Positions 1 through 64,000 of a stretch of DNA of 64,000 bases are shown here, in pieces; within the stretch, counting starts at the first letter, position 1; every line of letters begins with the position of its first letter. Made by a program: the position numbers and the translations under genes. Source of the stretch: Acanthamoeba castellanii str. Neff (Eukaryota > Discosea > Longamoebia > Acanthamoebidae); assembly GCF_000313135.1 (NCBI RefSeq), contig NW_004457380.1, positions 900,843-964,842 of the forward strand. The letters run 5' to 3'. The notes beneath the pieces are model-generated. The model was not told the origin of the DNA. It worked only from the letters and a program-made list of their open reading frames with translations, and ran no database searches.

Positions 1-1100
1 AGCATCTCTCGACGCGCTGTCTCCGCGGGCCGCTGCGTCTGGTGGCGCTGTTGCGCCTCAACAGGCGCCCGCGCGTGGCCGTAGCCTTCCTGCTGCTGTG
101 CCTCATCTACCACCACCATCAGTGCGGGCCAGCGGAAGCGGTAATAGATACTCTCTTCGCCCAACGACGATGACGGTGAGGCGATCAACAGGGAGCCGCC
201 TCGCAGGCCATCTCTCCAGGTCGTGAACAATGCCGTGACTGGCCACTCCTCGGCCTCGCCTGAACCGTCGTGATGCCCTTGTTGGTGAGTCTTCAAGACC
301 AGCTTGTCGAGGGCTCAAGCGGAGGTGAGGAGTCTGTGGAGACGACGTACGTGCGGGCCGCGGGAGGGGACACTGCTTTCTGAACATGAAGGTGAGCTTG
401 GGCGCCGTCTCTACTTGCTGGTCGCTAGGCGCATCGCCAGCCTGCTCGCGAGGCTGAACCACAACCAACCGCTTCACCGGATCTTCTTCGTTGCACTCGT
501 AGTCCATCTCGAGGTGGTACACGTACAACCCACCCTCATCCTTCTCCTTCATGGCCTCGCTGTTGATACCACTAGAGCTCTTGAGCGTAGCTCTCACCTT
601 CAACGAAGGATCTACCTCCATAGAACGACATCATCACCATCAATGAAGAAGGGCCACTGGAAAAACGGATGGGCGAGGAATTTCGAAAAAAGGCGTCCAG
701 CCAAAGCTTCTCGCTCCGGTTTGTCCCTGCAGGCCCAGGCGGGTCGAGGCGGTGCGACGAGGCCAAGGCGAGCAAGCTCCTGGAGAGGGAGCCGACAGTA
801 AAAATCGAGACGTTGGAAGTGGAGCAGGACGGCGAGAGTGTGCATGAGGATAAGTTGAGAGAAACTCGTTGTTTTTGTTTGTGAAAGGTACAGCGCGAGT
901 TGGTGGGTGTTGAGAGGGGAGGGGGATGATGGATGTGGAGTTGTTGGGCCAAGGGCGGGTGGAAGATAGGCTGACCGCAAAACGGCAGAGGCACGTCAGT
1001 GCACGGCACGCTGGAGAGCACGGGTGGCCCGCATAGAACCTTACTGCAAAGCCAAATAAATTAGAGATGTCGCACTGTGAGGCACTGTGGGTGGTACCAG
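1..1100. other. unresolved stretch, possible gene remnants
   Basis: No gene model could be built here. On the reverse strand an open frame at about 390-621 reads like protein (a segment with GLYVYHLEMDYECNEEDPVK). On the forward strand an overlapping open frame at 624-884 (GEEFRKKASSQSFSLRF, then a Lys/Glu-rich tail) also looks protein-like. Neither has a convincing start, splice partner or recognisable domain. The stretch adjoins the decayed reverse-strand gene that follows and may belong to it or to another dead element running off the window edge. Confidence 0.25.
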
Positions 1101-1551
1101 TTATTCGTGGTAGCCAATGAAGATTGGCGTTGTGCTGACGGTCCACCGGGGCTTGTCCTCTATGATGAGGAACAGGCACGGGTGCCTGCTATCGGGCTCC
1201 CCGTTCTCGTCCTCCGCTTCGCTCCACGCGCCCGAGGTGGCTCCGAGCTGTTCCATTGCCGCGTCCATGAGGCCCGACTGCTTGTAGAACGGATCGCGAA
1301 TGCTCATCGCAAACATCCTCAGATCTCCCGTTCCCACAAGCTCCGTCTCCAGGAGGTTGGCCGTGATATCCTCACGAACCAAGCTAACCTCCCATTCGGA
1401 ATTCTCTGTGATCAATGGGTTAGAAGAAGAACGAAAAAGAATGAAGAAAGAAGGGTACCTGTGGGCGGTTCAATTGCCTTGGGCACGTTTGCCGTCCTCC
1501 TATTAGGCTTGGGTGCAGCTGCCCTCGCTGTCGCCTTAGTGGAGGTCCCTG

Positions 1552-1715
1552 TCGTCTTCGTCGAGCCTGCTGCCGCCTTCGTCGAGCCCGCTGCCGCCTT
1601 CGTCGAGCCCGCCGCCGCCTTCGTCGAAGCCCGCCGCCGCCTTCGTCGAGCCCGCCGCCGCCTTCGTCGAGCCCGCCGCCGCCTTCGTCGAGCCCGCTGC
1701 CGCCTTCTCAGCGAT
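1552..1715. repeat. 21-bp minisatellite (AAAGSTK-coding)
   Basis: About seven imperfect tandem copies of a 21-bp unit built on cgtcgagcccgctgccgcctt. On the reverse strand the first copies encode AAAGSTK heptapeptides; after an indel the same DNA is read as GLDEGGS. The frame change inside the array indicates length mutation. Confidence 0.8.
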
Positions 1716-2174
1716 CTCCTCAGCCTTTCGCTTCTGCTGCCGGGTGACCACGGAGGTCGGGGGAAGCTCCTTCTTCTGTCATTTCAGGGCGGCGGCAGCA
1801 GGACTTGTGTCACCCTCAGCACTCTCTGCTTGCTTCCTCTTCTTCACCAACAGTCATCCTTCTCGGCCTCTTCCTTTTTTCTCACTCTCTCAGCAGCCGC
1901 CACCTCCTTTTTCTTCGTCTCCTCCTCTTCCTTTTGCTGTTTTTCTACCGCCGCTTGTTGTCATCGCTGTTGTAGCTCCTGCTTCTTGACGACTTCTGGC
2001 CTCTCCACAACCACTAGTTTCAAACCGGAAGAGTCCACGATGTTAAATGTGGATGTGCTGCGTATGAGCTGCTGAATGTCCTGCCAACGAAACAATCGAA
2101 TGACAATTAGAATGACGAAACAGCGAGAAAGAACAAAAACGCGCACCTTCTGCGTCATAACGCCTCCGCTGTTG

Positions 2175-2455
2175 CCCTCTTCGCTATTGCAGCTGTCGTC
2201 GTCACCGCTGTCGTCGTCACCGCTGTCGCCGTTGTCGCTGTCTCCGTTGTCGCCACCGCCGTCACTGCCGTCGCCTTCACCGCCGTCGCCGTTGTCGCCT
2301 TCACCGCTGTCGCCGTTGTCGCCGTCTCCGTCGCCTTCACCGCTGTCGTCGCCACCGTCGCCACCGTTGCCACCGTCGCCACCGTCGCCACCATCGCCAC
2401 CGTCGTCGTCACTGCCACCGCCGTCGTCGCTGCCATCGTCGTCGTCGCCGTGGTT
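2175..2455. repeat. trinucleotide-rich tract coding Asp/Gly/Ser
   Basis: About 280 bp of near-continuous (gtc/gcc)-(acc/tcg) triplets. On the reverse strand it reads as runs such as GGDGGDGGDGGNGGDGGDD and DSGEGDGDGDNGDSGEGD. The forward strand and other frames are also open (Ser/Pro- and Thr/Ala-rich), which only reflects the triplet structure. Confidence 0.8.
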
Positions 2456-3068
2456 GCCTTCATTGTGCTTTCTATTTTCTTCTTCTTCTATGACTTCCTC
2501 TTCGAGTTCGTACTCTTTGTGTATCGATTCAGCGTTGGTGTCAGGCTGAGCGTTAGCTTCACCTGCATCATCGTCACTCTTGTCCGAGCCGCCATTGCCC
2601 TCCTCCACATTCACGAGATCTGCGCTCCCATCCCCTGTTGTGGCTAGCCACTGCACCATGGTCAACAAAGATGCACTTGTGTATGAGGAAAGAGCTTGAG
2701 GGTACCTGAAGGACCGATTTGAACATCCAAGCCACTTTTGGCTTCGCCAAAGGATGGCATCCACTCTTGATCTGGTCTGCCCACCACGCCAAAGAGTCGG
2801 GCTTGTGAAAGAGCACTCCCCTCGGCAAGTTGGTGTCGTCATGCATGCGCTCATTGATAGTGCTGATTGCTTGACGGACCAGCAACTCACGCTCATCCAA
2901 ATCTGCACCTCAATAGTGTGAGAATAGCCATGACTAACTAAAGGACGGAAAGTGACGTACCAGAGAGTAGCTTGGCCTTGTACTTGGCCAATGTGAGGCA
3001 AGGGTTTTGGGCTTGAAAGTCGTCGACCATTGTCTCGCCAAGTGCACGTCATAGTTCGCCCCTACGCG

Positions 3069-3741
3069 TGGAGAGCTAGAGATCGTTGAGTAAGCAATGT
3101 CAAAACAAAAAGGGGGCAAGGAGTAGTACCATGGGGGTGAGGCTCACCCGTATCCACTGCTTGCCGCCGCTTGACAGCCTTGTCTTGTTGCAATTCATTT
3201 CTTCAGCTTTTAACTGAAGCAATTCCTCAACCCCGTCTACTTCGAGCTGCTGTCACTCTGTGCCACTGAAGCATGCGTGGTCGAAGTAGATCTCCTCAAC
3301 TTTGGTGAGGAAGAACAATGACACCTCCTTTCTGAGACCACCTGTTGGACAAGGTCACATGTAAGAATTGATCAAGAGCACAGTTTGTTTGGCACAGACA
3401 GCACCTTTGAGTTCGTTTGTCCAGACGGTTGACTATCATTGTGCAGAGCTCAATGAGCTGTGCAAGAGTTGCCTCAATCGTGCATAGGCGCTTCTGCATC
3501 TGTGCTCCATCTTCATCCCCTTCACGCGCTGGCACCTTTCCTGTGGGTTGTAGAAGAAAAACATTAAAAAAATGTAAAAACATCAAGAATCATGGGATTC
3601 CATACCTTGCACTCTTGCTTGGTTTGGCCTCACTTGCTTTGTTGCAGTAGTGGACCTTGAGGCATCCAATGCAACTGTACCTGCGCCCAGTTCACTAATT
3701 GATGAGATATTGTAGAAAAAAAAACATGCAATAAAATGAGC
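3069..3741. other. no clear gene; reverse-strand exon-like pieces
   Basis: A reverse-strand open segment at about 3540-3405 (GDEDGAQMQKRLCTIEATLA, then QLIELCTMIVNRLDKR) is followed by a plausible 60-bp GT..AG intron at 3404-3345. A further open piece then ends in VEEIYFDHACFSGTE and a stop near 3258. This may be the end of another reverse-strand gene belonging to the same island. No family is recognised and no start was found. Confidence 0.3.
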
Positions 3742-4109
3742 ACCTTGCGCACAAGCCATGCTCAGCATTCCCTGACCAACTCTAATCACATTCAATTGCT
3801 GCATATTCAGACACAATCCTGCGATTCATTGGAAAATGTTAAAGAATTAAGCAGAATACAGATCAATAAGAAGCAAATCAGTGAACCTTGTGCACACAAG
3901 CCACACTTGACTTGTCTTGGCCATTTCCAATCACATTCAATTGCTTTGTATTCAGACACAATCCTGCGATTCATTGGAAAATGTTAAAGAATTAAGTGGA
4001 ATACAGATTGATAAGAAGTGAATCAGTGAACCTTGTGCATGAGCCGCACTTGACTTGTCTTGGCCATTTCCAATCACGTTCAATTGCTTTGTATTCAGAC
4101 ACAATCCTG
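3742..4109. repeat. three tandem copies of a ~144-bp unit
   Basis: Copies start at about 3742, 3885 and 4030, each opening with accttg(t/c)gcac. They share a core with atcacattcaattgct, attcagacacaatcctg and gcgattcattggaaaatg. Copies 1 and 2 also share the 3' part (aaagaattaag...aagaag...aatcagtga); copy 3 is cut short after acacaatcctg. Copies differ by scattered substitutions, so the array is not recent. The unit lies inside what looks like a reverse-strand exon/intron series, so it may be exon amplification. Confidence 0.85.
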
Positions 4110-4218
4110 TACAATTGAACATGTGAAATTAAAAAATGTATCATTACACTACTTCAATTACAAGTAGCATGACGCACCTCCACTGCGCACATGCGTCATG
4201 TTGTCGTAGTGGTGGGAA

Positions 4219-4570
4219 GGCAAAAGCCTCTCCCCAGCACGCCTGCACGCTACCCCGACAGGGAGCGCAAAGACCTTTGCCTGCGTTTGCTGACCACTTG
4301 TTCCGTTCCGCTAATTCCGGGCTTCGTGCCAGGAAAAAACAGGGATGACAGGCTCTGCGGAACGCCTTCAGCCGTGTCGGAATCTGGAATATGCCACGCC
4401 AGATAATCACAGCATATTTGTGATTTTGGTGTATGTTCCGCAGAATCAAGTATCCCTGTTTTTTCCGGGCAGGAAAGGAATGTAAAAAGAAATGGTGTCG
4501 CAAAGCCTTTCTTTTCGTTGTGCTCCCTGTAGGGGCAGCACTCTCAGAGGTGTGGGGACCCCCTTTTGCC
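4219..4570. repeat. foldback (imperfect long inverted repeat)
   Basis: The left arm (about 4219-4364) and right arm (about 4434-4570) are imperfect inverted copies around a ~70-bp loop. The inner part of the left arm reads ccaggaaaaaacagggat followed by ctctgcggaac. The right arm carries the complement, gttccgcagaatcaag then atccctgttttttcc. The outer parts pair ggcaaaag, ctaccccgacagggagcgca and cctttgc with their complements in the right arm. The structure resembles a foldback or MITE-like non-autonomous element. I could not define target-site duplications. Confidence 0.65.
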
Positions 4571-4689
4571 CTTTGGTCCCTCGTTCATCTTGAGGTGAGC
4601 TCATCTTGCCTCCTTTCCGTGCAGGACACTTGCTGCGTTTGCGAGCGTCTGATTTCAGCACCTGCTAATGCAGTACACTGTCCATCTTC

Positions 4690-7600
4690 CTAATGGCTTG
4701 TCTGATTGCACTAATCCATTGTTTAATGTGCAGATTTGGCCCCAGTGAATTGTGTGTTTGCCCTCTTCATCAATTTCACCAATTCATGCTACATTTCACT
4801 AACTGTGATGTGCAGGTGCCTGAGGGCCACAACATACAACATGCATCAAGCAACACACCGCAGATCACGTGGCACCAAGAAGCGGAAGCATGAGAAGCCA
4901 ACAATGTACATTCCATTTGATATTTTTTCTACATCTTTCTAATGTTGTTTTGTGAAGGGTGGATGCAGCTCGCGCGCTTGCACATTACAAGCTAGGGCAC
5001 AGATGGAAGACAATCTTTCATAATGTGATCTTGATGCGCAAGATCAAGCTGGTGTGTTTCTCTCTTCTAAAAATTGCTTTCTTGTTGACTAACGTTGTGT
5101 GTGTACAGCTGTGCGAGTATGAGATTTGTGTCTCTTATGACAATCTTCAGAGGTGACTGAAGAACATGAGCTTGCCTGAAGAAGCTGCTGTGATCCAGTA
5201 CAACACGACCAGCATCTTCAGTGAAGTTGAGGAGGCGGCCTTCTACCTCCACCACTACCACCGTTGGGACCAGCACAGCAAGATTCACAACTTTGAGACA
5301 CATTACTACACCAATGATATCAGATCTGGTGTTGACATCCTCTACCGCCGCCTCTTCGCTGTGCTCATTGAGTACACAGGGAGCTCCATTGATGAAGACA
5401 GCCTCTTCATGATCTACACCACCTTCCACAATGCTTTGTACTTCCCCTTCATCTTGTAAATGGTTTTCCATTTAACTTATGCCCTTGCTCTCATGTGCTT
5501 GTGCAAGACAGGTGGGAAAAGCACATACACATGTGGAAGCCAAGGAAGACGCAGAAGATTGAAGACCTGCTGATGATTGAGACACCAATGATAGAAGAAC
5601 CTCTAGACCAGGTCCGTCTTTTCACTCTCTTAACGTTCTTTCTTCATTCTTTCTTCGTTCTTACCATTTGTTCATCAGCACCCAACTTCACCCTCGACCA
5701 CGAGCAACGTTTCTACACCAGGAATGGGTGACAATGGACCTGCAGACAACAGCGATCCCTGTGCAAATGTTCGCCCAGCACTGGTGCGTTCTCCTCTCAT
5801 TTGCATGTACTTTGATCATGTTGATAATGAGTGTTTGTCTCCAGAGTGATGAAGAACACCTGGCGGCCACCATCCACCCAATGCTGTCCAACTCAGATCG
5901 TCTGAAGCTCTGGGGCATCTCCACCAAGACAGTGGATGCCTACTCGCTTGATGGTTCTGAAAAGAAGCTGATTTGGTGGGTCATGGTCGATCAGCTGCAC
6001 ATGCACATGGCCCTCGACGAGAACAGGCCCAGTGGCGAGGGTGAGCATGAGGGTGAGCATGAGGGTGAGTACAAGGGCGCGGGTGAGTATGAGAGTGAGC
6101 ATGAGGGCCAGATTGTTCAAGGCACAGGCGAAGGGCACAAGGGAAGCTACTGGACCAATGCGCCATGGTTCTTCCAATGTTCTTCATCAATGCCCACAAG
6201 CAACAGCGCTCATGCCATGCATCAATCAAAAGAATCTACATGTCTTTTGCGAATGCACCAACAGCAGAGCACTGCACAGTGAAATTGTGTGTACTGCTCT
6301 GCCACGTGCCAACGGGGTGTGACATCTTCAAGGCAGTCCATATCATGATCATCCAGCAGATGTGATTGCTGGAGCAAGGAGTTGATGTCAAGTTCACTGG
6401 CAGCAGGACAACACAGTGCTACAGCTCTACATACGCAGTGCTTGGCGATCATCCATCACAGGCCAAGCTAGCTGGTACATGTTTCCTCCTTCCTTGTCAT
6501 CCCCTTCACCTTCGTTACTGACCTTAATACTTATTTACACCAGGACTGGCTGGGTGTGGATGGGCGGCATGCCAGTTCTGCCACAAGCCTGCGATGTTCT
6601 TTCGCTACACGAAATGGCCGTGCATGCGCAAGGACACCGGCGAGGAGATCAGGAAGCCAGGCAAGCGAAACCCCGACAGCTACCACAACCGCCACACCGA
6701 GGCGATCAGGAAGGCGACCTCAGGGCGACTGGGAACGGTGGGCGAGGGCAAGGACGATCTCAAGTACAACGGCTGGAGCACCAAGGCTCCAAGCCCGTTT
6801 TGGGATCTCCTGTGGATGCGCCAGTCATTCTTCCTCTGCTTCGGCATCTGCCTGCTCCACCTCGAGCTGTTGGGCAACGTTAAGGTACAGTCCTCCTTCA
6901 GTTAACTGTATTTGTATTAACATATTTATGTGCTCTTGTACACATACAGCGCCATCTACGGTACATGTGCGTCAAAAACGACATCTCCGCCGAGCTCAAC
7001 CAGCGGATCAAGAGATACAGCCTGTTTCCCAGCAAGAGCAGCTTCACGACGCGCTTTGATTTCACCAAGAAGAACAAGAAGGTGCAGCAACATGTTGTGG
7101 CGCTCATCTTTTGTGTTCACAAATCATGGGTGTTGGACAGGGCGTCGCCTCCCTCACCGGCGGCGAGATGGAGAGCCTGCTCCAGGTGCTGGAGGTGTGC
7201 CTCAAGGGCCTCATCCAGAAGGAGGAGTTCAAATGCTGGACCCTCCACATCAACATTGTGTACCTCCTCCATGACACCAAGGAGTGGAGCAATGAGCTCC
7301 TGCAGCAGCTGACCAACAACACGGTCCTGTGGAAGGAGCAAATGGTACAACTCTATGCCAACACCACAGAGAAGAGGAAGAACACAAAAAAGACTGGGAA
7401 GGAGAGGAATAAGAAGGGAAAGGCGAAGAAGCAGGCGCGAAGGGTGGTGATGGATGGCGAAGAGCGCAAGCTGCTCAGTTTCGAATTTCCCAACTTTGAG
7501 ACATGTGAGCATTGGGCAGACGTGATCAAGTTCCTTGGTCTGCCCATGTTCATGGACATGAAGCTCTGGGAGGAGTGGCATCTGGTGGCAAAGTGACTCA

Positions 7601-8464
7601 GCAGGTGGACAAACCAGTGGTACATCTGCAGGGATGTGCTCATATGAGTATGTGTCTTCTCTTTTCTCTTTTGCAAAAGGTCGTTTACTAACATAATCGT
7701 CAGACTCACGAGAAGGACGTCGTGCAGCGAAAGGCCCCACCGCGGCAAGCGAGGAGGAGAAGGGAGAAGGTTCCCTACAGCCTCACGCGCTCCCGTAAGG
7801 CCGCAGGCGCATTCATCGGCCAGCAGCACTCCCGACTCCGGCTTGGAGTGGTGCGCGAGCTTGCTGAGTCTGGGTGGGCGAGCACCAACGTCAGCTCAGT
7901 GCTCTCGCACGCAGGATGCCACTTCTACGGGCGCATCCTTCGATCGGAGCACGCCGTCGTCCTCCGTGTACCTCAAAGCCGCAGCGAGGTAAGTTTTGTT
8001 TCTCTCCTCTCCCTCATTTACTAATGCAGTCTTGTGTCGCTATCTCAGGACGAGTTCGTCTTCTCGACGACCAGTCCATCAGGCTTCTCCCACCTGGTGA
8101 TCCCCATGAGCGTGTCGTTGTGGCGAGGATAGCGCGCGTTCTCTCCATCGAGCACAAGGGAGAGCGGATGCCGTGGCTCGAGGTGTGCTTCGCACAGCGC
8201 GTGCTAGATCGGCACTGGCTCTTCCTCAGCTTCAAGATGAGAGAGGCCCGCTTCTACGTGCCGCTAGGTTGGGGCGGGTGGACCATCGCGCGATGGATCA
8301 GTCTTCGTGCTGACTACAGAAACGTGCAATACCACCTCTACAATCACCGGACACTTTGGCTCCTCGCGGATCGATGGCCCCCAGGTCATGAGTCAAGACT
8401 CAAGGACAACAGGGACAACAAGGGCGAGGTGGATGAGGAGGATGAGGAGGACGAGGGGGTTTAG
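4690..8464 (+). mobile_element. Tnp2-type (CACTA-like) DNA transposon remnant
   Basis: A forward series of exon-like open segments reads as a eukaryotic Tnp2-family transposase. Recognisable points: GDHPSQAKLAG at about 6447-6477, resembling the Tnp2 GD.p.qakl.G block; an intron; then GWAACQFCHKP, the usual Gly-Cys-x-x-Cys block (about 6553-6593). Next comes the Arg/His-rich YHNRHTEAIRKA, then a segment ending HLELLGNVK at about 6880, matching the family's (D)xxHxxxLGxxK motif. Later pieces (7111-7596 and 7720-8464) match the C-terminal half in style, ending in an acidic tail. The copy is dead: TGA at 5154-5156 and 6363-6365 interrupt reading frames that continue on both sides, and the frame shifts near 6160. 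Terminal inverted repeats were not found, so the limits are only those of the coding remnants. Confidence 0.6.
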
Positions 8465-8640
8465 GCCGACCGCAGGACGTCGAGGTGCAGTGGCGAAGAC
8501 AACTCGAGGGGCTTCGGTGTACAACATTTCAATTTTTTGCGACCAATACACCACTCACAACAACTCGACGTGGCCCGTTTCCGGATTCTGGGTTTCGCTG
8601 CGATGGGGGGGTGGTGGGCTTTTCTTGAGATCCTGGGCCT
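8465..8640. other. short gap between transposon remnant and secreted-protein stub
   Basis: Nothing recognisable. This stretch probably contains the 3' end of the transposon or the rest of the truncated gene on its right. Confidence 0.3.
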
Positions 8641-8853
8641 TCAGTTTTGCCAGTGCACAATCTCGCTGTTGTTGTTGTTCGTGTCGCGCAGGGCCTCGCT
8701 GATTGTGGTGTAGGGCGACTCAGCTGACCTGCATGAGGTGGTGCAGGTGCTGTTGGCGTCCATGTAGATTGTGGCGGCTGCTTGGGGCACGAGTGCGCAA
8801 GCCAGTGCGAAGAGGATGAGCAGGGTGATAGTGCTACTGAGGGAGTGGGTCAT
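8641..8853 (-). CDS. short secreted protein, probable truncated N-terminus
   Basis: A 70-residue reverse-strand frame starts MTHSLSSTITLLILFALACA, a good signal peptide with likely cleavage after the Ala-Ala-Ala near residue 27. The next residues, TIYMDANSTCTTSCRSAESP followed by YTTISEALRD, look like the first turn of a right-handed beta-helix (pectin-lyase-like) extracellular protein, where such proteins typically begin with a short Asp/Asn-Ser-Cys stretch. The frame stops after WQN, far too early for that fold. The transposon remnant ends only ~180 bp downstream of this stop, so the gene may have been cut by insertion. A missed intron is the alternative. Confidence 0.4.
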   Translation of the reverse strand: MTHSLSSTITLLILFALACALVPQAAATIYMDANSTCTTSCRSAESPYTTISEALRDTNNNNSEIVHWQN

Positions 8854-9287
8854 GATGATGGGCTGATGGGTGGTGTGATGATGAAGAAGGTAAACTACAA
8901 CAACTATGGGCTGTGGCAGTGCAGCTCTTGTGTGCCTACTGAAGCAACAGTGGGGAAGAGCTGATTGGGCAAGGGACTTTGTACCCGCCACAATGAATCC
9001 TCCCAATTGCATGCTGTGACCACACGCTGGAATGCCAGCAATGGCAGCTCCTCATGGCTGGACCTGCACGGCATTCTGGAGTCCTATGAAACTCCCCCAT
9101 GCCTTTCTTTGAAGCTCATACGACCAGGTCGGAGTCACAGGGTCATGGGGGCGTGGGAAGTTGTCGCTCTGTCGCCCCAAAAGTGTCGGCAAATGTGGAA
9201 TGTGAGAAATTTCGGCCTGGCGAAGAAAATGGGGAAAGAAGGAAGAAGGTGGGCAAGAAGGCGCAGAGTTCAACATCGGCGGTAGAG
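8854..9287. other. intergenic, divergent promoter region
   Basis: No gene is seen in this stretch between the reverse-strand secreted-protein stub and forward UTP15. Open frames here are short and unsupported. Confidence 0.4.
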
Positions 9288-11777
9288 ATGACGCAGGAGT
9301 ACCGTGTCCTTCCTCAGAAGCATTTCCCGAGAGACCCCACCAATGTCTCCACGGGCGAGCAGCGACACTGGAAGCAGTTCAAGGTAAAAATCGTGATTAA
9401 TCGCCGCCAAATCTCCATCCCCTGCAATCTTCCGCAATTGGCAGATTTACCAGCGATTTTCCTGTAATCCTTTACGTTCGTTCTCTTGTGATGCGATTCA
9501 GTTTCCGGTGCTGATTAAGCAATATGGAGCGGTCACGAGCATCAACTTCTCGCCCGTCTCGCCGCACAACTTTGCCGTGACGAGCAGCAGCCGCGTGCAG
9601 ATCTACAGCTCGGCCAGCCACAAGCCCGTGAAGACCCTCTCGCGCTTCAGGGACGTCGCCTACTCCGCCAGCTACCGAAACGACGGCAAGCTGCTCGTCG
9701 CCGGCGGAGAGGTCCCCGTCGTCCAGATCTTCGACCTGGGCTCCCGTGCCATCCTCCGTTCCCTCAGAGGCCACGAAAGGTGAGCTCTAGTCACCTCCAA
9801 CAGCCACCAACGCCACCGCCATGACACGACACGACACGCACGGCACACGACACGCAATTACTCATTTTGGGTCTCTTCCCTGTTTCGTGCGCCCAGCCCC
9901 GTTCACGTGACCAAGTGGTCGCTGGACAACGTGCACATCTTCTCCTCGTCGGACGACAAGACCGTGCGCTACTGGGATTTGCCCACGGAGAAGGAGATCC
10001 AAATCATGAAGGGCCACCAGGTTCGGCCGATGCCTCTCGCGCGCGTGTGCGGTGGTGTGTGTGTGTACGTGCGTGTGCGGTGGTGTGCGGTTTGGGCTGA
10101 CTGTGGTGGTGCCGGTTGCGCGGGCGGACAGGACTACGTGCGCTGCGGATCGACGGTCGCGTCGAGCCCTGCGTTGTGGATCAGCGGCGGCTACGATCAC
10201 CGAGTCATTTTGTGGGACACCAGGTCGGGCCAGGCCGTCATCAAGATCAACCACGGCCACCCGCTCGAGGCCGTTCTCCCCTTCCCCTCCTCCACTCTCC
10301 TCTTCACTGCCGGTACGACGACCACCTGCAACTTGGCGGCCTCATTTCGTTAACTGTTGGGTGTGTGGTCGTGCAGGCTCTGACAACGAGATCCGAGTCT
10401 GGGACATTCTGGCCGGCGGACGCATGATCCGCTCGGTGTCCAACCACCAAAAGGCCATCACCACCCTCGCATTCAACGTACGACCTGCTGTGCGTGTGCG
10501 TGTGCGTGTGCGTGTGTGTGTGTGCGTCATCGCTGGTGTCGCGCTTGTTGTGTTGTTGACCTGGTTCAACCGCCTGAGCTCACATGAACTCACCGCGCTT
10601 AATGATATAAATGTATATCGCGAGCAGGCTGACGGCTCTCGTCTCATCTCCGGTTCGCTGGATCAACATCTTAAGATTTACGATGTTGTCGATTACTCCG
10701 TCGTGCACACCATCAAATACAACGCTCCCATCCTGTGCTCCGCTCTCTCGGTACCCCTCCCTCCCTCCTCTCTCCTCTCATTGCATCGCACGTCTCATTC
10801 TGATTGTGTGTGTGTGTGTGTCGCACACAGCCCGACAACACGCACCTGGTGACCGGTCTGAGCGATGGCATGCTCTCGATTCGCCATCGCCCCCAGAAGC
10901 CGTCGGAGCGCACGCAGGCGCTGGCCAAGAAGGACTCGCTCCAGGGCGGGTCGCACCGAGCCTTCCTGCGGGCCAAGCGCTTCGCTCATGTTCGTCCCTC
11001 CCCCCACCCCTCGTCGCCCATTGCGTAAAGGCGTTCGAGACTTGTCGCTCACTGGCTAACGCGACTTGCTTCGTTCTCCTCCAGAATGACCACGTCGTGT
11101 ATAAGGTGTCGAAGAAGAAGATGGTCCGAGCGGACCACTTCATGCGAGCCTTCCGCTACAAGGACGCCCTGGACGACGTGCTCAAGGTACGCATGCACTA
11201 TTTTTCTTCTTTATTGATAAGCAGTTATACTTTTTTATGCGCATAAATTGAAGAATTTAGTTGGTTACTTATTCTTTTTGTTTTGTTTGGTTTTATTTTT
11301 TCTTTCATGCAGATGAACACCAAGAAGATCTACCCGCTGCTCGAGGAGTTGGCGCACAGGAAGGCGCTGGGCCGCGCCCTCGCCGGAAGGAATGACGACG
11401 CGCTGTCGCCCATCCTGATCTACGTCTTGGCCAACATCACCAAGCCCCAGTACTCCCCGCTGCTCATCAAGATCGCCCACATCATCCTCAGTACGTAGAA
11501 CCACTCGCTGTGCGTGTGCGTGTGCGTTTCCGTTTCCGTTTCCTGGTCGGCCGTATCTCACTCAACACATCACGCGCACGCACACATGCATGCAGACATC
11601 TACAGCGATGTGGCGGGTCAGTCTGCCATGATCTCCGACCTGCTGCGCAAGCTCCTGCTCAAGGTGAGGAAGGAGATCAACTTCCAGGAGCAGAGTCTGC
11701 GACTCCTGGGCACGCTCGACATGCTCATCAACTCCGCAGTCGCTGCTGCCGCCTTGCCCGCGCCTCTCTCCGCATAA
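9288..11777 (+). CDS. UTP15: U3 snoRNP small-subunit processome protein UTP15
   Basis: UTP15 is a WD40 protein of the t-UTP/UtpA subcomplex that starts pre-18S rRNA processing in the nucleolus. Ten exons (9288-9383, 9502-9779, 9897-10020, 10132-10312, 10377-10477, 10628-10750, 10831-10989, 11085-11186, 11313-11490, 11596-11777) join in frame to 507 residues, close to the usual ~510-520. The N-terminus carries the family's short lead-in (YRVLPQKHFPRDP), followed by about seven WD40 blades with motifs such as DKTVRYWD, DHRVILWD, NEIRVWD and DQHLKIYD. After the propeller comes the basic KVSKKKMVRADHFMRAFRYK and a helical C-terminal domain (ALSPILIYVLANI) typical of UTP15. Several introns carry (GTGCGT)n and the gcggtggtgtg motif. 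Confidence 0.93.
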
Positions 11778-12410
11778 TGCTCTCTTCCTCCCCACTTCTG
11801 GAACGTTTCCCCTCTCCTCCTGGCTTCTCATCCCCCTCCTCTCTCTCTCTCTTCTCCTTGTCTCTGCCCCAACTGCGGTTATGCTGTTTTTACACCAACA
11901 TTATTTATTATGAGAATAAACAAACAGGACTATTTGCCAAGGCTTCAATAGGGCTGTGGGGACCAGACAGGCCAGAGGGACCTGTCTGTTTTGGAGGTAC
12001 CTCTGATGCTGCAGGTTTAGCCTTCATAGTTTGCATTCCTTTCCTATTACTGACCAGGAGCGCAGAAAAGGTGCGGGAATGCTGGGTATGGCTGGCAGTC
12101 AGCTGTTCACAAGACAGCGAACAATCTTGGCCGCTCCGATTGGCACGCCACCCACGCCCTAAATCTGTCACACCGGTTCGCTTACACACCTCCATAGTGA
12201 CTCCGTTCAACGAGCATCATCATCGTCATCTTCTCCCTCTCGATCTCTTTTTTCCTCTTTCACATCATCTTCGCTGCCAAGCGCCCTCATATGGACAGGA
12301 AGCTTCGCTAAAACGATTCATCGAACAAGCAGAGGGGCACGAGAAGATATATAGAAGAAGGCGGTCATCAAGGTAAACAAGTTGATAGATCAAAGCTGAA
12401 GAAAGGCGAA
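11778..12410. other. intergenic, no gene seen
   Basis: The first half contains the UTP15 3' end region. The middle (11930-12110) is of different texture, with a small hairpin (ccagacagg / cctgtctg at about 11963-11990). The end contains the leader of the RhoGEF. No coding signal is supported. Confidence 0.4.
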
Positions 12411-15400
12411 ATGTCATCAGACAGCGACGATATCGTCGTGACGCTCGAGGAGGATGGGGAGGAGAGCTACCGCTCCCTCTGCGCCGTCGACGAGGTCAGC
12501 CCAGCCATCCACCCGGGCAAGGCCCGTGTCGCGGGGATCCCGATCCCGCTGAAGCGCAGCGAGGGGGCGCGAAGCGAGGACGACCACTCGGCTCGGTTCT
12601 CGTCGTCGCCCACGACCGACGACGACGAGAGCGGGAGCAGCACGCGCAGCCGCAGCAGCAACAACAACAGCAACAGCGGGAGCGAAATCAGCGGCGGCGG
12701 AACGCCGGGCCGCAAAGCGAGCCTGGCGACCGACGGCGTGGAAGCCCGAGTCTTTGCCTCGGAGGCCGAACACAAGGCCTACAAGCGGATGAAGGCCCTC
12801 GAGGAGATCATCGAAACCGAGCGCGCCTACGTCAAATCGCTGGAGATCGTGAACAAGGTTTGATTCCACTCTTCTCCTTTTAGATCTATGATGGACTCAT
12901 CATTCTCATCACCACCTCTCTCATTTCTTTTTGATGTTGTTGCAGTACTACCTCCAACCGCTGAAGAAAATCCTGACGCCTGACGAGATTGGGCAGATCT
13001 TCATCAACCTCCCCACCCTCCTCACGGTCAACAAGACCCTCTTGGCCCAGCTCGAGGAGCGATACCTGCTCGGCTCAGACTGTTGCCTGGGCGATGTTTT
13101 CCTCACCACGGTACGCGCCATGAGCGGTGGCAGGCCACTCCCACATTTCATTGGGGGGGGGCGGTTGGCTGAACCTTCTCGTTGGCTTGGTGGCATAGGC
13201 GGACTACCTCAAGTTCTACACCACCTACACGATCAAGCACACCGATGCGCTGGTGGTGGTGCGTCAGCTCAAACAGCGCAACGTCTACTTCAGCCCGTTT
13301 TTGAAAGTACACCTTCGCTCATGCCCCCTTTCCTCACTTGTTCGAGTGCTATGTCGCCTCGTAGGCTCGCGCGTGAGCTCACACACCTTCTTCTTCATCA
13401 TCTTTCCTTGCGTGGTGACCCATCGCAGAAAATGCAAATGGAGCCGCAGTGTCAGAACACCTATTTAACCTCCTTCCTCATCAAGCCTGTACAGCGCATC
13501 TGTAAATATCCATTGCTCATCAGGGTATGTGCGCCGTGGGTCCTCTCTGTGAACTCCTGTAAAACAGTTAAGGCATTATGATGAATGTTGGTGGGCTCAC
13601 TCGTTGTGTTTCTCTCTCTCTCTTCCACCCGACAGGAACTCATCAAGTACACACCCGAGGGGCACAATGACCTGGAGGACCTCCGCGCCGCGCTAGACAA
13701 GGTCAACAGCGTGGCTGAGCACCTCAACAAGCACCACCTCAAAGCTCAGAACATCAGTAAGATGATGGAGATCCAATACTCGCTCACGGGCATCGGCAAG
13801 GTACACCAACACGCCTCCCCTCGCATCGACAAACAATCATGTTGGTCTGTACAACTTGCTGACATTATCATCGTCATCATCTTCATCTTCTTCATCATCA
13901 GCGAACACTTCTGGAGCCGCGGCGGGTGTTCAAGGTGGAGGCCGACCTCAACCTGTCGAAGAGCCTGCACAGGAAGGGGGTCCGGAAGTTTTTCCTCTTC
14001 AACGACCTGCTGATCATCGCCAAGATCAAGAAGGAGTACCGACAAAAGGAAAAGGAGGACCAGCAGGGCGACGGCAGCCATTCGCCACGAAAGGGTAGAA
14101 AACCACCACCCAACAATCAATCAAACAATCAATCAAGCAAAATCAATCAAACAAACAAACAATCAAACAACACACTGCTTGTGATGTCACGCTGATTGCT
14201 TGGCTGTGTGGCGCTCTCAGGTATTTATGAGGTGAAGGTGTGGCTTCCGTTGACGCTGGTGCTGATTCGAGACATCGAGGACACGCCAGGTAATCAATCC
14301 TCTCCTGCACTGCCTGTGATGGTGTGTAATTGTCGGGCCGATGACTGATGAACGTACACCTCGATTCAGCTACCAAGAACGTGTTCGAGCTGTGGGAGGA
14401 GAAGGACACGACGGTGAAGGAGGCCAAGAAGGCCAAGAGCAAGAACTGGGTCGTCTACGCCAAGTCGCCCGAAGAGAAGGCGAAGTAGATCAGCTCCATC
14501 GAGAAGTACAAGAGGAAGCTCGAAGCCGAAAACGAACCGGCGTCACCCGACGATAACGGTAACGGTACGACAATCGCACACACCGCACACAATACGCAAC
14601 TCGCACCCCCGCATACGCAGCGGCGTGAACTGAATGGCTTATCTCTGGCGCTGGCGGGCGCGGCGACACTTCAGGCAAAACGTTGGATACCTCGAAGTCG
14701 CTGAAGATGCCGCGATCCAAGTCCTCGCGACAGCTCCAGCGCGGGACGCTCAAGATAATCAGCCTCGACGTCAAGCAGGACAAGTCAGCGTCGCTCGGCA
14801 GCAGCGGTATGTCATCACAGCCCAGTCCGTCTTCCTCGGACTTCCCGCCGTGGAATCGGCCATCGCCGGCACTGCTCACGCGCGTAGAACCGAGACGCGG
14901 CACCGTAGGTGAAATCGCCCAGCACTCCAAAGTCAAGACCAATCGGGAAGTCGTACGACCACCGCCAACAACAACCCCTTATTGAGGATTTATAATTGTC
15001 ATCTGCTCATCATGATGTGGAGCAGACGCAAGAAGGTGAACTCGGCCTGTCGCCTCGAGGGCGAGGGCTGAGCACGAAGGAGAGCCCGGCGGCCCGCAAG
15101 GGCATCGACCTCAACATCCACAGCCAGCCGGTTCCTTCACCGGCCTCATCGCCGGCGCTGTTGGGCGCCACCAACGGCTCGCGCTTCTCGGCCCTCTCGG
15201 GCTCGCACCAGAGCCTTCCCGGCAGCAACTGGGTCTCGTCGTCGCCCGGCTCCAGCACCTTCGCGCCTCTCTCCTCCTCTTCGGTGGCCTCACCACCAGA
15301 GTCGCCGCGCTCGGGCTTCGGCCTGGGCGGCTCGGCCGTCTCCGCCGGTATCGGGACGTCGCCGGCGCCGCGACGCAAGAGCCGGCGGCTGTCGGCCGCG

Positions 15401-16027
15401 ACGCCGATGTCGCCCTCCGGCGCGCACGGCGGCCTGATCGTGCCCACTTCAGGGTCGCTGTCGGCCAACAGTCTCCCCAGCACCCCAACGTCGCGTCGGT
15501 TCCGCCTCTTCGGCGGCGGCAAGGCCTCCGACAGCGGCGAAGAAGACAACATCGGCCCGAGCAAGGCCTCACCGACCGCAACGTCGGCCCTGCAGGCTCA
15601 GTTGTCGGCGCGAGGGGACGGCGATGCTGACAGCGGCGGCGAGGAGGAGTCGGCTGAGGGCTCGGGCTCGAGCCGGCGGCGCGGGCTCAGCTTCACCCGA
15701 CGAAGCAAGAGGACGGAGGTCTCCAAGGTCCAAGACGACTCAGAAGAGGAGAAAGAGAAGGAGAAGGAAAAGGATAACAGGGCGAGCAAGATGAAGCGTA
15801 GCGGGAGCTTCGTGGTGCTCAGCAGCCGGCTGGACAAGAAGACGGGCGAGAGCGGCAGGAAGCTCTCGGGCAAGGATGATTCGGAGACGAAGCCGGCCTC
15901 GGGCAGCGGCAAGGTGCGGAAGCGATCGGAAGGTGACGCTGCGGCCGCGGCGGCCGCGAAGGCGCCGCTCTCATTCGGGAGCGAGGGCTTAGGCTCTCTT
16001 GACGAAGACGACAACGATGAACACTGA
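12411..16027 (+). CDS. Rho guanine-nucleotide exchange factor (DH-PH), with in-frame TAG
   Basis: Activator of Rho/Rac GTPases. Ten exons (12411-12857, 12946-13110, 13199-13306, 13429-13524, 13636-13800, 13902-14094, 14221-14289, 14370-14564, 14675-14952, 15023-16027) give 906 residues if the stop is read through. Residues 1-115 are low-complexity acidic/Ser. The DH domain follows: it begins LEEIIETERAYVKSLEIV and contains FLIKPVQRICKYPLLIR, the DH signature helix. The PH domain runs from LLEPRRVFKVEADL through FFLFNDLLIIAKIKK to KNWVVYAKSPEEKAK. At 14486-14488 a TAG occupies exactly the place of the near-invariant PH C-terminal helix Trp (next residues ISSIEKYKRK), and the frame then stays open over 450 codons of Ser-rich tail. 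Exon frames close on both sides of it. The TAG is a sequence error, an allele or a truncation of the product. Confidence 0.85.
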
Positions 16028-16347
16028 GAGGGCAACGAAGCAAGAAGAGATCTTAGGCAGCAGCTCCCTCGTGAGGGAGCAATGCAATTGTACATTTAAG
16101 TTTTGGTACAACCACGACCCTGCAACCAACAAGACCACACCCGAGTTGTTGGGTTTCAGGCTTTTTCTTGGAACCCCCACTCCACAAATCTTCCGTTTTG
16201 GCCCAGGCCTCCATCCGATCTTCCCCCTCTTGCAACACCGCACAGGTTCGCCCAGCTTATGTGGCCACATGTAGATTGATAGGATTGATAGGATTTGATT
16301 TCCCTTCTCACGATTTACAAATGCAGATAGAATTGAACAGGTATAGC
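16028..16347. other. intergenic, no gene seen
   Basis: A 320-bp tandem gap between the RhoGEF stop and the next forward gene. It presumably holds the RhoGEF 3' UTR and a compact promoter; nothing else recognisable. Confidence 0.4.
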
Positions 16348-16771
16348 ATGGCAGGCGAACAACAACAACCTGGCGCGCCCACCCCCTCGGCTGGGGCACT
16401 GAAGACCGGAGGGCGGGCTGACACTGCGCAGCAGGCCAAGCAGCCGCGGCAGTCTGACCGTGAGGACTGCATTCCGTGCCACCTCGCCAGCGGAGGCATG
16501 ATGACCATCGCTGGTCTCTACAGCCTCGTCGGCGCACGACGTGGCACCGATCTCCTCGGTCAGAAAGGTAGGGCTCGCCGTGTCGTGCGATGCGTGTGTA
16601 TTGTGCGTGTGGCGTCGACTGGGCACTCACCTCGTCTTGGCAGTGACGTCCAAGGGTTGGCTGGGCTTCGTGGGAAGCTGCTTGACGGTGGGCGGCCTGT
16701 TCTTTGCGGCGCAGCCATGGCTCAACCCCTACCTCCCCTCGTCCTTGCAATCCGAACGTCTCAAGAAGTGA
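16348..16771 (+). CDS. DMAC1/TMEM261-like small membrane protein (DUF4536)
   Basis: 115 residues from two exons (16348-16567 and 16644-16771; phase-1 intron). The first ~40 residues are Gln/Pro/Ala-rich. The core starts DCIPCHLASGGMMTIAGLYS, with a Cys-x2-Cys pair directly before a first membrane segment. A second hydrophobic segment follows (GWLGFVGSCLTVGGLFFA), then a short tail. The DC(I/L)PC plus two-helix layout is that of the TMEM261/DMAC1 family of mitochondrial inner-membrane proteins that assist assembly of the complex I distal arm. The family call rests on this short motif and size. An in-frame ATG at 16321 would add nine residues. Confidence 0.65.
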
Positions 16772-17580
16772 TTCCTCTACGACTTGCACCACCTTGAAGG
16801 GAACTCGCTCCTGGTCGTTTTAACTCCACGGATGATGAAGTCCTGGCTGGGTACAGGGACGCTGCACCACCCTACGTTCTTGAGCTTGCCAGAGAGTCGC
16901 TACTCGGGTGCGGACGAAGTTGTCGTACCTCCGAGGCGGTGGCAGGCTCTAGCCTGACACGACCAACAAGAGGACTGATAAGAGGCTTCCACACGAGCAG
17001 TCCACTACACAAAGGGAGTACTGACGGTGAACAGTTCCCTCCTCCTTGAACACTCTCAAGTTTTAGGGTTGGTCGGGCTTGAAAGCGATTGGGCGCGAAA
17101 AGCGTGTCCCTTGCCTCTTTAGTGGGCGCAGGCGCGGTGCTGGTGAAGTCCAAAAGGAGGAAACCGAGTACGAGCGAGAAGGAGGTAAACGCTTCGCTGG
17201 TGGCCGCTGCTCGCTACCTCCTACTTGAAGCTCGCGCCATCTACAAGCAATCTTTGCGCCCCGAGGGTCGTTCGATCTGTTCAGAACAGGAGTTGCTGTG
17301 CGGCTGTAAAGGTCCGGTAGGTGTTTCTTTTTCCTCTCCACCACAGCTCTTAGGTTGGATCCGATCAACCTCTTCTTGGCTCGGCTGAACGCACACGGCA
17401 GCAACGAATTTCCTTTCGGAATCATTCGCAGTCAATCCCAAACCCTCAAATTTCCACCCCGCAAGATGAGGATCACGAACGAGGCCCCCTCACGAACCTC
17501 CTTCCAGACGTGCCAAGCAACAAGTTCGAGATTACTCGCGAGATTGAAAGACTGATACCTCGCTTACATCACAGAGCAAC
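16772..17580. other. unassigned ~800 bp, possible unrecognised exon(s)
   Basis: No gene model is convincing. The most protein-like piece is a forward open frame at about 17089-17388 (SEKEVNASLVAAARYLLLEA, then RAIYKQSLRPEGRS). It might be a small gene or an upstream exon of the SET gene. Reverse frames of similar length are basic and Ser-rich and look like shadows. Confidence 0.25.
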
Positions 17581-20500
17581 ATGGAGAGCCGGAGGCCCAG
17601 CCGCGTTCGTAAATTGACACAAAAGATGAGCGATTTCGCCAAGGATGAAGAGGCCTCCTCCCTCCTTCAGCTGTTAGATGGACGGCTCCGCCTCGGGACA
17701 GAACCAGACGCAGTCGTCAAGGAAGAACGGAACTTGTCCAAGGTGAGCGAGACCGCTACGGCGCTGCGGCGTAGTGGCGGACGAGCAGCCGCGCAGCGCG
17801 AGCACAGGGAAGACGAAGGAGAGGAGGAAAGGGCAGACTGGGACCAGTTTCAAGTCCACCCGCTCGACCGAGGCAAAGCGCCCAGCCACCCTAAGCCCAA
17901 GCGCGACCAGAGCCGAGCCATGGGAGACGCACCCCCCTCCACCACGAGCAGCGTCGACAGCCGCCAAGCCCTCATCGATCAGTCCATCAAGCAGCACCGA
18001 CAGGTACCCTTTTTCGAAAGGCCTCCGGCCTCCTTTGCCTCTAATCACCAACAGCTGCGAGTAGACTAACTCCGCGACATCCGGCGTGCAGTTGTTCTTT
18101 GGCGTGCCTGTGTCGATGCAGGAGGAGAGCTTCTTGTCGCTGGCCGCGATCTCTTGCTTCTTTGCGGACTCCGACGACGACGAGGGAGCCAGGACAAAGA
18201 CCAAGGAGCGGCGCGGCCGAGCATTCATGGCCGACTCTGACGACTCGGAAGACGGCAGGCTGCGACTCAGCCGCAGTGCAGGCAAGCGGAACCGCCAGCG
18301 CGACAAGCTCCCACACGACGATGTGAGTTTGTCGAAGACCAGCGCAGACCAGGGAGGAAGGAAGAGGAGCTTCAGCGATGTCAGCGCAAATGATCACACG
18401 GTGAAGGGAAAGGCCTCTAGGCGGAGCACGAGCGGAGCGCCAGCGCCGGCCGAGCAGAAGAGAAAAGAGAAGAAAGACAAGAAGAGAGACAAGAAGAAGG
18501 CCGATAAAAGTAAGCGACACAAAGCCGGCAAGGTATGGGCGCTCGACAACCTGCCGGAGCTGCCGGGTCTGGAGTACATCAAGGCCAACCTCTATAAGTA
18601 CCCTCTCCTACGCCTTCTCCCTTTTCGCTTGGCCCAGTCCAACCTTAAACGTCAATCGCAGGTGCAGGAAGCCCAAGCTGGAGCGAGCTATGGGGTGCGA
18701 GTGCAAAGAGCGTTGCTTGTCTTGCCCGTGCCGGTACGCTCGCTCAACGCTCACTGCCCAGTGATTTACCACCAACCTTCTGCACGTCCGCCCACTAGTG
18801 GTGCTCAGATGGAGTGCTGCCACAGCAGCTCAGCCGAAGACCCCTGTAAGTGCTCAGGTACGTCTCAAAACTGGTGGCTTTCTTTATTACAAGTGGACTG
18901 TCAGAGGCCTTACCGTGTCCGTTTCAGCCAAGTGCAAGAACCAACGGCTGACGAAGGGAAAGGTTGCTCCCATCGCGGTGGTGAAGACAACGAAGAAGGT
19001 ATGCTGTTCTGCCTTAGCACGGACACCGCAGCCACATTCGTTACACCAAAGCGACTCACAAGCCTGATCTTGCGACAGGGTTATGGTGTGATTGCGGATG
19101 CCACCATCAAGCCTCGTTCGCTCATCATCGAGTATGTGGGAGAGGTACGTGGAAACAGCGCCGTATTGGTACGACTCAATGCCCAACTGTCCGCTGACCG
19201 GAAGTTCATGTGCTAGGTCATCTCCGAAACCGAGAAGAATCGTCGGATGAAGCGGAGGGACGATGACGGCAACTGCTACTTCATGGAGCTCTACTCGCAA
19301 AAGGTCTCCATGCAAAGAAGATCTTTGTACGTTCTTTTTGAGTAGCTTTCATCCTTATCGCCTCGGCGCTCTTATCAGAATGACTGACGACACGCCGACG
19401 CAGCCCTAAGCGACCGACCAGCGGTGGAGAGGTCAAAGACTCACCTGAACCCGAGGACTCGAAGGAAGACCGCGAGAGCGGCAAGGCCAAGAAGAAGAAG
19501 AAGTCCAAGCCAAGGACCGAGGAGGAGATCCGGGACAGGAAGAGCCGGAAGGGTCTCAAGCTAGCCTGCAGCAACTGCCGCATGTCTCATCTTGCCTGCT
19601 CGCACGAGACCCCGTGCAGCCGCTGTGTAGAAAAGGTGTGAGCCCAACCCTCTCGCCCCTTTGTGGGCGTCATCGTAGCGCAAGCCAAGAACTCACGCTT
19701 GCGATGAATGTTGGCACAGGGAATGGCCGATTCGTGCGTATTCATTCCGAAACGTCGCAGGCGCACCTACCAACAAATCGAGGAGGACAAACGCAAGGAG
19801 CGAGAGAAGGAAAAGAAGAAGCGCGCACGGGAGAAGAAGAAGCCGGCCAGCGCCAAGGAGGCCGTGGCCGAAAGCAAGGCGGAGCGGGCTGCTTCAGATG
19901 ACGAAGAGAATGAAGCGATGAACGTCGATGCGCCGGAGGAGAAGAGCCGCGCCGATGGAGACGCGGACAAATCGGTAGACGAGCCCATCAAGACGAAGAG
20001 CGAAGCCGTAGACGATATCAACGACGAAGGCAGCGAAGAGGAAGCACTGGCGCAGCTGCTCTGCGCGATGCCCACGCGGGTCGGACTGTTCGGCGGCGCC
20101 ACCGATAGCGATGGCATGGCCACGAGTGGCCAGGAGCGTGGAGCTCCCCGCGCCAAGGGCAACGACGATGGCGAGGATGAGTACAAGGACGAGGGAGAGG
20201 ACTACGCTGACTCAGATGACTACGAGAGCACTGGCGACGAGGAAGATGGCGAGTCGAGCCGTACCGATGGAGGTGTCAAAGCCGGCGCCATGATCAGGAG
20301 GTGGTACATCGACGCTGCGGAGAAAGGCAACGCGGCCCGCTTCATCAACCACTCCTGCCAGCCGAACTGTGTCGTTGAGCGGTGCGTGACCACCCACTCA
20401 AGACCATGCCTATCAAACGCGTATTCACGTGCCGAGCGTGGTGGGGTTTAGGTGGCAATGCGGTGAGCAGATGCGCTTGGGCATCTTCGCTGCGGTCAAG

Positions 20501-20718
20501 ATCAAGAAAGGGGAAGAGATCACCTACGACTATGCATTTCAGTACGACTACGCCGAGTACGTTGGTGGTGGCGCACATCCTTGCCTCGGTCCCTTCGTTT
20601 CTGATCAACCTTTTTGTGCCCCCTTCTTCGCTTTCCTCCTGACAGGCGCGACAACAACAAGAAGGGCAAGAGGCGCGAGTGTCACTGCGGTGCTGCAGAG
20701 TGCGTGGGCAAAATTTGA
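17581..20718 (+). CDS. AWS-SET-postSET histone lysine methyltransferase with inserted Zn2Cys6 domain
   Basis: Eleven exons (17581-18003, 18092-18597, 18662-18733, 18799-18845, 18928-18998, 19079-19144, 19217-19326, 19404-19635, 19720-20381, 20452-20556, 20646-20718) join to 788 residues. Residues ~1-300 are charged and disordered. An AWS zinc domain follows (GCECKERCLSCPCR ... CCHSSS ... KCKNQR). The SET domain opens with GYGVIADATI and IIEYVGEVISETEKNRRMKR, reaches CYFMELYSQ at about residue 430, and is then interrupted by about 265 residues. SET resumes as WYIDAAEKGNAARFINHSCQ-PNC, then MRLGIFAAVKIKKGEEITYD; ECHCGAAECVGKI* is a post-SET. The AWS/SET/post-SET order is that of the SET2/ASH1/NSD group (H3K36-type). 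The insert holds a fungal-type Zn2Cys6 motif, CSNCRMSHLACSHETPCSRC...C (C-x2-C-x6-C-x5-C-x2-C-x8-C), then a Lys/Glu-rich run and an acidic stretch. All SET catalytic motifs (NHSC, the YDY after EEIT) are intact, so activity is expected. The substrate is inference. Confidence 0.88.
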
Positions 20719-20830
20719 AGCTTTCGCACCATGCGCATACTCAAGACTCGTGGTGTGTACGCAGTTGTATTGGAATATTAACAATCAAGTGGAGTGTAAG
20801 AGTGCGTATGTGTGGAGGTGCTTCTTCTTC

Positions 20831-21500
20831 TTAGACGAGGACATAGCCGTGTCTGTCGTGGTCGTGGTGGTGATGGTGGTGTCCCAGCTCGTCGTGGTAC
20901 ACGCGCCTCCGTCGACGGAAGCAGATCCAGCAGCAGCACGCGCAGAGCGCGAGCGCGCACGCTGACGCGCCGCCCACGGTGATGCCGATGATGGCGCCCA
21001 CGCTCAGGGCGAAGTCGCGGCCTGGGTGATGGTTGCTCGGGCACGCGAGCGCGTTCCACCGTCGCGTGCACTCCTGGGTCGACCCGACGCACTTGCCCTC
21101 GACCATCACGCACTCGTGGCAGCGGCCCTCGTCGCCGTGCTCTCCGCACCATCCGCAGTTGCCGAAGCTGCCCGACTGTTGAACGAGAGAGAGCGAGAGA
21201 GAGAAACCATCAGCCCTGGTGCTCATCGCACACAACACGACACACAACACGACACACGCGTAGGACACGAACCAGGCAGCGCCCGCAGGACTTGGCAGCG
21301 GCGCAGGTGGCCGCCGGGGCGGCTTCGTCGTCGCTGTTGGTGGGCCGGATGGGGAGCAGGGAGTCGGTGTAGTCCTGCGAGTTGGCGTCGGTGGCGGGCT
21401 CGATGGAGGGCGGCTCATCTTCTGATGAGGCCAAGGCTGATGCTGAGAGGGCCAGCAGGCCCAGCAGCAGTAGCGCGAGGGAGAAGAGAAGAGGCTTCAT
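20831..21500 (-). CDS. type I membrane protein, Cys-rich ectodomain, His-rich tail
   Basis: 190 residues from two exons (21500-21273 and 21175-20831). It has a clear signal peptide (MKPLLFSLALLLLGLLALSA), an acidic spacer, and a compact Cys-rich domain. That domain contains CAAAKSCGRC, CGWCGEHGDEGRCHEC and CVGSTQEC, a spacing reminiscent of PSI (plexin-semaphorin-integrin) domains. One transmembrane helix (FALSVGAIIGITVGGASACA, ending in a Cys cluster) is followed by five arginines as stop-transfer and a short cytoplasmic tail with HHHHHHDHDRHG. It is convergent with the SET gene (112 bp between stops). Function unknown; a surface protein is the safe inference, and the His tail could bind metal. 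Confidence 0.75.
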
Positions 21501-21800
21501 GATGGCGACGTCTCGTTCTCAGATGATCGTAGCTTGCGAGCAGGAGAAGGGGAGAAAGGGCTGATATCCTTCGACGTTGTCGAGTCGTGGGTGGTGGGTG
21601 AGTTTTAGAGTAAGAGGTGCTTTCCGTCAAGCAGCCGCTCAAGTAGTGCCGGGTGGGGGGAAGGTGGTGAGGAACGGAAGAAAGTTCAAGTGCTCCTGGA
21701 CGAGAAGTACCTGGGTCGAACGAAGGCGGCTCTGAGCTCCCTTTTCTTCTCTTCCACAGAACCTCACGCAAGCACTCTTGATCGATTGAGAACTGGGGCT

Positions 21801-22350
21801 TTATGAGTTCTTGGGATGACGCACGAGGTACTTCTGCTCGCGCGTTGTGAGAGACAGAGCCGTCGATGGAAGGGAGGCGGGGAGGGAATACTGCAGCCGA
21901 TGCCACAGCTTGAGCTGGTCCTTGAACATCATGAGGTTGGAGGCCACGGCCGATCGCTTCCTGCCCACAAATCGCCAGGCCTCCTCGAAGTCCCACTTAT
22001 TGAGCGCCATGAGGTATGCGATAACGAAGGAGGCGCTACGCGAGATGCCGTATTGGCAGTGCACAAGCACGGCCCCCGCTCTTCCTGCCCTCCTCGATGA
22101 AGGCGATCGCCTCAGGCAGTAGCGGCAAGATGGGATAGCTTGGGTTGTCTTCTACGTGGAGCTGCTTGTAGACCAGTTCTGATCCATGTTGCTCATAGGT
22201 GTAGTCGTTCAGATGCGCCGCTATGAGGACGTGGGTGATGCCCCTCGCCTTCAGCTGATCAAGTGGCGCAGAGGCCGCCTCCTGACTGCCAAGATACAAA
22301 TTGTCGAAAATCGCATCGGCCTCGCTTCCGAACTGATCCTTCGCGTTCAT
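21801..22350 (-). CDS. dual-specificity protein phosphatase, frame break at the P-loop
   Basis: Atypical DUSP fold. The first part starts MNAKDQFGSEADAIFDNLYL, with GSQEAA and GITHVLIAA. After the break comes the active-site loop VLVHCQYGISRSASFVIAYL (HC-x5-R, Cys nucleophile and Arg intact) and the helical end EEAWRFVGRKRSAVASN. The two halves lie in different frames. They join cleanly as ...EEGRKSG-AVLVHC if one base of the ccccc run at 22073-22077 is ignored; no GT..AG intron fits. Read as written, translation would miss the catalytic loop. Either this run is miscalled or the gene is a recent pseudogene. It is divergent from the cycloisomerase gene (196 bp). Single coding exon apart from the break. 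Confidence 0.8.
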
Positions 22351-22546
22351 TGTTGCCCTGGTTTGGTTGGTGTGTTGGTACCTTCATCTCACCAGCCTTT
22401 TTCCATTCACGCAAAGGATGCTGACGAAACGATTTCCAAGTCGGCATAACGATTTTATTGTGATTATTAATATTAATTTAGATCTTTATTGTGCGAGTTC
22501 GGGTGGATTTGCGTCCTCCGAGCAATACCGTGGCGGAGCAAGAGCG

Positions 22547-24117
22547 ATGAAGAAGACGAGTACTCACCGTTCTTAATCTGCTTTATTAGCAATGGCCTCT
22601 GGCCATCTAGGACTTTTTCTTGTCTCCTTCGCCTTCATTCTTTACCTAAATCTTTTGTTGCGATGTTCGTCCAAACACCACAGAATCCACGAACGTGGCA
22701 CACCGGAGGGATGAGCCGCGGTGGCTGAGCGCGCGCGAGGCCAAGAGGCATACCGAGCAGGTCTTCCTGGCGCTCAGCGTGGCCTGGATCACTGTCTTTG
22801 GCCTCGTCACGGTACGCACACAGCTCCGGTCGACCTCCTAACCCGCCAAAAGACCCCTCACCACTACTTTGGCATGTGCGTGTGCGGTGGTGCGTGTGTC
22901 GCGTGTCGCGTGCGTGCGGTGGTGAACACTGTGTGTTGGCAGGCGACGCAAGTGTACAAGCAGTTCGGCGACTTTGAGTACATGGCGCTGGCGCTCGGCA
23001 TCTCGCTGCCGTTCCTCTTTGTCCCGCTCCTCTTCCCCTCGGCCGCCGAGAAGAACACGCCCATCACCGAGAGATACTTCTTCAAGGCACGCCGTACTCT
23101 CGCCAACAGCATTGGCCCCACTTGAGGGCCATAAAAGCTCAAGTTTAACCTATGTGCGGCGTGCGGCGTGCGATGTCGTGTGTGCGCACGTGCAGGCGAA
23201 TGTGTGGATCTGGCTGTTCGGTTTCGTCGGGAACTACTTCTGGACGCACTACTTCTACAAGGTGCTGGGCGCCTCCTACTCCTTCCCGGTCACCATCATG
23301 CTCAACGACGTACGTCCAACCCCCGGCGCTCCCTTCTCCCTATTGTGTGGCGCCTCGGACCTAAAACAAACCCTGCGCCAGGTGCCCTTCTTCCTCTATC
23401 TGATCACGCACGCCTACTTCTGCTCCTATCACACGGTCTCCACCATCCTGCTGAGGCGCTTTTGGACCAGGTACCTTCACCGCGTGTGCGGTGGTGTGTT
23501 CCATGTTGTGCGCTCTGATGACACAATCTTCTGATAAGCGCTCGTTGATGTTGTATTCGAGCTAGCTCGTGGTACCCTTCGAACGGTGTTCTGCGCTTCA
23601 TCGTCAGTTCGCTTCTCATCTTCGTGATGTCGGTCATCACCGCCTTCATGGAGACCTACACCATCTCTGAGGTACTTCCTGGCGTGCACCGCGCTCCTCG
23701 CGTCAGCAACCTGACCGCACGCACGCACCACATCGCATGAACTAAACCATCCCCCCCGCCCAAAGGTGCCCTACTACTCCCATACCGACAAGTTCCTCAT
23801 GTACACGGTGGGCTCGGTCTTCTACGCGATCTACTTCTGCGTCTCCTTCCCCATGTTCTACAGGTTCCTCCTTCTCCACTCCATCGCCGGCGTCCTCTAC
23901 AATAGCGCTGGCGACTCACCTGGTTCTATGTCTCCGCACCGCACACGCACGCAGGCTGGACGAGGAGGCCGGGGACAAGTGGGACTTGCCGCGGGCGACG
24001 ATCGACTCGCTTGCTGCGGGGATGACGGTGACCATCTTCCTCGACTTCTGGCGCCTTCTGCTCCCCTCGATCGAAGGCTCCGCCCTGGCGTGGAAGGGCA
24101 TCCCCTACTTCGACTGA
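22547..24117 (+). CDS. CPI1: cycloeucalenol cycloisomerase (CPI1-like)
   Basis: Opens the 9,19-cyclopropane ring of cycloartenol-derived sterols (EC 5.5.1.9), a step of plant-like sterol synthesis in the ER membrane. Eight exons (22547-22559, 22684-22811, 22943-23086, 23196-23309, 23382-23470, 23566-23671, 23766-23863, 23955-24117) give 284 residues, near the ~280 of plant CPI1. Matching blocks are ANVWIWLFGFVGNYFWTHYF, YKVLGASYSFPV, PYYSHTDKFLMYTVGSVFYA-IYFCVSFPMFYRLDEE and DKWDLPRATIDSLAAGM; the protein has several hydrophobic helices. The first coding exon is only 13 nt (MKKT+1), so that start is the least certain part. Intron 3 uses a GC donor (aag|gcacgc at 23087), supported by the continuity of YFFK-ANVWI. 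Confidence 0.93.
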
Positions 24118-24177
24118 GTACTACGGCAGGTCGCATTTTATTCATAAATAAAAGCAACAATACCACACAGGCCGAAG

Positions 24178-25164
24178 ATGAAGAAGGAGAAGTGCGGATG
24201 TGAGGAAGAATCGCGAGGGGGACATGATGATGACGGACAGGCCTCCTTGTTCGTGGCAGAGGAGGTGGGGTTGGCGATTTTTGCGCATCTCGCACCGCTT
24301 GATCTGCTGCGGTCGGCTGCGCCCGTGTGCCGTCGCTTCCACCGCTGGGCACACGATCCCGCCCTCTGGCGCGGCCTACTCGCGCACCAGCTCTTCATCG
24401 CTCCCTCCTGGGCAGCATCCTCTCAGCTCCATCTCATGCCTTCTCTTCCATTTTCCTACACTGATCCGCGATCTTCATCGATCCCAGCTCCATCATGTAC
24501 TTCGCCACCAGCGACCTTCGAGGAGTGGTGGTGCCGCCTCGAGGCCTTGAGGCGTCACACGCACGAGCTGCAGCGCCTGCTGCTGCAGGCCGCCCCGAAC
24601 CCCACCTTCTTCCGCCTGCACGCCGACTTCTACTTCCTCCCACCCACGCTCGCCCCACTCGCCTGTCTCACCTCCTCCACCTGCTCAACCGCCTCTCCAT
24701 CTCCATCTTCATCTTCACCATCTTCTTCATCTTCTAACCTCAGCCTGTTTCCGCTCTACTCAACATCCGCGCTGCCACCACCTCCGCCAGCACCCTCATC
24801 GTCGACCTCGTCACCTACGCTGCACCATCTCGAGGACGTGCTGGCGGCGCTGGCCTTTGACGCACCGCAGCTGCAGCGGTTCAGAGACGCCAGCACCATG
24901 GCCAGCTGGTTCAAGCTGCAGCTCTCGGTGCGCATTCACGGCGGCCGCGGCGTGGGTTCGGTCGAGGCTGCTCTGCGCAACGTCCTCCCTCGGCCACCTT
25001 CCTCTGCAACGCTGACCGATCGGTCATCGCCAGATGGAGAAAGAGAGCGGTCGCTGCATGCACTGTACCACTTGCAGAAGAAGCACGCCACGGCGTCGGG
25101 CGTCCTGATCCTGCACCACGACATCAACGCCCTCGTCCTCATCCGCATTGGCGACTACGACTAG
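24178..25164 (+). CDS. F-box protein
   Basis: 328 residues in one exon. An F-box lies at residues ~24-70: LFVAEEVGLAIFAHLAPLDL, then LRSAAPVCRRFHRWAHDPAL and W, the usual Leu-Pro-like helix, the VCRRFHRWA helix and the closing Trp. It should bind SKP1 in an SCF ubiquitin ligase. The rest has no recognised substrate domain: an aromatic/hydrophobic middle (FEEWWCRLEALRRHTHELQR), a Ser/Pro linker at ~170-215, and a C-terminal helical part (HHLEDVLAALAF ... YHLQKKHATASGVLILHHD). It starts 61 bp after the cycloisomerase stop on the same strand. Absence of introns is unusual among its neighbours. Confidence 0.75.
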   Translation: MKKEKCGCEEESRGGHDDDGQASLFVAEEVGLAIFAHLAPLDLLRSAAPVCRRFHRWAHDPALWRGLLAHQLFIAPSWAASSQLHLMPSLPFSYTDPRSSSIPAPSCTSPPATFEEWWCRLEALRRHTHELQRLLLQAAPNPTFFRLHADFYFLPPTLAPLACLTSSTCSTASPSPSSSSPSSSSSNLSLFPLYSTSALPPPPPAPSSSTSSPTLHHLEDVLAALAFDAPQLQRFRDASTMASWFKLQLSVRIHGGRGVGSVEAALRNVLPRPPSSATLTDRSSPDGERERSLHALYHLQKKHATASGVLILHHDINALVLIRIGDYD

Positions 25165-25381
25165 CTTTTCCATTTCCTTTTCTTTACAAAAACGAAAGGA
25201 AAAGAAAGAGAAATTTTATTTACCTATTATGGTGTTTGAACGACCGACCGACTGGCAGACTACAGCAGAGCCAGAAGCAGAACAAGATGGTACCCTCCCC
25301 CCCTTGGGTTTTGGTTCTGAGGCTGGCGAGAGGTTGTATGACACCTAATGGATCAATTAGGGAGCGGCGAGCGTGAAGGGA

Positions 25382-26248
25382 ATGGTGATGATGGAGACGA
25401 TCTACCCATCGAAAGACGGGGTGACCATCTTCGAAGATCCCAAGCTCAAGCAGCGCCTGGTCAAGGAGATGAAAAAGGGCAACATCAAGCCTCCTTCCAT
25501 GTCCGACTCCCTGGGTAATCCCCCCCCCCGCGCGCTTCCAGCAGGCTTGGAAATGCTCAGCTTAGCTGTGGGGGGCGGCTGCAGACATTGATGAAGACAT
25601 GGACGTGGTCGTGGACGGCATTGCTGCCGAGGTGTGGCGATACTACGACCCCAAGAACACCGGCCTGATGAAGAAGACGGCCATCCAGGCGTTCTTCAAG
25701 GGTACGCCTCTTCGCGACGCACAAGGAGAGAATTCCGAAGGAGACGAGAAAAGCTGACTCCCATGAACAATGCAGACTGTCTGGACCTGTACGCTATGCG
25801 CGCGCGTAAGGATACCAAGATGATGCTGGCTCCGGGAGTGACTATGAGCGCCGCCATGGAGGTCGCGGTCCGAGGGCTCGACCAGTCTGGCCAGGTACGC
25901 ACACAGCACCCCTGCTCTGCCCTGGGCTCAGATCCTGTCCTGCAAGCTCACATTGATGTCGAACCACAGGGCATCCGCGAGAGGGACTTCATTGACTACC
26001 TCAACGAGTGCGACATGGAGGAGATCCTGGCCCCCTTCCTGGGCACGCAAGGTACGCGTACCAGTACTTGATGCAACCCTCACCCATCATCAGAGGTGGT
26101 CCACTCACCACTCCACCTCTAATCCACAGGTCAGGTGAACATCAATTCGAGGCTGCCGCAGAGCATGATGTTCGACCCCTCCATCCTCTCCGCCTCCGAC
26201 TTCCAGGCCCGCGCTCCCGTGAAGCTGAGGGACTACGGCCAGGACTAA
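25382..26248 (+). CDS. EF-hand-like protein, degenerate calcium loops
   Basis: 189 residues from five exons (25382-25514, 25585-25701, 25776-25894, 25970-26051, 26130-26248) that close in frame. Two helix-loop-helix units can be seen: EVWRYYDPKNTGLMKKTAIQ with AFFKDCLDLY, and VRGLDQSGQGIRERDFIDYL. The loops (DPKNTGLMKKTA and DQSGQGIRERDF) keep a Gly and the closing hydrophobic pattern, but the twelfth position is not the canonical Glu, so calcium binding may be weak or lost. The C-terminal tail (MMFDPSILSASDFQARAPVK) has no family I recognise. A calmodulin-superfamily member with a structural or regulatory role is inference. Confidence 0.6.
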
Positions 26249-26319
26249 GGCCTGCGTGTACTTCTTTTCTCTTTTTATTTGTTTTGCTAAATCAACAAAA
26301 ATGATTCCAGCTCCAAGCA

Positions 26320-27352
26320 ATGCAACATGGCAGCAAAGATGATGAAGATGAAGGTGTAAATCGAATAAGGCACTCCACACTGTCCTTGTTTGTGGATGAT
26401 TCGGAAGGAGAGGAGGATGAAGGATTAGAAGAGTTGGAAGATGTGCGATTTGTGCATCCGTCCGGCCCCGACCTGACATCGCTCACCATCACCGGTCCGC
26501 TGTCGTCGCTGGCCATGGATCGCCTGCTGGGCGCGGGCCAGCGGCTGACGCGAGTGCAGCTGAGCTATGGCAACCTCACGCAGCTGCCCGTGGAGATGTG
26601 CTACGCGCTGCCCAATCTCGAGAGCCTCAGCCTGTGGAACAACAAGATCGCGTCCCTTCCGCCCCAGCTGGCCCTCCTCACCAACCTCACCGAGCTCGAT
26701 CTCACTCGCAACTGCCTCACATCTCTTCCCGGACGCATCGTCGAGGTAATCGATTCATTTTTTAACCTTTTTGTTTTAATTCATTTTTATCATTAATTCA
26801 TCTTGGACTGCTTCGTGCACGCAGCTGGTGGCGTTGCGTTCGCTGCAGGTCGAGGGCAACAGGCTCGAGTGCTTCCCGGTGGAGGTGGGCCGCATGGAGC
26901 GGCTGATGGCGCCCCAGGGCCGCCTCTTTACCACCACCAACCCGCTGCTGTCGCCCTCCCTGGTCGACCAGCAGCGCGCCCTGCCCAAGTCCCTCCCCGC
27001 CCAGCCCACGCTCAAGGAGCTCGCCGCCCGCGTCCTCCTCACCTCTCGTTCATCACCATCACCATCACCATCTCCGCCTTCTTCTTCTTCCTCCTCCTCC
27101 TCCCCTTCGTCTTTGTCTTCTTCTGCATCATCACCATCATCTCCACCATCGCCAGCTCATCAGCCGCGCTTGCCGGTCGATCTGGAGCGCTACCTGGACG
27201 AGCACGCGCGGTGCTCTGTCTGCGGGCGCTTCGTGTGGGCGGTCTTCGTGGAGGAGCTGCGCTATCGCGTCATCCGCTTCCGCCACATGCCGGTCGTCTA
27301 TCGCTGCTGCTCCCTCACCTGTCTGCAACGCATCGACGACCATCCCACATGA
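26320..27352 (+). CDS. leucine-rich-repeat protein with C-terminal Cys module
   Basis: 317 residues from two exons (26320-26745 and 26825-27352). An acidic N-terminus precedes four to five LRRs: LTRVQLSYGNLTQLPVEMCY, LESLSLWNNKIASLPPQLAL, LTELDLTRNCLTSLPGRIVE and LRSLQVEGNRLECFPVEVGR. A PTLKELAARVLL helix, a Ser/Pro linker and a C-terminal module follow, with Cys pairs CSVCGRFVW and RCCSLTCLQR around a beta stretch. That order (LRRs, LKELAAR helix, CxxC ... C-x4-C) recalls the LRRC58 type of LRR protein; the Cys module may bind zinc. The resemblance is from memory and moderate. Confidence 0.7.
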
Positions 27353-27454
27353 TGAAGAAGGTGATGATAGACAACAACAACAGAGTAGAAGCAACACATA
27401 AATACTTATATTGGAGCTTCCACATAACATACACAACCCAGCCCGGAGGGGGGA

Positions 27455-30400
27455 TTAGAGGATTTCCGAGCGGTCGGCCTTTCTGGGTTCGATCTTGAGG
27501 GACGTGCTGTACAGTTCGGCCTCCTCCATCGACGGGAACCGCTTGATGTACTCCCAGATTTGATGGATCGGATAAAAGTTGTAGGGCAGCAGCTGTTGTT
27601 GGCACGCCACACACGCCACACGCCACACACCACAATCAGGCCAAATAATCAATAATCACGTATAGCACACATGTACATGAATGTGTGTACCTGGAATTGC
27701 TGGATTTTGGCGATGACGGTGTAGATGAGAGAGCGCTTGCTGAAGTTGATCAGCTCGTTGACGTAGTCCGGGTTGCCGTCCTCGATGAACGTGAGATCGG
27801 TCAGGTACACGCCCCTGCCAGAATAGGTCATGTGAGCCATGAGTGTCGCGTGTGTCGTGTGTGTCGTGTTGCGTGTCATTTCAGGTCTGGTACGCACAGA
27901 TAGGGAAGACAGGGCGGGCGAGCTTGGAAGAGAGCCCCACGGTAGGTCTTGTAGGATCCCTCGTTGCTCATCAGCCGCTCGCACTCCGCAAACTGCGGCC
28001 AGATGCCCTTCATCACCTCCTCTTTGGTCCACTTGAGGCGGTGGACCGCCGACGCGTTGATACCGGCCACCACCGCCACCATGGTATTGAAGTTGTTCAT
28101 CTTTCGCAGAATCTGCCCGCCCGATCCATCACGAGTTAGGCCGTGTGTGTGTGTGTGTGATAGAAACGACGTACGTCGGCAAGGCGCAAAAATTTGGTCA
28201 TTACTTTGACGCGCTGGCGGATCTTCTCGGAGCCCACAATGCTCGTGGCGACCCAGTTGGAGATCTCGTTAAATCGTCGAATCATCTTCACCACGTTCGG
28301 CGCCCTAAGAATTGTACGAGGTGGGTGCGGCCATGAGTGTGTGTGTGTTGTGTTGTGTTGTGTTGTGTTGTGTTAATTTGTTACGTCGTGCGTGTCGCGT
28401 ACCGATGTCGTTGCTTTGGTTTGTTCCAAACCTGGTTGAGCAGCTCCGAGGGCTGCACAAGGCAAGAACCAAGGGGAGTGAGCTCCAACCAATCGCCAGT
28501 GCGTGCGTGTGCGTGTGCGTGTGCGTGTGCGTGTGCGGTGGTGTGTGCGTGTGCGTGTGCGTGTCGTACCCTAATGGCGCGGAATGTCTCAAATTCCATG
28601 AGCGTGAGCTGTCGCGCGAGTTCCTCGTCGTTGATGTCCATGAGGGACAGCGAGGGCGAGAACACGTTGCGGGGCACCTTGGGCTCCGGCGGCGGCTCGG
28701 TGATGGTGGCCGGCGGAATCTCCCGCTGCTTCATCTGGTGTTGGTGCATACCAAGGCCGGTCAAGTTAAGGTGGCGGCTCGAGCCGTGGTGAAGGTGGCG
28801 CTCGACGTGGCATGCAGGGTACCTTGCGCGCAAGGGCGGCCGACATGGCCTCGGCGAGCACCACGTAGCCGTCGGGCTTCAGCGTCGTCTCGAGGAAGGT
28901 CTTGAGCGTCCGCAGCAGGCGCGTCGACGACAGCTCGTCTTCGAATTCCTCGATCCATTTCCGCAGCACGTTGCACACCTACACACACACACACAAGCGC
29001 GCGCACCAGCCGAAGGGAACAGAGGCAACCAACCAAGGTTCAAATCTTGGAGATGATGCAAGTGGTGGTGGTGGTGGTGGTGGTGAGAGTGGGTACCCGC
29101 AGACGAATGGGCATGAGGGTGGTCGTGTTCCAGTCCTCTGGTCGGATGTTGGGCGGCTTCCTGTCTTGTGGCACGTGGTACCTGCGCTCATGATAGGCCC
29201 GGTTGTGAGCTGGTGGTCAGTGTCTACTGCGCTCTTTGCGATTTGAGACGATGATGATGGTGATGATGGTGGCGATGGTGGCGATGATGGTGGCGCTGGT
29301 GGTGATGATGTAGTCCTGCGCACGTACCGTTCGATGAGTTTGTGGAGCAGCTTTTCAGCGGTCGTGAACGTGGTGTAGGTCAGCAGGAACGTCTTCAAGA
29401 ACGTCATGTCTGTGAAAACCGATTTCGGCCAAACAATGAATATCAATTAATTAAGAAAAACTATTGACGATTGAATAAATATTAAATTACCAATTGTAGA
29501 GAATTAAAAAAATTGTTTTTGTTGATTTAAAAAAATAAAAATGGATGGAGGGTGTTACTGGGGTTGGCTGGTGAGGTGAGGTTCTCGACGAGCTTGTTGA
29601 GGCTGGCCGAGTGGATCGACTTGGGCTCGTTGTCCTGCGGCTTGTCGCTCCACGTGATGTTGCCCGTCACCGGTTCTTGCCAAATATTGACGTCCTTCTC
29701 CAGTGGTTCTGTTTGTCGTGTGCGTGTGCGTGTGCGTTAGTAAAAAAGAGCGATGAGCGACAAGGAGGAAGATGGTGCCGTCACACCTTCTTCGAGCATT
29801 TCGAGTTCGTTGAGGTGTTCCTCGAGGTCGTCATCGCCCTGCCGGTCCATGTGCGACTTGTCGGCCACGGTGAGGTCCCAAATCCGCTCCGTGTCGCGTA
29901 GGGCGATGCGCACGAGCGTCACCAGTCGGCTTTCGTTCAATTCGTTTACCATATCTGCCGCCACCGACCAACCAACAACCACATGAGACACAGACAACGC
30001 ACAACGCACGACACGCACGACACGCACGATGACAACACACGCGCAGAGAACGTGTGACGTACAGTCTGTGTTGGTTTCGCCGGAGAGGACGTGTGCGGAG
30101 TGCTTGAGGCCCTCGTGGTAGAGGTGCTGCATGATGAGCTGAAGAATCTTGCCCTTGTCCAGGTACATGTCCTCGCCCACGATCATCGTCCCTTTCGGCT
30201 TCGGCCCCTCTTTGCCTGCCCGCCACCGAAATAATAATTATAAATTAATTATAAATTATTAACATATTGTGAATAATTAGAAATAAAAATAGAAGGTGGT
30301 ACCAGAGTCGGGGGTAGAGGGAGCGTTGTAGGTGCGACCGAACGCGACGGCACGCGACACGGGAGAGATTCTAGGGAGAAGATTGGGGAGGTGAGCGATG

Positions 30401-30768
30401 TGAGAGAGAATGAAGACGAAGATGGTTTTCTCGTCGTTAAAAAGAGAGAAGACGAAGCTTCGCACCTCTCCTTGAGGTTTTGCAGTTCTGGGTGCTTGCG
30501 CAGGGCCTTCTGCAGCCACGCGGAGCGGTCGATGCCGTCGTCATCTTCCTCCGCCTGTGCGATCATCGCCACCGGAAAAGTTAGGGCCACGACGGCGGCG
30601 GCGGCGGCGATGACGATGATCGGGCCACCACAGACCGATAGCGTACCACAGCATTCGGGCGGTGTCGTGTCGCCGTGAGCAGCGACACGTATTTGTTGGC
30701 CGACAAGTGGAAATGTTGCTGCAGCTGCGTCTGTTGTGAAGAAGAGAACCCCTCACGATGAGACACAA

Positions 30769-30805
<37 letters not shown>

Positions 30806-31964
30806 AGAGAGAGAGAGATTACCTGAATGGAGAAATCCTTGCGCGGGCGCGAGAGGTCGTCGAGATTGCTGGCGGAGGCCGAGATTGCCGAAGAGGAGAG
30901 CGACGGGGCGCCAGGGATGGACGTGTAGGACTTGGTCGACCGCAGCGAAAACCGGTCCGGCATCGACAGACCGCCGGCCGAGGGCAGCGAAGGCGACGAC
31001 GACGATGACGATGACGTCGACGCGGTCTCGGTCGACGATGTCGTGTGTGGTGAGGGCAGTGTGTTGTAGGACACGCTCCGCCGGTTCTTCTTCCTCATCT
31101 TCTTCTCCTTCTTGTTCTTTCTTCTGTCGTGGTCCGCCGCTGATTGTGGTTCGCCGTTGCCGTTGTCATCGCGCGGCGACGATGGCGTGGACGACGGCGG
31201 CGATGACGACGTCACCTGATGCGCGGACGCGGCCGACCCTAACGACGAGCCCGGCGGCGCCGGCGGCGGCTTCTTGGTCTTGGCGGCGTGGCGCAGGGAT
31301 CCGTTGATGGCCACGGGCGAGGGCGGTGCGTAGCGCGGGGAGCGCGCGGGCGACGGGAGGCCGCGAGGCGAGCGTGGCGAGGGCGAAGAATGCGGAGAGG
31401 TAGGTAGTGACGACGACGACGACGATGATGAAGATGACGATGATGAAGAAGAAGGCGGTGTTGCTGCGTGTTGTAGGCCGGAGGTGGGTACGGAGGGGAG
31501 GACCACCCGAGGCGTGGTGGTCTTGGTCGATGGAAAAGAAGAAGGAGAAGGAGAAGAGGCGGAGGCGGCGGCAGAAGCAGAGCCGAGGAGTGGAGAGGGC
31601 GGGGTGGGTGGTGGCGCTCGCGCGGCCAGCGATGGATTTTTGGTCACCGCCACAGTGCTTCCGCCCTCAATCTTCGCATGAACAATCCCCCCACTCTCGC
31701 CATCTGTCAGACAGAAATTTAGAGTTCAAAATGCAACGCTCGATTGTCGACGAAGAAGAAGAACGAAGCAAATAACAACAATAAACACGCAAATAATAAA
31801 AATAATAAAAGCGTGAATAAGAAATAAGTCTATTGGTACCTTGTGGGTTGTATGGGTCTGCAGGTGAAGATGAGATGAAATTAGCGATGGCTTAATCACA
31901 TCACCCGTTCGGGAGACGACAGCGAGGGGGGGAGGGATGATTTACCTGGCCCAGGGCTCTCCAT
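27455..31964 (-). CDS. Ras guanine-nucleotide exchange factor with LisH motif
   Basis: A long multi-exon gene, roughly 900 residues. The start is spread over two tiny exons (31964-31946, 31857-31840: MESPGP/DPYNPQ). A large Ser/Pro-rich exon (31703-30823) and 30730-30632 and 30554-30466 follow. A LisH motif ([20 protein letters not shown]) lies at about 30160-30085. The RasGEF_N domain includes [20 protein letters not shown] and [20 protein letters not shown]. The catalytic CDC25 domain covers [80 protein letters not shown] and [20 protein letters not shown], ending [17 protein letters not shown]. LisH-RasGEF proteins are a known amoebozoan expansion. A Ras GTPase lies 4.6 kb away on the same strand, a possible but unproven partner. 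Many introns carry (GT)n tracts. Confidence 0.88.
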
Positions 31965-32130
31965 CTGTGTACCTCACTCTGCGGAGGCTCACCTTTTGGA
32001 GGTCCAATAACAATAACTATTTTATTAGCACTAAACAACAAGCCAACCAGGGAGCACCATCAACCTTTATCGTCGACATCACGACAAGGTACTTGCCCCA
32101 CCGCTGGTGGGGGATCTACACCACCACTGG

Positions 32131-33669
32131 TCACGCCAGCAGACAACCGTTCTTCTTGTGGGTCGCCCGGGCATGGCTGTCCAGAGGTTTCCGGGGCGGA
32201 GCGGTGGCCGTTGCATCGAAGTCGTCGGCCACTTGATGCCCACAGTGGCCGAGGAAGCGCGCCACCTCGTCTCGGTAGCGGGGCCAGTTCATGGGCCAAA
32301 TGTACTGATGGCCGCCGGCGCAGAACAGCACCTTACGCTTCATGACCCGCCGCTGGCCGCCATCGGCGGCGTCGTCGGCCACCACGACTGCCTCGGTCAC
32401 CTCGTCGCTCACCCGGGCCTCCGGCTCGTGCGTGCCGTGTCTCTCCGCCACTTGCTGCAGGGCGTCGTCTGGCGGGGCGGTCGCCACGGGTTGGCCTTCT
32501 TCTCGCCAGCACGCCCACGCTCGCTCGTAGTTGGTGTTGGCCTCGCTGGGCGGCAGCGCCTGGTCATCTTCGCAGTGCAACAGCAGCACATTGCCCTACG
32601 CGACGTGACAGGGTCAGTTTCTCAGTAATGAACGAGCGAGAGCAGCTGTTGACGTGAGTACCCGATAGGGCTGCCACTTGCGATCCAGCGCGAGGACTCG
32701 GTCGCATGCAGTGCGCAGGGACGCACGCACCACGTCATGCTTCTCCTCCTCGCTGTCGCCTTGGTTGGCTCAGAGCCCGCGCCGCTTGTCTCCACGATAG
32801 AATCGTACAGGCCGAGTAGGTCGGCAGGTGTCATGTGCCGCACCATGAACGGGTACAGATCGCTCAGGCCGCTTTCGACGATGATGCCGCACAGGTCGGG
32901 AAAGCGGGCAGTCGCTTCGATCGTGAATACCGAGCCCATGGACCGCCCGAACACTGTGTGCGGCCAAGCTTCGAACGTTAGTAATCTCGATCCCAGGGGA
33001 CAGCCAGGGCCTATGGGAAGCGAACCGACGACATCGCCCGCAGGAACCGCGAGTGTGTTGAGCACGGCCGACACGTCATCGAGCATTGCGACCATGTGCA
33101 CCTCACCGCCGGACGACCCGTAGCCCCTGTACTCGACAAACAGCTGTTCGCGCAGCAGGAGATGAGCGGTGGATCAACGGTTGAACGAGATGATTGTGGG
33201 CAAGCGACGGGTGCAGGCCAGATCACGCACCACGTCCACTCCCATCTCGCGTAGGCAACCATACAGGGAAGGGATGCCCTCCACTGCCGGCGCCCGAACG
33301 TAGGAGGACACCAGCTCGCCGTTGCCGTGGAAGTGCACCACCGTCTTCTTGTTTGGGCTGGCCGTACGTTTAGTTGAGAATAAAAAGATGGAAGAGAGAC
33401 TGATGGGCGTACTGCTTGTTGGGGCTTCTGTAGTAATAGCACGACAGGGACGGTAGCGTTGGCTCCTCGCCCTTCTCCTTCGAGTCGTGGGGCACCGGTG
33501 CCCCCGCCAGGCTGTAGGTGGTCGGTACAGCCAAGGCAAAATGTGGCGGCAGCGGCTCGTCGTCCCTGCGTGGGTAGAACTGGTGACGGCTCACGATGGG
33601 ATGCCCTAACAGACCCTCATACCACCTCTGCCCCCGCACCACTTCATCTTCTTCGCCCTGCTCCATCAT
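32131..33669 (-). CDS. alpha/beta hydrolase (serine hydrolase), one apparent frame break
   Basis: Five exons from ATG 33669. The fold's landmarks occur in order: VVHFHGNGELVSSY (oxyanion HGNG), LFVEYRGYGSSGGEVHMVAM, the nucleophile elbow FGRSMGSV (G-x-S-x-G), LLLHCEDDQALPP (catalytic-Asp strand) and CAGGHQYIWPMNW (catalytic His). The substrate cannot be told; the family includes peptidase- and esterase-like enzymes. Near 32758-32762 the frame shifts by one base: the segment ending ETSGAGSEPTK continues, after one missing base, as GDSEEEKHDVVRASLR... up to a good donor before GNVLLLHCEDD. No intron explains it. The shift is either a consensus error or an inactivating change between the Ser and Asp/His residues. 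Confidence 0.75.
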
Positions 33670-33706
33670 TGCCTTTTCCTTTTATTTTCTCTTTTCTCTT
33701 TTAGCA

Positions 33707-36045
33707 TCAGTCCTCCTTGGCGGCGTTGGTGGTGTCTTCGGCTTCGGCGGCGGCCTCCCTGGGCGGTCTGCCCTTGTACTCAAAGGGCACCTCCGGTCGG
33801 TCGTTCCTCCAGTCATCCAACAGCTTCTCGTAGTCGATCAGGTACTGACTCTGCTTGGCCGTCCACTCGGCGAAACTGTACGCGCCGATGTGGGCCACAC
33901 ATCACACTGTCAGTACCCGCAGCAGGCTCGACGACGCGTACGGGGGAGGGTGCGTACACTTTGGTCTCCTTCTCGATGGCGGCGATGTGGGTGTAGATCT
34001 GCTCGCTCCGGAAGGCCTCCACCTGGTCCTTTATGCCCTCCCACGTGATGGGCTCGTAGCTTCGGCCCTTGCCCTCGTTGTACACCTTGTACACGCACTG
34101 TGGCCGGTGGAAACACGCACAATTAATTGCATGAATGAGCTTTCAAATGCCAAGCGCAGCAAGGCTTGAGCGTGGTTGGGGTGAGGTGTGTTGGCTTGTA
34201 GCTTGCAAGAGCGCGAGTGGTACCTGCTGCAACAAGAGTCCCTCCGAGGGCGCGGTCGGCACGGGCGCCTTGCGGACAAACGTGGCGTTGAGCACCTCCT
34301 TTGGCAGGTTGCGCTTGATCAAGAAGACGATCATGCCTAGATACCAGACATGCGCACACAGTTGAGATGACTGAATGTCCAGGACATGGCGAAGCAATGC
34401 GGTGCAGTGATCCCGGATCGTAGCAATACCGATCATGCGGCGGATCTGGTGCAGCATGAAGCTCTGGCCCTGAATCTCGAAGCGCACGAAGTCCACGCCA
34501 TCGACGGTGAACGGTCCAGAGCACTAATGCACCGCAACGCGCACGTGTGAGTGTTGCAACCCTGGAAGAGATGAAGGCAGAGGGCGCTAGAGGCGGAGAA
34601 AGAGGGGCGAGGGAGCTAACCTTGAAGCCGATGATGTATCTCTTGGCCGAGGCGTCGTTCTTGTCCATGCGGATGGTGTAGTTGAAGAAGTTGTTCGTTC
34701 CCTTGAACACCTCCAGGTATTCGTTGAGCTTGTCGATCAGCTCCGGCGTGACCTGGTAGTCCGGGATCTCCACCGGCACTACACCACAACACCACGCGAC
34801 GCCACACAAACATAGCTTAAATATCTGAGGCTCGCCTCAGCACCTGATCTAGGCCTGTGTCAACGCACCTGCAGCTCGGCAGCGGCGGCTTCACCTTCTT
34901 CGGCCGCTGCACACAGGGAACAGACGTCAGGGCTGAGCGTGAACAGGAAAAGAGGATGGGGAGGCGGCTGAGTGCAGGTGGGCGAGCAACGCGTACGTTG
35001 GGGCTTGGGCTCCTCGGGGGCGAGGATGTAGCCGGGCAGAAGGTACTCGTAGATACGCGAGTCGACGCTGTTCTTGGAGTCGAAGCCGCCCGTTGTGCGA
35101 CGAATAGCTACAGCGAGAAAAAGAGCCAAGCACATGAGGTCAGCGTCGCTGGTGTGTGTGTGTGTCGTGTGTGTGTGTGTGTGTGGTTACCAAATACGCG
35201 GATGTCGTCGGGCAGGTTGGCGTTGATCCTGTCCAGCACGCCCGGAGGGTCGAGCACCATGTGCACGCAGAAACAGACAAGACAGATTAGCAGCAACAAC
35301 TACAACAGCAGCAGCACGTCCCCCTCAACGCATCGCAATCGCCGGCCCACTCACTCCACCAGGGCCACACTCACACTTGACACTCACACTGGGTGCACCT
35401 ATCTTTAGCGAGACGACGTTGAGGCACGCATGCACGCCCTTGTCGGTGCGAGCGCAACGCTGCCAGTTGACCTTGGTAAAGGAGCCGGCGTTCCACTCGT
35501 CGATGCCGCCGGCCTTGACGATGGCCCGCTCGAGTTCCGATTCGATCGTCTTGAACCCAGGGTTACTGCAGTTCGTGTCCATCAGATGGTGGGTGGGTGT
35601 GGTGTCGTCCCATGCGCCCTGTGCGGCGTGTGCGGTGATGTATGCACGTCGTGTGGAAGGCGTGTACCGCTGCAAACCGACGTAGTTGGTGCCCTTGTAG
35701 CCCAGCAACAGACCCACCTTTCGCTTGGGGTACCGCACCTTCTTCTGGTCGCCTCCATCCGCTGAAGAAATAGATTAAATAAACAATAAATAGTAAAAGA
35801 ATCAGGAGAATTGATTTGATGATTATAAAGAAGGTACCGGCCAAGTCGGTCTCCTTCTCCTTGTCCTTGCTGTCCTCGAGCTTGGGCTTCTTGGCGTCGG
35901 CAGCCACAGCCGACTGGTCCTCCGGCGCCGTCTGTGCCGTCGCCTCGCCCGAGGCAGCAGGGGCCTCTGCCACTGGCGTGGACGTGGTGGTGCCTGCAGG
36001 CTGTTCCTCCTCCTTTTGATTGATTTCGTCAAAGGCCCTCTTCAT
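33707..36045 (-). CDS. PUS1: tRNA pseudouridine synthase, PUS1/TruA family
   Basis: Converts uridine to pseudouridine in tRNA (and other RNAs in the PUS1 group). About eleven exons from MKRAFDEINQK (ATG at 36045). After a ~70-residue acidic/Ala lead comes RKVGLLLGYKGTNYVGLQR, the TruA first strand. The catalytic loop is NWQRCARTDKGVHACLNVVS (nucleophile Asp in RTDKGVHA). Later blocks are LDRINANLPDDIRVF, DSRIYEYLLPGYILAPEEPK, FEIQGQSFMLHQIRRMIG (family MLHQIRRMIG signature) and LIKRNLPKEVLNATFVRKAP. The C-terminal tail is charged (LIDYEKLLDDWRND...). The eukaryotic-type long spacing between the RTD loop and MLHQIR favours PUS1 over bacterial TruA. It is head-to-tail with the hydrolase gene. 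Confidence 0.92.
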
Positions 36046-36583
36046 CTTGAGCTCCGAAAGATTTACAACCGACTGTTGAAAATGGCTAGCGTATCGCGAT
36101 TGCGGGAGATGATGGCGAGCGAAGAGAAGGCCCGAAGGTGGAGGAGGAAGGGAGGGCGAAGAGGAGATCAAAAATCGAAAAATGCTGCCCCGCTTCACCT
36201 TGGCTGATCGCGATCTCGAGATTGGTTTGAAACAACTCCGAGAAATCTTTCGAAAGAATTTTGTTTTGGGGTTTCAATTTGAAATTACACAGCCCAGGCC
36301 AGGGTTGGTGTGGAATGGATTGTATGTTACAGCTGCCTCACAGGAGCCTTGTCTTGCGTGTTGTTCATCGTTTCGTCTTGTCTCGTTTCGTTAGCTATGT
36401 CCTCTTCCTCATTCCTCCTTTTGCACGTTCTCGCTCCCTCATTAATCAATCACGCCACGCCGTCGGCCGGTTGGGCCTCTCCTCCGAGTGTTGTTGGTGT
36501 TGTTCGGAGGCTCTGGAATCTCACAGGTCGGGCGTACCACACACGAGGTGGAGGAGGACTGGAGCTGCAGCGCTCCCTCCTCG
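36046..36583. other. gap between PUS1 and Ras genes, no gene seen
   Basis: Both flanking genes are on the reverse strand. This should hold the PUS1 promoter and leader and the Ras 3' UTR. Only short unsupported frames are present. Confidence 0.4.
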
Positions 36584-37466
36584 TCAGGAGAGTACACACT
36601 TGACGCCGCCGAGCGTGGGTTTGGAGACTCCGACGCGCGACCCGCGCTTGCTCCCCTTCTTGTCGTCCTTGCCCCGCCTCGGCGAGTCGAGCATGTTGTT
36701 CTGCTCCTCCTCCTTCTGTCGGATGAAGTCCATGTTGGCCCTCATGTTCCTCACCAGCTGCGCGAAAAAAGAGAGGCATCAGTTTCACCGGCACCACCGC
36801 AGACAAACACCAAACACACGCAATGGAACACGCATTGGTGTCGTACCGTGTTGAAGGCCTCTTCCACGTTGACCCTCGTCTGCGTGCGTGCGTGCCCAAA
36901 TCGAGCGCGAACAAAGGGCGGTGAGTGTCAGCAATTGATGCATCAACGGCTGATAGCGCCCGTGTTGCTAGGTCGAGTTACCTTGGCTGACGTTTCGAAG
37001 AAGGGACAATTTAGCTTCTGGGCGAGCGCCTGTCCGTCTTCCTTCGACACCTCCCTCGCGTCCTCCATGTCCGCCTTGTTACCACAGATCACGACCGGGT
37101 ATCCATCTGATATCAACCCACACCAACACCAACCCACCACGCACCACAAAGGTCGCCGACCAATCAGCGGACCGAACACCAACTATCTTCGTGTGCTGGC
37201 AATCTCGAGTTTTAACACGTACCGGAATCCTTCACTCGTAGGATCTGATCCCTGAAGCTGGGCAGAGAATTGAAAGATTCTCTGTTGTGTGTGCATGTGC
37301 GTGTGTGCGTGTGTGGTGTTGGATGCTGGGTTCAACCACACGCGGATTCAAAGTAGGGAGAAAGGGGTGAGACGCCGGCGTACTTGCTGGTGATGGCGTA
37401 GACGAGGACGAAGCCGTTCCCAGAGCGAATGTACTGACTGCGCATCACACTATACTCCTCCTGGCC

Positions 37467-37502
<36 letters not shown>

Positions 37503-38229
37503 ACCGCGACCACCGAGTAAGACGCTGGTCTTCGCGCGCCAGCACACGACAACGTTGGACTGATGGGGCTAGGGTAAGCTGGCTGTACCTGCTGTGTCGA
37601 GGATATCCTGCGTGAAGGCAAGCCGTAACGCAACGCAACGCAACGCAACGTTCAAGGGCGATCATGTGAGACGGTTGTGATGAAGAAAGAATGAAAGGGA
37701 AGAGAAGGAGAGCGCACCAGCACGGTGACCATGTCGTCGAGGTTGACCGTCTTCGAATAATTGCTCTCAATTGTTGGGTCTGGAAGGGCGTGGCAGAAAA
37801 GAAGGGAGTGCAGTGAGCAAAAAGGCGACAGACACCCGTGCACACCAGAACTGAAAGAGGCCACCAACCAGAGTGCGTAGCGTGGCAAGAACTGAAATAA
37901 AAGCGGAACCAATAAAACAATAATAATAATAAATCAAAACAGAAAATGGCGCGTACCATACTCTTTGACGAAGAAGTGCTGCGGCAACAAGAAGTGAAAA
38001 ACGAGTTGTTAGCGTAACCAAAAATTGTGATAATTATTGTTATTTTTGCCAATAATTATTTTATCATTTTAATTTGCCCTTGGGCATAGCCGTTGGAGGG
38101 GGGGGGCGGAAAACGAAAAGCGAAGACGAAAACGAAGCGGGGGGGGAGCGATACTTGAGAGTACTGGATCGTGAGGGCGCTCTTGCCCACGCCGCCCTCG
38201 CCAAGAACGACTATCTTAAAAAGCGACAT
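36584..38229 (-). CDS. Ras-family small GTPase
   Basis: About 215 residues from nine or ten short exons. G1 is [20 protein letters not shown]. The effector loop is [15 protein letters not shown], close to classical Ras YDPTIEDSY. G3 is [16 protein letters not shown]4 is [10 protein letters not shown]5 is FFETSAK. The switch and [14 protein letters not shown] segments match the Ras rather than the Rho/Rab branches. The C-terminus is basic ([14 protein letters not shown]) and ends CVLS, a farnesylation-type CAAX box, so it should be plasma-membrane bound. Intron 1 includes an AT-rich stretch (37900-38080); another intron has a (CA)n run at 37468-37500. The LisH-RasGEF in this window is a candidate activator (inference). 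Confidence 0.93.
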
Positions 38230-38709
38230 CTACGAGACACGCGTGCAAGGTCTTCCTTCTCGCTTTGCCACTGCAATGAAACAGAAAAACTAGTTTTGGA
38301 AAAATAAACTGTAGAGAGCAGTACCACGCCTGGTAACGCCAAGCTTGGACCCCCCCTCACACCGTAACTTCACTCAACCGCGGCCGCGCAACGACATACC
38401 TGAACGAACGCGTGGGGCAGTGCCAAGGAGGAGCGGCAAGCGAGAGCGGGGCGAAAAGGGAGGCAAAAGCTCAACTCGCAGTCCCTCAGGAGAAAGTGCC
38501 GGTAGGCCCGAAAATGGCGCTGTAGAACCACAACACGACTGTGCGAGCATGACCTGTCATTCATTCCCGCCGCGCCACACACGTGCGTGAGCTTGTTGTG
38601 GTTGGAACGTTGGAGCGGCAAGCTTACAAGTTGTGTGACGAACAAGTGCGTCTGCGGCCAAGCTGCGATGTGTCACACTGACCGCAGGCCCGTCAGACTT
38701 GCGCCGAGC
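38230..38709. other. gap between Ras and PSAT genes, no gene seen
   Basis: Promoter/leader of the Ras gene and 3' UTR of the aminotransferase gene. No supported open frame or RNA gene. Confidence 0.4.
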
Positions 38710-40518
38710 TCAGTGGAGGTGCTTGTCCTCGAATTCGGAGAGGAAGGTAGTGAGCTCGTCGATGGCCTCCTCGGGCAGGGCGTTGTAGAGCGAGGCGCGC
38801 ATGCCGCCCACCGTGCGGTAGCCCTTGAGGTTGAGCAGGCCCCGCGCCTCGGCCTCCTTCACCAACTGCGCTTCGAGCGCCGTGTCCCACGTCTTGTCAT
38901 CGCCACCTAATCCACCGTATACGCACAGGCACCATCGCGTTCAGCCCATCCGGCCCATCGCACACGCGCACACACCACCGCGCACGCACGGGCGGGGGTA
39001 GGCGTACCGTCAGAGCCGACGGCGCGCACCCGGAAGTCCACGTTCATGCGCGAACGGAACTCGTTGGTCACGGGCGCGCGGTAGAGCTTGCTTTGGTCGA
39101 GGAACGCGTAGAGCTTCTCGCTCTTCCGTTCGTTCCTTCGTCCGATCTCGTCCAAACCGCCGATCTTCAGCTGCACGAGGGAGGGAGGGGGGGGCGATCA
39201 GCCAGAGCAGCCCACAAAAAGAAGTGCACAGCGGTCGCTGCGACCTGGAAGGAGAGGTACCAGCCAGTCGAAGCAGAGGCCGGCCATGTAGATGGCGTAG
39301 ACGGGCGGAGTGTTGAGGCACGACTCGTTCTCCACCATCTTCTTCCAGTCGAACACGCTGGGAATGAAGTCCTTCCAGTTGTTTCCTCCTGGTCACACAT
39401 GTTTTTTTTATCAACGAGTGGTAAGAGAACCGCACACGCACACGCCAACAGCGCGTTGGCATGTGAAGAAGAGCAAGGGGATACCCTTTCGGTCCTTGAC
39501 CGTGAGCATGTCATCGCGCACGATGCCGATGGTCAAACCGGCAATGCCGACGTTCTTCTGCGCACCGCCATAGACGACGGCGTACTGCGAGACGTCGACG
39601 GGACGCGAGAAGAAGTTGGACGACATGTCCACCACGACGGGTACGTCGACCTTGTTCGCCTCCCGCGCAAAGTAGTCCGCAGGGAACTCGACGCCTGGCG
39701 CGCCGCACAACCGATCAGCTCATGGGCTCAGCCTTGATAAACATCCGTGTGTGTGTGTGTGTGTGTGGTGTGTGTGTGTTGGCCTTGGCTGTACCATGCA
39801 CGGTCTCGTTGTCGCAGTAGTGGAGGTAGGCAGCCGAGGGGTTGGTCTTCCAGGTCGAGCGCTCGGGCACGGTGGTGAAGCCCGAGTCGGTGGCGTCCGC
39901 CACGATGTTGACGTCGCAGTACATCTTGGCCTCCGCGGCGGCCTTGGCGGACCAGTTGCCCGTGACGAGGTAGTCGGCCGTGGTCTTGTCGCCCAGCAGG
40001 TTGAGCGGCACCGACGCAAACATGCCCATGCCGCCGCCCTGCAGGAACATCACCTTGTAGCCATCGCTCACGTTCCTACAATTGGTGCAAGTGCGACGTA
40101 GTCGGTCGACGTCTGTCAGCACCGGCCCGGCCGTGGGCAGTGATGGTGGTGATGGTGATGATGAGTGGCGTTGTGGGGGGCGTACAGGAGCTGGCGCAGG
40201 TCTTTCTCGGCCTTGTGCAAGATGGAGATAAAGTCCTTCCCTCGGTGCGACATCTCCATCACGCTCATCCCCGTGCCATTCCTGCCACACATACGCACGA
40301 GAGCACAGTGAGCATACACAGGAAGATTTGGCTCGCTCACCAACCTCAGCCCTGAATGCAGATCTGCGGATCAGCTCAGCTCGAGCAGATCTCACGTGTG
40401 CGCATTACCAGTTGAGCGTTTCCTGCGCGGCCTGCTCCAGCACAGAGGTGGGCAGCGTGGCAGGCCCAGCGCTGAAGTTGTAGGTGCGCGATCTCCTTCG
40501 TTCCTCCTTTGTGGCCAT
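38710..40518 (-). CDS. PSAT1: phosphoserine aminotransferase
   Basis: PLP enzyme of serine synthesis (3-phosphohydroxypyruvate + glutamate to phosphoserine; EC 2.6.1.52), cytosolic. Family blocks in order: [20 protein letters not shown] at the N-terminus, [40 protein letters not shown], a long middle exon ([40 protein letters not shown]), [19 protein letters not shown] and [20 protein letters not shown]. That last block carries the PLP-binding Lys in GAQKN. The end is [34 protein letters not shown]. About 390 residues, normal for the family. Introns carry (GT)n tracts. The stop of the neighbouring TPR gene lies only 67 bp upstream of the ATG. Confidence 0.95.
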
Positions 40519-40585
40519 CTTCGCCCTTACCGATTTTTATGTTTATATTATATTTTTTTATTTCCATTTTTTTAATCGTTTTATT

Positions 40586-42328
40586 TTATGTCTTGCCCGC
40601 CAGCGCACGCTGGCAGTGTGCGATGGCCTCCTGCACCTGCTGTCGCTGGACCTCGGCCGCCGGGTGCTGGCCCGGTGACCCGGTGGCCAGCCTGGCTTTC
40701 TCCTCAGCTTGAAGGTAGAGCTGGAGATCGGCGATGGCGTCGGCGAAGCGGCCGCCGAACAGGTAGCACTGGCCGCGTAGGAGGCGGACCAGGTGGTTGC
40801 CGCCGGCCGAGTGTCGCAGGGCGAGGTCGCAGTCGCGCAGGCAGTCGTCGTACCGCTCCGCCGCGAACGTGCTCGCCGCCCGCTTGCAGTATAGATCGCT
40901 AAGCAGCGCTCGATCTTCGCCGAGCATGGCGGCGTCCAGTGATGGCGAGTCGTCGGTCTCCTTGAGCTCGGCGGCGGTGGTGGTGGGCAGCGCGATCTCG
41001 GCCAGGTGGATGGCGTGGTCGAGGGCCTCGAGGGCATGGGCCATGTCGCCCGCGGCCTGCAGGTAGACGCCCTTGAAGCTGTGCGCCGCCACCAGGTCCC
41101 GGAGCCGCCTCTGAGCCTGCTGCACCTTGATCGGGTCGACTTCCTGTGGTGACGCCCCAGCCTCAGCTGTGCTGGCAGCACCAGTGGCGGCGGTTTCTCC
41201 CTGCACAGGCTGCGGCTGTTCTTGCTCCTGCTCCTGCTGCTTTTGGATGCGGTCCCACGCCTCGGTGGCGAAGCGCAGAGATAGGTCGAGCGCCTTCCTC
41301 GCAGTCTTCATGTGCCCTTTGAGCGTCCGCACCTTGGCCAGCCCTGCGTCAAGAATGCGAAGAAGGCAGAGAGGCCACAGGCGAGTGAGTACGCAACGGC
41401 GAGTGTGCTTCAGCTCTGATGGTGAATCGGGCGGGCATGGGTTGGTACCGAGCCATGCTCCTGCGCTGCGCTCTTCCATGGTGATGATGGCCTTGTAGTC
41501 CTCCGCGGCCTCGCGCACTTGCCCACGGCGCAAGTACAGATCTCCGCGCTCGCCCAGGGCGGCCACGTTCTGCCCAACACGACAAACAGAGAGACGGTCG
41601 TCAGCCTCCAGCCTGCGTGTCCCAGAACACTCTTAAGAGTGTGCAATGTGTGGTCACGCTCGAGAGGGGCGCGAGGTGGTACCCGCGGGTGTGCGTCCAA
41701 CACGTTGCTCAGCTGGCTCATAGCCTCGTCCGGCTTGCCCAGAGCGAGCAGGCATCGCGCCACGGCCACGCACGTATGCGGGTGACCAGGTACACATCGA
41801 AGCACCTGCAATGTGCCGCCACCACATGCCACACACGACACACACCGCACACGTGAGCTCCCATGTGTCACAAAAGCGAGAGTTGTAGGCACGACGCGCC
41901 TCTTGGTAGGCGGCGAGAGCTTCCTCCGGGCGACCGGCACGGGCCAGGAGGTGTGCTCGCGCGGTGTGGGCCGAGGGGAGGTCCGGGTGCTGCGCTGCCA
42001 CTTGGTCGTAGGTCTGGAGTGCGGCGGCCCACCTGCCGCCGGCCTCCTCGCGTTGGCCGGCCAGCAGCAACGCCTCCGCCTTCTCGAGTTCAGGGGCCGC
42101 ACCATCAGGCTGGGCACCACCAGCTGTACTGCTGTCGCCAGTGCTCGATCGTTCGGAGGCCGACGATGAAGTTGAAGATGAATTTGGTGCGGATGAAGAT
42201 GGGGAATGCGTAGTGAGTAGCCGCCCCAAGCATGGAGATCGAGTTGTAAGTGGCAGTGCTGACGTCAAGGCCTGATTTCTCGTAACGCCGAGGCGGCACA
42301 GGCTCCTCATGCTTCTCATCTGTTTCAT
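40586..42328 (-). CDS. TPR-repeat protein, probable mitochondrial presequence
   Basis: About 480 residues. From ATG 42328 the first ~50 residues (MKQMRSMRSLCRLGVTRNQA, then LTSALPLTTRSPCLGRLLTT) are rich in Arg/Ser/Thr/Leu with no acids, as in mitochondrial presequences. A Ser-rich linker follows, then TPR-like helix pairs: RWAALQTYDQVAAQ-type, ARAHLLARAGRPEEALAAYQ, VARCLLALGKPDEAMSQLSN, LGERGDLYLRRGQVREAAED and LVRLLRGQCYLFGGRFADAI. The C-terminal half (exon 41343-40586) has Gln/Glu runs and four-helix TPR texture. No specific family recognised. It is divergent from the rRNA methyltransferase gene with 76 bp between ATGs. Confidence 0.75.
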
Positions 42329-42404
42329 CTTGCAACTGTGCAGCACAAGCAATTTCTTGGAAGGCGATTGTTTTCCAATTGAATTTAAATCTGTACCGGA
42401 GGAG
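42329..42404. promoter_or_regulatory. very short bidirectional promoter region
   Basis: Only 76 bp separate the ATG of the reverse TPR gene from the ATG of the forward methyltransferase gene. Both start codons are supported by continuous frames, so the two promoters must overlap or reach into coding sequence. No specific factor site was recognised. Confidence 0.5.
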
Positions 42405-44331
42405 ATGGCAAGAGGAAGAGGCGGAGGAAGAGGTGGCGGCAGTGGCGGCGGTCGTGGGAAAGGGCCTCGTCGCGCCCCTCGCGCATCACCGGCGGCCTTC
42501 GGCGGAGCTTCAGCTTCATCTTCTATCAGCTCAACATCTTCATCTTCATTCTTGGCGATTAACAAATTGCTACACGCTGCCAATTGCAATCCGAAATCGG
42601 TCGGTCCCTACACCAACAAGCTCGACATCTTGATCGTGGGCGATGGCGATCTGTCGTTCTCCCGCGCGCTGGCCTACTCCATCGGTGGCTCGCGATTGAC
42701 CGCCACCTGCTACGACTCCCTCAACGCATTCAAGTCCAAGTACCGATCATCGCTTGCGAACATCAGCGAGCTGAAGCAGCTCGAAGTGCAGACCTACTTT
42801 GGCGTCGATGCCACGCGGCTGGAGGAACAGAAGTGGCTCAACGATCCCAAGAAGGCCACGGAGCGGAAGCAGTACCATCGCATCGTCTTCAACTTCCCAC
42901 ACGCCGGGCAAGATGACGAAGAGTCGAGGGCCGCCGCCGTCCCTAGATCGAAGAAGACCAAGACCAAGAAGCCGAAACACGCTGGCGACGATGTTGACAA
43001 GAAGAAGAGGAAGCGAGGCGTGGGTGGCGGCAACATCCCTCAGCACGAGATCGTGAAACGGTACGTCATCTGCTCCGGCACCTCGTGTGGTGTGTGTTGT
43101 GTGTCGTGTCGTGTGTCGTGTTCTCAAACGGATGTGGCATTCCTTCCGTCGCGAACGTGTTCAGGAACCAGAAGCTGCTCTACGAGTTCTTCGTGTCGGC
43201 TGCGCCGTGGCTGCTGCCGGGCGGCTTGGGCCAGATCCACGTGGCCCTCCGCACATCGACGCACTACAAGCAGTGGGACATCGAAGAGCTCGCACGCAAG
43301 GCCGGCCTCGTACTTAAGAAGACGGTTCGTGCGGTGGGTGTGGTGTGTGTCGTTGTGTGTGTGTCGGCGTGTGCGTACGATGGAATGTATGTGTGGTCTT
43401 TCTAAAACGATGGTACCAATGAGCAGGAGCCGTTCCAAGCATCGCTCTTCCCCGGCTATGAGAACAAACGAACGGCCTCAGCTGACCTGGTTCGCGGCGC
43501 TCCCGCCACAGGTATGTAGCGCTGTCGCTATCGAAGCGTGTTGCGTGTCGTGTTGGGCGCGGAGACTGAACGCGAACACCTCGTCTTTGACACAACGGCA
43601 TCTCTTCTCACACAGATAACGCCGAGATCTACATGTTCATTTGGCCGGGAGCCACCTCGCCACCGCTGCCCCAGTGGCCCACTGAAGTTGAGGAGGACGA
43701 GGATGAAGAGTCTAGCGCCGAGGAGGAGGAGGAAGAAGACATGGAAGAGGACGACAATGACGACGGAGATGGAGAAGAAGTGGAGGAGCAGCCAAAGGCG
43801 AAAGCGAAGCCGCAGCCGCAGCGACTCTCAAACAGAATCCAGGCCAAGAGGCAGCAGAAGGGGCCTGTCCAGGCCGGCGACGCCGAGGGCGGCAGCCGCA
43901 GGGACAATAACAAGCGCAAGGAGAGAGTGGAGGACACGCGCGGCAGCAGCAGCAACAACAAGAGCAAGCAAAGCCAGAAGCAGCCCGCCAACAAGAACAA
44001 CAAGCGAAAGGAGAGAGATGAGGAAGATGGCGGCGGAAACAAGAAAGGACAGACGAATGGCGGCGGCCCGGCGAAGAAGGCCAAGGTTGACGGCGGCGGC
44101 GGCGGCCCGGCGAAGAATGGCAAGGCCGAAGGCGGTGGAGATGGGCTGACGAGAAAGGAGAGACGAGCCCTGCGCGGCGGCGGCCGAGGCGGCCGGGGTC
44201 GGGGCGGCGGCAGAGGTGAGGCCGGTGGTCGGGGCGGCCGTGAAGGCGGCGGCGGAAGGGGTCGGGGCGGCGGTCGCGGTGGCGGACGTGGTGGCCGAGG
44301 AGGACGCGGCGGCCGTGGGGGCAGAGCATAA
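42405..44331 (+). CDS. 25S/28S rRNA uridine-N3 methyltransferase-like (DUF2431, BMT5-type)
   Basis: Rossmann-fold SAM methyltransferase of the BMT5 group, which methylates a uridine of large-subunit rRNA in yeast. Four exons. An RGG-type start (ARGRGGGRGGGSGGGRGKG) precedes LDILIVGDGDLSFSRALAYS (family VGDGDFSFS motif), LTATCYDSLNAFKSKYRSSL, VDATRLEEQKWLND and YHRIVFNFPHAGQDDEESRA (NFPH motif). A Lys-rich insert follows, then QKLLYEFFVSAAPWLLPGGL, IHVALRTSTHYKQWDIEELA and LFPGYENKRT. The C-terminal third is an acidic block, Lys/Asn stretches and a long RGG box ending GGRGGRGGRGGRGGRA, fitting a nucleolar RNA-binding protein. RGG tails at both ends are more than the yeast protein has. Confidence 0.87.
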
Positions 44332-44820
44332 GCCACGCACCGTCTCGCACCGTTACGGGTGAACAACAAAATGCAGAAACGATTGCCACCACAACACCTA
44401 CAAACCTACGCCGTGTCCGTCTGTGCCAGGCGAAGTTTGAGGTGCCAGCCACCGTTGCAGGCCAGGTGCTCGTTGGACGACACTTCCAGTGGCGCAGTCC
44501 ATCCGCAGTGGCCCTGGGAGAGTGATGCACACGCACATGCACCGGTGTTGACGGTCAGGTTAGGGGGAAAAGCTACAAAATGCAAAAATAAATAAATAAA
44601 TAAATTATTTGCTTTGTGTGGTTACAAGAGAAGAGAGAAAGCCGTCAATGTACAAAGAGGTAAGAGAACAGAGCTAGCGAGGCGGTGGTTGGCGCGTGGT
44701 TGGTTGGATCGCGTTCTCTCGTTGGATGTGCGTCGATGGAAGGTGGCGATGTGGCGATGGTCGTGTCGTCGAGCGGTCGCGTCGTCAGCAGCAGAGATAA
44801 ATAAAGAGAGGGTGGACCGC
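44332..44820. other. convergent 3' region, no gene seen
   Basis: Lies between the stops of two convergent genes. It contains an (aaat)n stretch at 44584-44604 but no supported gene. Confidence 0.4.
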
Positions 44821-46112
44821 CTACAGGTAGAACTGGAACGGAGAGTCGGCAGAGTTGTTCTCGTTGCTGTTGCCCCCTCGCCCACCACCACCACCACCAC
44901 CACCACCTCCTCCTCGTCTGTTGTTCCCCTCGCCGTTACCCTTGGCCGATGGCTTCTCGCCAGCCTTGAGCTCAAACCTACAGACCGGGCAGGTATTTCT
45001 CTGCACACGACAACGAGCAGAAAGAAGAGGTGAGCAACGTAGGAGGGGTTCGTACACTACACGACATACGACACGACTAAACACGCAAAGTTGTGTTTCG
45101 TACCATGCCCAGCCACTCTTTTATACAAGTTGGGTGAAAGCGATGCTCGCAGGAGAGCTTGAGGGCCTCCTCGTCGACGGTATACTCGTCCTTGCAGATG
45201 GCGCAGTCTTCGTGGGCGTCGACGGCCTCCTGTGTTATCCGCACCGAGGGGAGGGACTCCACGACGTCCTTGGCCGCTGGCGGTGGGCCTCGATCACTGT
45301 ATAGCAACAGCAAGAAGGGCGGCAGAGTGTGAGCTTCTAGATTGATGTAGAGGGCTGCGCGAGCAGTTTGTACTAACGTGGAGCGAAAAGAAGGCAGTGG
45401 TGGGAGCGATCACTTACCCTGCGGTCTCCATGAGGCGAGTGATGATGTTGTCCAAGCTACCGAACGCATAGTCGCCCGGATTGCCGACCATCGGACCGCC
45501 ATTCAGCCCCGAGAGCATGCTTTGCATGAACCTGTTGGCCGGGTAGAGGGAGCGAGTCAGCACGAAGGACGCGAAGGACTCCGCGAAGAGGACTAAAGGC
45601 GCGAAGGAAAGTGAAGACGAGGGTAAATCGTACGCCTGAAAGTTCATGGGAGGCATGCCACCGCCGGCGCCGGTGCTGAAAACTTGCATGACGGGCGGCG
45701 CGCTGGCTTGTTGCTGCGTCGGAGCGGCCATTTGCTGCATCATGGTGTCGACTTGCTGCATAAATTGAGCGAAATCGAGAGGAGCGGGCTGGCCGAGGTG
45801 TTGTTGAAGAGGAGGAACCGTGCCCGGGTTGCCAAACATCGTTTGGAATTGGAAAGGGGCAGGCTGAGCGAAAGGGAAGAGAGGGTGCTGTTGAGGAGGA
45901 AGAGAACTCTGCTGAGGCGTGCTCGCCGGCGGTTGCCCGAAGGCCACAAAGGCGGTGGGGTCGTCCTCTGCAGAGTCCTCGAGTTCTTCGATGAAATCGT
46001 TGCCGCACCCTAAGCAGGCAAAATCGTTGCTTGGTCGAATCTCGGCTCGGCACTGATGGCACCAGAACCGTCGCCCGTCAGCGGCGTTTGGTTGAGATGA
46101 AGGAGAGCTCAT
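44821..46112 (-). CDS. RING-H2 ubiquitin ligase, RNF126/RNF115-like
   Basis: About 330 residues. An N-terminal zinc ribbon (RFWCHQCRAEIRPSNDFACL-GCGNDFIEELED) matches the BCA2 zinc finger of the RNF126/115 group and plant RING proteins. A Pro/Gln-rich middle follows (PAPFQFQTMFGNPG), then a segment NPGDYAFGSLDNIITRLMET of the kind that precedes the RING in this family. The RING-H2 is CAICKDEYTVDEEALKLSC-EHRFHPTCIKEWLGM, then NTCPVCRFEL after an intron; ligands are C-C-C-H-H-C-C-C. The tail is a poly-Gly run and ends FQFYL. The product is a cytosolic E3, probably for misfolded or receptor substrates by family analogy. It is divergent from the ketoacyl synthase gene with 162 bp between starts. 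Confidence 0.9.
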
Positions 46113-46274
46113 TTTGCTGTGTTGGAATAGGAGGCGGAGAGAGGTGGAAGATGGCCTCGAGAGGAGTAATGCGCGATCCTTCAGTCAAAGGGGAAGTGTG
46201 GAGGAGCGATAAGGAGGAGGCTAATCGATGTACAGCCCGGGCCGACTTCAGTTCTTCCTCTCGCAAGCAAAGGG

Positions 46275-48386
46275 ATGAGGTGGCGCCAGCACGCGGCGAG
46301 CTGTGAGAGTTGTTGTGTGCGTTTCTCGTGGCAAAACACCGGCGTGACGTGGCGCTTGAACAGGTCAACGAAGTTGGCGGAAATTCGGCGGATTGCAAAT
46401 TTACTTGGAATAATGGCGCCAAAAAGGGATCAACAAAAATCAGCACGCATCAGCGTACATCAGTGGGAGATGTCGAAACGAAGGGTGGTTGTGACGGGCC
46501 TTGGGGTGGTCACACCGCTGGCAACAGGTGTGCAAGCCACCTGGGGGCGACTGATTAACGCCAAGTGCGGCATTCGTCGCATCACGCAGTTCGATGTGAG
46601 CGACCTGCCCGCCAAAATCGCTGGCAACGTGCTGCGGGGTGCGTGCCCAGCGACACCTTCGCCTCTTTCACCCATTGCGCCCTGCGCCACTCACGTGGCG
46701 ACCACAGGGAAAGACGAGCACGGAGAATTCGAGCTGGACAAGTGGGTGGACAAGAGGGACCAAGCCCACACGCCAGCCTTCATCCAGTTCGCGCTCTCCG
46801 CCGCACGGCAGGCCCTCGACGACGCGCGATGGCAGCCCACCACCGATGCCGAGAAGGAGAGGACGGTACGCTGCTTCTCTGTTGCGACTCCGTTACTCTC
46901 TTGCTCAAGCGTGCTGCGCAGGGTGTGGCGGTGGGTAGCGGCATCGGAACGCTCGATGAGATCGTCTCCACGGCCAACACGCTACAGACAAGTGTACGCG
47001 CTGAGTCCCTGGGCCTTCAACCAAGGTGGGCGCCCGCCTTGACCCATAGATTCCATTCGATCATCAGGGCTATCGGAAGGTGTCGCCGCACTTCATCCCC
47101 AAGATCCTGGTCAACATGGCCGCCGGTCGGATCAGCCTTGCTCATGGCCTCCGAGGTGAGAACAACTTGTCTCTCCGCCGCCCCCATCCTGAATTCACGC
47201 TGAGCTCGCCGTTTTCGCTCATTTTTTCTCCAGGACCCAACCACGCATGCATCACGGCCTGTGCTACGGGCGCCAACGCGCTGGGCGACGCCTCTCGCTT
47301 CATTCAGTACGGTGACGCTGATGTAATGGTCGCCGGCGGCACGGAGGCATGTATTCACCCGTTGGCCCTTGCCGGCTTCAGGTACTTTACCCTTTACGTC
47401 CAGCGCTGGATTGAGCCGCAGCAACTGATCCCGTGCACGCGCTTGGCCACAGCCGCATGCGAGCTTTGGCCAGCAAGTTCAACGACGAACCAGAGAAGGC
47501 ATCGCGGCCCTTTGACGAGAAGAGGGACGGATTTGTGATGGGCGAAGGTGCCGGAATCGTCGTGTTGGAGGTGTGCCCCCCCCCCATTGCCTTCATTGCC
47601 GGACTTCACCTCACCTCCGGCACTTTGTGGTGTGCAACAGGAGTATGAGCACGCGAAGCAAAGGGGAGCAAAGATCTACTGCGAGTTGGCGGGCTACGGT
47701 CTATCGGCAGATGCCCACCACATCACTGCGCCATCGCCAATCGGTACGGCCGGGGTACTTGCTTCAGCGTTGGCCGGCGTAACCTTCTCACAAGCTCCTT
47801 TCCTTCACACAGGTGATGGAGCCTATCGGGCAATGACATCAGCACTCCGGCATGCGGGCCTCGGCGTGGAATCCGTCGACTATATCAACGCACATGCCAC
47901 CTCCACGCCTATGGGTACACGCTGCTTCTTTTCGATCGCATTACTGGGTGCATTTCTCTTTGTACTGGACTGAATGGTGTTCTCGTATGTCACCCCGTCA
48001 AACAGGCGACGAAATCGAGAATCGAGCGATCAAGCGGCTGTTCGGCGACCATGCGTACAAGCTCGCGGTGTCATCAACGAAAGGCGCAGTTGGCCATTTA
48101 CTTGGTGCCGCCGGTGCTGTTGAGTCGGTGTTCGCCATTCTCGCTCTTCACACGGTACGACCCAACCAATGCTCTCCTTCTTGTTTTGTCAAACGCCCAC
48201 GCTCACGGGGAGTGAATCCAGAACACGGCTCCACCGACCATCAACCTGACTGCGACCGGCGACAGCGAGCTCGATCTCAACTACGTGCCCCTCACCGCCC
48301 AGCAACGCACCATCAACGTGGCGCTCAACAACTCCTTTGGCTTTGGCGGCACCAACGCCTGCTTGGCCTTCACCAAGCTTTCTTGA
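46275..48386 (+). CDS. OXSM: 3-oxoacyl-ACP synthase II (mitochondrial type)
   Basis: Condensing enzyme of type II fatty acid synthesis (EC 2.3.1.179). About nine exons. Core: [74 protein letters not shown], nucleophile region [20 protein letters not shown] (Cys in TACAT), [40 protein letters not shown] (His), [20 protein letters not shown] (Lys and His) and [15 protein letters not shown] at the end. Catalytic Cys-His-His is intact. The frame is open upstream of MSKRR to an ATG at 46275; that extension (RWRQHAAS..., [20 protein letters not shown]) is Arg-rich and nearly acid-free, as for a mitochondrial presequence. Starts at 46413 or 46470 would give shorter, possibly cytosolic forms. Confidence 0.92.
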
Positions 48387-48618
48387 TGAAGTGGATCACA
48401 GAAGCAACGCGAAGTGGATGACACCAGGGTGGGGCGGCTTGTTGTGTTCGCGGGGTGCCTGCAAGTTAGCCCGAATTTCCATGGCCTCTCAGCCAGTTTC
48501 TGGGTAGCGGTATCTGAAGAATGCAACCGCAGTCACTCTTCGTGTGCTGCTTCACGCGAGCAGTTCCACCTCGCTCTTGCCTGCGCAACCTCCAAACACA
48601 ATCAACAACAATAAGAAG

Positions 48619-50092
48619 ATGGTACTGACCTCCTCCCATCCCATTTGAATTGATCGTTGATGCTCACGCTCGATCTATCGATGATGCGGTACAAAAACGC
48701 GTTCAGGCTGAACCTGTTAGAGTGCTCGTTACTGGCGCTGCTGGCCAGATTGCCTACTCGCTCATCTTCGCGATCGCGCGTGGAGACATGTTCGGCAAGG
48801 ATCAGCCCGTCATTCTTCACCTGCTTGACATTGCCCCCATGATCGAGTCCCTCAAGGGCGTGGTGATGGAGATCGAGGACACCGCCTCCCCCCTGGTGCA
48901 CGGTATGCCTTGCTCATTTCATGGAATGTTGTGTAATCGTCCGCGATTGCATGAGATCGAGTGCTAATTTGAGTGGCGAACTGTCCAGGCGTCGTGGCTA
49001 CGACCGATCTGCAGGAGGCTTTCACCAACATTAACTACGCTATCCTCGTGGGCGCCATGCCCAGGAAGGAGGGTATGGAGAGGAAGGACCTGCTCAAGGC
49101 CAACTGCGGCATCTTCAAGGTGCAGGGCAAGGCTCTCAACGACTACGCCAACAAGGACGTCAAGGTGCGCTTTGTTTCCTTTCTCTTCAAGAAAGCACTG
49201 GAGCAAGACGACAGTAGAACGCTCAAGCGAGTGTCATCACCTCGCTCACGTCCCATCGACGATGTACAGGTTCTGGTCGTGGGCAACCCTGCCAACACCA
49301 ACGCGCTGATCGCCGCTCTGTCCGCTCCCGGCCTGCCCAAGGAGAACTTCAGCTGCCTCACCCGCCTGGACCACAACAGGGCCAAGAGCCAGATCTCTAA
49401 GCGCCTGAACATCAACGTCAACCAGGTCCACAACGTGATCATCTGGGGCAACCACTCCAAGACCCAGTACCCCGACGTCAACCACGCCTACATCTCGGGC
49501 TCTGCGAGTACGGCCTCTCTTACTCTCACGCACATCCACGCCGTTAGGTGCAGAGTAGTAACGGCGTTGCCTTCTTGCTGGCTCTGTGCTTGTCACAGCT
49601 GGCGGCGAGAAGTCGCAGGTGCGCGGCGCCGTGGCGGATGACGCCTGGCTGCAGGGCGAGTTCATCACCACCGTGCAGAACCGAGGTGGCGCCATCATCG
49701 CCGCCAGGAAGCTCTCCAGCGCTGCTTCCGCCGCTCAGGCCATCGTCGACCACATGAGGGATTGGGTCAAGGGCACCCCCGAGGTACTGCCGCCCTCACC
49801 TCGCCAGATCAAGATCGTTTCCTTCTTCTTTTTCCTGTGGAGTTGGTAAGACTCACAACGACCTCTCGCGTGTTTCGTTTTGCAGGGCGAGATCGTGTCG
49901 ATGGGCGTGTGGTCGGACGGCTCGTACGGCGTGGCGAAGGACCTGATCTACTCCTTCCCCGTGACATGCCAGGACGGCAAGTACACCATCGTGCAGGGCC
50001 TCGACGTCGACGCCTTCTCGAGGGAGAAGCTGGAGCTCACCGAGAAGGAGCTGCAGGAGGAGAAGGAGGAGGCCTCTGCCTTCCTGCACTAG
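48619..50092 (+). CDS. MDH1: cytosolic malate dehydrogenase
   Basis: Malate + NAD to oxaloacetate + NADH (EC 1.1.1.37). Six exons (48619-48621, 48707-48902, 48989-49164, 49270-49507, 49599-49783, 49886-50092) give 334 residues, exactly the usual length of animal cytosolic MDH. The NAD-binding loop is [20 protein letters not shown]. Other blocks are [70 protein letters not shown] and [20 protein letters not shown], the last with the catalytic His. The first coding exon is just the ATG; an 85-bp intron follows and the frame resumes AEPVRVLV, matching the (S/A)EPIRVLV start of the family. No presequence, hence cytosol. Confidence 0.95.
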
Positions 50093-50461
50093 GCCTTGGT
50101 ATGCGCCTCTACCACCTAGGTTGCTACCCCGTTCGGTGTTTGGTCTCCTTGAGGGTGTGTCAAAAGGAAGCTGCATCGTTAGCGTTGCCCGGTTGTTGAT
50201 GTTCTAGGGCACGTGCATGTCAACAAAGCTTATCTTGCTCAGATCCTCTCGCTCGTGGAGATGCGTGGCTTCAAAAGACAGGGCTATTTGTCGTCGCATC
50301 CTTCCGGAAAGAGGCTGACATTTTCAAGCTTCGGGTACCCCGGTTGGTTCGCCTGGCCAACCGGATAACCAACAGTTTCCTCTTGGCCGCTCACCACCGC
50401 TCACAACCGCAAGAGAAAGAGAGGCAAGAAGGCAACAAGCAGAGACTCTTGGTCCACCAAC
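50093..50461. other. intergenic, no gene seen
   Basis: MDH 3' region and promoter of the next gene. Nothing recognisable. Confidence 0.4.
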
Positions 50462-51007
50462 ATGACCACCACTTTGCCCACTATCGCCAACCTCCTCTGC
50501 TGGGACCCACCACCCACTTCAGGGAGTAGAGTAGAAGGCATGCGACCAAATCGGCCGTCGTTCAAACACTCGCTGGCTTTCATCCTCAACGACGCCTCCC
50601 CCGCCACGCCATCCCCGGACAACTCTTCATCTTCATCTTCATCGTCAGCCCGGAAACGAAACACATCCAGGGCCAAGAGAGGGCGAGACCAAGGGGCCAC
50701 TACCAAAGAGCGGTCAAAGAACGAAGTGCGAAACAAGAGAACGAAAACGACGGCATCGCGAGACTCGAAAACGAGAAGGAATCAGGGACAACAAGCACAG
50801 GCCAACGCGTCGGCTGTGTGGCTCCAGATGCAGACTTCCTTTACGCTCACTTCTCCATCGCCGGCTCCCGCTCGACCAGCGCCAAAGCGGGCGCATGCGC
50901 GAACAAGACAACCGGCGCACACCGAACGCAACGCTGTGTGCGCTACCGCACAGCCCAAAGTGCGAGCCTACCGCTTCCACAGCGTCTCGCTCAACCCAAC
51001 AGCCTAG
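50462..51007 (+). CDS. small basic protein sharing a motif with the nearby homeodomain protein
   Basis: 181 residues, one exon, very basic. It begins MTTTLPTIANLLCWDPPPTS. The homeodomain protein 1.8 kb downstream begins MLPSIANLLNFEAS, so LP[ST]IANLL is shared at the same place. A second shared motif follows in both: SLAFILND here, SIHFLLNS there, each next to a Ser-rich run. The rest (Lys/Arg/Ser/Thr, GRDQGATTKERSKNEVRNKR) has no domain that I recognise and no homeodomain. It may be a diverged partial duplicate of the homeobox gene or a regulator using the same short interaction motifs. Confidence 0.6.
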   Translation: MTTTLPTIANLLCWDPPPTSGSRVEGMRPNRPSFKHSLAFILNDASPATPSPDNSSSSSSSSARKRNTSRAKRGRDQGATTKERSKNEVRNKRTKTTASRDSKTRRNQGQQAQANASAVWLQMQTSFTLTSPSPAPARPAPKRAHARTRQPAHTERNAVCATAQPKVRAYRFHSVSLNPTA

Positions 51008-52289
51008 CCCAGCGAACAGATCAAAGTGTAAATAAAAGACAATCCATCAACCATCAGAAAGCAGAGAACCTGTCTTTTGCCGTTTATCCCAAAATTCCTT
51101 GTAGGGCCTTGCTTTGGTTGTGTGCCACGACAACAGTGTGTGCCACCTGCTTTCGCGGTTTCGCTTTCCTGGGCCTAGTTCCATTGGTGTTGCAAGGGGT
51201 TGGCCCCCGGAGGTCAACGGAGGTTTTGACGTATCCTGTCTTTCCAACGAAAGTGCGGCCGATGATATAATTCGGCCAATCAAAACAATGGATCGATGTG
51301 TGCCGTACCTGGGTCCCTCGGCTTTTTCTAGCTGTCAGAGACAGTTTAGCGGAAAGTGTTCACCATTCGGAGACTTACAACATTCTTACATGTACCCCCA
51401 TTAACTGCCCCGGCAATGGCGCCCATTGCTGGTCAGTTTTCGATAAACAGGCCCAATAGAAACCGGCGGTTGCCCCAGCGCCACCAAATCAGGCAAACGA
51501 GAGCCGCCGATCCACACAGGACGCGTCACGGGAGGAAGCGACCAACCGCTCCAAACCTACGAAACGTTTCCTTGTCCTGTGTTGTCTTCGTCTTCGCGCT
51601 TCTTCTCCTGCCGCCGCCTACAAACCTTCACCATCAAGCCGTGCTCGGTCGGTCTCAAGCTCCGGCGGCTCAGGCTGTTGTCGCAAGACTCGCAACCGAA
51701 GTGTCAAAGTCCCGGCTGCAGCGCTACTCCCCCGACACTGTTGCGGCGGTGTATCATTCATTCACCACCTTCTCCAGCCTCGAGCGCCCGCTGCACCAGA
51801 CTTTCTTGTCTGCACATCCTCTTCACCGCACCACCACAAGGTACTGCATCATCACCACTCCTCCCCGTGGTGCTTAGTAGTGGCGGGCCACACCCAAGCA
51901 CGCCAACCAAAACCAGAACTGGGAGTTGTTGTAGTTGTTCTCTTCTGTTGGTCTTCATGGTTGGGTGCTAGGCCAGAAGAGCAGGTGGTGTGTGTGGCTA
52001 CGCGGGTCCATTATTACTTGTATTTTTGTCTCACACCAGCTGTCGTTGTCCTCTGTGTTGCCGGCTTCACAGCACCCACTGTTTGTGCTCGACACAGCAC
52101 CGACTCCCGTCCCCTCGTGAACTAACGAATCTTCTTTGTTTTTCTTCTTCTTCAACAAACCTGTATAGCACGCAGAGCCCCCGGTTCCGCTGGACCAAGG
52201 CGCTACCGACACACAACAGCAGCGGCGGCAAAGGCACACCCTCGTTCGTCAACTCCTAGGCGAGACGCGTGCGCAATCGATCATCCAAG
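51008..52289. other. 1.3-kb region upstream of the homeobox gene
   Basis: No supported gene. A forward open frame at 51419-51876 has a hydrophobic run (VVFVFALLLLPPP) in a basic context but no typical codon pattern, and could be chance. The stretch is pyrimidine-rich and may be a long promoter or leader, as is common for developmental regulators. Confidence 0.35.
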
Positions 52290-54319
52290 ATGTTGCCATC
52301 GATCGCGAATCTGCTCAACTTCGAGGCCTCGAACACCAACGACGACGATTCGATGGACGTCGTGGCCACACCCTCTCCCGCCGGCTACTACTCATCGTCG
52401 AGTATGAGTAACTCGGCGACAAGCCCTACTTTTGGCTTCCACTACACGAGTAGCACCTCTCCATCGTCGATGGGGGGTGCTAATCCGAATGATGCCACTA
52501 CGCCGACCCACCATTCGCCGCGATCCGAGCAACAACGCGAGGGCAAGAAGAAGAATTCGATCCACTTCCTCCTCAACAGCAACGATGCCATGGAGGAGTG
52601 CTCGGCCAGCGTCGAATCGGCCAAATCTTCGTCCTCTACGCCGGCCCCGTCGACCGCCGCGAGCGGTCCGTCGCCTTCCACCCAGCGCCGACGCAAGCTG
52701 CTGCGACGCAACCGGTCGGACGACCGTCAGCTGTCGATGGCCGACAACAACAACAACGACGATGAGAAGACGAGGAAGAGGAGCGCGCCGCACGCATGCT
52801 GCTCATGCAAGGCTTCCCGCCCGACAAGGGACTCTTCCAGACGCCCTCGTCCAGCGGCAGCGGCAGCGCGGGTGCCTCGCGCCTGGGCAACTTCCCGCTG
52901 CCGGCTCACAGCATCGAGCAGCTGCTCCCCGCGACCACCTCGAGCCGCGGCTCGCCCAAGCCGTCGCGTCTTTTCCGCCGCAACAACAACAACAGCAACC
53001 AGCAGCAGCAACAGCAGGAGCTCGCGTACCAGCAGCAAATGCAACAGTACCAGCTCCAGCAGCAGCTTCAACTTCAGCAACAGCTCCTCCATCAGCAGCA
53101 GCAGCAGCACCAGCACCAACACCACCACCAGCAGCAGATGCTCATGCACACGAAAAAGAGCGGCAAGGACGTCCCGGTGCTGCTGCACCCGCCGCTGTCG
53201 CCCGGACCCAGCGACCACGTCAGCGTCGAGGTGTTCGGCGGCTCGTCGCTGCGCCGAAGCAACCCCGATCGATTGCCACCCTCGTCGGCGGTGATGGCGT
53301 CGACGTCGACCTCGCCCACGATGACCTCGTCGCCGGTCCTGTCCTCGTCGCCGTCGGCCTCGCTGTCGCCCTCGCTCATGTCGCCCTCGAACCGACACAG
53401 CCATCAGCTGCTGCCGCCGTCAAGCGTCCCGTCGCCCGCGTCGTCCCGGCCGCCGCTCGAGAGGAATCCGTCGGTCTACTCGCTCAAGTCCTTCTACCAA
53501 CAAGCGTCGACTGGCGTAGCCACCGCGCCGCAGTCTGCCGCGGCCGCGCCGTACACGCCACACTACGGAGCGCCGCCGCCGCAGTACGGCACGATGCCCA
53601 CCAACCCGTCGCACCACGGCTACGGCTCGTACCCGCCCTCGGGTGGCCACCCGTTCGCCGCGCAGCACCAGCAACAGCAGCTCCTCCAGCACCAACATCA
53701 GCAACAGCAGCTTCACCTGCAGCACCAGCACCAGCAGCACCTGCTCCAGCAGCAACAGCTGGTCCAGCAGCAGCTCCAGCAGCAGCAACACCACAAGCTC
53801 AAGGAGGAGCGGCCGTCGTCATCGGCCGCCGACCAGGAGCGACACCAGACCGAGCGGCTCGAAGAGCGGCGGCGGCTGACCAAGGAGCAGAAGAAGGTGC
53901 TCGAGGCCGTGTTCGAGCTCGACCCGCTGCCCAGCGCCAAGACCAAGCGCACCCTCGCCGGCGAGCTGGGCATGTCCCTTCGGAGCGTGCAGATGTGGTT
54001 CCAGAACCAGCGGGCCAAGCTGCGCAAGCGCGAGAAGGAGGCCAAGGACGGTGGTAGCGACAACTACCCCACGACCAAGGCCATCGCCTCGCCACCGTCA
54101 TCATCGTCTTCTTCGGCCAAGGGTGGTCGGCGCAGCGGCACCAGCAGCCTACGATCGTCGGACGAGCGAGGCAACGGAGCCGAGAGCCACAGCCTGAGCA
54201 GCAGCGGCGGCGGTTCCAAGCGGGGCGGCGGCGCGGCGCCCAACTCGCTGGTCTTCCACCACATGAAGGCCAAGACCGAGGCCGGCGGCGTCTTCCAGCT
54301 GGTCGCCGAGGACCCGTGA
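52290..54319 (+). CDS. homeodomain transcription factor, one apparent frame break
   Basis: About 676 residues once the break is bridged. The N-terminus has MLPSIANLLNFEASN and KNSIHFLLNSND. The middle is Ser-rich with long poly-Gln/His runs (53000-53130 and 53665-53790). The homeodomain near 53870-54045 includes RRRLTKEQKKVLEAVFELDP, KRTLAGELGMSLRSVQMWFQ and NQRAKLRKREKE; recognition-helix WFQNQRAK is intact. The C-terminus is Gly/Ser-rich. Up to about 52763 the frame reads ...ADNNNNDDE; beyond that, the frame one base away reads EDEEEERAARMLLMQGFPPD and continues to the stop. One missing base at about 52763-52767 would restore continuity; no GT..AG intron fits. A nuclear DNA-binding regulator is secure; its targets are unknown. 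Confidence 0.87.
53005..53132. repeat. CAG/CAA repeat coding poly-Gln
   Basis: Runs of cagcagcaa with caccag interruptions within the homeobox gene encode Gln-rich and Gln/His-rich stretches. A second similar tract lies at about 53660-53795. Confidence 0.85.
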
Positions 54320-54511
54320 ACAACGAACAACGAAGAACGAACACGACGCCACGCGCTTGTGTTCGGCACGAGGCCGGGCAATTATTATTTCATTTATTTT
54401 ATTTTCATGTTCTCGTAACGGGCCGGAACTGGGACACCGCCTGGCGCGCCTGTTGCCAGGTTTCTTGTTGGCAACTGGTTGTTGGATACTGATATCTGGA
54501 ATTAGTGTAAT

Positions 54512-56298
54512 TTAGATTATATCTAACCAACCATCGACGCGTCCATTCCTTTTGTGTCTTCTTGGGGCAGGCAGTGCGGCCAACAGTTCGGACAGCCAGA
54601 CGCGAGCCCCGGGCGTCTCGGCCACGGCGCCGGCGAGTGCGACCAGCGTGTCTCGTTGCTGAATGGCGCCGGTGCCGGTGGCATACTCGTGGCCATCAAA
54701 CTGGACCGTGCACACCGTGCCCTCTTGGTCCACCACCAATCCTGTATTCCCCGTACGCCGCGCCCACGTGAGTGCGTGTGCGGCACGGCACGAGTTCTTC
54801 TCATTTCAAGGGAGTCGGGCGTGTACCGATGTTGCGCACTTGAAGGAGGCGTGGGTGCAGGTCGTAGTCGCGGTAGACCCCGCCGCCGTAGTAGGCGTAG
54901 ATCTCCTGGCCTGGCGGGACCGCGCGGAGGGTCCACACCTCTGTCTGTCGCGTGTGGTGGTTCTGCACGAAACAGGCATTGGGGAAGTAGCGCAGCTGGT
55001 CCTCGTCGTCACCTTCGAGCGAGTCTTCGTGGTAGTGCGCAATGGGAGGCGCAGGTGGTTCGTTGACGCAGTGCGCCAAGAAGCGTGGCACGTCCCACTC
55101 GGGCATTACCTGTCCCTCCTCATCTGACACACACTCACACACACACACACAACACAACACAACACACAACACACACAACACACACACACACACAACACAC
55201 ACACTCAGTCACACACACACAAAACACACACAACACACACGATCAGGTCACTTCTCTTGACATGTGTGGGTGAGCAGTGCGAGATCTACCTGTAGGATCG
55301 AGCACCCACTCGTCGTCGTAGGAGTTGATGAGATATCGGGCCTTGGCGATTACCGCGCTCGGTGGGAGCTCTTCCCACTCCGCTGCGGCATTTTCTTCGC
55401 TCGTGGTGCTCGGGGCGCGCCGCCGCCGCATGACCTGACCCGGCGGCTTGGGCTGGCCGCCGTAGGTCGCCACCTTGGTCAGCGCCGGCAGGTGCCGCGC
55501 CGCGAACAGGCCGCGGCCGTGCAGCCCGCTCGGGCGCGCCTCTACATTCGGCCCTCTACTCTCCTCTTCAATCACCAGGTCGACCGTGACGAGCTCCGAG
55601 GAGCGCATGTGCTTCCGGGCCAAGTCGCGCAGGCCCGACGGCAGGGTGGCGGTGAAGAAGAGCGTCTGTCGCTGCCCCGCCTCGGGCAGGGCGGCCAGTA
55701 TGCGGTCGAGCTCGTCGCCCAAGCCAAGATCGAGCATCTGGTCGGCCTCGTCCACCGCCACCACCCGCACCTCGGCCAGCTGCTGGCCGTTGTCGACAAT
55801 CATTCGAGCCCGTCGGGGCGTGCCCACGACAACGTCGGCGGCGCTCACATGATCAGCCTCTTCCAGGGGATCGCCGCCGGTGACGCAGACCACCCGTAGG
55901 CCGGGTGCCACCAGCGCGAACTCCCGGGCGATCTCACTGGCGAGCTCGCGGGTGGGCGAGAGGCAGACCACTTTGGGTCCGGCCTGGCTGCGGGTGGTGC
56001 TAATGGTGATGGGGTCGCTGCAGTACAGCAGCAGTCGCTGGGCGATGGGCAGGACGAGGGCCAGGGTCTTGCCGCTGCCGGTGCGGGCGCGGGCGACGAC
56101 GTCCCGGCCGTCGTAGATGTGGTCGAACGTGCGCGCCTGAATGGGTCGCAGGTACTTGAAGCCGCGGTCCGCGAGCAGTTGGGCAGTGCTGGGCGAGACG
56201 CGGAAGGTCGAGACATCTGAAGAGCCAAATCAACAAAATCTTGATTTATAAATCGAACAAAAAAAAAATGGAAACAGCTCACCTGTCTGCCACTCCAT
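54512..56298 (-). CDS. DEAD-box helicase domain 1 fused to a SET domain
   Basis: Four exons (56298-56283, 56216-55290, 55123-54827, 54741-54512) give 489 residues; frames close. Residues ~6-222 are the first RecA domain of a DDX21/DDX50-type RNA helicase: FRVSPSTAQLLADRGFKYLR with PIQARTF (Q motif), ARTGSGKT (Walker A), SPTRELA (Ia), GTPRRARMIVD (Ib), VDEADQMLDLGLGDELDRIL (DEAD, ~161-164), and FTATLP for SAT. Right after HMRSSELVTVDLV, where DDX21 would pass to its linker and RecA2, the same uninterrupted exon reads GPNVEARPSGLHGRGLFAAR, a SET-domain start. SET continues through AHCVNEPPAP, YFPNACFVQN and LRAVPPGQEIYAYYGGGVYR. RecA2 (motifs IV-VI) is absent, so unwinding is unlikely while ATP binding is possible. 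The first 5-residue exon is the weakest part. Confidence 0.8.
55125..55240. repeat. (CA)n/(AACAC)n microsatellite in intron
   Basis: About 115 bp of nearly pure CA and AACACA repeats inside the second intron of the helicase-SET gene. Confidence 0.9.
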
Positions 56299-56690
56299 TG
56301 CACCGCGGTGTTGCTTGTTGCTCAACCGCGGCTTACCGCGTTCGCCTTGAAGGTCAAAAATGAAAACGAAAATGAAAAACGAAAAACGAAAAAAAGAACG
56401 AAAAGCACAAGCTGGGCGGATGGCCAACAAGGTGCCATTGAGGACCCTGGCAAACTTCTTCCAGAGGAGCGTTGGCGCCCGAGTGCCAGAGAGCGGGCTG
56501 CGGAATTGAGTCACAGTCGCCGCGGACAGAGAAGGTAGCGGGCACGGAACTTCAAACTAATCACCAACAGCGGCGCCAAGGGTCTTTTTTTTGTTCGTTT
56601 ATGGTAATGATGCCTCCCATAGCGGGGGTGACGAGAAACAGAGAGCACGAAGCAAGAGCACGAGCGAGCGGCTCTGCATCTCCTCCCAAC
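56299..56690. other. gap between two reverse-strand genes, no gene seen
   Basis: Includes an A-rich aaaacgaaaaacg stretch at 56355-56410, possibly in the helicase-SET leader. If the helicase-SET gene starts upstream of 56298, its first exon would lie here. Confidence 0.4.
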
Positions 56691-57513
56691 TTATCTATCG
56701 GCGGTGTCGGGCACTTGTCGGTGCGGCGGCGGGCTTGGTGCGGGGCGGAGCTTGAAGATAAACTCGCGATTGCGCGTGAGGCGCACGGCTCGGCCGTCGC
56801 ACACACGAAAGTTGTGAGACACGAACTGCCACCCGTCCTCCTCGCCCCCGCCACTGCCACCTGCCACCGCCGCAGCCTCTTCGTCTTCCTGTGTTGATTG
56901 CGCGCTGGACGGTGTCGAACTCTTGTCTCGGCGTTGCTTGGTCGCTTGGACTTGGCTGCGATGATGGCAATCTGTAGTCGTCGGAGAGTTCGTTCTTGCT
57001 CGCTTGATGCTGGCAAGTTGCAGCGCTCCTCGGCTCGCGCTTGTTGATGGCTTGGCGGCCCGCTTGTTGATGTGGTGGCGGTGGGTCGCTGATGGTTGAT
57101 TGTCGCCGAAGACTACGTGGTCAGTCGGGGCGGCGGCCAGGGCACCCAGGTCGGGCACGTCGAGGAGGCCGAGCCCCCATTGCCGGCAGCTTCGAGACGC
57201 GCAGGAACCGCTTGGGATTCGGGTGCCTAGGGCGGTCGATGATGCAGTCGCTGCTGGCGGGAAGCAAGGGCGACGACGTCCGGCCATCAGGGGACGACAA
57301 GAGAGAAGAAGATGGTGGGGGTGGAGGAGGAGATGTCTGCCTGGTACGTCTCTTCTTGGTTGTGGCCGGGTGCTGGGGGTGATGGCGGCGAACCTCTCGG
57401 TCGGCCGTTGCCGAAGGCTCGGGTGTTGGGGAAGAAGGCGAAGCCGAAGCAGGAGATGGGTTGAGAAGGAAATCGATGGCGAGGCGTCGATCAAGACCTG
57501 ATGCAGACGTCAT
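56691..57513 (-). CDS. unknown Ser/Pro-rich protein with an FLLN motif, one apparent frame break
   Basis: From ATG 57513 the frame reads LDRRLAIDFLLNPSPASASP, then a Lys/Arg patch (ATTKKRRTRQTSP), poly-Pro and KRFLRVSKLPAMG. The frame then changes at a ccccc run (57174-57178) and continues one base off as LGLLDVPDLGALAAAPTDHV-VFGDNQPS and so on, to a C-terminal segment GWQFVSHNFRVCDGRAVRLT that ends at 56691. Removing one base from the run joins them. No known domain is seen. IDFLLN resembles IHFLLN of the homeodomain protein and LAFILN of the small basic protein. An in-frame ATG at 57699 would add 62 residues (including NYGFALDSHIWASIDRHSGQ). Confidence 0.5.
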
Positions 57514-58244
57514 TGATGCCGAGGAGGGGGCTGGCGAGGACCTGGGCGAGGAAACATCATGAGGTAGGTCAGTGGGCGAGGCCTGCCGTTGGTAGCGCTG
57601 CCCACTGTGGCGGTCGATCGAGGCCCAGATGTGTGAATCCAGGGCGAAGCCGTAGTTTTGGAGCACGCAGTGGGTGTGGTGGCTCTTCGTGTGCGACATG
57701 ACCTGACCGCTTGAAACTGGAGTGGGACGACCGCAGTGGTTGCTGTTCTTGTTCTGGTTGGCGTCGTGAGTCGTGTTGTGTCGTCTTTTATGCGCGGTTG
57801 CGGTTGCGCCCACTTCCCCACGCCATCGGTTTCGTCACGGCTGCGCAATGGCGATGTTGCCTTTCGCTTCGGAGTTTAAACCTGTACCTGTGGGCAGATA
57901 CACAGGACCCACGTATCTCCCGGCACAGCCGATCGGCCTCTCCCGAGGGCGCACTTTCCTAAGAGGGGGCGTGCATGGAAAACAAGAGGTGGTTCGCATC
58001 ACAACCTGGGGCCAATCCGTCGCAGTATCCTAATCGCTGGCCGTGACCTTGCCACGCGGGCTAGACATGATCTTGGCATGGCCTCGGGCCAGATGCGTGA
58101 ACAAAGGTCTGTATCTCCGAAAGCAGTGCACACCGTTCGTAAGGCACGAACAACGTCAATACCGGAGCTTTGCGCACAGTACGAGCGTTGAGGTGCGGAC
58201 AAGCGAAGTGACAGAGCCAGACGATCACAGAACAAAATAGAAAA
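57514..58244. other. divergent intergenic region
   Basis: The first ~185 bp may be coding for the unknown reverse gene if its longer start is used. The remainder, up to the FIS1 start, shows no gene. Confidence 0.35.
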
Positions 58245-59066
58245 ATGGAAAAGAAAAGTACAAAGAAAAAAAGTGCCGCCAAGATGGAGGATGATCGAGA
58301 GTATGACAAGCAGACAACAGAGGAAATTAAGGAAGACATCCGGCAGCAGATGAAGAGCGAGGAGTCCATCGACTTCCGGCTCGATCTCGAGGTACATCCA
58401 AACATTATGTGCATCTTTCCACTTTTTCCATCAACGCCTCGCGTTCAGTGGCCAAATCATGTGGCAAGCACCATGCGACTGTCGTTTCAGTGTTGGGCCT
58501 CTACACTATGCTTTTCTTCATGTGAATCCATCCGAATGATGCAAAACCGCGCGGATGTTCTGCTACAGCGGCTGGAGCGCGAGTACAAGGAGGAGTGTCG
58601 GCAGCACGGGTCGGCCGGTGCCAAGAAGTTCCCCTACGCGGTGCTCCTCATCCGAAGCAACAACAGGCAGCAGGTGGAGTTCGGCGTGCGGCTGCTCCAC
58701 GAGGAGCTGCGCGAGGAGATCGAGGACGGCGGCCGGGCCAACCTGTACTACCTCGCCCTGGGCTACTTCAGGCTGGGCGACTACGTGGCCGCCCGCAAGT
58801 CCGCCGAGGCCCTGCTCCAGCTCGAACCGCACAACCGCCAGGCCCGCGCCATGAAGGCCCTCCTCGACGAGCAGATCACCAAAGGTCCGCACCGCTCGCT
58901 CGTTCGCGTTGGTCTTCGCCACCACTTGCTGACTCGCTGACCCAAACTCTCCACGGCATGCACAGATGGGCTGGTGGGCATGGGCTTGGTGGGCGGTGCG
59001 ACGCTGCTGGCTGCAGGCGCGCTGACGGCGGGCGTCTTTTTGATCAGAGCCTTGGCCAAGAAGTGA
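58245..59066 (+). CDS. FIS1: mitochondrial fission protein FIS1
   Basis: Tail-anchored outer-membrane protein that helps recruit the division machinery to mitochondria and peroxisomes. Three exons (58245-58391, 58569-58884, 58966-59066) give 187 residues. A Lys-rich N-terminal extension of ~40 residues precedes the fold, whereas animal FIS1 is ~152. The two TPR-like units are FPYAVLLIRSNNRQQVEFGV and YYLALGYFRLGDYVAARKSA with EALLQLEPHNRQARAMKALL, matching FIS1 (FxYAxxLVRS, YYLAxGxYRL, LLxxEPxNxQA). The C-terminal anchor starts TKDGLVGMGLVGGATLLAAG, has a single hydrophobic helix and ends RALAKK, as expected. It converges on the UreF gene (145 bp between stops). Confidence 0.92.
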
Positions 59067-59211
59067 GACTGTGGCAGTGGTCACTGGTCACGCCTTGTAC
59101 AGACGTCGCGTAACGCCAGCAACCACACACAACTCTCATCAGCAGCAGCAGCAAGTGGTGTTTGCGTTCGATCAACAACAAAAATGAAATAAGAGTTCAT
59201 GATGGCGCTCG

Positions 59212-60574
59212 TCATGTGTTGAACAGGCGCGAGTAGAGGCGGTCGTGCATGCCCTGCACCAGATCGAGCAGCGGCGAGGTCTGGTAGCAGTCGTGATCCG
59301 GTGGCAAGTCGAAGGTCTCCTTCTTCTTCATCACCTTCGTGTCCACCTTAAGCGCCGCTTCGTGGTCCTGGTCCTCGCTCATCTTATGCTCCATCTCCTC
59401 CTTCATCCGCGCCAGCTCTTCCTCCTCCTTCCGTAGTCGCTGCGTCGCCGTCGTCGCCTTCGCTTCGTTCTTGGCGTCGCGCTCAAGCAGCGCCTCGGCA
59501 TAGGTCGAGCACCGCAGCTGGAGTCGCTGGCCCTCCAGCGGGCCGGTGAGGTTGAGTCGCACCGCGCTGCTGATGAGCGAACGCAGAACGACGAACAGAA
59601 ACATCTGCTTCGTGGTCTCCAGCGGCACGTCTGCACTCCAGCAACAGAGGCCATGGCAAGCGACGCGTCAGTTGCGGGCACAAACGAAATGCATGTGTGG
59701 GCGGCGTGTGCGGGTGCGATGGGCAGCTGTCGCGTACCAAGCATTTTGCAGACCAGACCGAACACGGGCGCGTAGTGGCCGTAGAGGGAGGGCGTGGAAA
59801 AGTAGATGGCCCGCTTGTACGCCCCCAGCTCGCTCTCGGCCAGACACGACGCGGCGGTGGACAGCAGCGCCATGCCCTACGCGGTCGGCGAACATTCAGA
59901 TCAGTGTGCGTGCGTGCGTGCCGTGTGTGTCGTGTGTGTGTCACGGGTTGTGTGTGTGTGTTGCGTGGCTCGGCAAAGTGTGTTTAATGCACCTGAGCCC
60001 GGCTTGCTCGGTTCGCGACGTGATTGGTCGTCATGGCTTGCATGAGGCGATCCACTTCAGCAAAGGCTGCAAAATTCTGTGGATGGAGGCGGTGAGTCAG
60101 CTTGGCAACGACGAAAATGGAGGCGGTGTGCGTGGACAACGCACGGAGTCAAACGGCTGTGATTTGTCCAACGCTCGGTGTGCACTTACGGCCACCTTCA
60201 TCGTCGTGCTCGCCGTCTGGTTGAGCTGCTCTTGCAGATACTGCGCAACACAGCAAACTTAGCTCTAGTCCATTTTGTTTTCTCTTTTCAATTGCTGGCT
60301 TCGTTCTTCGGCATCACGTTCGTATTCTCTTTCCTCTTTCTTCGTTCTTTATCATAATATTGATTTATTTAGATTGAAGGGGGTACCTGCTCGAGCGATT
60401 TACCGTCATAGATGAGCCCGGCTTGCGCCGCCGTTTCAAGACCACCTAACAAAAAAACAAAGATGAGGAAGAAGAACGTGCACGACATGTTGGTTATTGA
60501 GTACCAGAGTGAACAAAGCCACCGGTGGGAAAGGCAGAGTCGATCAGCTGCCAAACGAGCCAGTCGCCGCCCAT
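59212..60574 (-). CDS. UREF: urease accessory protein UreF
   Basis: Chaperone of the UreD-UreF-UreG complex that inserts nickel into urease. Start MGGDWLVWQLIDSAFPTGGF is the UreF N-terminal signature; it continues HSG-GLETAAQAGLIYDGKSLE after the first intron. Next come YLQEQLNQTASTTMKVAKNF and MQAMTTNHVANRASRAQG, then LLSTAASCLAESELGAYKRA, HYAPVFGLVCKMLG and MFLFVVLRSLISSAVRLNLT-GPLEGQRLQLRC, the conserved UreF C-terminal helices. Five exons. A charged C-terminal extension (DAKNEAKATTATQRLRKEEE, MHDRLYSRLFNT) goes beyond bacterial UreF. UreG lies 1.9 kb upstream on the same strand. Confidence 0.93.
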
Positions 60575-61054
60575 CTTTGCCGTGTATGTATGTGTTTGTT
60601 GGTTATGGTGTACGCTGGCGTTCGCCCCTCCACGCCGGCGTGACCTCGTCGCGCTAGAGGCAACTTCTCCGGACTTGAGGCAGGTGCCGTAGTACCCAGA
60701 GCCCGTTCTCACCTTTCTTCTGTGCCTTCAAAATTATTCTGCATTTCCTGAGCTCTTGGTTCGTTCTTTTCGAAAAGAATGAAAGCGAAGAGCTTCTGTG
60801 CGGCATAGAACGAAAGAGAAGGCACGTGTTATAAACAAGGAGGAGCGCACAAGAGGTAATACAAAATAGTGCGCACACAGGCGTTACAACAAGTGGAGTA
60901 GAGAGGAGACATCGGCAGCTCGTCAGACCGTTTCAGTCGAACATGTACAGTAGTAGCGGTAAGGAAGTGTTCCTCGCTTCAGCACTTGAAGTGTTACAAG
61001 AATCGGATGACAGGACGACGACGATGCCGGGGATGGTAAGAAGAGGAGCCTTGC
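60575..61054. other. intergenic, no gene seen
   Basis: UreF promoter side and 3' region of the methyltransferase gene. No supported gene. Confidence 0.4.
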
Positions 61055-62060
61055 TCACTTCTTCTTCCTGCAGATGTAGATGTAGTGCACGTCGGCCTTC
61101 TCATCCGAACCGGGAGGAGCTTGCTTGGCTGCAGACAGCACACGCCAAGACGTCATGAGGTGAGAAGCGGGCGTGATAGTCTGAAGGAGAGGTGGGGTGT
61201 CCAGTACCAACGGTGCGCTGCTCGACGTCCCAGCCAAACTTTTCCTTGCACAAGTAATGGAGGCGCGTCTTGGGCTGGCCATAGGTGATAAGCAGAAACA
61301 CGCCGCCCGGCTTGATGATGCGTGCCATCTCTGAGAGGATCTTCTCCGTGTTCTCTGCGCTGCCTTCGCCACACTGTTCGAATTGCAGGGAAGAGACGCT
61401 GGTGTGAGCACATCGAGGTCCTCTCATAAGAGTGCCATGCACGTCGTTCGACGTACCAGGATGGCGTCCATGGTGCCCTTGTCGATGGCCGCGTCAAAGG
61501 TGCGGTCTCCGAACTCAGGCATGCGGGTGGCATCGGCAACTCGCCCTACGCATAGGCATGCGACGAGGACGAAGTGAGACTTAAGCTCAGCGGCATGAGA
61601 CGAGCAGGAGGCGTACAGTCCATCTCAGGGTGCTTCTTTCGCATCTGATCAATCACGACCGGCGAGATGTCCACGTTGGTGATGCTCGTCGCGGCATAGC
61701 CGTCCTCCACCATGTGCTCAGACATTCCTTTTACAGTAAAAGAAATATGAATTTAGAATCCAATTCTCTCATTGGCATCAGGCAGCAACGTACTTGAGTT
61801 GCCGCAACCCACCATGAGGATGCGATCCATCGATTTGGGTGTCACCTCTTCAAGGATGTGCTTGAGGGTGTCGTAACGCTGGTACCAATCGAACTGTTCT
61901 TCATCCTTCTTGTACCGCTTGTCCCAATACTGCAGGTGACGTAGCGCAAGCAAAAAAGCAAACATTTAGAAGTGAAATTGCTGCACCGATGGTGAGCGCT
62001 GAGGCCTGAGTATGCTTCAGAACATACCTCGCGACCCTTGCCGTACGCCGATCCTGCCAT
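61055..62060 (-). CDS. EEF1A-type lysine methyltransferase (METTL13/EEF1AKMT4-like)
   Basis: SAM-dependent seven-beta-strand methyltransferase of about 240 residues in six or so exons. The start MAGSAYGKGREYWDKRYKKD is followed by EEQFDWYQRYDTLKHILEEV and then motif I, RILMVGCGNS. Further on come MSEHMVEDGYAATSITNVDI (post-I acidic residue), FGDRTFDAAIDKGTMDAIL (motif IV region, DKGT) and ILSEMARIIKPGGVFLLITY. The YWDxRY...FDWY...VGCGNS...DKGTLDA order is typical of the METTL13/EEF1AKMT4 group that methylates elongation factor 1A; the exact substrate here is inference. It sits between the two urease accessory genes on the same strand, probably without functional link. Confidence 0.87.
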
Positions 62061-62514
62061 TGCTTTCGATTTGACGCGACGAAGTTGAAGATGAAGATGA
62101 AGGTGAGCCGACGCCGACGAGGTTGTTACAGAGACTGCTGCACGTGATAAGAGTGGCAGGCCGATACTGCGCAGTCGTTGTGGTTGTTGCTTTGTGCAGA
62201 GAAGAAGCTTTTGGCTCTTGAGGCAACGCACCTTGTCTCCTTGTCGTGTTCTCTCTTCTCTTTCGCTACGCGCTCTGTGCCTGCGTGCGGCCTGCCCTCA
62301 CCCCACAGCCCAACGCGTGGGTTTCCCACGCCATTTTCCGTAGGCCCAGCCCACCAAAGCAGCCTACCCGGTAAGGACCCTGTATACGCTGTCTAAATTT
62401 CATTCGTTTTGCCTGATATTGAGGAACCACGGAAGCCATGAAATTTCTCGGTCAGGCCGCGGCAACGAATCCGGCCGAGATCAATTCGTGAACGAAGCCG
62501 CAGGTGTGCGGACC
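62061..62514. other. intergenic, no gene seen
   Basis: Gap between the methyltransferase start and the UreG stop, both reverse strand. Nothing recognisable. Confidence 0.4.
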
Positions 62515-63715
62515 CTAGTGGCTGGTGGCTTCCTGCCACGACTGGACGATGAGCTGGACGATTTCATCGACGCCCACGCCGTGCTTGGCCTGCGCGAAGA
62601 TGGTGGGTCCGTCCTCCCTGATCTTCTTGGCGTCGTGTTCCATGACCTTGAGTATGGCGAGAGTGTGAAGTGTCAGCGTGCCGCGTATGAGTGTGAAGCA
62701 GCAAGGAGGCTCCACGACGCACCCCGAGATCGGCGCCCACGGCGGGGGCAAGATCGGTCTTGTTGATGACGAGCAGATCCGACTGCGTGATGCCGGGACC
62801 GCCCTTGCGAGGAATCTTATCGCCGCCAGCCACGTCGATCACGTAGATGATGTAGTCCGCCAACTCGCGCGAATAGTTCGCCGCCAGATTGTCGCCGCCG
62901 GACTCGATCAGCAGCAGCTGCGTCTTGAACTTGTGGGAGAGCTCCTCGAGCGCCAGCAGGTTGGCCGAAATGTCCTCGCGAATGGCCGCATGCGGGCAGC
63001 CACCTGCGAAGTGTGCGTGTGCGTGTGCGTTTTTCAGGACACGAGCCCTGGAAATGGGGTTGGAACGAGCGCAAGCTTTAGCTCCGGGAAGTGTACCGGT
63101 CTCGATGGCCACGATCCGCTCCGGGTCGAGGGCCTTGTTCTTGACCAGGAACTCGCCGTCCTCCTTGGTGAAGATATCGTTGGTCACCGCCGCGATGTTG
63201 TAGTTGTCCCTTAGCTTCTGGCACAGCGCCAGCATGAGGGCGGTCTTGCCAGACCCGACCGGACCGCCAATGCCTTGAACACAACGCCAACATAAATAAA
63301 CACAATTAAATTAAAAAATGAAACAATCAATCAAAATAAGAATAAGAACAATAAATAATAATAATAATAATACAAGAAAAACAATAGGACGCGTGATCAT
63401 GGCTCGATCGCTGATAATCGTTGAAAATGAGAGCGCGATCTTGGGGGTGAGAGTCTGTGGAAATGTACCGACAGTGAATGATCGCTCTTGCCAGTTTCTC
63501 TTGTGGAAAAGGGGCTGGTCGCGCGCCTTGAAGCTGCCGGGGTGGTCCATCTTCTCGTGCGTGTGGCCGTGCTCGCCGTGGTGGTGATGGTGGCCGTGCG
63601 GGTGATCGTGGTGGTGATCGTGCCCATGTTCATGGTGGTGGTCATGGTCATGCGGATGCTCATGGTCATGCGGGTGCGTGTGGCCGTGCTCGCCATGGTG
63701 GTGTTCGTGGTCCAT
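62515..63715 (-). CDS. UREG: urease accessory GTPase UreG, His-rich N-terminus
   Basis: SIMIBI-class GTPase that drives nickel delivery to urease. Residues 1-55 are a His/Asp/Glu/Gly run ([20 protein letters not shown] and more), over half His: a nickel/zinc store as in plant UreG. The GTPase core follows: [20 protein letters not shown] (P-loop), [40 protein letters not shown] (metal-site Cys-Pro-His), [57 protein letters not shown] (NKTD), and an end [33 protein letters not shown]. Four exons, about 280 residues. The urease core and UreD are not in this window. Confidence 0.95.
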
Positions 63716-64000
63716 CTTTGTTTGTTGGTGGTGCGTGTCCCTGCTCTCTTCTGATCTTCAGAAAATAAAAATGAATTGTCTTGTATTTGTAATTTATTTT
63801 TGACCACCCGCGTCATGACCAAGTACGGCCACCGACTTTTGTAATTTATTCTTTTCAATTTATTAAAAAAATTATAATTATAATTATAATTATAAATTTT
63901 CAACCAATTTAATTTGGCCTTTTTGTTCTTTCTTTCTCGCGTTCTGCTTTCTTCGTTCTTCCCGTTGTGGTGGACGCCGCCCCAAAACAGCCTCAACCTG
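63716..64000. other. AT-rich region upstream of UreG
   Basis: Promoter side of UreG. It is markedly AT-rich, with an (ataatt)n run at 63860-63895. No gene seen before the window ends. Confidence 0.5.

Follow-up and report, generated by a model that had tools for sequence, protein, structure and literature searches.

The closest described relatives of the two halves of the locus analysed here are the nucleolar RNA helicases DDX21 and DDX50 (Gu) and the SET-domain lysine methyltransferases. The helicases carry a RecA1 domain, whose motif Ib is an RNA-contact motif, together with RecA2, a GUCT domain and a glycine-rich tail. In SET methyltransferases the asparagine of NHSC is a residue of the SAM motif and the tyrosine of the DYG/YYG end is catalytic. 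In a 64-kb window of Acanthamoeba castellanii DNA (the whole stretch that was analysed), a RecA1 domain resembling that of DDX21/DDX50 in sequence and predicted fold is joined to a domain that resembles the methyltransferases in its GRGLF start, its YYG end and a full-length Pfam SET match. The fusion differs from DDX21/DDX50, of which this genome has an intact copy, in the absence of RecA2, GUCT and the glycine-rich tail, in a changed motif Ib and in the attached SET domain. It differs from the SET methyltransferases in reading AHCVNE for NHSC, in an insertion before PNA and in the RecA1 at its N-terminus; inspection by eye also revealed no post-SET cysteines.

DDX21 is described as nucleolar (PMC8965128), and the SET isoform REIIBP as methylating nucleolar proteins, its 40 candidate substrates including DEAD-box helicases (PMC12466271). 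In the excerpted text of PMC13287619, DDX21 is used only to stain nucleoli alongside the SET protein NSD3, which gives no support for a physical link. Both parts of the protein are known, and for their pairing no report was found among the titles and abstract openings listed by the literature searches; the main text of the Acanthamoeba genome paper (PMC4053784) contains no occurrence of SET domain, DEAD or helicase.

The fused gene

The gene comprises four exons with GT-AG joins and no frame shift, encoding 489 aa and a stop (Table 1), and the protein begins with a DDX21-type RecA1 (to aa 220), continues through a short linker into a divergent SET domain (aa 239-394) and ends in a tail. An earlier note, made from the letters of the DNA, had described a single exon in which helicase motifs run on into SET, and a 328-aa open frame (56229-55243) indeed carries all of the motifs that it listed. 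The RecA1 motifs lie at 56088-56065 (ARTGSGKT), 55959-55939 (SPTRELA), 55755-55741 (VDEAD) and 55656-55639 (FTATLP), and the SET motifs at 55521-55504 (HGRGLF), 55464-55447 (YGGQPK) and 54893-54876 (YYGGGV). The same note gave both ends of the gene correctly and rightly placed the end of SET in the exon that follows, but had not named the fourth exon. Third-position GC content in the linker is 7/13 against 392/477 in the remainder (p 0.02, for a linker picked after looking), a low value compatible with former non-coding sequence.

Table 1. Features of the fusion gene in window coordinates.
Feature	Position	Strand	Content and evidence
Exon 1	56283..56298	-	MEWQT, start codon, then phase-1 intron; same join in P0001 (MEWYTDVSTF)
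Exon 2	55290..56216	-	One open frame with RecA1, linker and N-terminal part of SET; junction in P0001, P0002, P0003
DDX21-like RecA1 domain	55573..56211	-	STFRVSP to VDLV; Pfam DEAD 2.5e-39
Junction linker	55534..55572	-	IEEESRGPNVEAR; GC3 7/13; last residues overlap SET start
SET N-terminal half	55290..55545	-	HGRGLF ... YGG ... RYLINSYDDEWVLDP; Pfam SET; hhalign to SETs of same genome
Intron 2	55124..55289	-	Contains GT-rich microsatellite (55240-55122, by eye); absent in P0001
Exon 3	54827..55123	-	SET C-terminal half: AHCVNEPP, FPNACFVQN, EIYAYYGGGVY; relatives P0004, P0005
Exon 4	54512..54741	-	C-terminal extension without assigned fold, stop codon; same end in P0001 (DGWLDII)

Two plus-strand open frames flank the gene: one with a homeodomain and long glutamine stretches (52766-54319; Pfam 3.6e-16), convergent with it, and one of the Fis1-type TPR kind (58212-58940; Pfam 3.8e-16), about 1.9 kb upstream.

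Other sequences across the junction

A search of 5.77 billion proteins with residues 225-489 yielded two matches among 7050 candidates (P0001 and P0002), and the SET part of P0001, used as a second query, yielded four among 1518 (P0003, P0004, P0005 and again P0002). Such searches are limited to relatives whose length is 0.55-1.75 times that of the query, and the database may contain few amoeba genomes, which bears on any rarity of the architecture. P0001 (485 aa, from a 1752-base contig) is 96% identical to the window protein along its length, from MEWYTDVSTF to DGWLDII, and because all three introns are missing exactly at the joins predicted for the window gene, it is probably a cDNA contig; this is the simplest reading, the alternative being an intron-less genomic copy. 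The existence of this intron-free sequence suggests that the fusion gene is probably transcribed. P0002, from a 6210-base contig, covers RecA1 and the portion of SET encoded by exon 2, with identities to the window protein of 185/214 and 78/93, respectively, compared with 207/214 and 93/93 for P0001. P0003, a strain or metagenome copy, spans the junction and matches a third of its query (the SET part of P0001) at 99% identity, with an apparent in-frame gap of 42 residues that removes positions 166-207 of the window protein, motif III included.

The junction VTVDLV-(I/V)EE(E/G)SRGP is common to these three proteins, all from other sources, and to the window protein, confirming the DEAD-SET fusion proposed in the earlier note: the chimeric gene looks real. 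Profile searches also recovered each half, DEAD at 2.5e-39 (aa 29-203) in the whole protein and SET over its cut-off in the SET piece alone. The genome was examined in a single assembly, and P0001-P0003 were compared as proteins rather than as DNA, so that an artefact joining two genes might be envisaged; however, misassembly is unlikely because all three span the junction, the open frame is continuous through it, and a misassembly or wrong gene model, to which we would give very little credence, was set aside. A further protein search scored the best 7998 candidates, and among the 120 of 1093 matches listed, no SET motif was seen by eye in P0006, P0007, P0008, P0012, P0021, P0026, P0028, P0074 or P0099. 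The Pfam annotation of these 120 holds no SET, but holds none for P0001-P0003 either, and is therefore uninformative.

A DDX21 segment without RecA2

The assignment of the helicase half to DDX21, already made in the earlier note, held on two counts: the best match by sequence among solved structures was human DDX21 (3.9e-40), and the best paralogue in the genome, 53% identical in RecA1, was an intact DDX21-like gene that lies on C218 and encodes DEAD, Helicase_C and GUCT domains. NCBIfam returned only bacterial helicase names for RecA1, all under their cut-offs. Between the fusion and the C218 gene, blastn found one block of 69.9% identity over RecA1 and short weak matches elsewhere; no strong similarity extends past VDLV, and the break falls directly after this motif, at the end of the RecA1 fold. 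In the tree, the fused forms made up one clade (100/100) on a long branch, the genome's own DDX21 grouped with P0006, P0007 and the human protein (87/93), and the node joining these two clades had values of 89/84 and was not starred. Both the fusion and the DDX21-like gene have, as judged by eye, a phase-1 intron just upstream of RecA1, which suggests duplication at the DNA level rather than a retrocopy.

In a first AlphaFold run the model was poor throughout; in the second, block means for RecA1 lay mostly at 82-94 and fell to 51-76 at the N-terminus and in loops. Foldseek, interpreted for RecA1 only as the SET half had no usable model, placed the RecA1 domains of Hera and DDX21 among the best matches, with DDX21 (6l5m, 7e-18) at rank 3 after Hera. 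RecA1 is thus predicted to be a complete domain with a DDX21-like fold.

The earlier note had further held that RecA2 is absent and that RecA1 had replaced it with a methyltransferase. Pfam searches of the whole protein detected neither Helicase_C (PF00271) nor GUCT, the latter scoring 1.8e-19 in the genome's DDX21. With tblastn, the two RecA2 exons of that DDX21 gave at best an 8-residue match in the window (E 0.067), whereas the RecA1 of the same query found the fusion at 8e-70 (52%). At E 0.001 there was no Helicase_C on contig C161, with 81 listed matches genome-wide, counts that are lower bounds as the search runs exon by exon. The absence of RecA2 was therefore upheld for the window and this contig. 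The replacement stood as a fusion but not as a simple swap, the genome's DDX21 being still intact; a SET gene was probably preceded by, and then fused to, a duplicate of part of DDX21, leaving the original untouched. The fusion would illustrate how partial gene duplication can equip another enzyme with a new front end.

Crystals of isolated DEAD domains have been obtained with AMP, ADP or AMPPNP bound, and it is the second domain that holds the putative arginine finger (PMC2948006). As the RecA2 half, with the arginine finger and motifs IV-VI, is missing, RNA unwinding by the fusion protein alone would not be expected, whereas binding of nucleotide and docking would.

A divergent SET half

The assignment of the second half is marginal and points to a divergent SET domain. 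Scored whole, the proteins fall below the curated Pfam cut-off of 22.4 bits (21.0 bits, 4.7e-4, for the window protein, and 20.9), and the piece alone rises over it (23.2 bits, 9.4e-5, for the window and 22.9 for P0001). No Pfam SET match was obtained for P0004 and P0005 as listed or for a trimmed P0005. GRGLF, YGG, RYLINS..D, PNA and YYG fit the SET core, and when a profile of three SET relatives was compared by hhalign with SETs from this genome, the match (P 3.4e-5, probability 72%) was confined to the N-terminal half. Profile matches in the PDB were weak, to MLL1/KMT2A at the start (E 0.08) and KMT5B at the end (E 0.21), and no match emerged when the PDB was searched with a single sequence. 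Neither of the two AlphaFold runs modelled SET; in the second, values for this half were mostly below 50, and in the second alignment P0005 has its N-terminal half out of place.

In place of NHSC, the window protein has AHCVNE; AH is also found in P0001 and P0004, and P0005 has GHLVNE. This loss of the asparagine, together with a SET score near the cut-off, would be consistent with a catalytically dead SET half in a protein that exerts competitive regulation on DDX21 or its partners. We regard this as unlikely, since the fusion keeps both GRGLF and the YYG end (EIYAYYGGG, reached by the Pfam match), and HxVNEPP and PNAxFVQNHHT, both shared by P0004 and P0005, are conserved in each of the three rows covering them, as expected of a used site.

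Retention of RecA1 and putative function

Across motifs Q, I, Ia, Ib, II and III, 31 of 34 residues are the same as in the genome's DDX21, against 80/176 at other positions (p 3.5e-7); for comparison, human DDX21 keeps 29/34 and 74/175. Judged by these residues, the ATP-site motifs of RecA1 are kept. The three exceptions are A23P, a proline also found in P0006, P0007 and the human protein, G132R in motif Ib, and S187T in motif III (SAT to TAT). Motif Ib is degraded from TPGR to TPRR, or TPMR in P0002, where GG has also become GA. Over 210 codons, comparison with DDX21 gave dN 0.37 and dS 0.53, a ratio of about 0.7 that is rough because GC3 bias is presumed to lower dS, and constraint on RecA1 relative to DDX21 appears weak overall. 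Along the fused stem, changes steer clear of conserved columns (30/96 vs 44/82, p 0.0036), whereas those between P0002 and the window protein show no significant shift away from them (11/103 vs 17/103, p 0.31), nor did five alternative selections of columns or pair (p 0.10-0.83); constraint on RecA1 therefore acted early, and present-day constraint is unproven.

These figures bear on whether RecA1 might be a mere passenger in a real fusion, decaying slowly while selection keeps SET and the open frame. The dN/dS ratio, the recent changes that are not significantly concentrated in variable columns, the altered motif Ib, the GG change in P0002 and the 42-residue deletion in P0003 would all be consistent with such decay. 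Nevertheless, we find this rather unlikely given the retained motif residues and the pattern of the stem changes. Furthermore, between P0002 and the window protein, RecA1 is conserved no less than the SET part of exon 2, although between P0001 and the window protein it is SET that is unchanged.

The interpretation that we favor tentatively, at a probability of about 0.45, is that of a real chimeric gene whose RecA1 serves as a docking module bringing SET methylation to nucleolar or pre-ribosomal targets. A small SET-domain gene would have received, upstream and in frame, a copied RecA1 segment from a helicase gene of the DDX21 type, and this segment, unable to unwind alone, could act as an ATP-binding docking module, since its ATP-site motifs and DDX21-like predicted fold are kept. 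Docking would take the SET domain to the surroundings of DDX21, the nucleolus and pre-ribosomal RNPs, where it might methylate a nearby protein; this location is proposed because DDX21 is nucleolar and a SET isoform methylating nucleolar proteins has been described. Docking, methylation and targets are all inferred. A half helicase core kept on a SET protein would show reuse of RecA1 outside unwinding.

The kept ATP motifs would also fit a working ATPase, in which RecA1 pairs in trans with the RecA2 of another helicase and gates SET by ATP or RNA. This is doubtful, as all three fused forms covering motif Ib show it altered and a RecA2 partner was not identified. The ATP- or RNA-responsive methyltransferase envisaged in the earlier note is likewise hypothetical, motif Ib being degraded and the N of NHSC changed. 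ATP gating is possible but unsupported; in its single-RecA form, to which we attach a similarly low likelihood, nucleotide on the orphan RecA1 would open or place the SET active site on pre-ribosomal RNPs, and if true, such a switch would be a new coupling of energy charge to lysine methylation. The fusion offers a ready test case for both the docking and the ATP-gating ideas.

Origin of the SET part

P0004 and P0005 are 46% and 53% identical to the SET query, each over about 60% of it. P0005 reads on through an apparent intron after DPT, the place of intron 2 in the fusion, and its last residues, shifted by one base, are compatible with EIxVYYGxGVYRD; in both relatives the protein letters suggest an extra intron after PPG that is absent from the fusion. 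P0005, which shares SET sequence and intron place with the fusion, differs from it in being apparently unfused, as known from the protein: it starts MEGVEVRESVLHGRG, and its Met coincides with the SET start, a hint of an unfused ancestor. This Met may be either the start codon of an unfused gene or the choice of a gene caller.

Within the genome, no second copy of the SET part was found at E 0.001, all three matches being its own exons, and only one of the 16 SET loci (L003-L018) matched it, weakly (L004, 12.9 bits). Viral and prokaryotic origins of the SET part were considered and rejected, the 54 viral and 60 prokaryote stretches with the short pattern containing no relatives by tblastn. Four of five viral candidates matched the whole protein, in the RecA1 range only (30-38%). 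The window also contains a second SET-domain exon (about 20281-20388, plus strand; ARFINHSCQPNC), of the ordinary NHSC type and scoring 35.9 bits.
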